A stretch of DNA of 64,000 nt, taken from contig CAJXSK010000010.1 of assembly GCA_913061075.1 (NCBI GenBank), positions 1 through 64,000 on the forward strand, in the 5' to 3' direction. The position numbers and the translations under genes were made by a program. The stretch comes from an uncultured Piscirickettsiaceae bacterium (GTDB lineage Bacteria; Pseudomonadota; Gammaproteobacteria; Methylococcales; Cycloclasticaceae). Below, in pieces: positions 1 through 64,000 of this stretch (within the stretch, counting starts at the first letter, position 1; each line of letters starts with the position of its first letter). The notes under the pieces were generated by a model, which was not told the DNA's origin, made no database searches, and saw only the letters and a list, made by a program, of their open reading frames with translations.

Positions 1-801
1 GATATCGGTACGGCGAAACCAGATATGGCTGAGCGTGATGGGGTTGTTCATCATTTGATTGATATTCTCAATCCTTCAGAAAAATTTTCTGCGGGTCAAT
101 TTCGTGATCAGGCGTTATCGTTAATCAAGAAGATACATCAACAAGGTAAAACAGTCATTTTGGTTGGCGGAACGATGTTGTATTTTCATGTTTTACTCGA
201 AGGCATGGCTAAACTGCCGTCGGCAAATGAAAAGGTTAGGGAAGAAATTGATGAACAAGCAAAATTGAACGGTTGGGCTTCAGTCCATCATCGTTTAAAA
301 CAAGTTGATCCAGTTGCAGCTGAGCGAATTCATGTTAATGACCCACAACGCATACAGCGTGCATTAGAGGTTTATTTGGTATCTGGCCGTACTCAAACGG
401 ACTGGTTGAAAGAGCAAAAACAAATAGAGTTACCATTTAGGCCATTAAAATTCTCTATTTCGCCTTCGGATAGGAAAGCGCTGCATAAAAAAATTGAACA
501 ACGTTTTGATCAGATGTTGGAGCAAGGGTTTGAGCAAGAGGTTCAACGCTTATTTGAGCAGCCATGTTTGCATGAAAATCTTCCAGCAATACGAGCTGTT
601 GGTTATAGACAAATGTGGGCTTATTTAAAGGGGACCTATGATTATCGTCAAATGCGTGAAAAGGCCATCATAGCGACGCGTCAGTTAGCAAAACGTCAAT
701 TTACTTGGTTGCGTTCTCAACAAGGTGTGCATGAGTTTGAAGCGGGAGATGGCAGCGCTTTAAAAGAAATATTGAATAACTACGATAAAATAAAAGGTTA
801 A
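1..801 (+). CDS. miaA: tRNA dimethylallyltransferase MiaA, 5'-truncated by window edge
   Basis: Transfers the dimethylallyl group from DMAPP to the N6 of A37 in tRNAs that read UNN codons; cytoplasmic. The frame is open from base 1 and begins with the family motif DIGTAKPD, so the P-loop and roughly the first 45 residues lie left of the window. 266 residues remain of a family length near 310. VGGTMLYFHVLL corresponds to the conserved GGTxLY region, and the C-terminal part contains the AIRAVGYRQMWAYL motif typical of MiaA. It heads the usual miaA-hfq-hflX order. The ATG at 25 is internal, not the start. Confidence 0.97.
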   Translation, partial: DIGTAKPDMAERDGVVHHLIDILNPSEKFSAGQFRDQALSLIKKIHQQGKTVILVGGTMLYFHVLLEGMAKLPSANEKVREEIDEQAKLNGWASVHHRLKQVDPVAAERIHVNDPQRIQRALEVYLVSGRTQTDWLKEQKQIELPFRPLKFSISPSDRKALHKKIEQRFDQMLEQGFEQEVQRLFEQPCLHENLPAIRAVGYRQMWAYLKGTYDYRQMREKAIIATRQLAKRQFTWLRSQQGVHEFEAGDGSALKEILNNYDKIKG

Positions 802-914
802 GCCTTGAAATATTTTAAAAAGTCATTATATATAAGTCTAGCAATATAATTAATCATATGTTTTTTAGAGAAAGTGTCTGTGTTTAAGGAAAAACATAGC
901 GTCTAAGTAAGATT

Positions 915-942
915 TTGTTATCTTAGTCGTTCTTTATATATT
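915..942 (+). promoter_or_regulatory. candidate sigma-70 promoter for hfq
   Basis: TTGTTA (915-920) and TATATT (937-942) are separated by 16 bases in the 200-base gap between miaA and hfq. The -35 box sits in the loop of a short dyad, TAAGAT (908-913) with ATCTTA (920-925). Seen by eye only. hfq in relatives is driven by several promoters, including ones inside miaA, so this may not be the main one. Confidence 0.35.
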
Positions 943-1001
943 GATGAACGTATCTATTCTGGATAGCCCAGTATTATCAACAATAAAAACAGGAGCAAGG
1001 C

Positions 1002-1241
1002 ATGGCAAAGGCAAATAATTTACAAGACACATTTTTAAATACATTAAGAAAAGAGCACGTGCCTGTTGCAATTTTCTTGGTTAATGGCATCAAGTTACAA
1101 GGGCAAATTGAATCGTTTGATCAATACGTTGTTATTCTTAAGAATGCAATTAACCAAATGGTTTATAAGCATGCTATCTCAACTGTTGTACCTGCTCGTG
1201 CGGTGGAAATGCCTCGCTCAGATGAGCAGCAACCAGGCTAA
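1002..1241 (+). CDS. hfq: RNA chaperone Hfq
   Basis: Sm-like hexameric RNA-binding protein that pairs small RNAs with mRNAs and affects RNA stability. At 79 residues it is close to the short Hfq forms. The Sm1 region ([17 protein letters not shown], about 26-42) and the Sm2 signature YKHAIS (55-60) are intact, with Q8 of the uridine-binding proximal face in place. The C-terminal tail is short and acidic. The start at 1002 is preceded by AGGAGC at a good ribosome-binding distance. hflX follows after 30 bases, as in many gammaproteobacteria. Confidence 0.98.
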
Positions 1242-1271
1242 CGTTTTATTGCGCCAAAAATATAATCGCTA

Positions 1272-2540
1272 ATGGAGTTATTTGACCGCCCAAAGTTTGG
1301 CGAAAGGGCTGTTATTGTCTACTTGTCTATTAATGGTGATTTTACTGGAGATGATTTAGACGAGTTCAAGCAACTTGTTATTTCGGCGGATGTAGAACCG
1401 TTGGTGTCTATTTCGGGTTCAAGGCGATCTCCAGATTCACGGTATTTTGTGGGTAAAGGTAAGCTCGACGAACTTAAGCATGTGTTGATAGAAAGCTGTG
1501 CAGATGTGGTGTTATTTAATCACATGCTTAGCCCTAGCCAGCAACGAAATCTTGAAGAGGCGCTGCAAGTACGAGTGATTGACCGTACGGGCCTAATTTT
1601 GGATATTTTTGCCCAACGAGCGCAATCATTTGAGGGAAAATTGCAGGTTGAATTAGCTCAACTGCAACACTTATCCACTCGTTTGGTGAGAGGCTGGACT
1701 CACTTAGAGCGACAAAAGGGCGGAATTGGTTTGCGTGGACCTGGTGAAACGCAGCTTGAAACAGATAGGCAGCTCATCGGGAAGCGCTTGCGCCAGATTA
1801 AGTCTAGGTTAAAAAGGGTCAGCAAGCAACGTGACCAAGGGCGTCGTAGCCGCCAACGGGCCGACGTTCCAACGGTATCTTTAGTGGGCTATACGAATGC
1901 TGGAAAATCAACGCTATTTAACCAATTAACAAACGCAAATATTTACGCAGCAGACCAGTTGTTTGCCACGCTAGATCCAACGTTACGACAAATAAAATTG
2001 CCTGATTATGGTGAATTAGTGGTTGCCGATACAGTAGGCTTTATTCAAGATTTGCCACATGAGTTGGTGGTAGCCTTCCGATCAACGTTACAAGAAACAA
2101 TTGAAGCCGACTTATTGCTTCACGTGGTTGATGCAAGTAGTCCGAATAGGTACGAGCAAGCTCGAGAAGTGAATAGTGTGCTTAAAGAAATTGGTGCAGA
2201 CAAAACGCCGCAGTTGATGATTTATAATAAAATTGACTGCATGCCTGCAGTTGAGTCACATATTGAATATACGGATGACGGAGAAATCAAAGCGGTTTGG
2301 TTATCTGCTTTAAAGCAGGATGGGTTGAATCTTTTGTTGGATAGCTTGTCTACTCTTTGTCATAAGGATGATATGCACGTGGACGTTGTTATTAAACCGA
2401 GTCAGGCGAAATTACGAGCAAAGTTATTTGAAGTGGCGCAGGTAATAAAAGAAAAAAATAGAGAAGATGGTTGTTGGGAAATGGAATTAAATTTACCCAA
2501 TAAGTATGGGCACCTTTTGGCAGAGCTTGAATGTGGTTAG
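1272..2540 (+). CDS. hflX: Ribosome-associated GTPase HflX
   Basis: HflX splits stalled or hibernating 70S ribosomes and is a GTPase of the Obg-HflX superfamily. The 422-residue length is typical. The N-terminal HflX domain carries the conserved loop GGIGLRGPGETQLE (about 149-162), followed by a basic coiled region. The G domain shows G1 GYTNAGKST (206-214), G3 DTVGF (253-257), G4 NKID (319-322) and a G5-like SALK. It lies between hfq and hflK, with 105 bases before hflK. Confidence 0.97.
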   Translation: MELFDRPKFGERAVIVYLSINGDFTGDDLDEFKQLVISADVEPLVSISGSRRSPDSRYFVGKGKLDELKHVLIESCADVVLFNHMLSPSQQRNLEEALQVRVIDRTGLILDIFAQRAQSFEGKLQVELAQLQHLSTRLVRGWTHLERQKGGIGLRGPGETQLETDRQLIGKRLRQIKSRLKRVSKQRDQGRRSRQRADVPTVSLVGYTNAGKSTLFNQLTNANIYAADQLFATLDPTLRQIKLPDYGELVVADTVGFIQDLPHELVVAFRSTLQETIEADLLLHVVDASSPNRYEQAREVNSVLKEIGADKTPQLMIYNKIDCMPAVESHIEYTDDGEIKAVWLSALKQDGLNLLLDSLSTLCHKDDMHVDVVIKPSQAKLRAKLFEVAQVIKEKNREDGCWEMELNLPNKYGHLLAELECG

Positions 2541-2645
2541 TTCGGTTTTGATGATTAATTAATAGGATAACTCCTTGCTTGCGATTCAATACCGCCCTAA
2601 AATTGCTAGCTGGAACAAATAAAAACGATTTAATAGAGGTTTACT

Positions 2646-3863
2646 ATGTCTTGGGACGAATCAGATAAAGATAAAGAAAATAAGAAAGACCCGTGGAGTG
2701 GTCGCAAAAAAGAGCAATCCCCGCCAGATCTTGATGAGGTGATACGTTCTATGCAAAAGAAATTAAGCATGTTATTCGGTGGCGGTGCTAAAAACCCCAA
2801 AAGACCGAATGGTAACGGCGCTAAAACTTCTGGTCCAGCGCCAACAGGATTTAATTTCACAGTGATTATTGTTGTCGCTGCGCTGGTTTGGTTAGCTTCA
2901 GGCATCTATATCATTGATGAAGGTAATAGAGGTGTGGTTTTAAGATTCGGAAAATACTTAGAAACTACAATGCCAGGGCCTCATTGGCGTTTTCCTAGGC
3001 CAATAGATAGCACATTGATCGTCAATGTAGATCAGCAGAGATTTATTGAGGTAGGTTACCGTTCTGGTACTAATCAACAGTCTTCAAGCGGTGTAAGAAA
3101 AGAAGCATTAATGCTGACAGAAGATGAAAATATTATCGATGTGCGTTTGGCCGTTCAGTACAAAGTAAAAAATGCGCAAGATTACTTGTTTAATGTGCGT
3201 GGGCCAGATGTAACGTTAAAACAAGCGACTGAAAGTGCTTTAAGGTCGGTTATTGGTAAAAGTAAAATGGATTTCGTATTGACTGAAGGACGAAGTGATG
3301 TTGTTGCTAACGTTGAAACTGAATTACAAAAAATGTTAGATGATTATGGAACAGGTTTGCAAGTATCTTCAGTTAACTTGGTAGAAGCGCAGCCACCTGA
3401 AGAGGTGCAAGGTGCATTTTCTGATGCTATTAAAGCGCGAGAAGATGAACAGAGGTTCATAAATGAATCTCAAGCGTATTCGAATGAGGTAATACCAAAA
3501 GCTCGTGGTGCCGGCTCTAGAATAGTTCAAGAAGCCGAAGCGTATGAGCAGCGAGTGGTATCTGAAGCATCAGGTGATGCTTCTCGTTTTGACCAATTGC
3601 TTGTTGAGTATGAGTTGGCACCGGAAGTTACACGAAAAAGGCTATATCTGGAAACAATGGAAGATGTTTTAGGGAGCTCGAAAAAAGTAATAATGGACGT
3701 GAAGGGGGGGAATAACCTCATGTATTTGCCGATTGATAAATTAATGCAATCAAGCAACGAAAAGTCGTCAACAAACCGGTTTATCACACCACCAGAAAAA
3801 ACCGCGCCAGAAACATCGGGTAGAGATACTAGTTATAGAGATAGAGCAGGAAGGGGTAGATAA
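2646..3863 (+). CDS. hflK: FtsH protease modulator HflK
   Basis: HflK and HflC form a large periplasmic SPFH/band 7 cage around the membrane protease FtsH and modulate its access to substrates. This 405-residue protein has a charged, glycine-rich N-terminal cytoplasmic segment, one transmembrane helix at about 70-90, then the band 7 domain starting near IDEGNRGVVLRFGKY and a C-terminal coiled region. The start at 2646 follows AGAGG. Its stop codon abuts the hflC start, indicating coupled expression of the pair. Confidence 0.97.
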   Translation: MSWDESDKDKENKKDPWSGRKKEQSPPDLDEVIRSMQKKLSMLFGGGAKNPKRPNGNGAKTSGPAPTGFNFTVIIVVAALVWLASGIYIIDEGNRGVVLRFGKYLETTMPGPHWRFPRPIDSTLIVNVDQQRFIEVGYRSGTNQQSSSGVRKEALMLTEDENIIDVRLAVQYKVKNAQDYLFNVRGPDVTLKQATESALRSVIGKSKMDFVLTEGRSDVVANVETELQKMLDDYGTGLQVSSVNLVEAQPPEEVQGAFSDAIKAREDEQRFINESQAYSNEVIPKARGAGSRIVQEAEAYEQRVVSEASGDASRFDQLLVEYELAPEVTRKRLYLETMEDVLGSSKKVIMDVKGGNNLMYLPIDKLMQSSNEKSSTNRFITPPEKTAPETSGRDTSYRDRAGRGR

Positions 3864-4721
3864 ATGAAAATTAGTCCAGTAATTATTTTTGGAATATTAG
3901 GTGTCTTATTTGTAGGTGCTAATAGTGTATTTACCGTCGATCAGCGTGAAAAAGCAATGGTCTTTCGTTTGGGTGAAATTGTTCGTTCAGACATAACGCC
4001 GGGTCTTCACTTTAAAACGCCTTTTATCAATAATGTTAGAAAGTTTGATGGCAGAATTCAGACATTAGACTCACAACCAGAGCGATTTTTGACATCTGAG
4101 AAAAAGAACGTGATTGTAGATACGTTTGTAAAGTGGAAAATTGCAAGTGTTGATGATTTCTACCGTGCTGTTGGTGGTGATCCGCGTCAGGTTGATACGC
4201 GATTGAATCAATATGTAAAAGAAGGTATGAGAGCAGCGTTTAGTAAGCAAACTATATCGGAGGTTATTTCTGTTGGTAGAGATATCATTCGTGTCGGGCT
4301 TGTTAAAGATATGGATGTCTTAGGAAAAGCGTTGGGCGTAGATATTGTTGATGTGAGAATCAAGCGAATTGATTTGCCAGACGAAGTCAGTTCCTCCGTG
4401 TTTAAAAGGATGGAATCAGAGCGTGAACGTGTTGCTCGTGACTTTAGATCTCGAGGTAAGGAAGCGGCTGAAAGAATTAAGGCGGATGCGGACAAACAAG
4501 GTGAGATTATTTTGGCCAATGCATATAAAGAATCACAAGAGCTACGTGGTAAAGGTGATGCATTAGCGGCAAAAACGTATGCCAGTGCCTATAATAAAAA
4601 TACAGAATTCTTTGCTTTTTATCGTAGTTTAGACGCGTATCGTAAAAGCATGGGATCAGGTAATGATTTGATTGTTCTTGAACCTACGTCTGACTTTTTT
4701 AAATACTTTAAAAAACAGTAA
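3864..4721 (+). CDS. hflC: FtsH protease modulator HflC
   Basis: Second SPFH subunit of the HflKC complex. The 285 residues open with an N-terminal membrane anchor (about 4-22), then the band 7 domain beginning near VDQREKAMVFRLGEI, a helical region with the SERERVARDFRSRGKEAAERI stretch typical of HflC, and a short C-terminal tail with the usual FFAFYRSL motif. The ATG directly follows the hflK stop with no gap. Confidence 0.97.
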   Translation: MKISPVIIFGILGVLFVGANSVFTVDQREKAMVFRLGEIVRSDITPGLHFKTPFINNVRKFDGRIQTLDSQPERFLTSEKKNVIVDTFVKWKIASVDDFYRAVGGDPRQVDTRLNQYVKEGMRAAFSKQTISEVISVGRDIIRVGLVKDMDVLGKALGVDIVDVRIKRIDLPDEVSSSVFKRMESERERVARDFRSRGKEAAERIKADADKQGEIILANAYKESQELRGKGDALAAKTYASAYNKNTEFFAFYRSLDAYRKSMGSGNDLIVLEPTSDFFKYFKKQ

Positions 4722-4751
4722 CGTTTGATTCAGTATTATTGAGTCTTTATT

Positions 4752-4940
4752 ATGGCGTGGCAGGATCTATTTACCGCAGTTGCGTTGGTGTTAGTGCTGG
4801 AAGGCGTTATTCCTTTTATGAGTCCGGACACCTTACGTAAAACATATCAACGCCTTGTGGAAATGGAAGATCAAACAATTCGGATGTCTGGCTTGGTCAG
4901 TATGATAGCGGGTGTATTGTTGCTAACATTAATTCGTTAG
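4752..4940 (+). CDS. DUF2065 (YjeT-like) small membrane protein
   Basis: A 62-residue protein with hydrophobic helices at about 5-22 and 43-61 separated by a short polar loop (SPDTLRKTYQRLVEMEDQTI). Length, sequence and place between hflC and hisZ/purA match the DUF2065 family, whose E. coli member is YjeT. Its function is unknown. It probably belongs to the hflKC transcription unit, 30 bases after hflC and 14 before hisZ. Confidence 0.88.
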   Translation: MAWQDLFTAVALVLVLEGVIPFMSPDTLRKTYQRLVEMEDQTIRMSGLVSMIAGVLLLTLIR

Positions 4941-4954
4941 AGTGAAGTAGGTCG

Positions 4955-7461
<2,507 letters not shown>

Positions 7462-7571
7462 ACAACATAGTAATTCAGCGTCTTGTGGTGAACAGGGTGC
7501 GATAAATGTGCCTATACTGCTAGCGGTGCGCTACCAATATATTGTTTCAACTAACGTGCGGTTAACATAAG

Positions 7572-9794
7572 GTGTCTAAAAAACGGCCAATAATTACAAC
7601 CCGTAAATCTAAGGTTGACGCACCAGATCAAGAAAGCATCATCAGTAAAAAACAGTTACTGAGCTACTTAAAAGAACAACAAACACCGCAAGACTGGCTC
7701 GCTATTTCACGTGGGCTTGGCGTTGCTTCTAAGCGTTCAAAAAAAGCATTATCTAGCCAGCTGGCCGAGTTGTTGCGTACAGGGGAATTACTGTTTAATA
7801 GAAAAGAACAGTATTGCTTAGTGCAGCAAAGTGACTTAGAGGCGGGTACGGTCATTGGGCACGCAGATGGGTTTGGCTTTTTAAAATGTGAGGCCGGTGG
7901 TGATGATTTGTTTATTCCACCACGAGAAATGCGTGCACTCTTTAATGGTGACAAGGTACTGGCAAGTCGCGGAAAAATTAATAGGCAAGGAAAGGTCGAA
8001 GCGCGGATTGTGGAAGTGCTAGATAGGCACGTTAAAACTATTGTGGGGCGGTTTTTTGATGTGATGGGTGTTTACCATATTGAGGCCGAGAATAAGCGTA
8101 TTTTCCAACATATCTTCATTCCTAGTGATGCAATATTAAATGCTAAGGATGGGCAAATCGTCATGGTTGAGGTAACTCGTTACCCTTCTGCGCGTACTCA
8201 AGCGATTGGCAAAGTGGTTGAAGTAATGGGCGACCATATGGCGCCAGGCATGGAAATAGATATGGCTATACGTTCCTACGACTTACCGTATGAATGGTCT
8301 CAGCAAGTGTTAGACGAGGCGCAACAATTTTCAATTGATACCAATGATGTAGATATAAGTGACAGGACAGACGTGCGGTCGCTACCGTTTGTCACCATAG
8401 ACGGTGCAGATGCACGTGATTTTGATGATGCTGTTTATTGTAAAAAAACAGCAGATGGTTGGGTGTTAAGCGTAGCAATTGCCGACGTGTCACACTATGT
8501 AAAGCCTGGCTCAGCGATTGACAAAGAGGCTTATGAACGCGGTAACTCGGTTTATTTTCCAGAAAAAGTAATTCCAATGTTGCCTGAAGTGCTGTCTAAC
8601 GGTTTGTGTAGTTTAAACCCACTTGTCGACCGTTTATGCATGGTGTGTGAAATGCAGATAGATGAAGATGGCCGGATAACAGATTCAACTTTCCATCAGG
8701 CAATCATGCACTCACATGCACGGTTAACGTATGATCAAGTGGGTGAAATGCTCGAAGGGAGCAATGCGCCGCTGATAGAAAAAAACAAGGCGGTGATGCC
8801 GCATTTGTTAGAGCTTCATCGTTTGTATCAAGTGCTAAAAAATGCAGCAAATAATCGCGGTGCGCTTGAGTTCGACACGTTTGAAACGTGTTTCATTTTT
8901 GACGATGATAGAAAAATAAAAGCAATTGAGCCGTTAGTTCGACATGACGCACATCGACTTATTGAAATGTGTATGGTGGCAGCTAATGCAGCCACAGCCC
9001 AGTTCTTAGTAAAACACAACATGCCTAACTTGCTGCGTGTCCACGATGGCCCCAGTGTGGATAAGTTGCTGAAGTTAAGAAGTTTCTTGTCGGAAATAGG
9101 CCTGACCCTAGGTGGTGGGGATACGCCAACGCCGCGCGAATATAAAGAGCTTATTACAAAAGTGAAAGACCGCCCTGATGCGCATTTAATTGAAACAGTC
9201 GCATTAAGGTCAATGTCTCAGGCGCAGTACAGTCCTGAGCAAAAGGGGCATTTTGGATTGGCATTAGAGTTGTATGTGCATTTTACATCGCCGATTCGCC
9301 GTTACCCTGATTTGCTAACACACCGCGCTATTAAACATATTATTAAGGGTAAAAAGCCAAGTCGTTTTGATTATTCTGAGGCAGATATGGTTGGCTTCGG
9401 AGAGCATTGTTCTTTTTGTAATAGGCGAGCAGACGAAGCAACGAGAGATGTCGAAAGTTGGTTAAAGTGTGAATTCATGTCTGATAAGGTCGGAGACGAG
9501 TTTACGGGTGTTGTTTCTTCAGTTACGTCATTTGGTCTTTTTGTTGAGCTGGATAATATTCACATTGACGGCCTAATTCATGTAACCGCATTAGGTGACG
9601 ATTATTACCATTTTGATGCTGGCAAACATAGGTTGTTAGGTGAACGTACTAATAGGTCTTTTCGCTTAGGTGATGCCTTAAATGTAAAGTTAGTAAGAGT
9701 GAGCTTAGACGATAAAAAAATTGATTTGGCATTAGTGGGCGCTGAATCAAGTAAAAAAGCAGCGCCAAAACGTAAAAAAAGAAAAAAACGTTAA
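7572..9794 (+). CDS. rnr: Ribonuclease R
   Basis: 3'-5' exoribonuclease of the RNB family that degrades structured RNA. The 740 residues include an N-terminal helix-turn-helix-like region, cold-shock domains, the RNB catalytic domain, an S1 domain and a lysine-rich tail. The catalytic aspartates are in the stretch 277-286 (D277, D283, D285, D286; motif ARDFDDAV). The start is GTG: an in-frame stop at 7563-7565 leaves no upstream alternative and there is no early ATG. No convincing ribosome-binding site is visible. The stop overlaps the rlmB start (TAATG). Confidence 0.96.
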   Translation: MSKKRPIITTRKSKVDAPDQESIISKKQLLSYLKEQQTPQDWLAISRGLGVASKRSKKALSSQLAELLRTGELLFNRKEQYCLVQQSDLEAGTVIGHADGFGFLKCEAGGDDLFIPPREMRALFNGDKVLASRGKINRQGKVEARIVEVLDRHVKTIVGRFFDVMGVYHIEAENKRIFQHIFIPSDAILNAKDGQIVMVEVTRYPSARTQAIGKVVEVMGDHMAPGMEIDMAIRSYDLPYEWSQQVLDEAQQFSIDTNDVDISDRTDVRSLPFVTIDGADARDFDDAVYCKKTADGWVLSVAIADVSHYVKPGSAIDKEAYERGNSVYFPEKVIPMLPEVLSNGLCSLNPLVDRLCMVCEMQIDEDGRITDSTFHQAIMHSHARLTYDQVGEMLEGSNAPLIEKNKAVMPHLLELHRLYQVLKNAANNRGALEFDTFETCFIFDDDRKIKAIEPLVRHDAHRLIEMCMVAANAATAQFLVKHNMPNLLRVHDGPSVDKLLKLRSFLSEIGLTLGGGDTPTPREYKELITKVKDRPDAHLIETVALRSMSQAQYSPEQKGHFGLALELYVHFTSPIRRYPDLLTHRAIKHIIKGKKPSRFDYSEADMVGFGEHCSFCNRRADEATRDVESWLKCEFMSDKVGDEFTGVVSSVTSFGLFVELDNIHIDGLIHVTALGDDYYHFDAGKHRLLGERTNRSFRLGDALNVKLVRVSLDDKKIDLALVGAESSKKAAPKRKKRKKR

Positions 9795-10546
9795 TGGCTG
9801 AATTGCAAACAATTTATGGCATACATGCAGCTGAAGCCCTTATTGCTAAAAGAGCCGATCGTATTGTTAATGTATGGTTTGACCAACAGCGGGGAGATGA
9901 AAAGCTTACTGGGTTAAAAGAACAATTGGCTGGAATAGGCCTTGCCTTTACGTTGGTAGATAAAAAGACCTTAGATAAACTGTCCAAACACGGTAATCAT
10001 CAAGGTGTGTTGCTAACAGCAAGGTTACCCCAAGAGTTGAGTGAAGATGCGCTGAAGAATGCGCTCGCGTTGAAAGAAGGAAATGCGTTCTTTTTGGTGC
10101 TGGATCAAGTAACCGACCCTCATAACCTAGGTGCCTGCTTAAGAACGGCATTGGCTGCGGGTGTGGATGGCGTTATTGTGCCAAAAGATAATGCATGCAG
10201 AATAACGGCGACAGTGTGTAAGGTGTCTAGTGGGGCGGCAGAGGTTGTGCCTGTCTATCGGGTAACCAATCTAACTAGAACGCTGAAATGGCTTAAAACA
10301 CAGGCTGTTTGGCTGAGTGGTGCGGCAGGTGAGGCAGATAAGAGTTTGTTTGACGCTGAGTTGTCGGGTTCAGTCGCTATAGTAATGGGTGCGGAAGGGA
10401 AGGGCTTAAGAAAATTAACACTAGAACAGTGCGATCAGTTGATAAAAATTCCGATGGTCCATGACATGGAAAGTTTGAATGTATCCGTCGCGGCAAGCAT
10501 TATTATGTATGAAGTAGTCCGACAGAACTCGCTAGCATCTATATAA
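9794..10546 (+). CDS. rlmB: 23S rRNA (guanosine-2'-O-)-methyltransferase RlmB
   Basis: SPOUT-class SAM-dependent enzyme that 2'-O-methylates G2251 of 23S rRNA in the peptidyl-transferase centre. An N-terminal L30e-like substrate-binding domain (about 1-80) precedes the SPOUT domain, with motif 1 DPHNLGACLRTA (108-119), motif 2 VMGAEGKGL (197-205) and motif 3 ESLNVSVAASI (226-236). Length 250 is typical. The ATG overlaps the rnr stop by one base, the usual rnr-rlmB pairing. Confidence 0.97.
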   Translation: MAELQTIYGIHAAEALIAKRADRIVNVWFDQQRGDEKLTGLKEQLAGIGLAFTLVDKKTLDKLSKHGNHQGVLLTARLPQELSEDALKNALALKEGNAFFLVLDQVTDPHNLGACLRTALAAGVDGVIVPKDNACRITATVCKVSSGAAEVVPVYRVTNLTRTLKWLKTQAVWLSGAAGEADKSLFDAELSGSVAIVMGAEGKGLRKLTLEQCDQLIKIPMVHDMESLNVSVAASIIMYEVVRQNSLASI

Positions 10547-10577
10547 TAGATTCGTTTAACTTACACCATATTTAATT

Positions 10578-11105
10578 ATGCAATCCATTACCTATACGTT
10601 ACGTACGTCAGACATCGTCGATTTTAATGAATACCATGCCCGTAGAAATGGGGTTTACGGTAAGGGCATTACAAGGCATCAAATGATCTGGCCAGGTGTG
10701 GTGGCTTTGGTGGCTTTATTCGTTGTTATGTCAACTAAGCAAGCTCAAATGGGTGTGTACTTTTTGGTAGGCGCATTTGTATGGTCGCTAGTTGTCCCCG
10801 CATGGATGAAGAAAAGGTTCCAAGAACAAGTGTTAGAAGGGTTGTCAGAAGAGGTGATTAACGAAACAGCAGGTTTGTATACATTAATCACTCAGCCTAA
10901 GGGCATAAAAGAAATAACACCTTCGGGGGAAACGCTGATCACTTGGCGAGAAATACGCCGACTCGAAAAAACAAAGCGCCACTTGTTTTTATACATAAGC
11001 GATGATGCTGCATTGATTATCCCGAAAGATACCATGACAGATGAAAGTAATTTAAAAGATTTTAATAATGACGTGGTTGATTACATACAAAAAACAAGGA
11101 AATAG
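10578..11105 (+). CDS. YcxB-like membrane protein
   Basis: A 175-residue protein of unknown function. It starts with an MQSITYTLRTSDIVDFNEYH segment, followed by two transmembrane helices (about 36-54 and 59-77) and a cytosolic C-terminal domain whose TPSGETLITWREIRRLEKTK stretch resembles the YcxB-like C-terminal domain. The family assignment is from pattern recognition. It stands alone between rlmB and the rpsF promoter, 31 bases after rlmB, and may be transcribed with it. Confidence 0.75.
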   Translation: MQSITYTLRTSDIVDFNEYHARRNGVYGKGITRHQMIWPGVVALVALFVVMSTKQAQMGVYFLVGAFVWSLVVPAWMKKRFQEQVLEGLSEEVINETAGLYTLITQPKGIKEITPSGETLITWREIRRLEKTKRHLFLYISDDAALIIPKDTMTDESNLKDFNNDVVDYIQKTRK

Positions 11106-11114
11106 ACGGCTAGC

Positions 11115-11143
11115 TTGATTTAATTTGGTCTAGGCTGTAGAAT
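11115..11143 (+). promoter_or_regulatory. sigma-70 promoter of the rpsF-rpsR-rplI operon
   Basis: TTGATT (11115-11120) and TAGAAT (11138-11143) are exactly 17 bases apart, close to consensus. Transcription would begin near 11150, giving a leader of about 85 bases before rpsF that contains paired elements. Confidence 0.6.
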
Positions 11144-11156
11144 CGCGCGTTCGAAT

Positions 11157-11212
11157 TTGTAGCTATTTAAAACGCTACAACCCTTGCTTCACCTTCATTG
11201 TAAAAGGGAAGC
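11157..11212 (+). promoter_or_regulatory. structured leader of rpsF mRNA, possible S6:S18 autoregulatory element
   Basis: A perfect 7-base stem, TTGTAGC (11157-11163) with GCTACAA (11174-11180), lies just inside the predicted transcript start. It is followed at once by CCCTT (11181-11185), which can pair with AAGGG (11204-11208), while GCTT (11186-11189) can pair with AAGC (11209-11212). The last two pairings interleave and would form a pseudoknot. rpsF leaders that bind the S6:S18 complex are known in many bacteria. I could not match this one to the described consensus, so the assignment is inference. Confidence 0.4.
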
Positions 11213-11234
11213 TGATAATCCATAAGGACATAGT

Positions 11235-11657
11235 ATGAGACATTATGAAATAGTATTTCTGGTTCATCCGGACCAAAGTGCGCAGGTTCCTGCGATGATA
11301 GAACGTTATACCGCTACGATTGAAGAAGGCAATGGTAAACTTCATCGTGTAGAAGATTGGGGCAGAAGACAACTTGCTTACCCAATTAATAAAATTCATA
11401 AAGCACATTACACATTAATGAATATTGAATGTGGCCAAAGCGTGGTTGATGAACTTGAAAAATCTTTTCGTTTTAACGATGCAGTGATCAGAAACCTTAT
11501 TATGCGTTGTGACGATGCAGAATCAGGCACAACACCGCTTGCTAAATCTAATGAAAAAGATTCTACTGATACTAAGCCAAAACGTGAATATAAAGAGCCA
11601 GCAGCTGCTCCTGTGGAAGCAAAAGCTAAAACAGAAGAAGCGGCAACAGAAGAGTAA
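11235..11657 (+). CDS. rpsF: 30S ribosomal protein S6
   Basis: S6 binds the central domain of 16S rRNA as a heterodimer with S18. The first 95 or so residues give the ferredoxin-like S6 fold, with the [15 protein letters not shown] start and the [19 protein letters not shown] core. The tail beyond about 105 is polar and ends in acidic residues (EEAATEE), as in enterobacterial S6, where glutamates are added after translation by RimK. First gene of the rpsF-rpsR-DUF2232-rplI operon. Confidence 0.98.
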
Positions 11658-11702
11658 TTTCTTCACCTCGCTCGTTATACACAAAATAATTAAGGAATAA
11701 AA

Positions 11703-11939
11703 ATGACATTTGATAAAGGTTTTAGACGTCCACGTCACTGTAAATTTACAGCTGAAAACGTAAAGCAAATCGATTATAAAGATATCGATACATTAAAAGA
11801 ATATATGACTGAGACAGGTAAAATTATGCCTGCTCGTGTTACTGGTGTTAAAGCTAAGTATCAACGTCAATTAACAGCCGCTATTAAGCGAGCACGTTTT
11901 TTATCGTTGATTCCATATTGCGACGCACACGAAAGATAA
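11703..11939 (+). CDS. rpsR: 30S ribosomal protein S18
   Basis: Basic 78-residue protein that pairs with S6 on 16S rRNA. It contains the conserved [20 protein letters not shown] and [20 protein letters not shown] segments. The start at 11703 is preceded by AAGGA. It lies 45 bases after rpsF, in the normal order. Confidence 0.98.
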
Positions 11940-11982
11940 AATAGACTCATTCGTGGTCTTTGGCTGCGAATAAGCTTTTTGT

Positions 11983-12879
11983 ATGAAAGCACTAGCAACA
12001 TTTATCATGCAAGGTGGGCGCCAAGCGACTGTAGTCGTAGCGGTGTTAGCGGTTTTATCGCTATTGTTCCCCCCTTTAGTTATCTTTAGTGTGGCGGCAC
12101 TTTGTTTGGTTGCATTGAGAAATGGAGCAGCAGAGGCAGCCAGAGTCATCATAGGTGCTACAGTAGCAACAGCCCTGATGGGTTTGGTCTTACTTGGGAC
12201 ACCAGTCATTTCACTGACGTATTTGTTTGTACTGTGGATGCCCGCGTACCTTGTTTCGCTAGTGTTGCGAGAGACGGGTCAATTCAGCAAAGCATTAGAA
12301 GTCTTGGTGTTGTTGGGTATGATAGCGGTGTTGGGCGTGTACATGATGGTTGATAATCCATCAGAACAATGGGCTTTGGGTATTCAAAGCGCTATTGGAA
12401 AAATTAGTCAGCAACAAGAGCTACCTGTTACGCAAGAAGAGTTAAATGCGGGGATTGAATTTTGGTCCCATTACATCACAGGTATTGTAGTGGCGGGGTC
12501 GTTAGCTACACTTGTTGTGAGTTTGATATTAGCCAGATGGTGGCAAGGGTTGTTATATAACCCGGGTGGTTTTAGCGAGGAGTTTGCTGGTATTCGCTTA
12601 TTACCTAGAGACGCAGTTGTTTTTGTTACGTTAATGTTTGCGGCATCAATATTAAGTAACGATCTGGCTGAAGTGTTATGGAATGTTGATATACCTGTAT
12701 TGTTATTGTTTTTAATGGTGGGTATGTCAGTTGTACAAGGCATTGTAAAAAAGAAAAGTAAGGGGCGAGCAATTTTAATTGTCTTTTATTTGGCTGTATT
12801 TTTTGTACCGCATTTGATCTTTCCAATTGTTTTAATTGGCTTGTCAGATGTTTGGATGGATTGGCGTCAACGGTTGTAA
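11983..12879 (+). CDS. DUF2232 multi-pass membrane protein
   Basis: A 298-residue, strongly hydrophobic protein with about seven or eight predicted transmembrane segments and short polar loops. Length and position between rpsR and rplI match the DUF2232 family found at this place in many gammaproteobacteria. Function is unknown. It is probably co-transcribed with the ribosomal genes, 43 bases after rpsR and 43 before rplI. Confidence 0.8.
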   Translation: MKALATFIMQGGRQATVVVAVLAVLSLLFPPLVIFSVAALCLVALRNGAAEAARVIIGATVATALMGLVLLGTPVISLTYLFVLWMPAYLVSLVLRETGQFSKALEVLVLLGMIAVLGVYMMVDNPSEQWALGIQSAIGKISQQQELPVTQEELNAGIEFWSHYITGIVVAGSLATLVVSLILARWWQGLLYNPGGFSEEFAGIRLLPRDAVVFVTLMFAASILSNDLAEVLWNVDIPVLLLFLMVGMSVVQGIVKKKSKGRAILIVFYLAVFFVPHLIFPIVLIGLSDVWMDWRQRL

Positions 12880-12922
12880 AGCGTGGCGAAAATAAAATTT
12901 TAATATTAATAGGATATGTGCG

Positions 12923-13372
12923 ATGGACGTTATTCTTCTTGAAAAAGTAGCAAATTTAGGTGACTTAGGTGACAGAGTTTCTGTGAAGCCAGGTTTTGGT
13001 CGTAATTTTTTAGTTCCCAATGGAAAAGCAGTACTAGCGACTGCGGATCGTATTGAAGAATTCGAAAAACGTAGAGCCGAGCTTGAAAAAGCAGCCGCTG
13101 AACGTTTATCTGATGCAGAAAAACGAGCTGAAGCAATTAATAAACTAACGTTAGAGATTGCTCATCAAGCAGGCGAAGAAGGTAAGCTGTTTGGTTCTGT
13201 GGGTATGACGGATATTATTAAATTAGCAGCAGATGCTGGGGTTGAGTTATCTAAAAACGAAATCAAGCTACCTGATGGTCCGATTAGGCAAACAGGTGAG
13301 TTCGATATACTTGCTCACTTACATACAGATGTTGTTGCAACGTTTAAATTAACTGTAGTAGCAGAAAGCTAA
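12923..13372 (+). CDS. rplI: 50S ribosomal protein L9
   Basis: Two-domain protein of the large subunit near the L1 stalk base. The N-terminal RNA-binding domain shows the signature GDLGDRVSVKPGFGRNFLVP (about 13-32), followed by the long connecting helix and the C-terminal domain. The length of 149 is the usual one. AGGATATG precedes the ATG. It closes the operon, followed by a strong terminator. Confidence 0.98.
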   Translation: MDVILLEKVANLGDLGDRVSVKPGFGRNFLVPNGKAVLATADRIEEFEKRRAELEKAAAERLSDAEKRAEAINKLTLEIAHQAGEEGKLFGSVGMTDIIKLAADAGVELSKNEIKLPDGPIRQTGEFDILAHLHTDVVATFKLTVVAES

Positions 13373-13388
13373 GTTAAGCTATTTAAAT

Positions 13389-13422
13389 AAAAAGCCGGTG
13401 CAATTTGCGCCGGCTTTTTTTT
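13389..13422 (+). terminator. rho-independent terminator of the rpsF-rplI operon
   Basis: An 11-base stem with one G-U pair (13391-13401 with 13407-13417) closes a 5-base AATTT loop and runs into a tract of eight T residues (13415-13422). It lies 18 bases after the rplI stop. Confidence 0.92.
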
Positions 13423-13487
13423 GCACGATATTTTTGTACTAATTCTTCATGTACAATTAACTTTAATCATTTTTATATTGCCGATGT

Positions 13488-14882
13488 ATGCCTGAAAGCC
13501 AACTTAACTACGATATGCCAGACGAGACCGAGTTTCTCAGAGTGCCGCCACATTCATTACAAGCTGAGCAATCTGTGATTGGTGGTTTAATGTTGGACAA
13601 TCATTGTTGGGATGTTGTCGCTGAATTAGTATCAGAAGAGGATTTTTATCGTAAAGATCATCGGCTAATCTTTGGTGCTATTGCTAATTTAGCTAAACAA
13701 GATGAACCATTTGATGTAGTAACAATTTCAGAAGTTTTGGAAAAAACAGCTGATTTGGACACAGTAGGCGGGTTGGCTTATTTAGGGACACTGGCAAAAG
13801 ATACGCCCAGCGCGGCAAATATTAAGAGTTATGCTGATATCGTTCGTCAACGTTCTGTTCGCCGTCAATTAATACACATTGGTAACGAGATAGCCGACTC
13901 GGGTTTTGATACAGCGGGTGGCGAAATTTCCGAATTGTTAGATGTTGCGGAAACAAAGGTTTTTCAGATTGCTGAACAAGGGGCTAAGGGAAAAAATGGT
14001 TTTGAGCCGATTAAAGATATATTGGCAAAGGCTGTCACACGCATAACTGAATTACATGAAACTGGAGACTCCATAACAGGTGTCAGTACAGGCTTTAAAG
14101 ATTTAGATGAGATGACATCGGGTCTACAACCGGCCGATTTAATTATCGTGGCAGGACGACCTTCAATGGGGAAAACCAGTTTTGCGATGAACTTAGCCGA
14201 GAATGTTGGCATACAAAGTGGTTTGCCTGTGGCTGTGTTTAGTATGGAGATGCCAGCTGATTCTTTAGCAATGAGAATGATGTCTTCACTCGGGCGTATT
14301 GATTCGCATAAAGTTCGTACTGGGCAATTAGAAGAGGATGAATGGCCACGTATGCAGTCCTCCATTAATTTATTAGCAGAGGCTAAGCTATTTATTGATG
14401 ATACCGCGGCGCTTAGCCCGGTTGAAGTTCGTGCGAGATCGCGTCGTTTAATGAAAGAACATGGGCAGTTAGGGTTGATTGTATTAGATTATTTACAACT
14501 GATGCAGTCGCCTTCGAGTAGTGAAAGTAGGGTGGCTGAAATCTCTGATATTTCACGATCATTAAAAGCGTTGGCAAAAGAATTGAACGTACCAGTCATC
14601 GCACTCTCGCAATTGAACCGTAATCTTGAACAACGCCCTAATAAACGCCCTGTTATGTCTGATTTAAGGGAGTCTGGAAGTATCGAACAGGATGCAGATG
14701 TTATTGTGTTTATTTATAGAGATGAAGTCTACAACGAGGATTCGCCCGAAAAAGGCATTGCTGAAATCATTATTGGCAAACAGCGGAATGGCCCCATTGG
14801 TACGTGTCGATTAACATTTTTGGGGCAATACACCCGTTTCGAAAATTATGCACATGATTCTTACTCGGATGATGATTATTAA
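13488..14882 (+). CDS. dnaB: Replicative DNA helicase DnaB
   Basis: Hexameric 5'-3' helicase at the replication fork. The N-terminal DnaB domain (PHSLQAEQSVIGGLMLDN, about 21-38) binds primase, and the RecA-like C-terminal domain has Walker A GRPSMGKTS (223-231). Walker B lies in LIVLDYLQLM, and the motif LRESGSIEQDADVI is intact. Its 464 residues show no intein insertion. The position after rplI is standard. Confidence 0.98.
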   Translation: MPESQLNYDMPDETEFLRVPPHSLQAEQSVIGGLMLDNHCWDVVAELVSEEDFYRKDHRLIFGAIANLAKQDEPFDVVTISEVLEKTADLDTVGGLAYLGTLAKDTPSAANIKSYADIVRQRSVRRQLIHIGNEIADSGFDTAGGEISELLDVAETKVFQIAEQGAKGKNGFEPIKDILAKAVTRITELHETGDSITGVSTGFKDLDEMTSGLQPADLIIVAGRPSMGKTSFAMNLAENVGIQSGLPVAVFSMEMPADSLAMRMMSSLGRIDSHKVRTGQLEEDEWPRMQSSINLLAEAKLFIDDTAALSPVEVRARSRRLMKEHGQLGLIVLDYLQLMQSPSSSESRVAEISDISRSLKALAKELNVPVIALSQLNRNLEQRPNKRPVMSDLRESGSIEQDADVIVFIYRDEVYNEDSPEKGIAEIIIGKQRNGPIGTCRLTFLGQYTRFENYAHDSYSDDDY

Positions 14883-14939
14883 TGCGAGCGCTTATTCTTG
14901 ACGTCCTAAAGCCATTTTATTTGTTGGTTGAAAAAAAGA

Positions 14940-16025
14940 ATGATTAACCAGGCTGTTGCAGAAATAGATTTAAGTGCTCTTAAGCATAATTTGGCTATTG
15001 TAAAAAAAACAGCATACCAATCTAAAGTAATGGCGGTTATTAAGGCGAACGCTTATGGCCATGGTATGTACCAAGTTGCACAAGCACTCATTGATGCAGA
15101 TGCTTTTGCTGTAGCACGCGTTGCAGAAGCAGTAGAGCTTCGAGATGCCAATATCAAAGGCCCCATTGTCGTATTAGCTGGTTTTAATACCGCGTCAGAG
15201 TTAACAATATGTAACGCACTCGAGTTAGATGTTGTTATTCATTGTGAGCAGCAAATTGAGTTATTGAACAGAGCCAATTTTGATAAGCCTCTAACCGTGT
15301 GGATGAAAATAAACACAGGAATGAATCGTTTAGGGTTTGATCCAGCTGATGTTACGTCAGTTATTCATCGCCTTGAGCTTAATCAAAATATAAGACAACC
15401 ATTTAAGTTAATGACGCACTTGGCGTGCGCTGATGATATGTGCTCGGATGCAACAGCAAATCAAGTAACATTGTTTGATGAACTGGTAAGCAACACAATA
15501 GGTGAACAAAGCATTACAAACTCAGCTGGGTTGTTGGCTTGGTCGTATGCTCAACGCCATTGGGTAAGGCCGGGTATTATGTTGTACGGCGGCAACCCGT
15601 TTTCTAACAAAGCAGCTGAAGATAATGGGCTGAAGCCCGTTATGACGTTTAAAAGTAATATATTGGCTATTCACCGCGTAAAGAAAGGGCAATCTGTTGG
15701 TTATGGTGGTGCTTGGATAGCATCGAAAACAAGTTTGATTGCTACGGTAGGCATAGGGTATGGAGATGGCTACCCTCGGCATGCCTCAATGGGAACGCCC
15801 GTGTTAATTAACAAGCAACATGCCTATTTAGTGGGGCGAGTATCTATGGATTCAATTTCAGTTGATATCACGGAGTGTGAGAACATTTGTATTGGTGACG
15901 ACGTTATTTTATGGGGAAATGGATTGCCAATTGAGGATGTGGCTAAAGCGAGTGACACTATATCGTACGACTTGATGTGTGGTGTGACAGAGAGAGTGCC
16001 ACGACGTTATATAGAGGTAAATTAG
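14940..16025 (+). CDS. alr: Alanine racemase
   Basis: PLP enzyme that interconverts L- and D-alanine for peptidoglycan. The ATG at 14940 gives 361 residues with the normal family N-terminus (AEIDLSALKHN). The PLP lysine is K35 in AVIKANAYGHG, and the second catalytic base is Y255 in SVGYGGAW, followed by GYGDGYPR. A TTG at 14928 would add four residues (start MKKRM) but is not needed for the fold. Neither start has a strong ribosome-binding site. The stop abuts the GTG start of radA. Confidence 0.95.
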   Translation: MINQAVAEIDLSALKHNLAIVKKTAYQSKVMAVIKANAYGHGMYQVAQALIDADAFAVARVAEAVELRDANIKGPIVVLAGFNTASELTICNALELDVVIHCEQQIELLNRANFDKPLTVWMKINTGMNRLGFDPADVTSVIHRLELNQNIRQPFKLMTHLACADDMCSDATANQVTLFDELVSNTIGEQSITNSAGLLAWSYAQRHWVRPGIMLYGGNPFSNKAAEDNGLKPVMTFKSNILAIHRVKKGQSVGYGGAWIASKTSLIATVGIGYGDGYPRHASMGTPVLINKQHAYLVGRVSMDSISVDITECENICIGDDVILWGNGLPIEDVAKASDTISYDLMCGVTERVPRRYIEVN

Positions 16026-17390
16026 GTGGTCGTTAAGAGTAAGGTTTTATACCATTGTAGAGAGTGTGGTGCTAGTGCTACCAAGTGGGCTGGGCAATGT
16101 CAGGACTGCCATGCTTGGAATACGCTTGATGAATCAGTTAAATCGGGCTCTTCAAATAATAATCGGTTTAGTGGGTATGCTGATCAAGCACAATCAGCTC
16201 AGGTCGTGAGCTTATCTGATGTGGAAGCAACGAGTGTTGATCGAATATTAACGGGGCTTAGCGAATTAGACCGCGTGCTGGGTGGGGGTATTGTGCCGGG
16301 CTCGGCTATTTTATTGGGGGGGGACCCCGGTATAGGAAAATCAACATTGTTACTACAAACAATGGCGACATTAAGTCAACGCGCTAATACGTTATATGTC
16401 AGTGGTGAAGAATCAGCACAGCAAGTTAGCATGCGCGCTACGCGGCTGCAATTGGTCGTAGACAACGTTAAAATACTTTGTGAAATATCTCTTGAAACAA
16501 TTTTAGCGACAGCAGAAAAGTTATCGTCAGATGTATTGGTGATTGATTCTATTCAAACGGTATTTACTGATGAATTACAATCAGCGCCCGGCTCAGTGGG
16601 GCAAGTACGAGAATGTGCTGCACGCCTCGTACGATTTGCTAAACGTACTAATACAACGATATTTCTAATCGGCCATGTGACGAAAGAAGGCACTATAGCT
16701 GGCCCGCGAGTACTAGAACATATGGTGGATTCAGTGCTCTACTTTGAAGGTGACTCGGGTAGTCGTTTCCGAGTTATTCGGGCAATAAAAAATCGTTTTG
16801 GTGCTGTCAACGAGTTGGGTGTTTTTGCGATGACGGAAAAAGGGTTGCGTGAAGTAAGTAATCCATCTGCTATTTTTCTTTCGCGCCATGAACAAGAAGT
16901 GCCGGGCAGCGTGGTAATGGTTACGCGTGAGGGTTCAAGGCCTTTATTAGTTGAAGTACAAGCGTTAGTTGATGAAAGCCAATTCGGCAATCCAAGAAGA
17001 GTTACTGTGGGGATGGATCAAAATCGGCTGGCTATGTTGTTAGCTATATTGCACCGTCATGGACAGTGTTCGTTATTGGATCAAGATGTGTTCGTGAATA
17101 TTGTCGGTGGCTTGAGAGTGATGGAAACCGGTGGAGATTTAGCAGTAGTTGCTGCGTTGATGTCTAGTTTTAAATCTAAAAATATTCCTAAAGATTGGAT
17201 TGTTTTTGGTGAATTAGGTTTGTCTGGTGAGGTTAGGCCCGTACCTAATGGGGAAGAGCGTTTAAGGGAAGCTGCCAAGCATGGCTTTAAAGTTGCTATC
17301 GCACCAAAAGGTAATGTGCCTAAAGGTGGGGTGGAAGGGTTGGATATAAAAACGGTGAGTGTATTGCGCGATGCACTGGAATTTATTTAA
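16026..17390 (+). CDS. radA: DNA repair protein RadA (Sms)
   Basis: RecA-related ATPase that promotes branch migration during recombination. The N-terminal zinc finger has C11, C14, C25 and C28; Walker A is GDPGIGKST (99-107); the RadA-specific KNRFG motif is present; and the C-terminal half is Lon-protease-like, lacking proteolysis. Length 454 is typical. The start is GTG, placed right after the alr stop, so the two genes are likely translationally coupled. The end overlaps the convergent PilZ gene by four bases. Confidence 0.97.
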   Translation: MVVKSKVLYHCRECGASATKWAGQCQDCHAWNTLDESVKSGSSNNNRFSGYADQAQSAQVVSLSDVEATSVDRILTGLSELDRVLGGGIVPGSAILLGGDPGIGKSTLLLQTMATLSQRANTLYVSGEESAQQVSMRATRLQLVVDNVKILCEISLETILATAEKLSSDVLVIDSIQTVFTDELQSAPGSVGQVRECAARLVRFAKRTNTTIFLIGHVTKEGTIAGPRVLEHMVDSVLYFEGDSGSRFRVIRAIKNRFGAVNELGVFAMTEKGLREVSNPSAIFLSRHEQEVPGSVVMVTREGSRPLLVEVQALVDESQFGNPRRVTVGMDQNRLAMLLAILHRHGQCSLLDQDVFVNIVGGLRVMETGGDLAVVAALMSSFKSKNIPKDWIVFGELGLSGEVRPVPNGEERLREAAKHGFKVAIAPKGNVPKGGVEGLDIKTVSVLRDALEFI

Positions 17391-17764
17391 CGCTCACTAG
17401 CGCTCAGCGCATCTAAGTTGCGCTCCATCAATTCTGTGTCGCCTAAGTTAAGTTCAACTAAGCGTCGCAAGTGTGTGATGCTATCTAAGTCAATATCGGT
17501 TATGTGGAACCCGACGTGTGATTGTTTGTTAATAAAAGTAGCTTCGACAAACATTGTAATTAAAAAGCCATCTTCGAGCGTGATGGTTAATTTGGCAATG
17601 TTCATGTCATTAAAATTGATATCACTTTTTGACATATCTATCAGACAGCCGTTTAATGAAATATCCAGCAATTGACTTGTATGATTTTGGCCATTCGGTA
17701 GTTTAAGTTGAATGGCTGCATCATGAAAAATTCGTACAAATTGTCTTCGTTTATCCATTTTCAT
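17387..17764 (-). CDS. PilZ-domain protein, probable c-di-GMP receptor
   Basis: A 125-residue protein made of a single PilZ domain. It has an N-terminal RRQFVR matching the RxxxR motif and, further on, DISLNGC matching (D/N)xSxxG, the two elements that bind c-di-GMP. No other domain or membrane segment is seen. It follows the FHA gene by 27 bases on the same strand, probably in one transcript with it and the corC-like gene. A flagellar or adhesion target is plausible because fleQ starts about 2 kb away, but that is inference. Confidence 0.85.
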   Translation of the reverse strand: MKMDKRRQFVRIFHDAAIQLKLPNGQNHTSQLLDISLNGCLIDMSKSDINFNDMNIAKLTITLEDGFLITMFVEATFINKQSHVGFHITDIDLDSITHLRRLVELNLGDTELMERNLDALSASER

Positions 17765-17791
17765 ATTAAAAATCGATGTTGTTGTTTTGGG

Positions 17792-18421
17792 TTATTCCGT
17801 AAAAAAAACATATTTGCTTTTATCAATACGAAACTTAGCGTTGTGTTCTAGCTTGGCTTCATTTTCTATGATTCTTCCATCAATAAATATGTCGATATTA
17901 TCAATTAATTTTGAAATATAGTAACCGCTTTGCCTTTTTGCAATGATGGCGGGTATTTTTTCATCTTGTGTTATTTCAGTTAATGCGGAGTGCAGCGTGA
18001 TCACACGACCAATGTCGGAACCACTCATGATTTGTAAGTTGGCTATTTCAGCGCTTTTTGTAATGGGTGTTTTTTTTTGGATTTCTTCGGAGGGAGCTTG
18101 TTCGTTTTGAGATAATTGAACATAGTCCACAACATTGTCAGTAAATAAAAGCTCATGTTTAGCCATTTGAACTCTATCGCCTTGTTGTAAGGGTTGTTTT
18201 TTAATGGGCTTACCATTAATGAACGATGCGAATTGTTCAGTGGTGCTTTCAATATAATATTGGTTGCCTTCAAAACTAACGGCTAGGTGTGTTGGAGCAA
18301 CAGCAAGGCTATCGATAGAGAATGTGTTACTTGTATCTCTGCCAATAGTTACCGAGCCATCTTCTATCAAGTGGAAAACTTCAACAATTTTGTCTTTAAA
18401 AAATAGGGTGAGCTTAGCCAT
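17792..18421 (-). CDS. FHA-domain protein
   Basis: 209 residues. An N-terminal FHA domain (about 1-95) carries GSVTIGRD and a later SxxH-like SLAVAPTHLAV region, and a second FHA-like stretch starts near LQIMSGSDIGRVITLH (about 130-209). FHA domains bind phosphothreonine peptides; the link between the halves is polar. It sits between a CorC-like gene and a PilZ gene on the minus strand. Its partner is unknown, and no Ser/Thr kinase is in the window. Confidence 0.8.
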   Translation of the reverse strand: MAKLTLFFKDKIVEVFHLIEDGSVTIGRDTSNTFSIDSLAVAPTHLAVSFEGNQYYIESTTEQFASFINGKPIKKQPLQQGDRVQMAKHELLFTDNVVDYVQLSQNEQAPSEEIQKKTPITKSAEIANLQIMSGSDIGRVITLHSALTEITQDEKIPAIIAKRQSGYYISKLIDNIDIFIDGRIIENEAKLEHNAKFRIDKSKYVFFTE

Positions 18422-18486
18422 ACATATATAAGTGTGATAATTGAAATAAGTATAGTAAAGAAAAGAAGAAAATGTATTTCAGAGGG

Positions 18487-19737
18487 CTAATTCTTTATTT
18501 TTATTAACTTAATGGCATTACTCTCCATTTGAATAATTTCTATTGGATGGTCGTAGAGCTTCAAACTGGTACCGGGCTCAGGAATGGCCTCTAGGTATTC
18601 CATTATTAAACCATTCAACGTTTTGGGCCCAGATGTAGGTAAGGTCCAATTTAATGAACGATTGAGTTCTCGAATAGTTATATTGGCACTGATTAGCAGT
18701 GATCCATCTTCTTTTTGCTGAATATCTGGAGAACTATCAGACGGGTCGGTAGTGAATTCGCCAATGACTTCTTCTAAAACATCTTGAAGTGTAATGATAC
18801 CTAAAATAACACCATATTCATTAACAACAACTGCAAAACGGCGTTTGTTTTTTTGAAAATTAATGAGTTGTGTATACAGTGATGTGTTATTTGGAATGAA
18901 ATAGGGTTCTGAGGCGAGTTCTTGTATTGTTGTAATGGTTAATTCATTATTTGTAAGAGCAGCAGACGTATTTTTTATTCTAATGACACCTTGGATCTTT
19001 TCTATATTTTCATCGAAAACGGGTAGGTTTGAATACGATGAATTTAGCAGTTGTTTTTTTATTTCTTCGATATCATCGCTTAAATCAATGCCTGCTGTTT
19101 CGTTAGCAGGAATCATGATGTCTTCAACGGTAGAATGTTCAAGGTCGAGAATGCCCAATAACATGTCTTTATGCTGGCGTGGTATCAACGCACCGGCTTC
19201 TGTGACCACAGTCCGCAGCTCGTCAGTTTCCATGGCGTCGGTTTTTTGTTCATTAATATCAATACCAAATAATTTCAATAAGATACTTGATAAGCTATTA
19301 ACAACCCAAACAATCGGGTAAAGAACTTTTAATAGAGGTGTGTAGATAAGAGCCGCAGGAAAAGCCAACTTTTCTGGATGAAGAGCAGCCCATGTTTTTG
19401 GTGCGACTTCAGAAAATATTAGAATAATGAATGTTAATAAACCGGCAGCAATGGCTATCCCTGCTTCCCCATACAGCCTTAATGCAATAATGCTGGCAAT
19501 GGACGAGGCAAAAATATTTATGAAATTATTACCCAATAAAATCAGGCCTATCAGACGGTCAGGCCTTTGTAATAGCTTGTAGGCTAGTTCGGCACCTAGT
19601 TTGTTATTTTTAATATGGTGTAACAGGCGGTAGCGATTAAGGCGCATTAGTGCCGTTTCAGACCCTGAAAAAAATGCAGATAAAATAACCAACAAGGCGA
19701 GAATGCCGAATAAAGCACCTAGGGATAAATCAGTCAA
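18487..19737 (-). CDS. CNNM/CorC-family membrane protein (DUF21 + CBS pair + CorC_HlyC)
   Basis: 416 residues. An N-terminal DUF21/CNNM membrane domain with about four helices begins LGALFGILALLVILSAFFSG, and contains FFSGSETALMRLNR. A CBS-domain pair (around DIMIPANETAGIDL and FAVVVNEYGVILGIITLQD) and a C-terminal CorC_HlyC domain follow. The E. coli relative is YfjD, and the family is linked to magnesium and cobalt export or resistance. It is divergent from fleQ and is followed by the FHA and PilZ genes, 65 bases downstream. Confidence 0.9.
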   Translation of the reverse strand: MTDLSLGALFGILALLVILSAFFSGSETALMRLNRYRLLHHIKNNKLGAELAYKLLQRPDRLIGLILLGNNFINIFASSIASIIALRLYGEAGIAIAAGLLTFIILIFSEVAPKTWAALHPEKLAFPAALIYTPLLKVLYPIVWVVNSLSSILLKLFGIDINEQKTDAMETDELRTVVTEAGALIPRQHKDMLLGILDLEHSTVEDIMIPANETAGIDLSDDIEEIKKQLLNSSYSNLPVFDENIEKIQGVIRIKNTSAALTNNELTITTIQELASEPYFIPNNTSLYTQLINFQKNKRRFAVVVNEYGVILGIITLQDVLEEVIGEFTTDPSDSSPDIQQKEDGSLLISANITIRELNRSLNWTLPTSGPKTLNGLIMEYLEAIPEPGTSLKLYDHPIEIIQMESNAIKLIKIKN

Positions 19738-19871
19738 AATATAAGCTCAATTGTGAAGGTCGGTTTTATCGATGGGTTAGTTATATATACGGCCAATTAT
19801 AGTAGCGAATGGTAACAATAATTCGTTATTTTTGAATTTTTCAAAGATAATGTTCACTAAGTGTCAGTTTT

Positions 19872-19900
19872 TTGACATACTATAATTTAAATAATAATAA
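19872..19900 (+). promoter_or_regulatory. candidate sigma-70 promoter for fleQ
   Basis: A consensus TTGACA (19872-19877) is followed after 17 bases by TAATAA (19895-19900). The predicted start near 19907 leaves only about ten bases before the fleQ ATG at 19917, and no ribosome-binding site is visible there. A TATAAT at 19881-19886 is an alternative -10 box but has no good -35 box. Confidence 0.4.
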
Positions 19901-19916
19901 ACTCACTTTAGCACTT

Positions 19917-21365
19917 ATGTCCGTAAAAGATGTTTTGATAATCGATGAAGATGACATTCGACGAGCGGATGTTTCTGCAGTCATGCAGTTTATTGATTTT
20001 AATGTGACACATACATCGATTCCTAAGTTAATCAAACTAGACGTGAATGCCCAGCCTTCATTAATTGTGTTATGTGAGGGCGTTACATATACAGAAACGG
20101 CAATAAATAAACTATTCGAAAAAAATATTATTCAGCAACCTTTTTTGTACCTGTTTAACAAGGGTAAAAGCCCGTCCATCCCTAAGTCGTTAAAGAGGTA
20201 TATGGTGCCGTTGGAATGGCCAACCAATTATCAGAAGTTAATTGAGGGGTTACGTAACATTCAAATTGCGACGGGCGAAATTAATGATGAAGTGTCTCAG
20301 CGTGCATCAGAATTGTTTAGAAGTTTAGTGGGTAATAGCCAAGAAGTTCAACGTGTTAGGCAACTTATTCAACAGGTTTGCGTGACGGATGCGACGGTGC
20401 TGATACTCGGCGAGTCTGGTACTGGCAAAGAAGTGATTGCACGGAATATTCATTACCACTCAAGTAGAAGAAATAAAGCGTTTGTACCAATAAACTGTGG
20501 CGCAATTCCTGGGGAGTTGCTTGAAAGCGAATTGTTTGGTCATGAAAAAGGTGCTTTTACCGGTGCGTTAACGGCACGCCAAGGTCGGTTTTCCTTAGCA
20601 GAGGGCGGCACGTTGTTCTTAGATGAAATTGGTGATATGCCCTTGCAAATGCAAGTAAAGCTGCTGAGGGTCTTGCAAGAAAGGGTGTATGAAAAGGTTG
20701 GTAGTGATAAACCCATTAAGTGCGATGTGCGTATTGTTGCTGCTACACACCGTGATTTAAAAAAAGAAATTGAAAAAGGTGAATTTCGGGAAGACTTGTT
20801 TTATCGGTTAGATGTTTTTCCCATAGAAATCGGGCCATTACGTTCACGGGTGGATGATATACCTGTATTAATAAATGAATTAGTTCAACGTATTGAACAT
20901 GACAACAAAGGTTCGGTTCGATTTACGTCGGGGGCAATGATGGCGCTATGCCAACATGATTGGCCGGGAAATGTACGAGAGTTGGCGAATATGGTTGAGC
21001 GGTTAGCCATGTTACATGCTTACGGCGTGGTTGATGTGAAAGACTTGCCTGAGAAGTTTCATCAATATTCGACGGACGTTGTACAAGCTCAAGAAGGCAT
21101 TGTTTTACAAGAAGATTTTTTATCTCCAGCCGTCATGCCTGAATCTAGTGCTACCCCGCTATTTTCTCCAAGTTCGCAAAACATTATCCCTGAACAGGGG
21201 TTGGATCTTAAAGAGCATATGAATAACCTTGAGTGCTCACTCATTCAGCAGGCTCTAGATGAAACCAATGGCGTGGTTGCGCACGCAGCGAAGCGGCTTA
21301 ATATGCGACGAACCACATTGGTTGAAAAAATGCGCAAGCACGACATACAGCGTCCAGACTTATAG
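19917..21365 (+). CDS. fleQ: Flagellar master regulator FleQ, sigma-54-dependent activator
   Basis: Bacterial enhancer-binding protein at the top of the polar flagellar hierarchy; in Pseudomonas it also binds c-di-GMP. From the ATG at 19917 it has 482 residues: a FleQ receiver-like domain without phosphoacceptor, the LFRS motif (133-136) used for c-di-GMP binding in Pseudomonas, an AAA+ domain with Walker A GESGTGKE (165-172) and the sigma-54 loop GAFTGA (212-217), and a Fis-type helix-turn-helix at the C-terminus. The upstream TTG at 19872 lies in the predicted promoter and is unlikely to be the start. Confidence 0.95.
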
Positions 21366-21431
21366 CTGTCCGATAATTGACGTATTTTTCATTGATGTTG
21401 GTAAACTATTGAATTAAAACATAAATAAAAT

Positions 21432-21447
21432 TGGAATGATTTTTGCA
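21432..21447 (+). promoter_or_regulatory. sigma-54 promoter of fleSR
   Basis: The stretch 21432-21447 has GG (21433-21434) and GC (21445-21446) exactly ten bases apart, with TTTTTGCA around the -12 element, the spacing required for sigma-54. It lies 35 bases before the fleS ATG. In Pseudomonas, FleQ with sigma-54 activates fleSR, so sequence and context agree. Confidence 0.7.
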
Positions 21448-21482
21448 GTATTGCTTTCACAGTAAATATTTAACTGCAAATT

Positions 21483-22676
21483 ATGAGACAAATAGCTAGC
21501 ACAGAACTAATACAAAATAATATTCCTTTAGAAAATGCGTTTCACGCATTTAATGAAGTTTCGGAGCGCTTAACTGAGTCATATCAACTGTTGGAACAAC
21601 AAGTGATTTGCTTAACGGCGGAACTATCTGAAGCAAATACTGAAAAACTTAAGTTTTTATCTGAAAAAGAACAGTTAGCTGACCAGTTGGAGTGTATGTT
21701 GGAATCCTTGCCAGGGGCAGTGATCGTTTTAAATGACGAAAATATAGTTATTAAGGCGAATGCTTGTGCTCGAGGTTGGTTAACAGCGAGTTTGATTGGT
21801 AAAAGCTGGGGTTCTATAGAGCAATCTTTTTTGGTTGGTTCGGAACAATTAGACAGCGAATATCTATTACAAGATAACCGAGTCATCGCGCTGTCGAGAA
21901 CAACGTTGCAGTCTGGTCAAGGTTTCGTCATCTTATTAAGTGATATTACACAGCAGCGTGAGCTTCATCATAAGCTAGAGCACAAAGAAAAGTTAGCCGC
22001 TATGGGTAAATTTTCAGCTGGTTTAGCACATCAAATTAGAACACCTTTAAGCTCAGCTCTACTGTATGCATCTCAACTAAATTCCGGGTTACCTGATGTC
22101 GAATTAGGGAAAAAGTATTCGACGAAGCTGCTTGAACGCTTGAGGCATATCAACAATCAAGTGTCGGATATGCTTGGTTATGCCCATAAAGGACACTTTA
22201 GAAAAGCCGTATACAACTTGCAGAACATAGCATTTCAGCTAACAAGTTCATATCAAGCTAAGCCAGCCAATATTACGTTCGAAACACAGAGTATCCGCAA
22301 TAATATATCTGTTCAAATTAGTAAGGATGCGTTAATCGGCGCTATAGATAACTTAATTAACAATGCGTTAGAGGCTGGTAATGCTGATGATGAAGTACGT
22401 TGCCTTATTGAAACAGTAAATGAAAGCATTCTGAGTATATCCGTTAGTGACCAAGGCGTTGGTTTACCCTCTTCAAAAGTTGCGCAGGTATTTGAACCGT
22501 TTTATACAAATAAGGCTGAAGGAACAGGGTTGGGTCTAGCCGTGGTTAAAGAGATAGTGAATGCCCACGGTGGACATATTACATGTGATTCAACAGAGGG
22601 TGTTGGTACGACATTCACGATGTTATTGCCGGTAGTAATGGCAGGAAGTGTCATGGAAATGGAGGAAACGGCATGA
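21483..22676 (+). CDS. fleS: Flagellar sensor histidine kinase FleS
   Basis: Cytoplasmic kinase that phosphorylates FleR to switch on class III flagellar genes. The 397 residues begin with a coiled-coil region (about 20-70), then a PAS domain (about 75-155), a HisKA domain with the phospho-acceptor H183 in GLAHQIRTPLSS, and an HATPase domain with N-box NNALEAG and G-boxes DQGVGLP and GTGLGLAV. No membrane segment is present, as expected for FleS. It overlaps fleR by four bases (ATGA). Confidence 0.94.
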   Translation: MRQIASTELIQNNIPLENAFHAFNEVSERLTESYQLLEQQVICLTAELSEANTEKLKFLSEKEQLADQLECMLESLPGAVIVLNDENIVIKANACARGWLTASLIGKSWGSIEQSFLVGSEQLDSEYLLQDNRVIALSRTTLQSGQGFVILLSDITQQRELHHKLEHKEKLAAMGKFSAGLAHQIRTPLSSALLYASQLNSGLPDVELGKKYSTKLLERLRHINNQVSDMLGYAHKGHFRKAVYNLQNIAFQLTSSYQAKPANITFETQSIRNNISVQISKDALIGAIDNLINNALEAGNADDEVRCLIETVNESILSISVSDQGVGLPSSKVAQVFEPFYTNKAEGTGLGLAVVKEIVNAHGGHITCDSTEGVGTTFTMLLPVVMAGSVMEMEETA

Positions 22677-24004
22677 AGGAAATAGATATATTGATTGTTG
22701 AAGATGACCCGTCGCTTCAAGAGGCGATACAAGATGCGTTGGCTATGTATAAAACAGTTTGCGCAAGTGATGGAGAGGAAGCGCTGCAAGTGCTTGAATC
22801 GAATCGAGCACGGCTGGTGATTAGTGATGTGCAAATGAAACCTATGGATGGGTTTAAATTATTAGAGACGTTAAAAACGCGTTTCCCGAATCTTCCTGTT
22901 TTATTAATGACAGCATTTGCAACGGTTGATAAAGCCGTTAAAGCGATGCAATTAGGTGCATCTGACTATTTAACGAAACCGTTTGAGTTCGACCTATTAC
23001 TTAATAAAGTTGAACAAACCATTGCGCCAAAGCAGGTATCTTTTGGAGAAATGCCCAGCAAGGATAGAAGTATGCAAGATATCGTTGCACTGGCTGGCCG
23101 TGTGGCAAAAAGTGACGCAACGGTATTAATTCAGGGTGAAAGTGGCACCGGTAAAGAGGTGTTGGCACGGTTTATTCACAAAAACTCGTTAAGAGATAAG
23201 AAGCCTTTTGTGGCCATAAACTGCGCAGCTATTCCTGAAAACATGCTTGAAGCGATGTTGTTTGGTTATGAAAAAGGTGCTTTTACAGGTGCGCACCAAA
23301 TGACCCAAGGCAAATTTGAGCAAGCTCAAGGCGGAACCTTGTTGCTTGATGAGGTATCGGAAATGAATATTTCATTACAAGCGAAGCTATTGCGTGTTCT
23401 GCAAGAAAAAGAAATTGAACGCTTGGGTGGTAAGAAAACTATTTCACTGGACGTGCGTGTTTTGGCAACCACCAATAGAAACTTGCGTGAATACGTAAAC
23501 GAAGCAAAGTTTAGAGAAGATTTGTTGTACAGAATAAATGTATTTCCGATAACAATTCCACCGCTTAGGGAAAGAAAGTCTGACGTACTAGCACTCGCAA
23601 AAACATTGTTAGCAAGGCATCAAGGGCAGCTAGGGTCTATCCCCGTGTTATCAAAGGCAGCCATTAAATCACTCGAAAATTATTCTTGGAAGGGCAATGT
23701 AAGAGAACTGGAAAATGTCATACAACGCGCATTAATTATGACATCTGGTTCCGTTATCGAAGACTGTGATTTGGTATTTGAGACCGAGCAACCTGATGTG
23801 ATGAACTCAACCAGAAATGAAGAGCCAGTTACTAAAGGCCTAAGCCAAGGCGTTAAAGCGGCTGAAGATGAGCTGATTTTAGAAACGTTAAAAGATGTAA
23901 ATGGAAGCCGAAAAAACACCGCGGAACGGTTGGGAATAAGCGCTAGAACCTTACGTTATAAAATTGCCAGAATGAAAGACTCTGGCATAACAATACCGGC
24001 ATAA
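22673..24004 (+). CDS. fleR: Flagellar sigma-54 response regulator FleR
   Basis: Response regulator that activates sigma-54 promoters of basal-body and hook genes. Its 443 residues hold a receiver domain with phosphoacceptor D52 (ISDVQMKPMDG), an AAA+ domain with Walker A GESGTGKE (155-162) and the GAFTGA loop, and a Fis-type DNA-binding helix-turn-helix near the end (RKNTAERLGISARTLRYKI). It is translationally coupled to fleS and followed 24 bases later by fliE. Confidence 0.95.
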   Translation: MKEIDILIVEDDPSLQEAIQDALAMYKTVCASDGEEALQVLESNRARLVISDVQMKPMDGFKLLETLKTRFPNLPVLLMTAFATVDKAVKAMQLGASDYLTKPFEFDLLLNKVEQTIAPKQVSFGEMPSKDRSMQDIVALAGRVAKSDATVLIQGESGTGKEVLARFIHKNSLRDKKPFVAINCAAIPENMLEAMLFGYEKGAFTGAHQMTQGKFEQAQGGTLLLDEVSEMNISLQAKLLRVLQEKEIERLGGKKTISLDVRVLATTNRNLREYVNEAKFREDLLYRINVFPITIPPLRERKSDVLALAKTLLARHQGQLGSIPVLSKAAIKSLENYSWKGNVRELENVIQRALIMTSGSVIEDCDLVFETEQPDVMNSTRNEEPVTKGLSQGVKAAEDELILETLKDVNGSRKNTAERLGISARTLRYKIARMKDSGITIPA

Positions 24005-24028
24005 AAACCTTAAAAAAGGAAAATACTG

Positions 24029-24349
24029 ATGAGTAATATAGAAATTAATAATGTATTAGCGCAGATGCGTGCAATGTCATCGCAAGTGCAGGGCATTGAA
24101 ACTGCTCCCATGGCTACAAATAAGACAAAAGACTTTTCTAGTATGTTGAGCGAGTCAATTGAGGCGGTTAATAAAACGCAAATGGATGCAGGTGCGTTGT
24201 CTACGGCGTTTACTAAAGGTGAAACCGATGCCAGTTTGGCGGAAGTGATGGTGTCTTTGCAAAAAGCGAGTATGTCCTTCCAAACGGTCATGCAAACACG
24301 AAACAAACTGGTTGATGCATATAAAGATGTTATGCGGATGTCGATGTAA
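24029..24349 (+). CDS. fliE: Flagellar hook-basal body protein FliE
   Basis: Small export substrate that links the MS ring to the proximal rod. The 106 residues have the typical C-terminal pattern (SLAEVMVSLQKASMSFQTVM followed by RNKLVDAYKDVMRM). It is the first structural gene after fleSR and precedes fliF. I saw no separate sigma-54 promoter in the 24-base gap before it, so it may be read from the fleSR promoter. Confidence 0.95.
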   Translation: MSNIEINNVLAQMRAMSSQVQGIETAPMATNKTKDFSSMLSESIEAVNKTQMDAGALSTAFTKGETDASLAEVMVSLQKASMSFQTVMQTRNKLVDAYKDVMRMSM

Positions 24350-24390
24350 TATTACTTTTATCAAACTAGCTAATAATTAAGGAACACAGC

Positions 24391-26061
24391 ATGTCAATTC
24401 CAGCAGAGCAAGCAGCAATGCAATTACAAGCCTCGCCAAACCATATGATTCGTCAGTTGGGCGTTATGGTGGCGCTTGCGGTGAGTGTCGCATTGGGTGT
24501 TGCGGTTGTGTTGTGGTCACAAACACCTAATTACGGATTGTTGTATAGCAATGTAGGGGAGCGCGAACTCAGTGCGGTTGTCTCAGGACTTCAACAATCT
24601 GGTGTGGATTACAAAATAGATGCGGCATCAGGTACTGTGATGGTGCCAGCATCGATGGTCGATGAGTTGCGGATAAAATTAGCAGGTCTTGGCCTACCTC
24701 GTGGCGGCGGTGGAAGCGGTTTTGAATTGCTAGAAAAAGATATGGGATTTGGAACGAGTCAATCGATTGAAAAAGTACGGATTCAACGGGCCCTTCAAGG
24801 CGAAATTGCGCGTTCAATCGTAACGATACAAAGCGTACGTTCAGCGCGCGTGTTACTAGCTATTCCGAAACAGTCAGTATTTTTAAGGGATAGAAAAAAG
24901 CCAAGTGCTTCGGTTGTTGTTGATTTGTATCAAGGCCGGTTGTTGAAAAAAAGTGAAGTGGCTGCAATTTTACATTTGGTTTCTTCAGCTGTGCCGCAGC
25001 TTGATCCGACACAGGTAACGGTTGTTGACCAAAAAGGAACAATGCTTAGCTCAAAGTCGTCTGACGATACCATGTCGATGACCAGTAATCAGTTCGAATT
25101 TATACAAGGTGTTGAAGAGCATTTGATTGGCAGAGTTGAGTCAATACTTCAGCCTATCGTGGGTGCTGGTGCAATTAGAGCATCTGTCTCTGCGGATGTT
25201 GACTTTACTGTAACAGAGCAAACACAAGAGCAATATAACCCGGATTTGCCAGCGCTTAGGAGTGAGCAAATAACGGAAGAACAAAACAGTTTACCTAGTG
25301 CACAAGGGATCCCCGGTGCATTGTCTAACCAACCTCCTCAAGCCGGTGAAGCGCCTGAGGTGGTTGAAGGGCTTGCCGCAGTTGAAGGTATAGAGCCTGC
25401 GCCAGCAGCGAGTGCATCAAATTCGAATAAGCGCTCAATTAAAAATTACGAATTAAATAAGAAGATTAGTCATACTCAATTATCAACGGGGCGATTAAAA
25501 AGGGTTTCTGTGGCAGCGGTAATCGATAACAAACGTATTGTGGGGGAAGATGGTCAAGCAACATCAGAACCTTATACGGCTGAAGAATTGACAAAATTTA
25601 GTAACTTAGTCAAAGAAGCAATAGGTTATAACGAATTGCGAGGTGACAGCGTGACAGTATCTAACTTGGCATTTATGCAGCCAGCCACACCTGAGGCGCT
25701 ACCAGAAATACCTATGATGGAGCAGCCATGGTTTTGGGATGTTGTAAAACAAGCAATCGGTGGTGTCTTTGCGTTGTTATTGGTCTTTTTGGTCTTAAAA
25801 CCTACGATTAAAAGCTTGTTGGCTAAGCCAGAAATGACCATGGTGCCTGCGGGGCCTCAAGGGATGATGGTTGGCCCGGATGGTGTGCCAATGCCAATGG
25901 GGCAGGAAGAAGGTGGCAATTTAGGATTAGACAGTGATGAGGAATTAATGCGGTTAGAGGCACCGAAAAGTTATGAGCAACGTTTAGAAATGGCTCAAAA
26001 AATAGCCGGAGAAGACCCTAAACGAGTTGCACAAGTAATGAAAACCTGGATACAAGACTAA
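24391..26061 (+). CDS. fliF: Flagellar MS-ring protein FliF
   Basis: Forms the membrane ring on which the basal body and export gate assemble. The 556 residues have an N-terminal transmembrane helix (about 27-45), ring-building domains (SNVGERELSAVVSGLQQSG onward), a low-complexity proline- and alanine-rich insert near 310-350, a second transmembrane helix near 450-470, and an acidic C-terminal tail that binds FliG. AAGGA precedes the start. Its stop overlaps the fliG start by one base. Confidence 0.97.
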   Translation: MSIPAEQAAMQLQASPNHMIRQLGVMVALAVSVALGVAVVLWSQTPNYGLLYSNVGERELSAVVSGLQQSGVDYKIDAASGTVMVPASMVDELRIKLAGLGLPRGGGGSGFELLEKDMGFGTSQSIEKVRIQRALQGEIARSIVTIQSVRSARVLLAIPKQSVFLRDRKKPSASVVVDLYQGRLLKKSEVAAILHLVSSAVPQLDPTQVTVVDQKGTMLSSKSSDDTMSMTSNQFEFIQGVEEHLIGRVESILQPIVGAGAIRASVSADVDFTVTEQTQEQYNPDLPALRSEQITEEQNSLPSAQGIPGALSNQPPQAGEAPEVVEGLAAVEGIEPAPAASASNSNKRSIKNYELNKKISHTQLSTGRLKRVSVAAVIDNKRIVGEDGQATSEPYTAEELTKFSNLVKEAIGYNELRGDSVTVSNLAFMQPATPEALPEIPMMEQPWFWDVVKQAIGGVFALLLVFLVLKPTIKSLLAKPEMTMVPAGPQGMMVGPDGVPMPMGQEEGGNLGLDSDEELMRLEAPKSYEQRLEMAQKIAGEDPKRVAQVMKTWIQD

Positions 26062-27080
26062 TGGAAGACGAAACAAAAATAGAAAGTTCAATGAGTGGCA
26101 TTGAAAAAGCCGCAGTATTGTTATTGTCGTTGGGTGAAGATCATGCTGCTGGTGTGATGAAGCACATGGGGCCCAAAGAAGTACAACAAGTTGGGTCAGC
26201 CATGGCCACATTAGAAAACATTACAACTGAAACGTTAGACTCAGTTGTTGGTCTTTTTATCACGACTATCGGTGGGCAAACAGCCTTAGGCATTGATTCA
26301 GATAAGTACATTAAGAACGTTTTAACGAATGCTTTAGGTGCGGATAAAGCCGGCGGCGTTATTGACCGTATTTTATTGGGTAGAAACTCGAAAGGGTTGG
26401 AACAATTAAAGTGGATGGACCCAAGATCAATCGCTGATTTAATTCGCCTAGAACACCCGCAAATTATTGCCATTGTATTGTCCTATTTGGATAGTGACCA
26501 AGCAGCTGAAACACTCAGTTACCTTCCCGTCAGAGCAAGAGCAGATATTTTATTGCGAGTAGCTGTTATGGAAGGCGTTCAGCCTGCGGCACTGCAAGAA
26601 CTAGATGCGATTATGGAAAAGCAACTCTCTGGTGGTTCAGGTGTTCAGACAGCATCTATGGGAGGGATTCAATCTGCTGCCAACATGCTTAACTTTATGG
26701 AAGGTTCAATGAGCGCAGAGCTAATTGATTCAGTCGTTGAATCGGATGAAGAAATTGGTCAACTTATTCAGGATAAAATGTTTGTGTTTGATGACCTTAT
26801 CGATGTAGATGATAGGGGTATACAAGGTTTGCTGAAAGAAGTTTCTACGGATATTTTGACGCTAGCACTAAGAGCTGCTGAAGAAGGTTTAAAAGAAAAA
26901 GTGTTTGCAAACATGTCTAAACGTGCCGCTGAAATGTTGCGTGACGATATGGAGGCTGCACCACCCGTAAAAGTAAGCGATGTAGAAGCGGCGCAAAAAG
27001 AAGTATTAATTATTGCTAGGCGCTTATCTGATTCGGGTGAAATTTCGTTAGGTGGCGGTGGAGCAGATGAGCTTGTCTAG
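26061..27080 (+). CDS. fliG: Flagellar motor switch protein FliG
   Basis: C-ring protein that couples stator ion flow to rotation. At 339 residues it has the normal length, with armadillo-like N, middle (EHPQIIAIVLSYL) and C-terminal torque-generating domains. The charged torque helix lies within DILTLALRAAEEGLKEKVFANMSKRA. Start and stop overlap the neighbouring fliF and fliH genes. Confidence 0.97.
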   Translation: MEDETKIESSMSGIEKAAVLLLSLGEDHAAGVMKHMGPKEVQQVGSAMATLENITTETLDSVVGLFITTIGGQTALGIDSDKYIKNVLTNALGADKAGGVIDRILLGRNSKGLEQLKWMDPRSIADLIRLEHPQIIAIVLSYLDSDQAAETLSYLPVRARADILLRVAVMEGVQPAALQELDAIMEKQLSGGSGVQTASMGGIQSAANMLNFMEGSMSAELIDSVVESDEEIGQLIQDKMFVFDDLIDVDDRGIQGLLKEVSTDILTLALRAAEEGLKEKVFANMSKRAAEMLRDDMEAAPPVKVSDVEAAQKEVLIIARRLSDSGEISLGGGGADELV

Positions 27081-27708
27081 TTCTTCAGATGATAAAACGG
27101 TTTCATCTTGGCAATTTCCATCTTTTGCTAATTCTGGCTCATCGGATGTTGCCATTGAAGATTTAAAAGCATTAACCGCGTCAGATGTAGAAAAAATTCA
27201 GCTTCAGGCACAACAAGAAGCTGCCGAACAAGGTTATCAAGAAGGGCTGAAAAAAGGGCTGCAAGCGGGCGAAGCTCAAATGCAAGCAAGTGCTCAACGG
27301 TTAGAAGAGTTAATTAAGTCGCTTGCAGCGCCATTGGATGAGTTTGATGAGCGTGTAGAACATGAGTTGGTTACGTTGGCGATTCAAATTGCTAAACAGC
27401 TGATTCGGCGGGAGCTAAAAGCGGATTCTGGGCAAGTTGTTGCCGTCGCTAAAGAGGCAATAGCGGCATTGCCATCGAGTTCGCAAAATATTGAACTGCA
27501 TCTACACCCAGAAGACGCTGCATTGGTGAAGTCTGCGTTATCTATAGATGATACGAGCGAAGATAGGTGGCGACTTATTGAAGACCCCGTTATTACGCGC
27601 GGAGGCTGTCGTGTAAAAACAAATGCGTCAACTATTGATGCAACTATTGAAAACAGATTAGCCACAATTATTGCGGAAGCACTTGGTGACCAAAGAGAAC
27701 CTAAGTGA
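27067..27708 (+). CDS. fliH: Flagellar export ATPase regulator FliH
   Basis: Stator-like regulator that holds the FliI ATPase at the export gate. From the ATG at 27067 it has 213 residues: a disordered start, a helical region with GxxxG-like repeats (QGYQEGLKKGLQAGEAQMQA), and a C-terminal domain that contacts FliI. GGAG sits three bases before this ATG. A GTG at 27052 would add five residues. The gene begins within the fliG end and overlaps fliI by four bases. Confidence 0.93.
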   Translation: MSLSSSSDDKTVSSWQFPSFANSGSSDVAIEDLKALTASDVEKIQLQAQQEAAEQGYQEGLKKGLQAGEAQMQASAQRLEELIKSLAAPLDEFDERVEHELVTLAIQIAKQLIRRELKADSGQVVAVAKEAIAALPSSSQNIELHLHPEDAALVKSALSIDDTSEDRWRLIEDPVITRGGCRVKTNASTIDATIENRLATIIAEALGDQREPK

Positions 27709-29072
27709 TAGATGGCATTACAAAACAGCGTTCGGAGAAATGGCTTGCGCGGTTAGCGTCATATAAAAGTCGCATTCTTGAAACCAAACCGATGTTAGTT
27801 GAAGGAAAACTGACGAGAATGGTGGGGCTTACACTGGAAGCTGTCGGGTGCCGTTCAACCATTGGTGGCCGATGCTTGATTGAAACCATTGATGGGGCAC
27901 GAACTGAAGCTGAAGTAGTCGGCTTTTCAGGGGAGCGTTTATACCTCATGCCAACCGGAGATATTCGAGGTCTTGAGCAAGATTGTCGTGTGATTCCATT
28001 GGGGTTAACGAGCATGGCGCATGTGGGTCCGAATTTATTGGGTCGAGTTGTAGATGGCTCTGGAAAGCCCATTGATGGTAAGGGGGCAATACATACGACG
28101 GACACGGTTCCTTTACATGGGCGACCAATAAACCCATTAGGGCGAACACCTATTTCTGAACCATTAGACGTTGGTGTTAGAGCCATTAACTCGTTATTAA
28201 CAGTAGGTCGTGGGCAAAGAATCGGTCTGTTTGCTGGCAGTGGCGTTGGTAAAAGTGTATTGCTAGGCATGATGACTCGCTATACCACCGCGGATATTAT
28301 TGTTGTGGGGTTGATTGGAGAACGTGGCCGTGAGGTTAATGAGTTTGTCCGAAAGAATCTTGGAGATGAAGGGCTAGCTAGAGCAGTCGTTGTTGCAACG
28401 CCGGCAGACCATCCGCCATTAATGCGTATGCACGGCGCTATGTTAGCGACCAGTATCGCCGAGTATTTTCGTGATCAAGGTAAAAGTGTTTTGTTATTGA
28501 TGGATTCTTTAACAAGGTATGCGCAAGCTCAAAGAGAAATAGCATTAGCGATTAATGAACCGCCTGCTACAAAGGGCTATCCGCCATCTGTATTTAGTAA
28601 ATTACCTAGCTTGGTTGAGCGCGCAGGTAACTCTGATAATGGCAGCGGGTCTATTACAGCATTTTATACTGTGTTAACCGAAGGAGATGACACAAATGAC
28701 CCCATCGCAGATGCGAGCAGAGCTATTTTGGATGGTCACGTGCACTTGTCTAGGTCGTTGGCTGAAGCTGGCCATTTCCCAGCCATTGATATGGAAGCTT
28801 CAGTCAGTAGGTTGATGGTTGAGGTGGTGCCAGAAACGCATCAAGATATGGCCCGTGAATTTAGAAGGATTAATTCAACGTACCAACAAAATTTAGATTT
28901 AATCAATGTGGGCGCCTATCAACCAGGGAGTAACCCCGCAGTCGACTTATCTATTGATATGCGAGAGTCGATGTTGGAGTTTTTGCAACAAGGCCTGCAT
29001 GAATCTGTGGACTTCGAAACAAGTACGTTAGCGTTAAATAATGTGTTAAAACAAGGTGGGGTGGAATTTTGA
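27705..29072 (+). CDS. fliI: Flagellum-specific ATPase FliI
   Basis: Hexameric ATPase, related to the F1 beta subunit, that energises unfolding and export of flagellar proteins. Its 455 residues show Walker A GSGVGKS (178-184), a Walker B region at SVLLLMDSLTRYAQAQRE and the usual C-terminal lid. The start is GTG overlapping the fliH stop (GTGA). fliJ follows after 31 bases. Confidence 0.97.
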   Translation: MIDGITKQRSEKWLARLASYKSRILETKPMLVEGKLTRMVGLTLEAVGCRSTIGGRCLIETIDGARTEAEVVGFSGERLYLMPTGDIRGLEQDCRVIPLGLTSMAHVGPNLLGRVVDGSGKPIDGKGAIHTTDTVPLHGRPINPLGRTPISEPLDVGVRAINSLLTVGRGQRIGLFAGSGVGKSVLLGMMTRYTTADIIVVGLIGERGREVNEFVRKNLGDEGLARAVVVATPADHPPLMRMHGAMLATSIAEYFRDQGKSVLLLMDSLTRYAQAQREIALAINEPPATKGYPPSVFSKLPSLVERAGNSDNGSGSITAFYTVLTEGDDTNDPIADASRAILDGHVHLSRSLAEAGHFPAIDMEASVSRLMVEVVPETHQDMAREFRRINSTYQQNLDLINVGAYQPGSNPAVDLSIDMRESMLEFLQQGLHESVDFETSTLALNNVLKQGGVEF

Positions 29073-29103
29073 TAGTTATTCAATCAATAGGTAGAGGTGT
29101 TTC

Positions 29104-29565
29104 TTGAAAAGATCAAAACGTTTAGAGCCCGTTCATAAGATTGCTAAGAATAAAGAGGCTGTTGCAGCACAGAAAGTCAATGAATCTGTTCAACAGAAAG
29201 CTTCGAGTCTCGATCAGCTAGATAAACTGAAAAAGTACCGTGAAGACTATATTGCTGAATTCAAAACGAAGGGCGAAAGTGGCATTAGTGCTTCTAGATT
29301 GCAAGAGTACCAAGCATTTGTGCATAAAATTGACCATGCCATTGATGAGCAATTGAAAACAATTCAGTCGGCCCAGCAACAGGTTGATGATCGACAAAAG
29401 GATTTTCAGAAAACAAATAGTCGTAAAAAAGTTGTTGAAAAATTAATAGATAAATCAACCATTCAAGAAACGAAAAGCGAGCAACGTTCAGAGCAGAATG
29501 AAGCGGACGATAGGACGTCCGGCGGTAGCACCAGAGATGATGTTCTTATGTGGCGATTTACATAG
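29104..29565 (+). CDS. fliJ: Flagellar export protein FliJ
   Basis: Small coiled-coil protein that links FliI to the export gate FlhA, like the gamma subunit of F1. The 153 residues are rich in K, E and Q and almost wholly helical. The start is TTG, supported by AGAGGTG a few bases upstream and by the lack of a nearby ATG. The place after fliI fixes the identity, since FliJ is poorly conserved. It is the last flagellar gene here; fliK is not next. Confidence 0.87.
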   Translation: MKRSKRLEPVHKIAKNKEAVAAQKVNESVQQKASSLDQLDKLKKYREDYIAEFKTKGESGISASRLQEYQAFVHKIDHAIDEQLKTIQSAQQQVDDRQKDFQKTNSRKKVVEKLIDKSTIQETKSEQRSEQNEADDRTSGGSTRDDVLMWRFT

Positions 29566-29601
29566 TTTACTGCTGTAAATATTAAAATTTAGCTGGGAAG
29601 G

Positions 29602-29631
29602 TTTATCGTTTTCAACTAAATGCTCTATAAT
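29602..29631 (+). promoter_or_regulatory. candidate promoter of oadGAB
   Basis: A perfect TATAAT (29626-29631) is preceded by a weak TTTATC (29602-29607) with 18 bases between. Transcription would start around 29638, at or next to the ATG at 29639, which would make the message leaderless. Confidence 0.35.
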
Positions 29632-29638
29632 GCCCATC

Positions 29639-29872
29639 ATGAATATTTCTTACTTGCTTTCACAAGGTGTTGAACTAATGGTTCTTGGGATGGGAATGGT
29701 ATTTTTCATCCTAGGTCTGTTGATAGTAGTTATCAAAGGTGTAACAGTATTAACTACGCGTTATGACCCAGTTCCAGTTTCTATTGAAACTACACATGCC
29801 CGTCTAAACTCAATTGATGAAGATGTTGTTGCAGCAATAACAATTGCTGTAGAACGTTTTCGTTCGAAATAA
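29639..29872 (+). CDS. oadG: Oxaloacetate decarboxylase gamma subunit OadG
   Basis: Small membrane subunit that assembles the sodium-pumping oxaloacetate decarboxylase and aids carboxyl transfer. From 29639 it has 77 residues with one N-terminal transmembrane helix (LMVLGMGMVFFILGLLIVVI) and a polar cytosolic tail. An ATG at 29630 would add three residues, but it overlaps the TATAAT box. The gene is first in the order oadG-oadA-oadB, six bases before oadA. Confidence 0.87.
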   Translation: MNISYLLSQGVELMVLGMGMVFFILGLLIVVIKGVTVLTTRYDPVPVSIETTHARLNSIDEDVVAAITIAVERFRSK

Positions 29873-29878
29873 AAAACT

Positions 29879-31669
29879 ATGACAAATCCATTAAAAATTA
29901 CTGATGTTGTCCTGCGTGACGCCCACCAATCTCTTTTTGCGACACGTCTTCGTATTGAAGACATGCTGCCTATTGCCGAGAAGCTAGATAAAATAGGCTA
30001 TTGGTCTTTAGAAACATGGGGTGGCGCAACGTTTGATGCCTGTATACGGTACTTAGGAGAAGACCCTTGGGAACGTTTAAGGTTGTTAAAAGCTGCAATG
30101 CCAAATACGCAGCAACAAATGCTATTGCGTGGCCAAAATTTATTGGGTTATAGGCATTATGCAGACGATGTCGTACATAAATTTGTAGAACGTGCAGCGT
30201 ACAACGGAATGGATGTGTTCCGTATTTTCGATGCGATGAACGATGTTCGAAATCTTGAAACAGCTATTAAAGCAACCGTGGCTGTGGGTAAACACGCGCA
30301 AGGAACAATTTCTTTCACTGAAAGCCCTGTTCACACCTTAGAGGGGTGGGTTGATATGGGTAAAAAACTGGAAGATGCCGGTTGTCATTCTGTTGTTATT
30401 AAAGATATGGCCGGATTATTAAAGCCTTACGACGCTGAAATTTTAGTTAAATCACTAAAAAGTGCTTGCGATGTTCCTATTGCATTACATAGCCATGCAA
30501 CAACAGGCATGAGTGTTGCCACGTGTTTGAAAGCGGTTGAATCTGGATTGGATATGTTGGATACGGCTATTTCGTCTATGAGTATGACGTATGGCCACTC
30601 GCCGACAGAAACCTTCATAGCAATGCTGGAAGGGACAGAGCGTGCCACGGGTCTTGATATTAATGCCGTTGAAGAGATTGCGGCCTACTTCAGAGAAGTG
30701 CGTCCAAAATATGCCGAATTTGAAGGGTCACTTAAAGGTATTGATTCTCGAATCCTTATCGCACAAGTACCGGGTGGCATGTTGACTAATCTTGAAAGCC
30801 AACTAAAACAACAAAATGCTGGCGATAAAATTGATGACGTATTAGCTGAGATACCTGCTGTCAGGAAGGACCTTGGTTATTTGCCATTAGTCACACCCAC
30901 GTCACAAATTGTTGGTACACAAGCAGTCATGAATGTGCTGATGGGTGAGCGTTACAAATCCATTAGTAAGGAAACGGCCGGCGTATTAAAAGGTGAATAT
31001 GGCGCAACACCTGCTGAGGTCAATAAAGAATTACAAGAGCGTGTATTAGAAGGTGCTGAAGCAATTACCTGCCGCCCCGCCGACTTAATTGATGATGAGT
31101 TAGATGTTTTAGTGGCTGATTTGGATGCTAAGTCAAAAGAAGATGGTCTAACGTTGGCTGAAGACACAATTGATGACGTATTGACCTACGCGTTATTTCC
31201 ACAAGTGGGTTTAGACTTCATTAAAAATAGAAACAACCCAGATGCGTTTGAACCAGTGCCAACGGGGTTGGTAACGGTATCTGCAGAACCAAAAGGTAAC
31301 GAAACATATGATGTTTCTGTTAATGGGAAGCTGTATCAGGTTGAGGTAGGAGCGAGTGGTAGTATTGAGAGTCTAGTGCCGGCAAAGGCGGCTAGTCAAT
31401 CAGCTCCCCCTGTATCGGCTGTTAGCATGCCTGAGCCATCAGGTGAGTTCTGCCAAAATGATCCACTGACGTCACCGATGGCGGGTAATATCATCAGAAT
31501 TGGTGTCGCAGCGGGCGATGATGTGCATGAAGGTGATGTGGTTATTATTCTTGAAGCGATGAAAATGGAAACGGAAATTAGAGCGCACATTGAAGGTCAG
31601 ATTTCAGATGTCTTTGTTAAAGAAGGTGAGTCCATTCCGGCGGGCGCACCACTTATTTTAATTTGTTAG
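29879..31669 (+). CDS. oadA: Oxaloacetate decarboxylase alpha subunit OadA
   Basis: Biotin-carrying subunit that transfers the carboxyl group of oxaloacetate to biotin. Its 596 residues comprise the N-terminal carboxyltransferase barrel ([12 protein letters not shown] near the start, then KDMAGLL and [10 protein letters not shown] with metal-binding histidines), a PYC_OADA domain, a linker rich in alanine, serine and proline, and a C-terminal biotinyl domain with the biotin lysine K562 in EAMKMET. It works with OadB, which decarboxylates carboxybiotin and pumps sodium. Confidence 0.97.
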
Positions 31670-31679
31670 GATTAATATA

Positions 31680-32810
31680 ATGGACGGCGTGTTACAGATA
31701 TGGCAATCAACAGGCATTGCTAACTTTGAGATAGGGAATGTCGTCATGATAGGTATTGGCCTGTTGTTGATTTACTTGGCTATTTCAAAGAACTTTGAGC
31801 CATTGCTATTGCTACCGATTGGTTTTGGCGGCATTTTGGCCAATATTCCTATTGCGGGTATCAGTGGGCCAGATGGCCTATTAGGTATCTTGTATCACAT
31901 GGGTGTTGATACAGGCCTGTTCCCATTGTTGATTTTTATGGGCGTGGGAGCCTTGACTGACTTTGGTGCCTTGATTGCTATGCCAAGTTTGCTCGTGCTT
32001 GGTGCGGCCGCACAATTTGGTATTTTTGCTACCCTAATTGGCGCATTGGCGATGAATTTTATACCGGGTATGGAGTTTAGTTTAGCGGATGCGTCTGCTA
32101 TTGCGATTATTGGTGGTGCAGATGGCCCAACGGCTATTTTTCTAGCTTCAAAATTAGCGCCAGATTTGTTGGGTGCTATTGCCGTATCTGCCTATTCTTA
32201 CATGGCGCTAGTGCCCCTTATTCAGCCGCCTATCATGCGTGCGTTAACAACAGAAGCTGAACGCAAAGTGGAAATGAAGCACTTGAGGCACGTTACCAAG
32301 AAAGAACGTATTATCTTTCCGCTACTTATTTTAACCGTTGTTATTTTGTTTTTACCGGCATCGGCACCTTTGGTTGGTATGTTGGCTTTTGGTAACTTGA
32401 TGAGAGAAAGTGGTGTTGTGGATAGGTTAAGCTCTACAGCACAAAATGAATTGATCAACATTGTTACTATTTTCTTAGGGTTAGCTGTGGGTTCTAAATT
32501 ATCTGCCGATAAATTCCTGACTGCTGAAACGTTAGGGATTTTGGTATTAGGAATGGTGGCCTTTTCTATTGGTACGGCGGGTGGTTTGTTGATGGGTAAA
32601 CTCATGCACAAGCTAACGGGTGGCAAAGTAAATCCACTCATTGGTGCGGCTGGTGTCTCCGCAGTACCTATGGCGGCTCGTGTGGTTAATAAAGTCGGTC
32701 AAGAGGCCAACCCTCATAATTTCTTATTAATGCATGCAATGGGGCCTAACGTAGCCGGTGTTATTGGCTCGGCCGTGGCTGCGGGTGTTTTACTGGCCAT
32801 TGTTGGCTAG
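31680..32810 (+). CDS. oadB: Oxaloacetate decarboxylase beta subunit OadB (sodium pump)
   Basis: Integral membrane subunit that decarboxylates carboxybiotin and exports sodium ions. The 376 residues form many hydrophobic helices, with the conserved [19 protein letters not shown] segment and, near the C-terminus, [18 protein letters not shown], both typical of the family. It lies ten bases after oadA. The complete oadGAB set implies use of a sodium gradient, common in marine or facultative bacteria. The direction in vivo cannot be read from sequence. Confidence 0.97.
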
Positions 32811-32811
32811 C

Positions 32812-32853
32812 AAACCTGCATATTGAGTTAGGTGAGGACCTATTATCAGGTTT
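32812..32853 (+). repeat. nested hairpin after oadB
   Basis: AAACCTG (32812-32818) pairs with CAGGTTT (32847-32853), and inside it TAGGT (32829-32833) pairs with ACCTA (32838-32842) around a GAGG loop. No T tract follows at once, so it is a weak terminator candidate or an mRNA 3'-end stabiliser for oadGAB. Confidence 0.45.
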
Positions 32854-32888
32854 CACTTACAATTTTTATTGTGTTAGTACCCTAATAT

Positions 32889-33860
32889 ATGTCTGATATC
32901 AATCGGTCTTTTTCTGTTGCCCCCATGATGGACTGGACAGATCGTCATTGCCGTTACTTCCACAGGCTTTTGTCCCCCAATGCTTTGTTGTATACCGAAA
33001 TGGTGACGACTGGTGCGTTAATTCATGGTGATAAACAACGCTTCTTAGCTTTTGATGATGAAGAGCAGCCCGTTGCGTTGCAGCTAGGTGGAAGTGTGCC
33101 AAGTGATATGGCCGCTTGCGCTGAATTGGCCCAACAAGCAGGGTATATGGAAGTGAATATCAACGTAGGTTGCCCAAGTGACCGCGTTCAAAATGGGCGT
33201 ATTGGAGCTTGTTTAATGTCTGAGCCTGCGCTGGTTGCCGAGTGCGTATCTGAAATGAAGGCAAGCGTTGATATTCCAGTGACGGTTAAAACCCGTATTG
33301 GTATTGATGATTTTGATTCACCAGAATTTTTGTTTAAGTTTGTTGAAGAAGTTTCAAATGCTGGGTGTGAGACAGTCATTATTCACGCCCGTAAAGCCAT
33401 CTTAAATGGCTTGTCACCAAAGGAAAACAGGACAATTCCACCGCTGAACTACGGTAGGGCTTATCAAGTAAAAAAAGAATTCCAAAATTTGAACGTTATT
33501 GTTAATGGGGGTATTAAAACAACCAAAGAAATTGAAAACCACTGGCAACACTTAGACGGTGTGATGGTTGGGCGAGAAGCGTACCACAACCCCTTTTTTT
33601 TGGCTGAAATAGAACATCAGTTATTTCAGCGGCCATTACAAGAAAGGGAAGAGGTTTTACAATCTTTTTTACCGTATGTTGAACAACAGTTAACAAAAGG
33701 TGTTGCTTTGCAAAGCATGTCTCGACATATATTAGGGTTGTTTGCTGGCCAAGTAGGCGGGAAGCATTGGCGGCGATATTTAAGCGAAAATGCGCGCTTA
33801 AATAATGCAGGCACAGATGTGCTGATTGCTGCGTTTGAAGAGATGAAGCAATACCAATAA
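32889..33860 (+). CDS. dusA: tRNA-dihydrouridine(20/20a) synthase DusA
   Basis: FMN enzyme that reduces uridine 20/20a in the tRNA D-loop. The 323 residues begin with SVAPMMDWTDRHCR, and the catalytic cysteine is C108 in GRIGACLM. The segments KTRIGID and HARKAILNGLSPKENR distinguish DusA from DusB and DusC. The gene stands alone between oadB and folE. Confidence 0.96.
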   Translation: MSDINRSFSVAPMMDWTDRHCRYFHRLLSPNALLYTEMVTTGALIHGDKQRFLAFDDEEQPVALQLGGSVPSDMAACAELAQQAGYMEVNINVGCPSDRVQNGRIGACLMSEPALVAECVSEMKASVDIPVTVKTRIGIDDFDSPEFLFKFVEEVSNAGCETVIIHARKAILNGLSPKENRTIPPLNYGRAYQVKKEFQNLNVIVNGGIKTTKEIENHWQHLDGVMVGREAYHNPFFLAEIEHQLFQRPLQEREEVLQSFLPYVEQQLTKGVALQSMSRHILGLFAGQVGGKHWRRYLSENARLNNAGTDVLIAAFEEMKQYQ

Positions 33861-33865
33861 TCTTT

Positions 33866-33894
33866 TTTAGTAATTTAAATAAAAACGGTATACT
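33866..33894 (+). promoter_or_regulatory. candidate promoter of folE
   Basis: TATACT (33889-33894) lies 17 bases after a poor -35 match, TTTAGT (33866-33871), in the gap between dusA and folE. It would start the message about 24 bases before the folE ATG at 33925. Confidence 0.3.
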
Positions 33895-33924
33895 TTCTAA
33901 CTCCCTACTTAATTGATAAATAGC

Positions 33925-34470
33925 ATGGAACATTTATATAAACAGATTATTTCTAGTATTGGCGAAGATGTTAACCGCCAAGGGTTGGTTGATACCCCTA
34001 AACGTGCAGCTAAAGCGATGTCTTTTTTAACGAGCGGGTATCAAAAAGAGGTTGAAGAAGTAGTGAATGGAGCGATATTTGATTCTGATGCCGACGATAT
34101 GGTAATAGTTAAGAATATTGAGCTCTATTCAATGTGCGAACATCATTTGCTGCCTTTTATTGGGAAATGCCATGTTGCTTATTTGCCTTCGGGTAAGGTG
34201 CTTGGCCTATCAAAAGTCGCGCGAATCGTGGATATGTTTGCTAGGCGTTTACAGATCCAAGAACAATTAACAACGCAAATAGCTGACTCGATACTGAAAG
34301 TAACTGGCGCTAAAGGTGTGGCTGTTGTTGTTGAAGCAAAGCATTTATGCATGATGATGCGTGGTGTGGAAAAACAGAATTCACAAATGACAACGTCAAG
34401 TATGTTGGGACAATTCCGTAAGAACGCTGAAACCAGGGCGGAGTTTTTAAGTTTACTTAAAGTGAAATAG
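33925..34470 (+). CDS. folE: GTP cyclohydrolase I FolE
   Basis: Converts GTP to dihydroneopterin triphosphate, first step of folate synthesis. From the ATG at 33925 it has 181 residues. The zinc site includes C71 and H74 in [10 protein letters not shown] and a later cysteine in [10 protein letters not shown]-terminal [14 protein letters not shown] is the family signature. A TTG at 33913 would add four residues, but ATG fits the family better. hemH follows after nine bases. Confidence 0.96.
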
Positions 34471-34479
34471 CGGTTTCGT

Positions 34480-35484
34480 ATGAAAAAAACAGCCGTTTTG
34501 TTAATCAATTTAGGTACACCAGAGGCACCGACAGAAGAAGCTGTCAGGGCTTATTTAAAAGAATTCTTATGGGACCCTCGGGTCGTTCAAATCCCACGTT
34601 TTATCTGGTGGTTTATTTTGAACTGGGGTGTGCTGAGAAAGCGGCCTGCAATATCTGCTAAAGCGTACCAAAAAGTTTGGACGGATGAGGGTTCACCTTT
34701 AATGGTTCACAGTGAACAGATTGCAACATCTCTTCAAACGTTAGCAGATGCTAATTGTCCAGGGCAATACAGATTTTTTTTAAGCATGAGGTATGGTGAG
34801 CCATCTATTCGGTCAGTTTTTCAAGCTATACAAGAGGGTGAGCCGGACAATATTATTGTATTGCCACTTTATCCGCAGTTTGCCACATCGAGTACAGGTA
34901 CTGCTTGGCATGCTTACCAGAGCTTATATCATCAATGGGAAGATGCGCCGCACAGTAAAACGGTCATTGATTACCATGATAACGATGCTTATATTGAAGC
35001 GCTTGCTGATAGTGTCCGACAGCATTGGAAAAAAAACGGTAGAGGTGATTGTTTGTTACTTTCATTTCATGGTGTGCCAGAAAGAACAATTCGCCAAGGT
35101 GACCCTTATTTATCGCATTGCACTAAAACAACCGAGTTGCTTGTTGAGAAGCTCGAATTAAAGGATTTAGAATGGCGATTAGTGTTCCAGTCTCGGTTTG
35201 GCAAAGCTAAATGGATTCAACCGTATTGTGTGGATGTTCTAAAGACGTTACCGGAGGAAGACATTAAAACGTTGGATGTAATTTGCCCTGGGTTTGCAGC
35301 GGATTGTCTAGAGACGTTAGAAGAAATTGCTATGGAAAATAAAGAGGTTTTCATAGAGGCGGGTGGTGAAAATTACCGATATATCCCTGCTCTAAATGAC
35401 AATGAACTACATACAAAAGCCTTATTTTCTTTGGTAGAGCTTAACAACAAACCGGCTGTGGTAGAGCAAAAAGAGGTGAACTGA
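34480..35484 (+). CDS. hemH: Ferrochelatase HemH
   Basis: Inserts ferrous iron into protoporphyrin IX in the last step of protoheme synthesis; membrane-associated. The 334 residues start with LLINLGTPEAPTEEAVRAYL, and the catalytic histidine is H197 in LLSFHGVPERT. The metal-path glutamate lies in DCLETLEEI. The tail is short and polar. Its stop overlaps the start of the next small gene by one base. Confidence 0.97.
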   Translation: MKKTAVLLINLGTPEAPTEEAVRAYLKEFLWDPRVVQIPRFIWWFILNWGVLRKRPAISAKAYQKVWTDEGSPLMVHSEQIATSLQTLADANCPGQYRFFLSMRYGEPSIRSVFQAIQEGEPDNIIVLPLYPQFATSSTGTAWHAYQSLYHQWEDAPHSKTVIDYHDNDAYIEALADSVRQHWKKNGRGDCLLLSFHGVPERTIRQGDPYLSHCTKTTELLVEKLELKDLEWRLVFQSRFGKAKWIQPYCVDVLKTLPEEDIKTLDVICPGFAADCLETLEEIAMENKEVFIEAGGENYRYIPALNDNELHTKALFSLVELNNKPAVVEQKEVN

Positions 35485-35681
35485 TGGCGAAATTTTTTGG
35501 ACCAAATTCTGACTGCCCTATTTGTAAAATGATGCGGAGCCTTGCGTTTAGCGGTATTGGTGCTGCGATGGGTATTGGAATAGGTAACTTGTTGGAATTA
35601 AAAAAATCAGATGTTTGGTTATGTGCCGTTGCAGGTGCTTTTATCATGGTATTTATAGTAATGAAGAAACTGGAAAAGTAA
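35484..35681 (+). CDS. Small two-helix membrane protein with CPxC motif, unknown function
   Basis: 65 residues, not recognised as a named family. A short polar N-terminus bears CPIC (residues 11-14), a redox- or metal-type cysteine pair, followed by two hydrophobic stretches (about 19-33 and 44-60) separated by a charged loop. It overlaps the hemH stop by one base and the following lipoprotein gene by one base, so the three genes look translationally coupled. A role in heme or iron handling is only suggested by the context. Confidence 0.7.
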   Translation: MAKFFGPNSDCPICKMMRSLAFSGIGAAMGIGIGNLLELKKSDVWLCAVAGAFIMVFIVMKKLEK

Positions 35682-35953
35682 TGAAACATATATTCTTAAT
35701 AGGGCTTTTATTAATGCTGAGCGCGTGTTCTGAAGAGCAGCAAAACAGAATTTCACGACTGGGTGTGAGTTGGTTAGAAGGTGACTATAAAGTGACTTTT
35801 TACGAAGGGAATCACAAAAAGGAATGGATGATTAAAGACAGTAAGGTCACATCAGAAGCGCAAAAAGGTTATTACTATTTTTGGGTATTAGATAACGGTA
35901 AGAAAAAATATGTTCAAACACCTATTGATCGTACTGTTATTGAGGAAATTTAA
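35681..35953 (+). CDS. Small predicted lipoprotein
   Basis: 90 residues with an N-terminal signal peptide (MKHIFLIGLLLMLSAC) and lipobox LSAC, so it should be lipid-anchored at C16. The mature part is small and charged, contains several tyrosines and tryptophans, and is not recognised. The ATG at 35681 overlaps the stop of the previous gene (TAATG); an upstream in-frame extension would destroy the signal peptide. Confidence 0.75.
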   Translation: MKHIFLIGLLLMLSACSEEQQNRISRLGVSWLEGDYKVTFYEGNHKKEWMIKDSKVTSEAQKGYYYFWVLDNGKKKYVQTPIDRTVIEEI

Positions 35954-35959
35954 TTAATT

Positions 35960-36733
35960 ATGTGTGAGTTACTTGGCATGAGCGCCAATGTTCCTACGGA
36001 TATACGCTTTAGTTTCAGTGGGTTAATCAAGCGCGGTGGTGAAACGGCTGATCATAAAGACGGTTGGGGAATCGCTTTTTATGAGGGAAAAGGCTATCGT
36101 TCTTTTCACGACCCTATTGCCAGTGCGGATTCAGCAGTGGCGAAATTCATACAAGGTTACCCGATAAAAAGCACTGCTGTTATTTGTCATATTCGCAAGG
36201 CTAATCGTGGTCGTGTGTGCCTAGAAAATACGCATCCTTTTTCAAGGGAGCTTTGGGGTATTACCTGGTCTTTTGCCCATAATGGCCAGTTAAAAGGAAT
36301 CAAAAATAAACAACTTAATCACTATCAACCAGTAGGAACAACGGACAGTGAATACGCTTTTTGTTGGATGCTTGGGCAGCTTAAAAAAACATTTCCAGAA
36401 AAACCTAAACAAAAAAAAGAGATACGGTTGGTGATAGATAGGTTATGTCGAGAAATAGCTACGCTTGGTGTATTTAATATGCTCTTGAGTGATGCGGCTA
36501 ACCTCTATGTGTATTGTTCTACTAAATTATCCTGGATTACACGACAGGCACCTTTTCAAGAAGCACAACTTAAAGATGCGGACGTGAGTGTTGATTTTAA
36601 AAATGAAACGTCAATAGATGATGTGGTGACAGTGATTGCTACTGAGCCTTTAACCACGAATGAGGAGTGGGTTCAAATGGGAAGAAATGAATTCATGGTG
36701 GTTAGCTTAGGCAAACAAGTGCCACATCGCTAA
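35960..36733 (+). CDS. Class II glutamine amidotransferase-like protein (YafJ type)
   Basis: 257 residues whose N-terminus [10 protein letters not shown] places the nucleophile at C2 after methionine removal, as in class II glutamine amidotransferases. Conserved features are the RGGE-like [20 protein letters not shown] region, HIRKANRG and the AHNGQLKG motif. No synthase domain is attached, as in E. coli YafJ, so the acceptor is unknown. Ends tail to tail with the HDOD gene (4-base overlap). Confidence 0.88.
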
Positions 36734-37599
36734 CGGTTAAAAAAAAGTCGATACGTTTCTTTAAATTGATCATTGACTAATTCTGTCACCGAGGGGATTA
36801 GTCTACTAGAAAGGTTTACTTTGTCCCATATTGGATCGATAGAAAACGCTTCGGTAGCGGAAGGTGCATCAGTGGCAACATTGATGTGAGCTAACTGGTT
36901 GGCAAGGTAAATAAGAGAACATTCAAGCTGATGATCTTTGGATTGTTCGGGTTGGTGATGGTGTTCGGCAGCTTGTTGAATGGCTTCAGGTATTTTCCAC
37001 ATACTTAATAGGCCACCTCCAACATCCGAGTGGTTGAAACCAAAAACAGCACATTCTGCATCTGCATCGTTAAGGTTATTTGATTTCCTCAGCAGGGCAG
37101 CTGAGCGAGATAAATCTGGTGCTTTTTTATACAGAACTAATTTGCCAATGTCGTGAAGTAATCCACTAATGAAAATAGAAGATAGTTGTTTGTTTTTAGG
37201 GTGATGCTCAGCGAGCACTTTGGCGAACAAGGCGGTTTGAAGGCTATGTGACCAAAACGCTTTCATACTGACGATTGTATTTGGAAAGCTAGAGAACTTT
37301 TCTACAACGCTGGTAGCCATGACCAGTAGCCGTATTTCACGGTCCCCTAATATTGTTATTGCTTTGCTAATGGTTTGTACCGTGGCAGGGAAACCAAAAA
37401 ATGCAGAGTTAACTACTTTTAACATTCTGATTGTTAAAGCGGGATCTTGTTCGATGATTTGAGCGATATCTGCAGCAGTTGTTGTCGGGTTGTCTAACAC
37501 TTCCGAGATACGCATAAAAATTTCTGGAGGCGAGCATAAATCTATCTCGCCCGTTAAGAAATCATTTACAGAGGCTATATTTTGAACTGTTTGTACCAT
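36730..37599 (-). CDS. HDOD-domain protein
   Basis: 289 residues forming one HDOD domain, a metal-free relative of the HD phosphohydrolases used in signalling. Conserved elements are [15 protein letters not shown] (near 50-65), [12 protein letters not shown] and a final helix bundle. Such proteins often act with c-di-GMP or motility circuits, but no direct partner is fused here. It is transcribed alone, divergent from the GGDEF-EAL gene at 37891 and sharing the 290-base gap with it. Confidence 0.85.
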
Positions 37600-37786
37600 C
37601 TCTTAACTTTAGCAGAATTATTTTTTATTTTAATGGTGAGATAAATAAAAAAAGTTGTGGGCGGCTTGTTAATCAGTGGTTTTCAACTATTATTCAAAAA
37701 CGCGTTCTTAGAATACAAACAATAAAAAAATATTAAAGAATAATGTGTTTGTTTTATATAAAATTCAAAGTGATACATAATTAATG

Positions 37787-37815
37787 TTGACATGACATTA
37801 GCTTTGCGCTTAAAG
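37787..37815 (+). promoter_or_regulatory. candidate promoter of the GGDEF-EAL gene
   Basis: A perfect TTGACA (37787-37792) is followed after 17 bases by TTAAAG (37810-37815), a poor -10 box. It would leave a leader of about 70 bases. Nothing else of note was seen in the gap 37600-37890, which is very A+T-rich. Confidence 0.3.
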
Positions 37816-37890
37816 TTGTTGATAAGAAATGGTTGGTGATGCATATTCACGATATGGATTGTCAAAAATAAGAATAAGAAAGGGTTGCTC

Positions 37891-39732
37891 ATGAGTCAAT
37901 TAGACCAGTTAAGAGACAAAAAAATTCTGATCGTTGAAAACAATCAAGATAGATTGATTCAATTGCAGGACTTACTCTCTATGGCGGGTTTTAGAAATCT
38001 CTTAGCTGTTTCTAATCACCAAGATGTATTTGAGGCGATTCAACCTTTCCAAAACAAAGTTGATGAATTGGGCGTCATACTGCTATCTCATGATTTACCT
38101 AACAGTAATACTTATGAATTAAGTAAGTTGCTGACCACGTTAGACGGGCATGATGCTATTCCACTAATTTTTTTAGTCGACAAGGCGGTTAGTATAGATG
38201 AAGAGTTACAGACTCAATGTCATCAGGCAAATGCAGCTACGATTGTCCATTATCCAGAAGACTCATTCTCGTTTAGGTCAATAATATCACTAGCGTTAGC
38301 ACTCAAAAGTGAACGTGATGAGAGAATTAATAAAGAAGCTAAGCTGGTGGTAGAGCTATCTGAAAGACGGATTATGGAAGCTAGGTTGCAGTACCTAGTG
38401 TCACATGATGAACTGACTGGTTTATCCAATAGAAGCGGTTTAGAAAAGGCATTAAATTTTGCATTACTTCGTTGCAAAAATTTTAAGCAAGAGGGTGCTC
38501 TGTTAGATGTTGACCTTGACCAATTTAAAATAATTAATGATATTGAAGGTCACGAAGTGGGTGATCGATTATTAATTGAGATGTCGACTCTAATTAGGTC
38601 AGAGCTAGATACGGATACTTTTATCGCTCGGGTGGGTTCAAATTCATACCAAGTTTTATTGAGCAAAGTGTCAAAGAAAGAAGTGATAGAGATAGCCGAT
38701 CGTTTACGTTTGGTTGTAGATGATTTTGAGTTTGTGGCGGGTAGTGATGTCTACAACATTTCTGCCAGTATAGGCATCGCAATTCTAAAACCTAGTCAAA
38801 AAGTAAGCCGCGCCAGTGAGCTAATGTCTAGAGCGCACCATGCTTGCTGTAATGCAAAAAAATTAGGTAGAAATAAGGTTTATGTATACGAGGCGAATGA
38901 CGCTCAATTATCTACGTTAAGAAATGATGCTAAGTGGGTGCCGAAAATTAAGGAAGCCTTACGTAAAGATCAGTTTAGGCTAGTTTTTCAGCCGGTTGTT
39001 AAAGTGGCAAATGGGCATGTGTCGCATTACGAAACGTTATTACGCTTAGAAAATGAACAAGGTGAATTACTATCGCCAGAAGACTTTATTCCTGTTGCAG
39101 AACGGATGGGACTCATACAACAAATTGATTTGTGGGTCGTAACGACCATTATTGATTTTATTGCCGAACTACCCGAAAAAAACAAAGATGTTTCCTTTAC
39201 AGTCAATTTATCTAGCCACGCTTTACAATGTGATTACATATTGCCGGTATTAAAGCAAAAGTTAGAGAGCACTTGGGTATCTCCATCCCGTTTGACGTTT
39301 GAAATTACAGAAACAGCTGCTGTTACAAATTTTGAAAAAACGCGACAAATGGTATCAAAAATCAGGGCTTTAGGTTGTCGATTCGCCCTAGATGATTTTG
39401 GTGCAGGCTTCAGCTCATTTAATTATATTAAAAACTTTCCTGTCGATTATCTGAAGATTGATGGGCAATTTATTAATAACTTAGCGTGTGATGCGGCAGA
39501 CCAAGTACTTGTTAAATCGATGATTGATGTGGCGCATAGTTTAGGTAAAGAAGCGATCGCGGAATACGTATCCAACGCCGAAATTTTAAGGTTATTAAAA
39601 GAGTTTGGCGTAGATTATGTTCAAGGTTATTTATTAGGCAAGCCTGAAACAGAGTTGTTAAACACGAAGCATATATCCTTTTCAGAATTATTAAATAAGC
39701 CGTTAGATATTAATAAACTCATTACCCAATAG
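37891..39732 (+). CDS. Receiver-like / degenerate GGDEF / EAL protein, likely c-di-GMP phosphodiesterase
   Basis: 613 residues from the ATG at 37891, supported by AAAGGG six bases upstream. Domain order is a receiver-like domain (about 11-135) whose phosphoacceptor position is S66 instead of Asp, a coiled link, a GGDEF domain (about 165-330) whose signature reads GSNSY at 249-253, and an EAL domain. The EAL domain retains YETLLR, NLSS, EITE, DDFG, LKID and a late VQGYLL with Q, so the catalytic set looks complete. The architecture recalls FimX of Pseudomonas but has no PAS domain. Probably a phosphodiesterase or c-di-GMP receptor. Confidence 0.88.
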   Translation: MSQLDQLRDKKILIVENNQDRLIQLQDLLSMAGFRNLLAVSNHQDVFEAIQPFQNKVDELGVILLSHDLPNSNTYELSKLLTTLDGHDAIPLIFLVDKAVSIDEELQTQCHQANAATIVHYPEDSFSFRSIISLALALKSERDERINKEAKLVVELSERRIMEARLQYLVSHDELTGLSNRSGLEKALNFALLRCKNFKQEGALLDVDLDQFKIINDIEGHEVGDRLLIEMSTLIRSELDTDTFIARVGSNSYQVLLSKVSKKEVIEIADRLRLVVDDFEFVAGSDVYNISASIGIAILKPSQKVSRASELMSRAHHACCNAKKLGRNKVYVYEANDAQLSTLRNDAKWVPKIKEALRKDQFRLVFQPVVKVANGHVSHYETLLRLENEQGELLSPEDFIPVAERMGLIQQIDLWVVTTIIDFIAELPEKNKDVSFTVNLSSHALQCDYILPVLKQKLESTWVSPSRLTFEITETAAVTNFEKTRQMVSKIRALGCRFALDDFGAGFSSFNYIKNFPVDYLKIDGQFINNLACDAADQVLVKSMIDVAHSLGKEAIAEYVSNAEILRLLKEFGVDYVQGYLLGKPETELLNTKHISFSELLNKPLDINKLITQ

Positions 39733-39799
39733 TTATGTATTTGTGACATGATAAGCATTTACGCTACATGGCGCTAATGCTCGCTAGTTGTCTACCTAT

Positions 39800-42151
39800 A
39801 TGGCCAAGCCAAAACCTCGTACGAAACAATCAAAAAAGAAACAAGTAAAACGAAAAACTCGACAAAAAAAACAGAGTTTCTTACGTTCTATTTTTTTTAA
39901 AATATTATTATTCCTCCTTGTTGTTACGTGCAGTTATGTGGCTTATCTGGATTTCACAGTGCGCTCTCAATTTGAAGGCAAACGTTGGGAATTGCCTGCG
40001 CATGTTTATGCTAACCCTGTTGAGCTTTTTCAAGGGCTGCATTTATCAGCGTCAGAGTTCGATGAATTACTTCAGGACTTAAAGTACGAACGTCGTCAGA
40101 CACTTAATGGGTCAGGCGTGTATAAACGTTCTGGCTCTGAGTTTTTGTTGTCTACGCGGAAGTTTGAGTTTTGGGATGGCGTTGAAAAGGCTAAGACAGT
40201 CAAAGTTGATTTTCAAGGGCAGCAGGTTTCGCGAATAGTGGAACTTGAATCTGGCCGCTCAATACCTTTGTTACGTTTAGACCCTGTGCAAGTTGGTAGT
40301 TTTTATCCCAGTCATAAAGAAGACCGGGTGTTAGTTAAGCTTGACGAAGTGCCACAAACACTCATTGATGGGCTTCTTGCGGTGGAAGACAGGGACTTTT
40401 ATCAGCATTTTGGTGTGTCGGCAAAAGGCATTTTGCGTGCGATGTGGGTAAATTTACAAGCGGGTTCAATTGTTCAAGGTGGAAGCACGCTAACGCAACA
40501 ACTCGTTAAGAATTTCTATTTAAGCCCTAAGCGAAGTCTCTGGCGCAAAGCCAAAGAGGCAGTTATGGCGATTATTTTAGAGTTAAGGTATGAAAAAGAC
40601 GATATTTTAGAGGCTTATTTAAACGAGGTTTTTTTGGGTCAAGATGGAGAGCGCTCCATTAATGGTTTTGGAATGGCTAGTGTGTTTTATTTTAATCAAC
40701 CGATTATAGAGCTTAAGCCGCATCAAACTGCGATGTTAGTTGGTTTGGTTAAAGGCCCCTCATATTTTGATCCTAGACGGCACCCAACTAGAGCGTTAAA
40801 ACGCAGAAACTTGGTGTTAAATGAAATGGCTAAACAAGGCCTGTTACCTGATCAGCAAAAAAAAATCGCAACGGGGTTTGGTTTAGGTATTTCGAGATTC
40901 AAACAAATTAAAAGCTCTAGATTTCCAGCATTTCTTGATTTGGTGAAGCGTCAATTAAGCCGTGACTATAATAATGAAGATTTAACATCTGAAGGCTTAA
41001 ATATTTTTTCAACGCTGGACTATACCGTTCAAACAAAAGCAGAAAAGGTATTTACTCGTCAGCTGGACCAGTTAAGTAAAGTAAGTTCAGATGAGGGATT
41101 ATTGCAAGGCGCCATGGTTATAAGCCGGCGAGAGAGTGGCGAAGTAGTGGCGGTGATAGGCGATAAAAACCCACAATATAATGGGTTTAACCGTGCGCTT
41201 GATGCAGTAAGACCGATTGGCTCACTGGTAAAGCCAGCGGTTTATTTAACCGCCTTGCTTGACCCCACTCGATATACACTAGCAACGCGTATTAAGGATG
41301 AATCTATAAGTCTGAAACAACAAAGTGGTGAGCTTTGGACGCCGAAAAATTACGATAAAGTTGAGCATGGCGACGTGACGTTACAGTCTGCGCTTGTACA
41401 TTCTTATAACCTTGCCACTGTTCGGTTAGGTATGGCGTTAAAGGTTTCTAATGTTAAAAGAACATTGGAAAAGTTAGGCGTTAACCGGCCAATAAAACCT
41501 TATCCATCATTATTGTTGGGTGCTTTGCCCATGTCACCGGTTGAAGTGACGCAAATGTATCAAACGCTTGCAGCTGACGGGTTTTTAACGCCATTAAGGT
41601 CCATACAATCTATTATGGCTAATGATAAAACACCGTTGGAACGTTATCCTTTGGCGATTAGAGAAACGGTTGATTCATCAGCGACTTATTTAGTTAACAC
41701 CGCGATGCAAGAGGTGATGCGAACAGGGACAGGGGCGTCCGTTTATCGTTATATGTCAGGGGAATATAACTTTGCTGGTAAAACGGGGACCACGGATGAA
41801 CTGCGAGATAGTTGGTTTGCTGGTTATAGTGGAGACTATGTGGCTGCAGTGTGGTTGGGTAGGGATGATAATAAACCGGCTAACTTAACGGGCTCTCAAG
41901 GAGCATTGAGAGTGTGGGCATCTGTTATGAAGGTGATAACTAAACAAGGCGTTGATTTGCTACCGCCCGATGATATTGTTTTTGTGTGGGTAGATCAACT
42001 AGGGCTTAGGGCCAGTGAATCTTGTGTTGATGCTGTACAATACCCGTTTATTAAGGGTTCTGAGCCATTAGCACTATCACCTTGTATGGGTGTTATTGAT
42101 AGAGGGCTTGAGAATGCAGGGCGTTGGTTTGACGGTTTGATGAATGAATAA
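39800..42151 (+). CDS. mrcB: Penicillin-binding protein 1B, bifunctional peptidoglycan synthase
   Basis: Glycosyltransferase and transpeptidase that polymerises and cross-links peptidoglycan. From the ATG at 39800 it has 783 residues: a very basic cytoplasmic tail, a transmembrane helix (about 35-55), a UB2H-type regulatory domain, a GT51 domain with catalytic E196 in VEDRDFYQHFG and the QGGSTLTQQLVKNFY motif, and a transpeptidase domain with S475-x-x-K478 (SLVK), SYN and KTGT (661-664). A TTG at 39788 would add four residues. The gene overlaps the LpoP-like lipoprotein gene. Confidence 0.96.
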   Translation: MAKPKPRTKQSKKKQVKRKTRQKKQSFLRSIFFKILLFLLVVTCSYVAYLDFTVRSQFEGKRWELPAHVYANPVELFQGLHLSASEFDELLQDLKYERRQTLNGSGVYKRSGSEFLLSTRKFEFWDGVEKAKTVKVDFQGQQVSRIVELESGRSIPLLRLDPVQVGSFYPSHKEDRVLVKLDEVPQTLIDGLLAVEDRDFYQHFGVSAKGILRAMWVNLQAGSIVQGGSTLTQQLVKNFYLSPKRSLWRKAKEAVMAIILELRYEKDDILEAYLNEVFLGQDGERSINGFGMASVFYFNQPIIELKPHQTAMLVGLVKGPSYFDPRRHPTRALKRRNLVLNEMAKQGLLPDQQKKIATGFGLGISRFKQIKSSRFPAFLDLVKRQLSRDYNNEDLTSEGLNIFSTLDYTVQTKAEKVFTRQLDQLSKVSSDEGLLQGAMVISRRESGEVVAVIGDKNPQYNGFNRALDAVRPIGSLVKPAVYLTALLDPTRYTLATRIKDESISLKQQSGELWTPKNYDKVEHGDVTLQSALVHSYNLATVRLGMALKVSNVKRTLEKLGVNRPIKPYPSLLLGALPMSPVEVTQMYQTLAADGFLTPLRSIQSIMANDKTPLERYPLAIRETVDSSATYLVNTAMQEVMRTGTGASVYRYMSGEYNFAGKTGTTDELRDSWFAGYSGDYVAAVWLGRDDNKPANLTGSQGALRVWASVMKVITKQGVDLLPPDDIVFVWVDQLGLRASESCVDAVQYPFIKGSEPLALSPCMGVIDRGLENAGRWFDGLMNE

Positions 42152-42698
42152 GATTAAAAGACACATGTTGAAAATTAAAAATCCCCCGTTGGCTTTATTG
42201 ATGGTTTTAGGGCTAACAGCGTGTGCAGATATGTCTATGTATAATCAGGTGCCTGCGCCAATTGAAGGCACTAGGCAGCGTCAATCAGAGGTCAACACGT
42301 ACCCAATTGAGACGCCGCGCTATGAGCCTATTGAACAGCAGCAACCTGTTAAGCAGCCTATAGTAGCAAGTACAGTTAGAAACCCAGCCGTGATTGCATT
42401 GCTTGATGATGCCCAGACAAATCGCCAACAAGGTGAGTTAAGTATTGCTGCTTCAAAGTTGGAACGTGCCGTTAGAATAGCGCCACAAGACGGCAACGTG
42501 TGGCATGAGCTAGCGTCGATCCGTTTTCAACAAAACAGATTTCAATCAGCTGAAGGTCTCGCAAAAAAATCAATCGTGTATTCGAGTAATGATAGAGCGC
42601 TATTAAAGAAGAACTGGTTGTTAATAGCTGACAGCCGCGAACAGCAAGGTCAAACCACATCGGCTGCGCAAGCAAGAGTTGAAGCCGGTAAGTATTGA
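42144..42698 (+). CDS. TPR-type lipoprotein, likely LpoP-like activator of PBP1b
   Basis: 184 residues. An N-terminal basic stretch and hydrophobic core end in a lipobox LTAC, giving lipid attachment at C27. A proline- and glutamine-rich linker (about 30-80) follows, then a compact helical domain with TPR-like helices (LLDDAQTNRQQGELSIAASK, then VWHELASIRFQQNRFQSAEG). Lipoproteins with TPR repeats encoded beside ponB/mrcB, LpoP of Pseudomonas, activate PBP1b from the outer membrane. Start overlaps the mrcB stop by eight bases, supporting a joint role. Identity with LpoP is inference. Confidence 0.7.
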   Translation: MNKIKRHMLKIKNPPLALLMVLGLTACADMSMYNQVPAPIEGTRQRQSEVNTYPIETPRYEPIEQQQPVKQPIVASTVRNPAVIALLDDAQTNRQQGELSIAASKLERAVRIAPQDGNVWHELASIRFQQNRFQSAEGLAKKSIVYSSNDRALLKKNWLLIADSREQQGQTTSAAQARVEAGKY

Positions 42699-42703
42699 TA
42701 ACG

Positions 42704-43204
42704 ATGAGTCAAACCAATATATATTCCGTTGAAAAATTAATAGAGCAAGCAAGACTGCTTGCCGCGGATTATAAAAAAATGATGGGTAAACCGTTGCCGG
42801 GTGTCAGTAATGAAATTGCAGAGCACGATGCTGCAAGGTACTTGAATTTAACTTTATGCGAAGACCGAACGGCGGGTTATGACGCTCAACGAAAAAAAGG
42901 TGTTGGGCCCAAACGTGTTCAAATAAAAGCACGCGCTATCTTCAATGATAATTTTCGTGGTCAGCGGTTAGGGCAGCTCAAGCTTGATAAAGAGTGGGAC
43001 TCCGTTATATTAGTTTTAATGAACGCTGAATATCAGACAGAAGAGATTTTTGAAGCAACAAGAGAGGACGTTTTCAATCATATGGATGATAATACTAACC
43101 GTATGAAAAGAGGTGCTATGTCAGTGGCTAAGTTCAGGATCATTGCAACGTTGATTTGGACTAAAGAAGACGGCTTAGACGCATCCGCATGGCAACATTT
43201 ATAA
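42704..43204 (+). CDS. Conserved hypothetical protein, unknown function
   Basis: 166 residues from the ATG at 42704, which directly follows the lipoprotein gene; a TTG at 42695 would add three. It has no signal peptide or membrane segment. The middle holds a charged beta-rich core (VGPKRVQIKARAIF, then DKEWDSVILVLMNAEYQTEE) and the end is helical. The alternation resembles small restriction-like or DUF6998-type folds, but I do not recognise a family with confidence. It lies between the lipoprotein gene and a YoaA-type helicase. Confidence 0.65.
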   Translation: MSQTNIYSVEKLIEQARLLAADYKKMMGKPLPGVSNEIAEHDAARYLNLTLCEDRTAGYDAQRKKGVGPKRVQIKARAIFNDNFRGQRLGQLKLDKEWDSVILVLMNAEYQTEEIFEATREDVFNHMDDNTNRMKRGAMSVAKFRIIATLIWTKEDGLDASAWQHL

Positions 43205-43240
43205 CGCCACCCTTAACTAAGATAAGTAGACCTAACTGTT

Positions 43241-45199
43241 TTGTTACACGAACTCGATACAATTTTTGGTTCCTCAGGAAAGCTAGCTGAACACATTCAA
43301 GGGTTTCAACCTAGAGAAAGCCAGCAAGCAATGGCAGACGCTGTTGAGAAAGCCATTAACCAACAATCACACTTAGTGGCTGAAGCTGGCACCGGTACAG
43401 GTAAAACGTTCGCGTATTTAATTCCGGCAATTTTGTCAGGTAAAAAAACCATTATTTCAACGGGTACTAAAAACCTTCAAGATCAAATATTCGAAAAAGA
43501 TTTCCCGTTAATTCGTGATGCCTTAAATGTACCCGTCCAAGCGGCGGTGTTAAAAGGCCGTTCAAATTATTTATGTTTGTACCGAATGGAACAAGCACTT
43601 GAACAGCACGTTGGTTTTGATAAGCAATTAGAAGCTGAATTGTCGAGTATTAAACGATGGTCTAATCAAACGACTATCGGTGATGTTGTCGAAATGACAA
43701 GCATTGCTGAAGACTCAAACGTTTGGGGATATGTCACGACGAACGCAGATAATTGTTTGGGCCAAGATTGCCCCTTTGTTGCGGATTGTTACCCATTAAA
43801 GGCTAGACGCGATGCACAAGAAGTAGATGTGCTAATCGTTAATCACCATTTGTTATGTGCGGATTGGTCATTGAAAGACGATGGGTTCGGGCAATTGCTT
43901 CCAGAGGTGGATGTGGTGATTGTTGATGAAGCGCATCAGCTGGTCGATACCGCATCACGCTTTTTGGGCGTTACTGTCAGTGCACGGCAAATATTGTCAT
44001 TACTCAGTGATATCAGTGCGGAACAAATAAAACTGTCTTCCGATATGCCGGCATTAATTGATTTAACGCATGTCGTTAGCGAGGACTTAAAAGAATTACG
44101 TAAACTGATGCCGGACCAGTCTTCAAAAGGGTCTTGGGATGAATTGCTTACCTTAAAAGACTTTCAGCACGGGCTAAGCTGTTTATTGGAACGTATACAA
44201 CAGCTATTTGCCATGCTGCAAGAAGCGTCAGTACGATCTAAAGGCCTTGAGGCGTGTTGGAAACGGTGTGATGACATTCTCGTTCGATTAAAACTGTTTG
44301 CCCAACAGAACCCCAGTGATTGGATTCAATGGTATGAAACATTCCGTCAAACATTTGTTTTTTATAGAACACCGCTAGATATTTCTAAAGCGTTCTCCAG
44401 CTTTGCTTTTGCTTCAGAAGCAACTTGGATATTTACCTCTGCGACATTATCCGTTAATGGCAAATTTGACTTTTTTAGTAAACGGTTAGGTTTAGATGAT
44501 GCAGATATGATCATGTTGGATAGCCCGTTCGACTACGTTCAACAATCACTAATGTATGTGCCGACAGGATTACCTGAACCAAGAGATTACGATTACACGC
44601 GCGTTATGTTGGATAAAGTATTGCCGGTACTTGAAGCCAGTAATGGTAGGGCTTTTTTGTTATTTACCAGCCACCGTGCGTTGCAAGAAGCGGCAGAGCT
44701 ATTGCTTCAAAAAGGTGGGTTTAATTTATTGGTGCAAGGAGACTTACCTAAGCAGCAGATGCTAGAACAGTTTCGTGAAATGGATCGAGCTGTTTTGCTT
44801 GGCACAGCGAGTTTTTGGGAAGGTGTTGATGTGCGAGGCGAGGCGCTGTCTTGTGTTATTATTGATAAATTACCGTTTTCTTCACCCGGTGACCCCGTCA
44901 CTAAAGCACGTTTAGAACATATGACGTCCAACGGCCAATCTCCCTTTGGCGAATTTCAGCTACCATCAGCTGCGCTAATGTTAAAGCAGGGTGCGGGCCG
45001 ATTAATTCGCGATATGGAAGATAAAGGCGTATTGATGTTATGTGATCCTCGACTATCATCAAAAGGTTATGGCCGAGTATTTGTTAAATCGCTACCGTCT
45101 ATGCCAATTACACAAGATATTGAAGATGTAGAGCGTTTTTATAAACGTATAGAAAATGCCTCTGCTCGTTCTGCCAACAAGATACAACAGTCAGCATGA
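43241..45199 (+). CDS. yoaA: YoaA/DinG-family ATP-dependent DNA helicase
   Basis: XPD-like Fe-S helicase, 652 residues. It has the Q motif FQPRESQQAM, Walker A AGTGTGKT (49-56), the four-cysteine Fe-S domain in the stretch with YLCLYRME and CLGQDCPFVADC, a DEAH box (VVDEAHQLVD) and helicase motif VI near QGAGRLIRD. The direct tsaB neighbour matches E. coli yoaA rather than dinG. The start is TTG at 43241. The end overlaps tsaB by four bases. Confidence 0.9.
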   Translation: MLHELDTIFGSSGKLAEHIQGFQPRESQQAMADAVEKAINQQSHLVAEAGTGTGKTFAYLIPAILSGKKTIISTGTKNLQDQIFEKDFPLIRDALNVPVQAAVLKGRSNYLCLYRMEQALEQHVGFDKQLEAELSSIKRWSNQTTIGDVVEMTSIAEDSNVWGYVTTNADNCLGQDCPFVADCYPLKARRDAQEVDVLIVNHHLLCADWSLKDDGFGQLLPEVDVVIVDEAHQLVDTASRFLGVTVSARQILSLLSDISAEQIKLSSDMPALIDLTHVVSEDLKELRKLMPDQSSKGSWDELLTLKDFQHGLSCLLERIQQLFAMLQEASVRSKGLEACWKRCDDILVRLKLFAQQNPSDWIQWYETFRQTFVFYRTPLDISKAFSSFAFASEATWIFTSATLSVNGKFDFFSKRLGLDDADMIMLDSPFDYVQQSLMYVPTGLPEPRDYDYTRVMLDKVLPVLEASNGRAFLLFTSHRALQEAAELLLQKGGFNLLVQGDLPKQQMLEQFREMDRAVLLGTASFWEGVDVRGEALSCVIIDKLPFSSPGDPVTKARLEHMTSNGQSPFGEFQLPSAALMLKQGAGRLIRDMEDKGVLMLCDPRLSSKGYGRVFVKSLPSMPITQDIEDVERFYKRIENASARSANKIQQSA

Positions 45200-45885
45200 A
45201 AATATTAGCAATTGAAACGGCAACAGAAGCTTGTTCAGCAGCGTTGTTGATTGATGGCGAAATCACCGAACGGTTTAAAGTAGCACCACGTGAACACGGT
45301 AATTTGATTCTGCCGATGGTAGACGAATTGTTGGTTGATTCAGGTGTACAGCTAGCACAACTGGATGCACTTGCGTTTGGGCGAGGGCCTGGGTCATTTA
45401 CAGGTGTACGTATGGCCACTGGTGTTGTGCAAGGGTTGGCTTTTGCTGCGGATTTGCCCGTGGCGGCCATTTCTACACTTCATGCATTGGCTAACCAAGT
45501 AGAGCTTAATTCACAAATAGAACATGTGTTTGTGGCACTCGATGCCCGCATGGGTGAAATCTATTGTTGTGAATATGAGGCAAAAAACGGCGTGTTTGAA
45601 AAAACGTCTGAAGAACAAGTAATAGCGCCTGAGAAACTTAACCGGCTATCGGCTAAAAATACGGTCGGTATTGGTCACGGTTGGCGTACATATTTGGACA
45701 TTATACAAACGTCAATCGGCTGCCCAACATTAGTAGTATATCCTGATGCCCTTCCTAGGGCTGTTGATGTTGCGCAACTCGCTATACCTGTTGTTGAAAA
45801 GGGTGAAACAGTCGCAGCAGAGCATGCAATGCCTGTTTATTTGCGAGATAATGTTGCGAAGAAAAAAGCTCAACAATTAACATGA
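45196..45885 (+). CDS. tsaB: tRNA threonylcarbamoyladenosine synthesis protein TsaB
   Basis: Scaffold partner of TsaD and TsaE in the t6A37 synthesis complex. The 229 residues begin MKILAIETATEACSAALLID and carry the ASKHA-fold motif GRGPGSFTGVRMA. It overlaps the helicase gene upstream and yciO downstream by four bases each. yciO resembles the threonylcarbamoyl-AMP synthase TsaC, and tRNA-modification genes are common in this window. Confidence 0.95.
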   Translation: MKILAIETATEACSAALLIDGEITERFKVAPREHGNLILPMVDELLVDSGVQLAQLDALAFGRGPGSFTGVRMATGVVQGLAFAADLPVAAISTLHALANQVELNSQIEHVFVALDARMGEIYCCEYEAKNGVFEKTSEEQVIAPEKLNRLSAKNTVGIGHGWRTYLDIIQTSIGCPTLVVYPDALPRAVDVAQLAIPVVEKGETVAAEHAMPVYLRDNVAKKKAQQLT

Positions 45886-46517
45886 CTCAATATATATCGA
45901 TTCACCCAGATAACCCGCAACAACGGTTGATTAAGCAAGTGGTGGATATTGTGCGCCGTGGTGGTGTTATTGCTTACCCAACGGACTCTTCTTATGCACT
46001 CGCTTGTCATTTAGGGGATAAGCAAGCGTTAGACCGTATCCGCCAAATCAGACGTATCGATGATAAACATAACTTTACCTTAGTGTGCCGCGATCTGACA
46101 GATATCTCCAATTATGCTCAAGTTAATAACGATACGTATCGTTTACTAAAGTCATTAACCCCTGGCGCTTTTACGTTTGTTTTAAAAGCAACAAAAGAAG
46201 TGCCAAAACGCTTACAACACCCTAAACGAAAGACGGTTGGTATTCGTGTGCCAGATCAGCATATTGCACAATTAATACTTGAAGAGCTGGGTGAGCCAAT
46301 GTTGACGAGCACATTAATATTACCTGATGACTCTGAAGCGATAGCCGATCCGTACGACATAAGCGAGGCAATTGGTAATCAAATAGATGCCATCGTAGAC
46401 GCAGGGATTATTCCTTACCAACCGACGACGATGATTGTTTGGGATAATGATTTTCCCGAAATTGTTCGAGAGGGCAAAGGTGAGGCGGACTTTATTACAA
46501 AACAGGACAAAACGTAA
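45882..46517 (+). CDS. yciO: YciO-family protein (TsaC/Sua5 fold)
   Basis: 211 residues of the YrdC/Sua5 fold. The N-terminus YISIHPDNPQQRLIKQ and the following AYPTDSSYALAC match YciO, distinct from TsaC by its longer C-terminal tail. YciO is related to threonylcarbamoyl-AMP synthases, but its own role is less certain. It overlaps tsaB by four bases and the next gene by one, so the run dinG-like/tsaB/yciO/M50/trpS is tightly packed. Confidence 0.92.
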   Translation: MTQYISIHPDNPQQRLIKQVVDIVRRGGVIAYPTDSSYALACHLGDKQALDRIRQIRRIDDKHNFTLVCRDLTDISNYAQVNNDTYRLLKSLTPGAFTFVLKATKEVPKRLQHPKRKTVGIRVPDQHIAQLILEELGEPMLTSTLILPDDSEAIADPYDISEAIGNQIDAIVDAGIIPYQPTTMIVWDNDFPEIVREGKGEADFITKQDKT

Positions 46518-47194
46518 TGCCAATGGACGAATTAACCCTTGTTGGTAAAATTGCTGTTTGGGCTCTGCCTGTAATATTTGCGATTACGGTACATGAAGTG
46601 GCGCACGGTTGGGTGGCGAATAAATTAGGCGACCCTACGGCTAAAAATCTTGGCCGTTTGACGTTAAACCCAGTGAGCCATGTTGACCCCGTTGGTACAC
46701 TATTGGTCCCAGGCATATTGCTCGCATTAGGGGGGTTCATGTTTGGTTGGGCTAAGCCGGTTCCAGTCAACTGGCGGAATTTAAAGCACCCTAAAAAAGA
46801 TATGGTGTATGTCGCATTGGCTGGCCCGTTGGCAAACTTAGTGATGGCACTATGTTGGGCAGGCGCTATTAAAGTCGGGTTTGTTTTAATGGCTGGCGGT
46901 GAAGCTGAAACCATAGGGCAGCCTTTAATATATATGGGTTTTGCGGGTGTTATGATTAATGTTGTTTTGATGACATTGAACTTGCTCCCCATATTGCCTT
47001 TGGATGGCGGTCGTGTACTAGCAGGTTTGTTACCAAGTGCTTTAAGCATTCAGTACTCAAAGTTAGAACGGTTTGGTTTTCCAATTTTGGTTATCATTAT
47101 TATGATGGGTTGGCTGTCTAGTATATTAGGGCCGCCGGTCATGTATATTCAACATGAAATTTTTAGTTTAATTGGAATATTAGGGGAAAAATAG
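46517..47194 (+). CDS. Site-2 protease family (M50) membrane metalloprotease
   Basis: 225-residue membrane protein of the S2P/M50 family, small and without PDZ domains. The zinc motif HEVAH has H26, E27 and H30 in the first transmembrane region, and the second metal-binding motif is LLPILPLDGGRVL, with the aspartate, near 157-169. About five or six hydrophobic segments are seen. Substrate is unknown. The position between yciO and trpS is conserved in gammaproteobacteria. It overlaps trpS by one base. Confidence 0.9.
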   Translation: MPMDELTLVGKIAVWALPVIFAITVHEVAHGWVANKLGDPTAKNLGRLTLNPVSHVDPVGTLLVPGILLALGGFMFGWAKPVPVNWRNLKHPKKDMVYVALAGPLANLVMALCWAGAIKVGFVLMAGGEAETIGQPLIYMGFAGVMINVVLMTLNLLPILPLDGGRVLAGLLPSALSIQYSKLERFGFPILVIIIMMGWLSSILGPPVMYIQHEIFSLIGILGEK

Positions 47195-48414
47195 TGAGTT
47201 CTGAAGTACCACAACAATATCGCCGTGTTTTATCAGGGATGCGACCTACAGGTCAGTTACATCTTGGTCATTATCATGGTGTATTGAAAAACTGGGTAGA
47301 GTTACAACAAGAATATAAATGCTATTTCTTTGTTGCAGACTGGCATGCATTAACAACGCATTATGAAGACCCATCCATCGTATCAACGAGCACATGGGAA
47401 ATGGTCATCGATTGGTTAGCTGCGGGTGTTGATCATGGCTTATCAGACTTATTTATTCAATCTAGTGTTCCAGAGCATGCGGAATTACACCTGTTGTTAT
47501 CTATGATGACACCACTAGGCTGGTTAGAGCGCGTGCCCAGTTATAAAGACCAACAAGAAAAACTAAAAGAAAAAGATTTAGCAACCTACGGTTTCTTGGG
47601 CTACCCGCTATTACAAAGCGCCGATATTTTGATGTATAAAGCCGGGTTAGTGCCCGTGGGTGCAGATCAAGTGGCTCATGTTGAATTAACGAGAGAGGTT
47701 GCTCGCCGGTTTAACTATCTATATGGGCGTGAGCCAGATTTTGAGGAAAAGGCAGAGGCAGCAATTAAACAAATGGGCAAAAAGAATGCCAAAATGTTTA
47801 AAAAGCTTCGCAGTGCGTACCAAGAAAATGGTGATCAAGAAGCGTTAGGTGTTGCGCAAGCCTTGCTAGAATCCTCACAAAATATAACCGTTGGCGACAA
47901 AGAGCGTTTATTTGGTTACTTGGAAGGCAGTGGCCGTGTGATATTGCCTGAGCCTAAAGCATTGTTAACAAAAGCATCAAAAATGCCAGGCCTTGATGGA
48001 CAAAAAATGTCCAAGTCATATCAAAATACCATTGCGTTAAGAGATGATCCCGCGGATATTGAAAAGAAAATTCGTACGATGCCGACAGATCCTGCGCGTG
48101 TCCGTTTAACAGACCCAGGTGATCCCACTAAATGCCCTGTATGGCAGTTTCATGAAATCTATTCAGACGAAGGCGTCTGTGAATGGGTGCAAGAAGGTTG
48201 TAAGTCAGCTGGCATTGGTTGTTTAGAGTGCAAGCAGCCGGTTATAGAAGCGGTGTTGCGAGAATTAAAACCAATGCAAGAGCGCGCCAAAGAATATACA
48301 GAACAGCCGGAGTTAGTACGTTCTATCATCATAGAAGGGAACGAAAAAGCCAGAGACGTTGCTAAAGAAACGATAGAAGAAGTTAGAGCTGCGATGTGTA
48401 TGAATATTATTTAG
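47194..48414 (+). CDS. trpS: Tryptophanyl-tRNA synthetase
   Basis: Class I enzyme charging tRNA-Trp. The HIGH-like motif is HLGH (23-26) in PTGQLHLGHYHG, and the KMSKS motif is intact (271-275). At 406 residues it is longer than the 330-residue type of E. coli, with an insertion between about 180 and 260 and a C-terminal part bearing several cysteines (CKSAGIGCLECKQP). The GTG start overlaps the M50 gene stop and is preceded by TAGGGG. Confidence 0.96.
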   Translation: MSSEVPQQYRRVLSGMRPTGQLHLGHYHGVLKNWVELQQEYKCYFFVADWHALTTHYEDPSIVSTSTWEMVIDWLAAGVDHGLSDLFIQSSVPEHAELHLLLSMMTPLGWLERVPSYKDQQEKLKEKDLATYGFLGYPLLQSADILMYKAGLVPVGADQVAHVELTREVARRFNYLYGREPDFEEKAEAAIKQMGKKNAKMFKKLRSAYQENGDQEALGVAQALLESSQNITVGDKERLFGYLEGSGRVILPEPKALLTKASKMPGLDGQKMSKSYQNTIALRDDPADIEKKIRTMPTDPARVRLTDPGDPTKCPVWQFHEIYSDEGVCEWVQEGCKSAGIGCLECKQPVIEAVLRELKPMQERAKEYTEQPELVRSIIIEGNEKARDVAKETIEEVRAAMCMNII

Positions 48415-48432
48415 GAGTTCAAAGGGAACAAT

Positions 48433-48750
48433 ATGTCAGAGTTTAAGAATGCAACAATCATCAAAAAAGCCAACGTTTACTTTGATGGTGATGTGGTTAG
48501 TAGAACAGTTAAGTTTGAAGATGGGTCAATTAAAACACTGGGTTTTATGATGCCTGGTGAATACGACTTCAATACGGAAGCACCAGAATTAATGGAGATA
48601 TTGGCTGGTAAATTAGATGTGCTGCTGCCAGGCGAAGGCACATGGCAATCAATAACGGGCGGTGAGTCGTTTAATGTTAAAGGGAATTCCAATTTCCAAT
48701 TAAAAATTCATGAAGCCACGGATTACTGTTGTTCATTTCTACCGGCTTAA
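48433..48750 (+). CDS. ppnP: Pyrimidine/purine nucleoside phosphorylase PpnP
   Basis: 105-residue cupin-fold enzyme of the DUF1255 family that splits nucleosides with phosphate. The segments ATIIKKANVYFDGDVVSRTV, MMPGEYDFNTEAPELMEIL and the end KIHEATDYCCSFLPA match the family, formerly called YaiE. AAAGGGAACA precedes the start. It is placed after trpS and before pykA. Confidence 0.93.
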   Translation: MSEFKNATIIKKANVYFDGDVVSRTVKFEDGSIKTLGFMMPGEYDFNTEAPELMEILAGKLDVLLPGEGTWQSITGGESFNVKGNSNFQLKIHEATDYCCSFLPA

Positions 48751-48865
48751 TAAAGCCGTAGCGTAATTCGTTAATAGTCACATGACCGTTTTGTAACCTT
48801 TTAGTAATGCCGGTTGTATTAATATAAACAACTATACTTGAATGCAGACAAAGCAAGGTTATGAC

Positions 48866-50305
48866 ATGACTACATATACAGCACCAAGAAGAACAAAAAT
48901 CGTCGCCACATTAGGGCCGGCTACTGATGATCCAGCTGTACTAGAGGGCTTAATAAAAGCGGGCGCAGATGTTGTGCGTTTAAACTTTTCGCACGGTACT
49001 GCCGAAGAACAAATCAAACGTGCCACCCAAGTTAAAGAAATTGCAGATTCTTTAGGTCGCCACGTAGGTATTTTGGCTGATTTACAAGGGCCGAAAATCC
49101 GTATTTCTCGATTCAAAAATGACAAAGTAAACCTTCAAGAAGGCGCGGCATTTACGATAGATGTGAACATGCCAGAAACAGATGGTGATCAAACTCAAGT
49201 GGGTTGTGTTTATAAGGCTTTAGCAGAAGATGTTAAAGCGGGCAACCGCTTGATGTTGGATGATGGCCGTGTTGTTTTGGACGTTGAGTCAGTCTCTGGA
49301 AGTAAGATTCATTGTACGGTTAACGTAGGTGGCGATTTATCAAATAATAAAGGTATCAATCTACAAGGTGGCGGCTTATCTGCTGACGCATTAACTGAAA
49401 AAGATAAGGAAGATATTGTTACTGCAGCGGACATTGGCGTCGACTTTATTGCGGTGTCTTTTCCAAGAAGTGCGGATGATATGAATCGCGCAAGAGCATT
49501 AGCCGTGGCAGCGGGTAGCCATGCCCATATGGTAGCGAAGATTGAACGTGCAGAAGCGCTTGATGTGCTTGAAGAGATTATTGATGCCTCTGACGTTGTA
49601 ATGGTGGCACGTGGCGATTTGGGCGTAGAAATAGGTGATGCTAATTTGCCACCTGTTCAAAAGAAAATGATTCGATTGGCACGTAGTCGTAATACAGTTG
49701 TTATTACGGCGACGCAAATGATGGAATCTATGATTGAAAACCCTATTCCTACTCGAGCTGAGGTGTTTGACGTTGCAAATGCTGTAGCTGATGGTACGGA
49801 TGCTGTGATGTTATCGGCTGAAACATCGGTTGGAAAACACCCCGTTTTAACAGTTGAGGCGATGGGTAGAATTTGCATGGAAACAGAACGTCAACCCAGT
49901 TCTATTCGTTCTGATCATAGAGTTGGCAGAGGCTTTTCTCGAATTGATGAAGCGATTGCTATGTCGACAATGTACGTTGCTAATCATGCTGATATTAAAG
50001 CAATCGCTGCATTTACTGAAACGGGTTCTACAACGATTAGAATGTCTAGAATTAGTTCAGGAATCCCCATTTTCGCTATGGTGCCGAATGCTAAAATCTG
50101 TCGTCGTGTGACATTGTCTAGAGGTGTTATTCCTATTCTTCTTAAGCTTCACCAAGTAAGCGGTACGGATATCAACATGGCTGGCACACGCAAGCTTAAA
50201 GAGCTTGGTATCGTCAAAAAAGGTAACTTAGTTATCATCACGTGTGGTGAGTTAACAGGAACGCACGGTGGAACTAACTCAATGAAAATCATGCAAATTG
50301 AGTAG
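48866..50305 (+). CDS. pykA: Pyruvate kinase (PykA type)
   Basis: Converts phosphoenolpyruvate and ADP to pyruvate and ATP. From the ATG at 48866 the protein has 479 residues, close to the 480 of E. coli PykA, beginning TTYTAPRRTKIVATLGPAT. AKIERAEAL and MVARGDLGVEIG hold active-site residues, and the C-terminal regulatory domain is present. AAGG eight bases upstream supports this start. A possible -10 box TATACT (48833-48838) would place transcription start beyond the ATG at 48842, also favouring 48866. Confidence 0.96.
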   Translation: MTTYTAPRRTKIVATLGPATDDPAVLEGLIKAGADVVRLNFSHGTAEEQIKRATQVKEIADSLGRHVGILADLQGPKIRISRFKNDKVNLQEGAAFTIDVNMPETDGDQTQVGCVYKALAEDVKAGNRLMLDDGRVVLDVESVSGSKIHCTVNVGGDLSNNKGINLQGGGLSADALTEKDKEDIVTAADIGVDFIAVSFPRSADDMNRARALAVAAGSHAHMVAKIERAEALDVLEEIIDASDVVMVARGDLGVEIGDANLPPVQKKMIRLARSRNTVVITATQMMESMIENPIPTRAEVFDVANAVADGTDAVMLSAETSVGKHPVLTVEAMGRICMETERQPSSIRSDHRVGRGFSRIDEAIAMSTMYVANHADIKAIAAFTETGSTTIRMSRISSGIPIFAMVPNAKICRRVTLSRGVIPILLKLHQVSGTDINMAGTRKLKELGIVKKGNLVIITCGELTGTHGGTNSMKIMQIE

Positions 50306-50343
50306 ATAGTTGGCAGTCGCTTAGCTTATGTTAAACTTTCGTC

Positions 50344-51159
50344 ATGAGCGAGCTTCCTGACAATGTAATACCTCTTCAACAGCCACTTGCGCTGATAGAT
50401 GGAAAGCCTTTTAGGGAGTTACCAGACGATTTATACATACCACCTGATGCATTAGAAGTGTTTCTCGAAACGTTCGAGGGCCCTTTGGATTTGTTGCTGT
50501 ATCTCATTAAGCATCAAAATTTAGATATACTCGATATTCCCGTTCTAACAATTACGCAGCAATATATTGAATATATTGAGCTTATGCAAAATTTACGCAT
50601 GGAGTTGGCGGCCGAATATCTTGTTATGGCTGCGATGTTGGCTGAGATAAAATCGAGAATGTTGTTACCGAGACAAACGATTGATGAGGAAGAAGAGGGC
50701 GATCCACGTTCGGAATTAATTAGGCGTTTACAAGAATACGAGCGATTTAAAAAAGCAGCTGAAGGCATTGATGAGTTACCCCGTTTATATAGAGATAATT
50801 TCAGAGCAACGGCTGAATTGGTGATGGATAAAGTATCTAAGCCTTTACCGGATGTTGAGTTAGACGCGGTTTTGTTGGCATTTCAAGACGTGTTAAAACG
50901 CGCAGAAAAACTTAAAAATCATCATATTGAACGAGAACCATTGTCTGTTCGTGAGAGAATGTCGAGAATATTAGGTAAATTAAATGAAGGCGATGGAAAT
51001 TTTTTTGCTTTTCATCAGTTTTTTACCCTTGAAGAAGGAAAAGCGGGCGCTGTTGTAACATTTCTAGCACTGTTAGAACTTTGTAAAGAAGGGTTGTTGG
51101 AAATCGTGCAAGGTGAACCATTGTCGGAAGTGTGGGTTAAACCCATAATAGAAGAATGA
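50344..51159 (+). CDS. scpA: Segregation and condensation protein A (ScpA)
   Basis: Kleisin that, with ScpB and SMC, compacts chromosomes. The 271 residues have the kleisin N-terminal motif FEGPLDLLLYLIKHQNLDI (near 44-62), a helical middle and a winged-helix-like C-terminus (AVVTFLALLELCKEGLLEI). This gammaproteobacterial type (YpuG-like) is encoded before scpB and rluB, as here. It overlaps scpB by four bases. Confidence 0.95.
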   Translation: MSELPDNVIPLQQPLALIDGKPFRELPDDLYIPPDALEVFLETFEGPLDLLLYLIKHQNLDILDIPVLTITQQYIEYIELMQNLRMELAAEYLVMAAMLAEIKSRMLLPRQTIDEEEEGDPRSELIRRLQEYERFKKAAEGIDELPRLYRDNFRATAELVMDKVSKPLPDVELDAVLLAFQDVLKRAEKLKNHHIEREPLSVRERMSRILGKLNEGDGNFFAFHQFFTLEEGKAGAVVTFLALLELCKEGLLEIVQGEPLSEVWVKPIIEE

Positions 51160-51779
51160 GTGATCAAGTAAAAAATATTTTAGAAGCATCTTTATTTGCA
51201 GCAACTGAGCCGTTATCAATTGTTGAATTGCAAAATTTATTTATGCTCGAAGATCGCCCAGATAAGCACCGAGTCCGTGACTGTTTGTTGGCGTTACAAG
51301 AAGAGTATGAAGAAAAACCTATTGAGTTAATTGAAGTGGCCAGTGGGTATCGTTTTCAAGTAAAAACAAAATATGCATCATGGGTGTCCCGTTTATGGGA
51401 AGAAAAACCTGTAAAATATGGACGCGCATTGTTAGAAACATTGGCAATAATTGCTTACCAGCAGCCTGCAACACGTGGTGATATCGAAGAAATTCGGGGT
51501 GTGGCGGTCAGTACAAACACAATCCGAACGTTGATGGAGCGTGATTGGGTTCGTGTCGTAGGACATAAAGAAGTACCCGGAAGGCCTGCATTATATGCAA
51601 CCACTGTTGGGTTCTTGGATTATTTTAATTTACAAACACTGGCCGACCTTCCGCCACTAGCAAATCTTATGGATTTGGATATGCGTGAGGTGGGTGAAAT
51701 TCAATTAGAACTGGGTGAACAGACCCCAATAGAGAATCAACATCATGAAGAATCAAGTACCGCCAGAACGTCCAACTAA
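51156..51779 (+). CDS. scpB: Segregation and condensation protein B (ScpB)
   Basis: Winged-helix partner of ScpA, acting as a dimer on the SMC complex. The 207 residues contain the signature ETLAIIAYQQPATRGDIEEIRGV and RTLMERDWVRVVGHKEVPGRP. The tail is acidic and polar. It overlaps scpA by four bases, and its 3' end overlaps the rluB start by 35 bases in another frame. Confidence 0.95.
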   Translation: MSDQVKNILEASLFAATEPLSIVELQNLFMLEDRPDKHRVRDCLLALQEEYEEKPIELIEVASGYRFQVKTKYASWVSRLWEEKPVKYGRALLETLAIIAYQQPATRGDIEEIRGVAVSTNTIRTLMERDWVRVVGHKEVPGRPALYATTVGFLDYFNLQTLADLPPLANLMDLDMREVGEIQLELGEQTPIENQHHEESSTARTSN

Positions 51780-52533
51780 AGCCGCTAAACCAGGCCATGA
51801 GCCTGAACGAATTCAGAAACTATTAGCACAAGCTGGCGTGGCATCCCGTCGCAAAGTTGAGCAGTGGATTAGTGAAGGCACAATCAGTGTTAATGGTGCA
51901 GTGGCTAAATTAGGTGACAAAATTACTGTATACGATGAAGTTAAGCTACGAGGCCGGCCTGTAAAATTAGCCGGAAAACTACGCGTTGACACGCAAGTGC
52001 TTATTTATCATAAGCCAGCTGGAGAAATAGTCAGTAAAAATGACCCAGAAGGTCGAGTGAGTGTATTTAAAAAACTACCAAAACTCAAAGCCGGACGTTG
52101 GGTTTCTGTCGGCCGTCTTGATTTAAACACACAAGGTTTACTTATTTTTACAAATGATGGTGATCTTGCCAATAAGTTAATGCACCCATCTCAACAAATT
52201 GACAGAGAATATGCGGTCAGAGTTATGGGCCAAGTAACAGACGATATGGTGCAGGCGTTAGTTAATGGTGTGGAACTTGAAGACGGTAAAGCGCGATTTG
52301 AAGATGTACAAGAATCCGGAGGTGAGGGGATTAACCGCTGGTTCCATGTGGTAGTGGCAGAAGGACGTAACCGTGTAGTACGGCGTTTATGGGAATCTCA
52401 AGGGTGCAAAGTAAGTCGTTTGATTAGAGTACGTTACGGAAATGTATTTCTTCCGCCAGGCTTACCTATGGGGCGAAGCCAAATGCTGGATAAAAAAGAA
52501 ATAGAATCACTCAAATTGTTAGTATCTGATTAG
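51745..52533 (+). CDS. rluB: 23S rRNA pseudouridine(2605) synthase RluB
   Basis: Isomerises U2605 of 23S rRNA. The 262 residues show an N-terminal S4 RNA-binding domain (ERIQKLLAQAGVASRRKVEQ, about 21-40) and the RsuA/RluB catalytic domain with the nucleophilic aspartate D126 in GRLDLNTQGLLI. The start lies within the scpB end. It ends close to, and convergent with, the diguanylate cyclase gene. Confidence 0.94.
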   Translation: MKNQVPPERPTKAAKPGHEPERIQKLLAQAGVASRRKVEQWISEGTISVNGAVAKLGDKITVYDEVKLRGRPVKLAGKLRVDTQVLIYHKPAGEIVSKNDPEGRVSVFKKLPKLKAGRWVSVGRLDLNTQGLLIFTNDGDLANKLMHPSQQIDREYAVRVMGQVTDDMVQALVNGVELEDGKARFEDVQESGGEGINRWFHVVVAEGRNRVVRRLWESQGCKVSRLIRVRYGNVFLPPGLPMGRSQMLDKKEIESLKLLVSD

Positions 52534-52540
52534 AAGTAAA

Positions 52541-53443
52541 TCAGCTCGTCACGACTTTGTTTCTACCTGACTCTTTCGCTGAATAAAGTGCATTATCAGC
52601 ACGTTGCATAATACAATCGAGTGCTTCATTTTCTTTGAGTTCAGTTAAGCCAATGGAAACGGTCATATTAAACTGTTGTTTTTCGTGAGTGATGGAGCTG
52701 GTTTCAACCGCATGGCGTAACCTTTCTGCCAACAGTTTGGCGCCATCAATATCAGTATCATTTAATAAAATTGCGAATTCTTCGCCACCTAATCGAAAGA
52801 TAGGGTCACTTTCTCGAACTGTTTCGTGCATGCAATTAGTGAGTGTTTTTAGAGCTTCATCACCGGCCGCATGCCCATAAGAATCATTTACTTTTTTGAA
52901 AAAATCGATATCTAGCATCAGTAGCGATAATGAAGAGTGGTGGCGCTTTGTTAGCGCTGTTTCTTTTTGGAATACATTTAACAGTGTTGAGCGATTTAGT
53001 ACGCCTGTTAATGGGTCTGTGTGTGCTGATTGAATGGCTTGTCTATATAGTAGTGCATTTCTTAGGGGATATAACAATGCGCCAATTCGGCTTTCTATAA
53101 CGGTTAGTTCACTTTCAGTAAAGCGTGACTTACGCATGAATGTTATTTTACCAAGCTCAATTTTATCGATTGACAAACTATATTCGCAAGAATGGCTTTT
53201 ACTGACCCCGCCGCTTACATAAAGACTCATTTCATTCTGTTCAAACAAAAAACCGTTATGTTTTACTTCCTTATTAAGTTCCTTTGAAAACACGGCCAAC
53301 AAATCTTCTAAAACAAGTGTTTTTTGAAGCTTACTAATTAACCCAGTAAGAATTTGGGCGCTAGTGATTGTTTTATTGGAATTCCTGTCCATTGGTTTTT
53401 TTCTCTTTAGCGTTGTTACAATTTGTTCCGTTGAGATAGCCAT
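52541..53443 (-). CDS. Diguanylate cyclase with GGEEF and I-site
   Basis: 300 residues that make c-di-GMP from two GTP. The N-terminal region (about 30-135) resembles a GAF-like sensor domain without a clear membrane segment. The GGDEF domain follows, with DPLTGVLNRS, the active motif GGEEF at 219-223 and an inhibitory site RESD at 210-213, exactly five residues before it. The enzyme should thus be active and product-inhibited. It is transcribed on the minus strand after sufT, 180 bases apart. Confidence 0.92.
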   Translation of the reverse strand: MAISTEQIVTTLKRKKPMDRNSNKTITSAQILTGLISKLQKTLVLEDLLAVFSKELNKEVKHNGFLFEQNEMSLYVSGGVSKSHSCEYSLSIDKIELGKITFMRKSRFTESELTVIESRIGALLYPLRNALLYRQAIQSAHTDPLTGVLNRSTLLNVFQKETALTKRHHSSLSLLMLDIDFFKKVNDSYGHAAGDEALKTLTNCMHETVRESDPIFRLGGEEFAILLNDTDIDGAKLLAERLRHAVETSSITHEKQQFNMTVSIGLTELKENEALDCIMQRADNALYSAKESGRNKVVTS

Positions 53444-53623
53444 AGTTTACCTGTATTTGGGCGGTGTGGTAAATAGATAGCCATAAACGTGCCAAAAAAT
53501 AAAAACGCTTTAAAAACAGAAATTTAGAAATTATTTATTTTAAAATAAATTAACCTTTCATCTGAGTGTCGAAATTTTGACGCACAAAGGTCTCGATAGA
53601 GAAAGAATTACGTTTGTATTTGG

Positions 53624-54172
53624 TTAAAGCATGCCTAATTGCAGTTTGGCTGCCTCAGACATCATGTTTTGGTTCCATGGTGGGTCTAATACAACTTCAA
53701 CATCAACTGTTTCTACGCCTTCCATGCTCTTAACGCCGGACTCAATATCAGCTTGTATAACAGGACCCATGCCACAGCCGGGTGCAGTTAGAGTCATGGT
53801 GACGTGTACATGGTTAAGTCCATCAGTTAACGCACGAACAGTGCAGTCATAGATTAATCCTAAATCCACGACATTAACGGGAATTTCAGGGTCATAAACA
53901 GTTTTCATGAAAGTCCATGCTGCTTCTCTGATAGATTCTGGATCAGTTCCGGTGTCATAGGCGTGGATAACTTCAACTTCTTTACCCAGTGAATCCGCAT
54001 CAATGGCAGAAATACGGGCCATGATGCCTGTTTCGCTAGAAACGGTATAAGAACCACCGAGTGATTGCATGATGGTTACAACATCGTCTTTTTTAAGAAT
54101 GACGTGTACGCCGGCTGGGATAACAATAGCGTTAACATCTCTATTTAATACGATGGCTTCTTGATCAGGCAT
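53624..54172 (-). CDS. sufT: Putative Fe-S cluster assembly protein SufT
   Basis: 182 residues; the C-terminal half is a MIP18/DUF59 domain with DPEIPVNVVDLGLIYD and the cysteine motif TAPGCGMGP. The N-terminal extension of about 70 residues matches the long SufT form that works in Fe-S cluster maturation, often near the suf operon. No suf genes are adjacent here. It is divergent from the YihY gene. Confidence 0.9.
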   Translation of the reverse strand: MPDQEAIVLNRDVNAIVIPAGVHVILKKDDVVTIMQSLGGSYTVSSETGIMARISAIDADSLGKEVEVIHAYDTGTDPESIREAAWTFMKTVYDPEIPVNVVDLGLIYDCTVRALTDGLNHVHVTMTLTAPGCGMGPVIQADIESGVKSMEGVETVDVEVVLDPPWNQNMMSEAAKLQLGML

Positions 54173-54294
54173 GGGGTTTTGGTGTGTTTAAGTTGAAGAG
54201 TGTAAATAATACCTTTGTTGTTTAAAAAAAGCCAAACCTGTAGGATGTTTATGCGCATGTTTTATCGTTGTTTTACGTTAATTTGGGAGTTAGG

Positions 54295-55617
54295 TTGGCT
54301 GATAATAGATTGAATATTTTGTCGAAAGTTGAGGCTTTTTTATGGCCAGATAAAACATCGTCAATTTCTAGTAATAAAATTGGACTTCAGACGTTACGTA
54401 TTATCTATGTGTTGTTAATGGACATGTTGAACGGGCAGCTTAACTTGCGAGCCATGAGCCTTGTTTATACAACGTTACTGTCGATTGTGCCTTTGTTAGC
54501 GCTAAGTTTTTCTGTGCTTAAAGCGATGGGCGCTCATAATGAAATTGAACCGTTTTTATTCCAATTTTTAGCACCACTAGGTGAACAAGGTGTCGATATT
54601 GGTAACAACATTATCTCGTTTATCGATAATATTAAAGTAGGTGTGCTTGGCTCGGTTGGCTTGGGCTTGTTGATTTACACCGTCTTGTCGCTCGTGCAAA
54701 AAATTGAGAATGCTTTTAATATGATTTGGCATGTTGAAGCAACGCGAAGCTTGGGTGAGCGGTTCAGTAGTTATTTAAGTGTCATCTTAATAGGGCCGGT
54801 GATGATGGTCTCTGCGCTCGGTATGACGGCAACGGTGATGAACTCATCAGCTGTTTCTTATTTCGCTAGCATTGAACCGTTTGGTAGCTTAATTATATTA
54901 ACTACTAAGCTGTTGCCATATATTATGGTGATGGTTGTTTTTGCTTTTATTTACATGTTTGTGCCCAATACCAAGGTGCGGTTCGGGCCGGCGGTAATTG
55001 GTGCCATCGTGGCGGGGTTTTTATGGCAAACATCGGGTGTGCTATTTGCTACGTTTGTCGTTAATTCAACGAAATATACGGCTATTTATTCAAGTTTTGC
55101 AGTGGTCATTATGTTGCTTATTTGGATCTATATTAGTTGGTTGATATTGTTGTTTGGCTCTAACATTGCTTTCTATGTGCAGAACCCATCATCATTAAGG
55201 GTCAGTCGCGAAGGCTTTGAGATTAGTAACCGTGTTAAGGAACGTTTGGCGTTATTGCTTATGCATATTATCGGCAAAAGGCATTTCGAGGGTGGTAAGC
55301 CCTACACGCTGGATGAAATTACAGATATGTCAGCGGTATCTCATACGGTTGTCCGTTACGTGCTAACAAAACTTCAAACAAAACAATTAGTGCTTGAAAC
55401 GAATGATGAGCCAACAGGATATGTTCCAGCACGGTCGTTAGATGCATTGATGTTGGACGATGTGATTAAAGCGGTAAGGAGCGCTGAGGAGGAGCAGTTT
55501 ATGTCGGCTTCCGCTATTAAACTTCCCACTGAGGCTCAAGAAGTGACATCCAGAATGGATGAAGCAGTCACTAATACGTTAGGTGGTCGAACTGTTCGAG
55601 ACTTGGTGGGGCGATAG
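54295..55617 (+). CDS. YihY/RbnA-family inner membrane protein
   Basis: 440 residues from the TTG at 54295, chosen because GGGAG lies five bases before it; TTG at 54268 would add nine residues without support. The family has about six transmembrane helices (seen from about residue 40 to 290), including LRAMSLVYTTLLSIVPLLAL and the IYISWLILLFGSNIAFYVQN segment. A cytosolic tail (about 300-440) has a winged-helix look. Once called ribonuclease BN, it is now regarded as a membrane protein of unknown role. Confidence 0.88.
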   Translation: MADNRLNILSKVEAFLWPDKTSSISSNKIGLQTLRIIYVLLMDMLNGQLNLRAMSLVYTTLLSIVPLLALSFSVLKAMGAHNEIEPFLFQFLAPLGEQGVDIGNNIISFIDNIKVGVLGSVGLGLLIYTVLSLVQKIENAFNMIWHVEATRSLGERFSSYLSVILIGPVMMVSALGMTATVMNSSAVSYFASIEPFGSLIILTTKLLPYIMVMVVFAFIYMFVPNTKVRFGPAVIGAIVAGFLWQTSGVLFATFVVNSTKYTAIYSSFAVVIMLLIWIYISWLILLFGSNIAFYVQNPSSLRVSREGFEISNRVKERLALLLMHIIGKRHFEGGKPYTLDEITDMSAVSHTVVRYVLTKLQTKQLVLETNDEPTGYVPARSLDALMLDDVIKAVRSAEEEQFMSASAIKLPTEAQEVTSRMDEAVTNTLGGRTVRDLVGR

Positions 55618-55705
55618 CATCTAGTACAATTATTAGAGACGCGCTTTCTTAGATGCTTTAAAATTCAGCGTTTAATTAACTCCACGTACCATAGGTTTAC
55701 AGTCA

Positions 55706-57382
55706 ATGAGTGATAGCAGCCCCGAATTAGCCCCCAGTAATTTTATTCGCAATATTATTGATGCGGATATTGAATCGGGTAAGCATGAAAATGTGGTGAC
55801 GCGTTTTCCGCCAGAGCCCAATGGTTATTTACACATAGGGCACGCTAAGTCAATTTGTTTGAATTTTGGTATTGCTGATGATTACGCGAATGCGATTTGC
55901 CATTTACGTTTTGATGATACAAACCCAGGTAAAGAAAAATCTGAGTATATTGAAGCGATTAAAGAAGATGTTCGTTGGTTAGGGTTTGAATGGAACGACA
56001 ATCTCCATCACACATCGGACTATTTTGATCAGCTTTATGTTTACGCAGTTCAGCTAATCAAAAATGATAAAGCATATGTTGATAGTTTGTCTGCTGAGGA
56101 TATTCGTTTATACCGCGGTAATTTAACAGAGCCAGGTAAAAACAGTCCTTTCAGAGACCGATCGGTTGAAGAGAATATTGATTTATTAGAACGCATGAAA
56201 AATGGTGAGTTTGCTGAAGGCGAGCATTTGTTACGTGCAAAGATTGATATGGCTGCTCCCAATATCAATATGCGTGACCCAGCTATTTATCGTATTAAGC
56301 ATATGTCGCACCCTATGACGGGTGATAAATGGCATATCTACCCCATGTATGATTTTGCACATTGCGTTTCTGATGCGATTGAGGGGATTACCCATTCACT
56401 ATGTACGTTGGAGTTCGAAGATCACCGCCCATTATATGACTGGTTCTTAGATGAGCTAAATACATCAGCCCATCCGCAACAAATTGAGTTTTCAAGGTTA
56501 AACCTAGATTACACCGTGATGAGCAAACGTAAGCTACATGAGTTGGTTGAAGGTGGCTACGTTAACGGATGGAATGACCCGAGGCTTCCAACAATTAGCG
56601 GAATGCGCCGTCGCGGATACACCGCTAACGCGATAAGAGATTTTTGTTCGCGTATTGGTGTGACAAAAAAAGACAACATCATCGAAATGAGTGTGCTCGA
56701 AAATTCATTGCGTGAAGACCTTAATGAAAATGCAACGAGGGCATTGGCAGTTCTTGATCCGATTAAATTAATAATAGATAACTACCCAGACGATAAAGAA
56801 GAAATCCTGGCGGGTGTAAATCATCCAAAAAAACCAGAAGAAGGCACGAGAGATATTCCATTCTCTAAAGAACTATACATTGAACGCAGTGATTACATGG
56901 AAGGTGCTTCAAAGAAATTCTTCCGTTTAACTGAGGGGCGCGAAGTTAGGTTACGCTTTGCATACTATGTTACCTGTACACACGTTGTAAAAGACGAAAA
57001 TGGTGAGGTGACTGAAGTGCATTGCACCTATGACCCTGAAACGAAAGGAGGAAAGTCAGAAGATGGTCGCAAAGTAAAAGGAACGATTCATTGGGTATCA
57101 GCTAAACATGCGGTTACAGCTGAAGTGCGGCAATACGATCGGCTTTTTACGGTGCCAGATCCTGCGTCAAATAAGGAGCAGGATTTCAAATCTTTACTCA
57201 ATCCAAGCTCTGTTCAAGTGCTAACTAACTGCCAAATGGAGCCATCAATGCTTCAATCTGGCACAGAAGTTCGCCAATTTGAGAGACAAGGGTACTTTTG
57301 CCAAGACAGTGTTGATTCAACAGTTGATGCACTGGTTTTTAATAGAGTCGTCACGCTACGAGACTCTTGGTCGAAGAAATAA
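55706..57382 (+). CDS. glnS: Glutaminyl-tRNA synthetase
   Basis: Class I synthetase charging tRNA-Gln. The 558 residues show HIGH at 43-46 in [18 protein letters not shown], the KMSKS equivalent VMSKR (271-275) and the C-terminal beta-barrel anticodon-binding domains. Its presence implies direct glutaminylation rather than the amidotransferase route. It stands alone and is followed by a hairpin terminator. Confidence 0.97.
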
Positions 57383-57408
57383 TCGCAAGCAGTTGTTCAA
57401 ACGGTTAG

Positions 57409-57436
57409 TGCCTCATCCATGAATGAGGTGATTTTT
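57409..57436 (+). terminator. probable rho-independent terminator of glnS
   Basis: CCTCAT (57411-57416) and ATGAGG (57423-57428) form a stem with a six-base loop, extendable by two G-U pairs, followed by a T-rich run (57432-57436). It lies about 30 bases after the glnS stop. Confidence 0.6.
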
Positions 57437-57600
57437 AGGTTATGCCGTATTTATTATGGCAATTGATTGGCTGGCACAGTCTTTACTCAATAACTATTGA
57501 TGGGTAGTTTTTTATGAATTCAAATCTATCTTAAAATTGATTAAATAGTTCACTATACTTTGTAATGAGCAAACCACTGAATAGTCCAATCGTACTTTAA

Positions 57601-58767
57601 ATGGAAACAATAAGAAAAATACTACCAGGTGAAATAAGTGTCGGTGAGCCTTTGCCTTGGCCCGTTTACGACGTTGAAAAAGCGTTATTGCTTCAAGAAG
57701 GCACCGTGGTTCGTTCCGAAAAGCAAATGAACATTATTATGGAAAAAGGTGTTTATCGAGGGATGACGAAAGATGAAGTTGTTGAAGAGAAACAAAAAGA
57801 ACAAGCAAAGTTAGAGGATAGATGTAAAAGAAAGCCAGAAAACCCTTTTGAAATGAAAAGGAGTTGTGCAAAAAATTTGCAAACACTTATTCAAAATTTA
57901 ATAGAGGGTAACAAAGTAGACGCATACTCATTGGCTATGGATATAGCTAAAACCATTAAGCAATCGTGTGAATACAACGCCAATGCAACATTGGCAGCGA
58001 TACATTTGTCAGATGAGTTCTCGTACGGGATATTACACCCACTACACGCTGCTACATTAAGTGAGCTTTTAATGCGCCGTTTAAATTTTACAGATGCCCA
58101 AGAGCAAACGGTTATGGCGTCTGCCTTGCTAATGAATGTTGGGATGTTTGAATTGCAAGATCAGTTATTTTCTCAAACCGAAGCACTAACAGAACAACAG
58201 CGAATTGATATTCATGCTCATCCTCAAAAAAGCGTAAACATTCTTCAAGCGGCTGGCGTAGAAGATGAGCATTTATTGAAAATTATACTTCAACACCATG
58301 AGCGTATAGATGGAGGTGGTTATCCAAAAAGCCTGACCGGGGATATAATTCATCAAGGTGCAAAAGTAGTATCGCTTGCGGATATGTACGCGGCCATGAT
58401 TACGCCACGTGCGTACAGGGAGCCAATTATGGCTCATGATGCATTAAAGAAAATATTTGTAGATCGCGGGAAATCGGTTGATGATCACCTTACCCAATTG
58501 TTAATTCGAGAAGTTGGTATCTATCCGCCGGGGTCTTTTGTTAAGTTAGTAAATGGAGATACAGCTATCGTTATTAAGCGAGCTATTGTAAAAAAAGGTA
58601 GCAGTGCTTCAGCGCCTATTGTTTCATGCCTAATAAGCCCAAGAGGTGGTTTATATGGAAACCCGTTAATGTGGGATGCCAATATGGATATGTATAAAAT
58701 TACGGGTATGGCGCAGCCAGAATTTGATGAGCCAATTAATTTTGCTAATTTTTGGGGGTTTAAATAA
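57601..58767 (+). CDS. HD-GYP-like protein with lost HD dyad
   Basis: 388 residues. The N-terminal part resembles the DUF3391-type module found before HD-GYP domains, then a charged linker (about 70-85), then an HD-GYP-like domain (about 130-290). The first histidines (HPLHAA) and HHERIDGGGYP (232-242) are present, but the HD dyad reads M178-N179 in LLMNVGM. Without the HD pair metal binding is doubtful, so it is more likely a c-di-GMP sensor or scaffold than a phosphodiesterase. A C-terminal beta-rich tail follows. Single gene between glnS and the ABC exporter. Confidence 0.85.
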   Translation: METIRKILPGEISVGEPLPWPVYDVEKALLLQEGTVVRSEKQMNIIMEKGVYRGMTKDEVVEEKQKEQAKLEDRCKRKPENPFEMKRSCAKNLQTLIQNLIEGNKVDAYSLAMDIAKTIKQSCEYNANATLAAIHLSDEFSYGILHPLHAATLSELLMRRLNFTDAQEQTVMASALLMNVGMFELQDQLFSQTEALTEQQRIDIHAHPQKSVNILQAAGVEDEHLLKIILQHHERIDGGGYPKSLTGDIIHQGAKVVSLADMYAAMITPRAYREPIMAHDALKKIFVDRGKSVDDHLTQLLIREVGIYPPGSFVKLVNGDTAIVIKRAIVKKGSSASAPIVSCLISPRGGLYGNPLMWDANMDMYKITGMAQPEFDEPINFANFWGFK

Positions 58768-58778
58768 CTAGCCAAGTA

Positions 58779-58913
58779 TCAAAGCCTTAACATCGTACAA
58801 AGGAAAGCCAACAGCAGACCTGTTATGAACAGAGAGTGGTGTTTAAAGGATGGTTGCCCTTTGCGATAAAAGTAAGCGCGCGAATTAACAAGTTTGTTCA
58901 GTAAAGCTGACAT
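58779..58913 (-). CDS. Possible 44-residue single-helix membrane protein
   Basis: An ATG-initiated frame on the minus strand in the gap between two plus-strand genes. It begins MSALLNKLVNSRAYFYRKGQ, has a hydrophobic helix (LFITGLLLAFLCTM, about 29-42) and ends at once. There is no clear ribosome-binding site (GGGAA lies about 15 bases away). It could be a real small protein or chance. Confidence 0.3.
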   Translation of the reverse strand: MSALLNKLVNSRAYFYRKGQPSFKHHSLFITGLLLAFLCTMLRL

Positions 58914-58950
58914 AATGTCGTACTAAGTTCCCAGATATAAACTTCAGCCA

Positions 58951-60747
58951 ATGGCGCAAACAAATACAACGAATCAAAAAGGCGACAGTCCCAAGCCAAA
59001 ACATATCGTCTCGTTAAAAGATTTATTGCCATTTTTAAAGCCCTATCGCTTACAAGTAGCTATTGCTTTTGTGTTACTAAGCTTGGCTTCTGCAACGTTA
59101 CTATTAGTGCCATTAGCCTTTCGTGATTTAATTGATGTGGGCTTTGGTGAAAGTGATGGTGCCGTCCCGGCTATTAATATTGATACTAAGTTTGGCGTGC
59201 TATTTGGCTTGGCTGCTTTTTGGGCGCTTATGGTAGCTTCTCGGTATTACATGGTGTCATGGATAGGTGAGCGAGTAACAGTGGATTTACGCAGTGGTGT
59301 GTATGCCAGTGTATTAAGGCAATCGCCACAGTTTTTTGAAACCTTGCAAACAGGTGAAGTGCTTTCTCGTTTAACGGGCGATACCACGCTTATTCAAACG
59401 GTTGTTGGTAGCTCCGCATCAATGGGATTACGCAGCGTGTTTCAGTTTGTGGGTGGCATGATTATGCTCGCGGTGACTAGCTTTTACTTGTTTTCAATCA
59501 ACATCGGTTTAATGGTCTGTTTGATTTTTCCCATCATGCTCATTGGCCGTTCAGTCAAAAGACTCTCACGTGAATCACAAGACCGTATCGCCGATAGTTC
59601 CGCGATGGCCGGTGAAATTTTAAATGCGATGCCAACTGTGCAATCTTATACGCAAGAAACGCGAGAAACGAACCGCTTTACTCATAGCGCACAGTTAAGC
59701 TTTTTAACCGCGATTCGTAGAACAAAGGTCAGGGCATTACTCACTGCAGTGATTATTACCGCAGTAATGGGCGCAATTATTTTTGTATTATGGTTAGGTG
59801 CGCGCCAAGTAAGTGAAGGAGTAATGACTGGAGGCGAACTGGCTTCATTCGTCTTATATGCCGCCATGGTGGCCGGTAGTGTGAGTACTATGGCACAGGT
59901 ATGGGGAGACATTATGCGTGCAGCTGGTGCCACTGAACGTTTGCTCGAATTATTGCATGCAGAAACAGCGATTACTGAAGCAATAAATCCATTACCATTA
60001 GCAAGCCTGTCACAAGCCAACATTCAATTTAACAAGGTGACATTTCACTACCCATCACGGCCACGTAGCCCTGCATTAAATAACGTTAATCTGCACATTA
60101 ACGCAGGTGAAACCGTTGCCTTAGTTGGGCCATCAGGTGCAGGAAAGACCACCATTTTTCAACTGTTGTTACGATTCTACGATGCGCAAACTGGCAGCAT
60201 TACCATAAATGATCAAAATATTAATGACATTAGCTTGCATGATTTACGGGGCTTAATTGCAATTGTCCCGCAAGATCCCGTGATATTTTCTGCCAATGTA
60301 TTAGAAAATATCCGTTACGGACAACCCAACGCTACGGATGACGCCGTAATCGCCGCGGCGACTGCCGCACAAGTCGCGCAATTTGTGCCGCAATTACCCG
60401 ATGGTTACAACACCTTCTTAGGCGAGCGTGGTACACGTTTGTCGGGTGGGCAAAGGCAACGTATTGCCATTGCACGCGCCATGTTAAAAAACGCGCCTAT
60501 TTTATTATTAGACGAAGCCACCAGCGCACTGGATGCTGAATCTGAAATACTCGTACAAGAAGGGCTCGATGCCGCCATGCAAGACAGAACGACACTGATT
60601 ATTGCCCACCGGTTAGCCACGGTACAAAAAGCCGATAAAATCGTCGTCATGGAAAATGGTGAGATTGTAGAAACAGGCGATGCGGTCGAGCTACGAAAAA
60701 AAGGCGGCTTGTACGCAAGGCTTGCTGACTTGCAGTTTGAAAACTGA
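58951..60747 (+). CDS. ABC transporter, fused permease and ATPase (ABCB/MsbA-like exporter)
   Basis: 598-residue half-transporter. The N-terminal ABC membrane domain (about 30-320) has six predicted helices; the ATPase domain has Walker A GPSGAGKT (393-400), signature LSGGQ (497-501) and Walker B ILLLDEATSALD. It resembles MsbA-type lipid or drug exporters and the ABCB group of alphaproteobacteria, but the substrate cannot be told. It is the last clearly core gene before the tRNA-Asn scar. The stop lies in an inverted repeat. Confidence 0.93.
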   Translation: MAQTNTTNQKGDSPKPKHIVSLKDLLPFLKPYRLQVAIAFVLLSLASATLLLVPLAFRDLIDVGFGESDGAVPAINIDTKFGVLFGLAAFWALMVASRYYMVSWIGERVTVDLRSGVYASVLRQSPQFFETLQTGEVLSRLTGDTTLIQTVVGSSASMGLRSVFQFVGGMIMLAVTSFYLFSINIGLMVCLIFPIMLIGRSVKRLSRESQDRIADSSAMAGEILNAMPTVQSYTQETRETNRFTHSAQLSFLTAIRRTKVRALLTAVIITAVMGAIIFVLWLGARQVSEGVMTGGELASFVLYAAMVAGSVSTMAQVWGDIMRAAGATERLLELLHAETAITEAINPLPLASLSQANIQFNKVTFHYPSRPRSPALNNVNLHINAGETVALVGPSGAGKTTIFQLLLRFYDAQTGSITINDQNINDISLHDLRGLIAIVPQDPVIFSANVLENIRYGQPNATDDAVIAAATAAQVAQFVPQLPDGYNTFLGERGTRLSGGQRQRIAIARAMLKNAPILLLDEATSALDAESEILVQEGLDAAMQDRTTLIIAHRLATVQKADKIVVMENGEIVETGDAVELRKKGGLYARLADLQFEN

Positions 60748-60784
60748 TCGTTAATGGTAAATTCACCAATTTAGTTAACGATCA
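60745..60784 (+). repeat. 10-base inverted repeat spanning the ABC transporter stop codon
   Basis: TGATCGTTAA (60745-60754) and TTAACGATCA (60775-60784) are exact inverted copies, and TGGT (60755-60758) with ACCA (60765-60768) extends the arm with a six-base bulge. The stop codon of the transporter is inside the first arm. No T tract follows, so termination is not proven. Confidence 0.6.
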
Positions 60785-60852
60785 AGCTGGCTGATCTCTT
60801 GATTGTCAGAATAGCTAGCCCCGTGATTTTACTTGAATAACCTTACTCCAAT

Positions 60853-60887
60853 AAAAAAGCCCCAGCATCGTAAAAAGCTAAGGCTTT
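60853..60887 (-). terminator. rho-independent terminator of the tRNA-Asn locus
   Basis: Read on the minus strand, a 9-base stem with two G-U pairs (60877-60885 with 60858-60866) and a ten-base loop runs into six T residues (60858-60853). It starts ten bases after the tRNA-Asn 3' fragment, so it is probably the original tRNA terminator. Confidence 0.75.
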
Positions 60888-60894
60888 GATATAA

Positions 60895-60941
60895 GGCTCC
60901 TCCGACTGGACTCGAACCAGTGACCCAATGATTAACACTCA
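60895..60941 (-). pseudogene. 3' half of a tRNA-Asn gene (att-type scar)
   Basis: On the minus strand this reads from the GTT anticodon (revcomp of 60934-60936) through the TCAT anticodon arm, variable loop, T-arm (ACTGGTTCGAGTCCAGT) and the 3' acceptor strand CGGAGGA plus discriminator G, closely matching bacterial tRNA-Asn(GUU). The encoded end is CCT rather than CCA. The 5' acceptor strand and D-arm are absent: upstream sequence does not pair with the acceptor. It cannot be functional alone. Such a fragment is what an integrase leaves at the far end of an element inserted in a tRNA gene. Confidence 0.82.
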
Positions 60942-60970
60942 CCACTTGTTTTGATAGATGTGTAAAGCAT

Positions 60971-61103
60971 ACTTCGCTTCTGGTTAAAGTTTGGCGGGCA
61001 TCTAAAATGAGGAACTATGAGCTCACTCAATCATGTATGCATACAATTTGAACAAAGCATAAACCATATATGGATTTCCGACAATATATCGAAGAAGCGA
61101 AGT
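60971..61103. repeat. spaced 11-base inverted repeat and palindromes in the island edge
   Basis: ACTTCGCTTCT (60971-60981) recurs as its exact complement (61093-61103), 111 bases apart. Between them lie a 12-base palindrome TGTATGCATACA (61034-61045) and a 10-base one CCATATATGG (61064-61073). This could be integrase arm sites, operators or the remains of an element end. Within 60942-61329 I see no intact gene. Confidence 0.4.
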
Positions 61104-61267
61104 TGTTTGAGGGCTTTGTACTAAGTGTTTATAGGAGCGGTTTGTAAGGAGGTACGGGCGAGCTAAAAAGGCAGCATATTACCCCGAGCCCGATTTCCGA
61201 TGAAGAGGCTTATCAGAGGAAGCTTATTTTTACTCCAGACAAGGAGTTGTCCATATGTGCTGCATGA
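61070..61267 (+). pseudogene. decayed reading frame with one in-frame stop
   Basis: The frame starts at ATG 61070 and gives 25 residues (MDFRQYIEEAKLFEGFVLSV...) before TAA at 61145-61147. The same frame then stays open for 39 more codons, GELKRQHITPSPISDEEAYQ onward, ending at TGA 61265-61267. The composition looks protein-like on both sides of the stop, suggesting a gene remnant. The family is not recognised, and chance cannot be excluded. Confidence 0.3.
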
Positions 61268-61329
61268 CGGCATAAATGTATTTTTTATATCTAAAAATGA
61301 GGTGATTCTTATTTATTAAAAGATTTTGT

Positions 61330-61358
61330 TTGATATTGACAGTATTACTGTTTATATT
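61330..61358 (+). promoter_or_regulatory. promoter of the MerR / VIT-vWA operon
   Basis: TTGATA (61330-61335) and TATATT (61353-61358) are 17 bases apart. The predicted transcription start is within a base or two of the merR ATG at 61366, and no ribosome-binding site precedes that ATG, so the message may be leaderless. Classic MerR promoters have 19-20-base spacers; this one is normal. Confidence 0.55.
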
Positions 61359-61366
61359 AACTGTCA
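61337..61366 (+). promoter_or_regulatory. candidate MerR operator (dyads inside promoter)
   Basis: ACAGTA-T-TACTGT (61339-61351) is a perfect 13-base dyad located wholly in the spacer between -35 and -10, where MerR proteins bind. A second, wider dyad TGACAGT (61337-61343) with ACTGTCA (61360-61366) shares its left arm and covers the -10 box. Three ACAGT half-sites in all. Autoregulation is inferred. Confidence 0.5.
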
Positions 61367-61797
61367 TGAAAGAAAAAAAGAGTTTATACACATTAGATGA
61401 GCTATGTAGTTTAGTTGATATGCCTCGTCGGACAGTGCGCTATTACATCCAAGTTGGATTAATTGATCGACCAGGTGGTTCGGGTCGAGGCGCACACTAT
61501 AACAATCAGCACCTAGACCAACTATTAGAAGTTCGAAAGTGGCAACGAGCAGGGTTGTCTCTCGAACGTATCCGTGAGCTTGTTACATCACCGACTAGTG
61601 AGACTGTGATTCCACCTTTACCAAAACGTAAGAAAGGAGCAGTAGAGGTTTGGAGCCACATTGTGATTGATGACGGAATAGAAATAACGATAAACCCGAA
61701 GCAGGCAAATTTGTCCCATGAAGAAGTTCGGAAATTAGCAAAAAATGTTATACAACTCTATGAAAAAATACGCTCAGACAGGGAGAATAAACGATGA
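61366..61797 (+). CDS. MerR-family transcriptional regulator
   Basis: 143 residues from the ATG at 61366. The winged helix-turn-helix is at the start (YTLDELCSLVDMPRRTVRYY, then GLIDRPGGSGRGAHY), and a helical part (LDQLLEVRKWQRAGLSLERI) fits the MerR fold. The C-terminal part is short, with a beta-rich stretch (VWSHIVIDDGIEITI) and a final helix; no metal-binding cysteine pair is seen, so the effector is not a thiol-bound metal. The TTG-led extension from 61330 would run through the promoter and is rejected. It overlaps the VIT-vWA gene by four bases. Confidence 0.88.
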   Translation: MKEKKSLYTLDELCSLVDMPRRTVRYYIQVGLIDRPGGSGRGAHYNNQHLDQLLEVRKWQRAGLSLERIRELVTSPTSETVIPPLPKRKKGAVEVWSHIVIDDGIEITINPKQANLSHEEVRKLAKNVIQLYEKIRSDRENKR

Positions 61798-63911
61798 TGG
61801 AAAACACAGCTGCGGTACTTGGGTCAGCGAATGATAACAACATTGTTCTTGAATCAGTTGATATTGATGCAACATTAAAAGGGGTATACGCTGAGGTTGA
61901 TGTCACCCAAGTCTATCGGAACCAAGAACAGCATAATATTGAAGCGGTCTACACATTTCCATTGCCACTGGATGCCGTACTACTTAGTCTATCGTTGGAG
62001 CTCAACGACAAAGTACTCCGAGGTGTTGTACAAAGTAAATCTACAGCTGCAGATAAATATGAAGACGCTATTTCAGACGGAGATTCTGCTGTGCTTCTTG
62101 AACAAATAGAGCCCGGTCTTTATACCTTAAATGTGGGTAATATTCAGCCTAGTGAAAAAGCCGTCATTCGATTGAAGTATGGTCAGCTACATAAGTGGCA
62201 AGGAGACAGTTTACGTTTTTACATGCCGACGACGGTTGCTCCTCGATATGGCGACCCACTTGCTTCCGGTTTGGCGCAACATCAGGTGCCAGAAGCTGCC
62301 TTAATGGCTGAAAATGTTTTTTCATTGGTTGTCAAAATTAAAGGAGAACTGGCGCACTCAGATTTCAATTGTCCCACGCATACTATTGCTGTTTCGACTG
62401 TGGATTCGGTAAAAGAGGTTAGTTTATCGGGTAGTACAGCGCTAATGGATCGAGATTTTGTGCTGATCATTAAGGAGCCAGAAGGATCCGTTAATGAGGC
62501 GCTCACAGTTTCTGACCAAGGCTACTCACTTGTTCTTACCTCATTTCATCCGACCTTTCCCGTTGAGAAACCAAGCTTATCACGCTGTATAAAACTGGTT
62601 GTCGATTGTTCGGGGTCAATGAGTGGTGACTCAATCAGGCAAGCAAAAGTGGCGTTGCATGAAATTCTTTCTCTACTTAAACCGAACGATAGTTTTAATA
62701 TAATTCGGTTTGGCTCTGACTTCCAAATGCTATTTAAAGAACCGCGCATAGCATCTGATGCCTACCTCCTGATGGCTAAAGAATATGTTGAAGAAATTAA
62801 TGCTGACATGGGAGGAACCGAAATTGGACTAGCAATGGAAGCGGCCTACCACGGCAATGGAAGTGACGGCCCGTCATCTGATCTTTTATTGATTACTGAT
62901 GGAGAGGTGTGGGATCACGAAAGTGTTATTGAAACAGCACGCCAATCAGGTCACAGGGTTTTTACTGTTGGAGTAGGTAGTGCTGTTTCTGAAGGGTTTG
63001 TCAGGCAAATCGCTGATGTCAGCTCTGGAGCTTGTGAACTGGTCAGCCCTGGTGAAAACATGGCAGATCGTATCGTTCATCACTTCCGACGTATCGGACA
63101 GCCTAAGTCAAAAACGGTTCGAGTTGAATGGCCGGTTCCGCCAGTTCGTCAAATACCTTCAAAAGTTGAAGCAGTTTATGCAGGAGATACATTAAATATT
63201 TTTGGTTGGTTCAACGAACCGATTGCTGGAATCGTAAAGCTGACGATGGAGCTTGAAAATGGACAAACAATTCACCAGGACATAAAAATTCTTTCAGAAA
63301 CATTGCATCATGCAGAAAATGGGCTGGCACGAATTGCTGCGTATGCTCGTTTGCCAGAGATGGCGCCGGATCAGTCGGCAGTGTTAGCAGAGCAATATCA
63401 ACTTATGACCCAATATACAAGCTGCGTTTTGGTTTATGAGCGCGAAGAAAGTCAAAAAGCAGAGGAAGTTCCAGCGATTCGTAAAGTACCGCAAGTATTA
63501 GCGGCTGGTTGGGGGGGTATTAGTAGTGTTGATTGCTGCGAATTTATGGATACAGATGTTGATTTTGACTTGCATACATTTTTGCGTAGGGAGTCTTCAT
63601 ATTTTTCCCATTTGGTTGAAGAGTTGAATGACCGCTACCTAGACACCCATACAGCAAAGCTTGAGGTGATAACGGTTTCAGTGCTGACAGTCATGGGGCT
63701 CAATTCATATATTTCTGAACAATTATTAAACCTCATTGATAATGGTTATACAGAACGAGCAGTTGTAGTCACTTTCCTATCAATGCTTTCTGATAGTGAT
63801 TATGGAAACACTTTTTCTCGTCATATGAAGCGATTAATCCGGATGGCAGCCAAGGGTGTTGAGTATAATGCGGCCTTGAGTGAGGCGGTTGATCGAGTTA
63901 TCAGTGACTAG
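61794..63911 (+). CDS. Cytoplasmic VIT + von Willebrand factor A domain protein
   Basis: 705 residues without signal peptide or membrane helix. An N-terminal VIT domain (about 10-135, with AVYTFPLPLDAVLLSL) is followed by a vWA domain (about 262-435) with all MIDAS elements: D271-x-S-x-S (DCSGSMS), T342 in GGTEIG and D369 in ITDGEVWD. The YQLMTQYTSCVLVYERE segment after it is typical of VIT-vWA proteins; the last 130 or so residues form a helical region of unknown role. GGGAG eight bases upstream supports the ATG at 61794. Translationally coupled to merR. Such proteins usually act as metal-dependent protein-binding scaffolds; the partner is not known. Confidence 0.9.
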   Translation: MMENTAAVLGSANDNNIVLESVDIDATLKGVYAEVDVTQVYRNQEQHNIEAVYTFPLPLDAVLLSLSLELNDKVLRGVVQSKSTAADKYEDAISDGDSAVLLEQIEPGLYTLNVGNIQPSEKAVIRLKYGQLHKWQGDSLRFYMPTTVAPRYGDPLASGLAQHQVPEAALMAENVFSLVVKIKGELAHSDFNCPTHTIAVSTVDSVKEVSLSGSTALMDRDFVLIIKEPEGSVNEALTVSDQGYSLVLTSFHPTFPVEKPSLSRCIKLVVDCSGSMSGDSIRQAKVALHEILSLLKPNDSFNIIRFGSDFQMLFKEPRIASDAYLLMAKEYVEEINADMGGTEIGLAMEAAYHGNGSDGPSSDLLLITDGEVWDHESVIETARQSGHRVFTVGVGSAVSEGFVRQIADVSSGACELVSPGENMADRIVHHFRRIGQPKSKTVRVEWPVPPVRQIPSKVEAVYAGDTLNIFGWFNEPIAGIVKLTMELENGQTIHQDIKILSETLHHAENGLARIAAYARLPEMAPDQSAVLAEQYQLMTQYTSCVLVYEREESQKAEEVPAIRKVPQVLAAGWGGISSVDCCEFMDTDVDFDLHTFLRRESSYFSHLVEELNDRYLDTHTAKLEVITVSVLTVMGLNSYISEQLLNLIDNGYTERAVVVTFLSMLSDSDYGNTFSRHMKRLIRMAAKGVEYNAALSEAVDRVISD

Positions 63912-63955
63912 TGTAAAAAGAGTCTGGTTTTATAATTGATAGGGGGCAAATAGTT

Positions 63956-64000
63956 ATGCTTGTTAAACAATGGTTTATTGGTTGGGATGTCGGCGGTTGG
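63956..64000 (+). CDS. Third gene of the cassette, first 15 codons only
   Basis: ATG at 63956 is preceded by AGGGGGC (63941-63947) at a fair distance and opens a frame to the window end: MLVKQWFIGWDVGGW. The gap from the VIT-vWA stop is 44 bases. The FIGWDVGG pattern recalls the first strand and phosphate loop of actin-like/RNase H-like folds, but 15 residues are too few for assignment. Confidence 0.6.
   Translation, partial: MLVKQWFIGWDVGGW

Follow-up and report, generated by a model that had tools for sequence, protein, structure and literature searches.

Tandem genomic islands that target tRNA genes are already known and the mechanism behind them is textbook; the array described here is an ordinary kind of island at a landing site that is busy both in this marine bacterium and in related ones. 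According to the available part of the Islander paper (PMC4383910), the crossover is centred on the anticodon in 2083 of 3919 islands. The present locus resembles the islands described in that part of the text, since a complete tDNA and a 3′ fragment of the same orientation bound the interval, a PF00589 integrase lies inside and the crossover is anticodon-centred (PMC4383910). Tandem arrays are resolved there only when every member comes with an integrase and a fragment of its own, whereas of the two segments here one has an integrase (PMC4383910).

From the accessible text on the ssrA islands of Dehalococcoides (PMC3146451), it is clear that they also stand in tandem behind one RNA gene, with copies of its 3′ end as bounds and a varied cargo, and that some are without integration genes and are termed there possible cis-mobilizable elements. 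They differ from the present array in their target (tmRNA), in their crossover site (the T-loop) and in the reductive dehalogenase genes that many of them carry; the same text compares their integrase DsiB with CcrB (PMC3146451). As far as the available parts of the published texts go, these tandem islands are the closest parallel that we found. CcrB is a serine recombinase. Cycloclasticus sp. PY97N, from the genus to which the present genome appears to belong judging by its named relatives, has islands with integrase genes, predicted by IslandViewer4 at no less than 77.6 kb and 27.0 kb, and no tRNA-Asn target or half was found described in the accessible portion of that paper (PMC6776764). 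Among the Cycloclasticus papers retrieved on genomic islands or on integrases and tRNA, no title or abstract opening describes this site, and nothing was found when tRNA-Asn, integrase, anticodon loop and genomic island were combined in a literature search.

The displaced tRNA-Asn half

The window, that is, the whole stretch of 64,000 nucleotides analysed, is C10:1-64000, part of a contig (C10) in a genome of 2.26 Mb and 20 contigs. Related genomes are given by handle (G001 and so on). The window features that matter here are:

55706..57382, plus strand: glnS, conserved left bound of the variable zone, found in 15 of 18 genomes
58951..60747, plus strand: ABC transporter gene, left neighbour of half A and convergent with it; accessory in the genus, with 88-95% identical copies in G001, G002 and G008
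60853..60887 (about), minus strand: intrinsic terminator behind half A, hairpin plus T run; fold −17.3 kcal/mol, z −4.40
60895..60937, minus strand: displaced 3′ half of tRNA-Asn(GTT), 'half A', which starts in the anticodon loop and runs through the acceptor stem, very probably an attR-type border; 43/43 identity, no tRNA or Rfam model
61330..61797, plus strand: MerR-family regulator, first gene of the segment between halves A and B (Pfam MerR_1, 3.3e-14)
61794..63911, plus strand: protein with VIT and von Willebrand A domains (Pfam VIT, 3.2e-30; VWA, 2.2e-15)
63956..64000, plus strand: start of a 244-aa gene that ends at contig position 64690, phage-defence candidate PDC-S44 (PADLOC PDLC05021, E 2.9e-108)

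Half A (TGTTAATC...GGAGGAGCC on the minus strand, window 60895-60937) matches this genome's complete tRNA-Asn(GTT) at all 43 bases, and a BLAST search of the genome with tRNA-Asn plus terminator as query returned 60848-60941 with E = 9e-25, far better than chance would give. The exact identity starts at gene position 33, which by our count is base two of the anticodon loop; position 32 is mismatched, the preceding three bases (TGA) match, and similarity then stops, so that the 5′ half is absent. At the other end, the final A of the gene-encoded CCA is altered (GCCT). ARAGORN found no tRNA over the window, Rfam no family at gathering score, and none of the 32 genome-wide matches to RF00005 falls on half A; a true tRNA at this position is thereby ruled out. 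The broken tRNA-Asn end is a real border of inserted DNA, with the whole gene farther right and both a second broken end and an integrase gene between the two. An earlier note on this DNA had described a minus-strand 3′ half without a 5′ half, at 60895-60935, followed by a good terminator, and had named a full tRNA in a covariance search as one outcome that would count against its reading; the description is borne out, with the half placed correctly to within two bases.

The terminator behind half A has a run of six T, and 0 of 200 shuffles fold as well. Hairpins of differing sequence occupy the equivalent position behind other tRNA-Asn copies and group into several sequence types, that of G003 differing from the one here. 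Comparison by eye with 13 complete-tRNA loci in 12 genomes, our own included, gave no direct match in the relatives. That this terminator is the original one of tRNA-Asn, as the earlier note had it, is no more than plausible.

The locus beyond the window

Contig C10 (75,188 bp) extends 11 kb past the window and ends within hsdM. A second exact tRNA-Asn half, half B, lies on the minus strand at C10:65132-65174, 4.2 kb from half A. The terminal 55 bases of C10 are the right end of contig C12 reversed, this 55-mer occurs nowhere else in the genome, and joining the two contigs yields one uninterrupted hsdM frame of 601 aa; 55 bases is a usual k-mer overlap in short-read assemblers. C10 and C12 thus appear to be adjacent, as judged from the 55-bp overlap rather than from reads. 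On the joined scale J (J 1 = C10:60001), a complete minus-strand tRNA-Asn (C12:39171-39246) starts at J 22038, which across the join puts it about 21 kb to the right of half A, and is followed by aspC and uvrB. It is the one complete tRNA-Asn found in this genome. Seen against the Islander description, the complete tRNA and the displaced fragment of the same orientation stand at opposite ends of the interval (across the contig overlap), a PF00589 integrase lies within it, and a related genome, G003, is without the inserted DNA.

The earlier note had forecast both a complete minus-strand tRNA-Asn at the far right border, which was found across the 55-bp overlap, and an exact copy of the half to the right, which is half B. 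The tyrosine integrase that it expected is present to the right as well, but adjoins the inner half B and not the complete tRNA. The single island that it proposed gives way to at least two segments bounded by tRNA halves, and its extension to the right is supported by the right-hand copies, although variable DNA also lies left of half A.

The two segments

From half B rightwards, the genes encode a 230-aa protein of the phage family phrog_1353 (function of the family unknown), the tyrosine integrase (C10:66398-67582; Phage_integrase, PF00589, 1.6e-29; Arm-DNA-bind_3), a DUF1413 protein, a protein with a weak AAA match and several proteins without a Pfam family. The final genes before the complete tRNA-Asn are hsdM, hsdS, a gene for a 309-aa protein and hsdR, the hsd genes forming a type I restriction system. 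No relaxase or type IV secretion Pfam (E ≤ 0.01) was matched in the 17 sequences scanned from half A to the complete tRNA, a set drawn from the longer ORFs with hsdM entered as two pieces; within that set the hallmarks of an integrative and conjugative element are missing.

A block of 9030 bp that includes the integrase (J 5055-14082) is 99.7% identical to G008 contig C4:1217-10246, whereas the ABC, aspC and uvrB stretches of G008 have 74-89% DNA identity to this genome; this difference between block and flanks points to a recent transfer between species. No half was found at the right end of the block (J 14082) when up to 14 mismatches in 43 were allowed, ungapped. The block (9121 bp, megablast) had zero matches in 72,556 plasmid records, and 2320 phage records match the integrase, every one at less than 60% identity. 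Among 48 loci with relatives of the integrase in named genomes, nine of which (L068-L076) were also scanned with ARAGORN, the 43-nt half occurs as a displaced half (≤13 mismatches) only in the G008 and G014 records (L068, L069). The matches in L073 and L074 (Aeromonas; integrase 31% identical) proved to be complete tRNA-Asn genes, and two other 43-nt matches, in L074 and L088, fall within other tRNA-like sequence.

Between this genome and G008, identity is unbroken up to the end of half B; the terminators then differ, and similarity fades within about 80 bases. Conservation of the 85 bases compared before half B extends to G008 and G014 (scores 170 and 103, against a shuffle maximum of 24), and these are the only other loci with an intact integrase of the same family beside a half, the integrases being 100% and 57% identical. 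In contrast, the arm of half A has no resemblance to the half-B arm (its score is reached by 126 of 300 shuffles), and the A-B segment was therefore probably not inserted by the neighbouring integrase. The arm of the G006 half is equally unlike that of half B (201 of 300 shuffles), and since a truncated integrase of the same family lies nearby, G006 counts against a simple rule that pairs integrase with arm. Altogether eight other halves were compared (A and C here, one in G006, three in G007, and those of G011 and G016, with the halves of G003, G009 and G017 left aside), none of which resembles the half-B arm beyond shuffles. In G007, a different integrase, 20% identical to the one here, stands beside one half. 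With arms so unlike and this second integrase, several kinds of element seem to use the tRNA-Asn anticodon loop.

The 4.2-kb segment between halves A and B contains no integrase among its ORFs of at least 80 aa, so the tandem-array pattern of a fragment and an integrase in each member breaks down here. The gene for the VIT and von Willebrand A protein overlaps the MerR gene by 4 bases, and the protein was found in this genome alone among the 18 of the genus (E ≤ 1e-20). In the third gene, residues 4-240 match positions 5-253 of the 257-position PDC-S44 profile, a match over the length of the model, whose function is a candidate one only; the protein has zero Pfam or NCBIfam matches at E 0.01. 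The available text of the sole paper that we found naming PDC-S44 lists it for a Synechococcus bin, as a candidate system consisting of one gene. Of 369 class-level genomes, 4 yielded the family (this genome is one of them), and no MerR or VIT homologue (E ≤ 1e-4) was found around it in G070, G164 and G276 (18.0, 7.5 and 14.0 kb scanned). A conserved trio of MerR, VIT and PDC-S44 is rejected, since in the stretches scanned PDC-S44 stands in those three genomes without the other two nearby.

The tRNA-Asn site in the genus

The genes aspC and uvrB lie beside tRNA-Asn in 17 of the 18 genus genomes, and in the 18th (G017) the contig begins within the tRNA. Five genomes allowed the spacing between tRNA-Asn and a glnS on the 3′ side of it to be read: 0.38 kb in G003, 8.8 kb in G002, 15.6 kb in G010, 17.1 kb in G001 and 24.7 kb in this genome across the join; elsewhere the two lie on different contigs or, in G014-G016, glnS was not found. 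The comparison with a relative lacking the insert, which the earlier note had suggested, thus led to the near-empty site of G003. Its 0.38-kb gap holds no half; the ABC gene is missing as well, which means that G003 does not show exactly what the site was like before the insertion. Nor is the gene order universal, since G007, assembled as a single contig, has its glnS some 40 kb from tRNA-Asn on the opposite side. As to half-like sequences, 14 matches in 9 of the 18 genomes start at tRNA position 26-36 and reach at least position 75 (79-96% identical), a count set apart from the shorter or later-starting matches in G005, G007 and G009. No second half was found in the scanned stretches of G010, G001 and G002.

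The left flank is variable too. Copies of the ABC gene with at least 88% identity occur in 4 of the 18 genomes, counting this one (the G016 match is 47%). The gene is accessory, so half A marks a border within a wider variable zone bounded by glnS. No half adjoins the ABC gene in G001 and G002, and in G008 the half lies 3 kb from it. Of the 14 inner branches in the AspC tree built for 17 genomes, 2 are well supported; the ABC gene needs 3 changes, and it clusters no more than shuffled data do. An HD-GYP gene (window 57601-58767) lies between glnS and ABC here and is absent there in G002, where ABC is about 0.12 kb from glnS. In G014 a half lies between the end of an HD-GYP gene and an integrase, and the 70% identical HD-GYP piece ends beside them (L125). 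Two short pieces like the ABC 3′ end were also seen behind tRNA-Asn on G008 contig C12 (L051:12880-12959, 14882-15073); G008 has the whole ABC gene on C4 besides, and flank sequence may have been carried along.

The cargo of the interval, drawn from a subset of the ORFs in these stretches, differs from genome to genome. G001 has type I-F Cas1, Cas2/3 and Cas5-8f genes, G002 a KAP NTPase, G009 type I restriction genes as in this genome, G006 a PAS/histidine kinase and a GGDEF/EAL protein, and G010 AbiC-like, ring-hydroxylating dioxygenase and RND efflux genes. On G001 contig C1 (L049:7933-15796), Cas1, Cas2/3, Cas8f, 5f, 7f and 6f run between ABC and tRNA-Asn; on G010 contig C12 (L041:1980-17453), dioxygenase alpha and beta subunits, other Rieske proteins, an RND efflux pair and an rve-type transposase were seen. 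PADLOC at 1e-10 gave no match for two G017 and two G010 proteins.

Two further loci were noted. On G006 contig C14 (L045:1822-9500), two complete tRNA-Asn genes stand 7.6 kb apart, one of them without aspC beside it; a truncated integrase, in pieces 64-72% identical, and a half that differs at 4 of its 43 bases come just before the second. In this genome, C13:38219-38310 (L008:8220-8311) holds a decayed half of tRNA-Asn, together with a terminator, some 255 bp behind tRNA-Leu(TAA), in a stretch 95.4% identical over 1383 bp to G017; as glnS of G017 is just 84% identical, this piece may have moved between species.

Origin of the halves

We are highly confident that half A is an attR-type scar, left when DNA integrated site-specifically into the sole complete tRNA-Asn found, and that at least two insertions by tyrosine-recombinase elements took place. 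Such an element would cross over in the anticodon loop of tRNA-Asn and supply a 3′ half with terminator that rebuilds the tRNA, while the earlier 3′ half and its terminator would be displaced to the far end of the element. At least two such integrations would leave the order glnS, HD-GYP gene, ABC, half A, integrase-less 4.2-kb segment and half B, followed by the integrase segment, the type I restriction genes, the complete tRNA-Asn and aspC. We infer the order of insertion from the sequence, as we do the direction and recency of spread and the separate past or present mobility of the segments. Scar A probably now only marks a border; perhaps it also stops transcription.

Very unlikely, in our judgement, is that the half is a dispersed repeat, consisting of half and terminator, which spread by another route, such as homologous recombination or transposition, and is no sign of integrase action. 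The C13 copy behind tRNA-Leu, off the tRNA-Asn locus and common to this genome and G017, would suit such a repeat, as would the further half copies of G007, more than 0.9 Mb from its tRNA-Asn. However, most copies start at the anticodon loop, three have a conserved arm and adjoin integrases that belong to a single family, and halves A and B share the orientation of the complete gene. That half A is a second ordinary tRNA-Asn which decayed by losing its 5′ part, unrelated to islands, is harder still to believe. Gene duplication does occur in the genus, as the two complete genes of G006 attest, but here the 43 bases of the 3′ half are intact while the 5′ part is entirely replaced from the anticodon loop, half B has the identical breakpoint 4.2 kb away, and several genomes have this breakpoint in common with unrelated 5′ sequence. 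Repeated site-specific integration is thus our preferred reading of both halves.

Significance

A bolder, compound proposal is that the A-B segment is an integrase-less cassette of MerR, VIT/vWA and PDC-S44 genes that serves as a so far undescribed anti-phage system and travels in trans or by accretion with its neighbours, and that throughout the genus Cycloclasticus the exchange of both defence and aromatic-degradation genes runs mainly through the tRNA-Asn-glnS interval; taken as a whole, we regard it as rather doubtful.

Taken together, the results locate a precise integration site, along with its integrase, in a genus noted for breaking down polycyclic aromatic hydrocarbons in the sea, and reveal a 9-kb block that two species share almost unchanged. 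Depending on the species, the tRNA-Asn-glnS interval carries type I-F Cas, restriction or ring-hydroxylating dioxygenase genes, and since its cargo varies in this way, it may reveal a door by which genes for defence and degradation enter these genomes.
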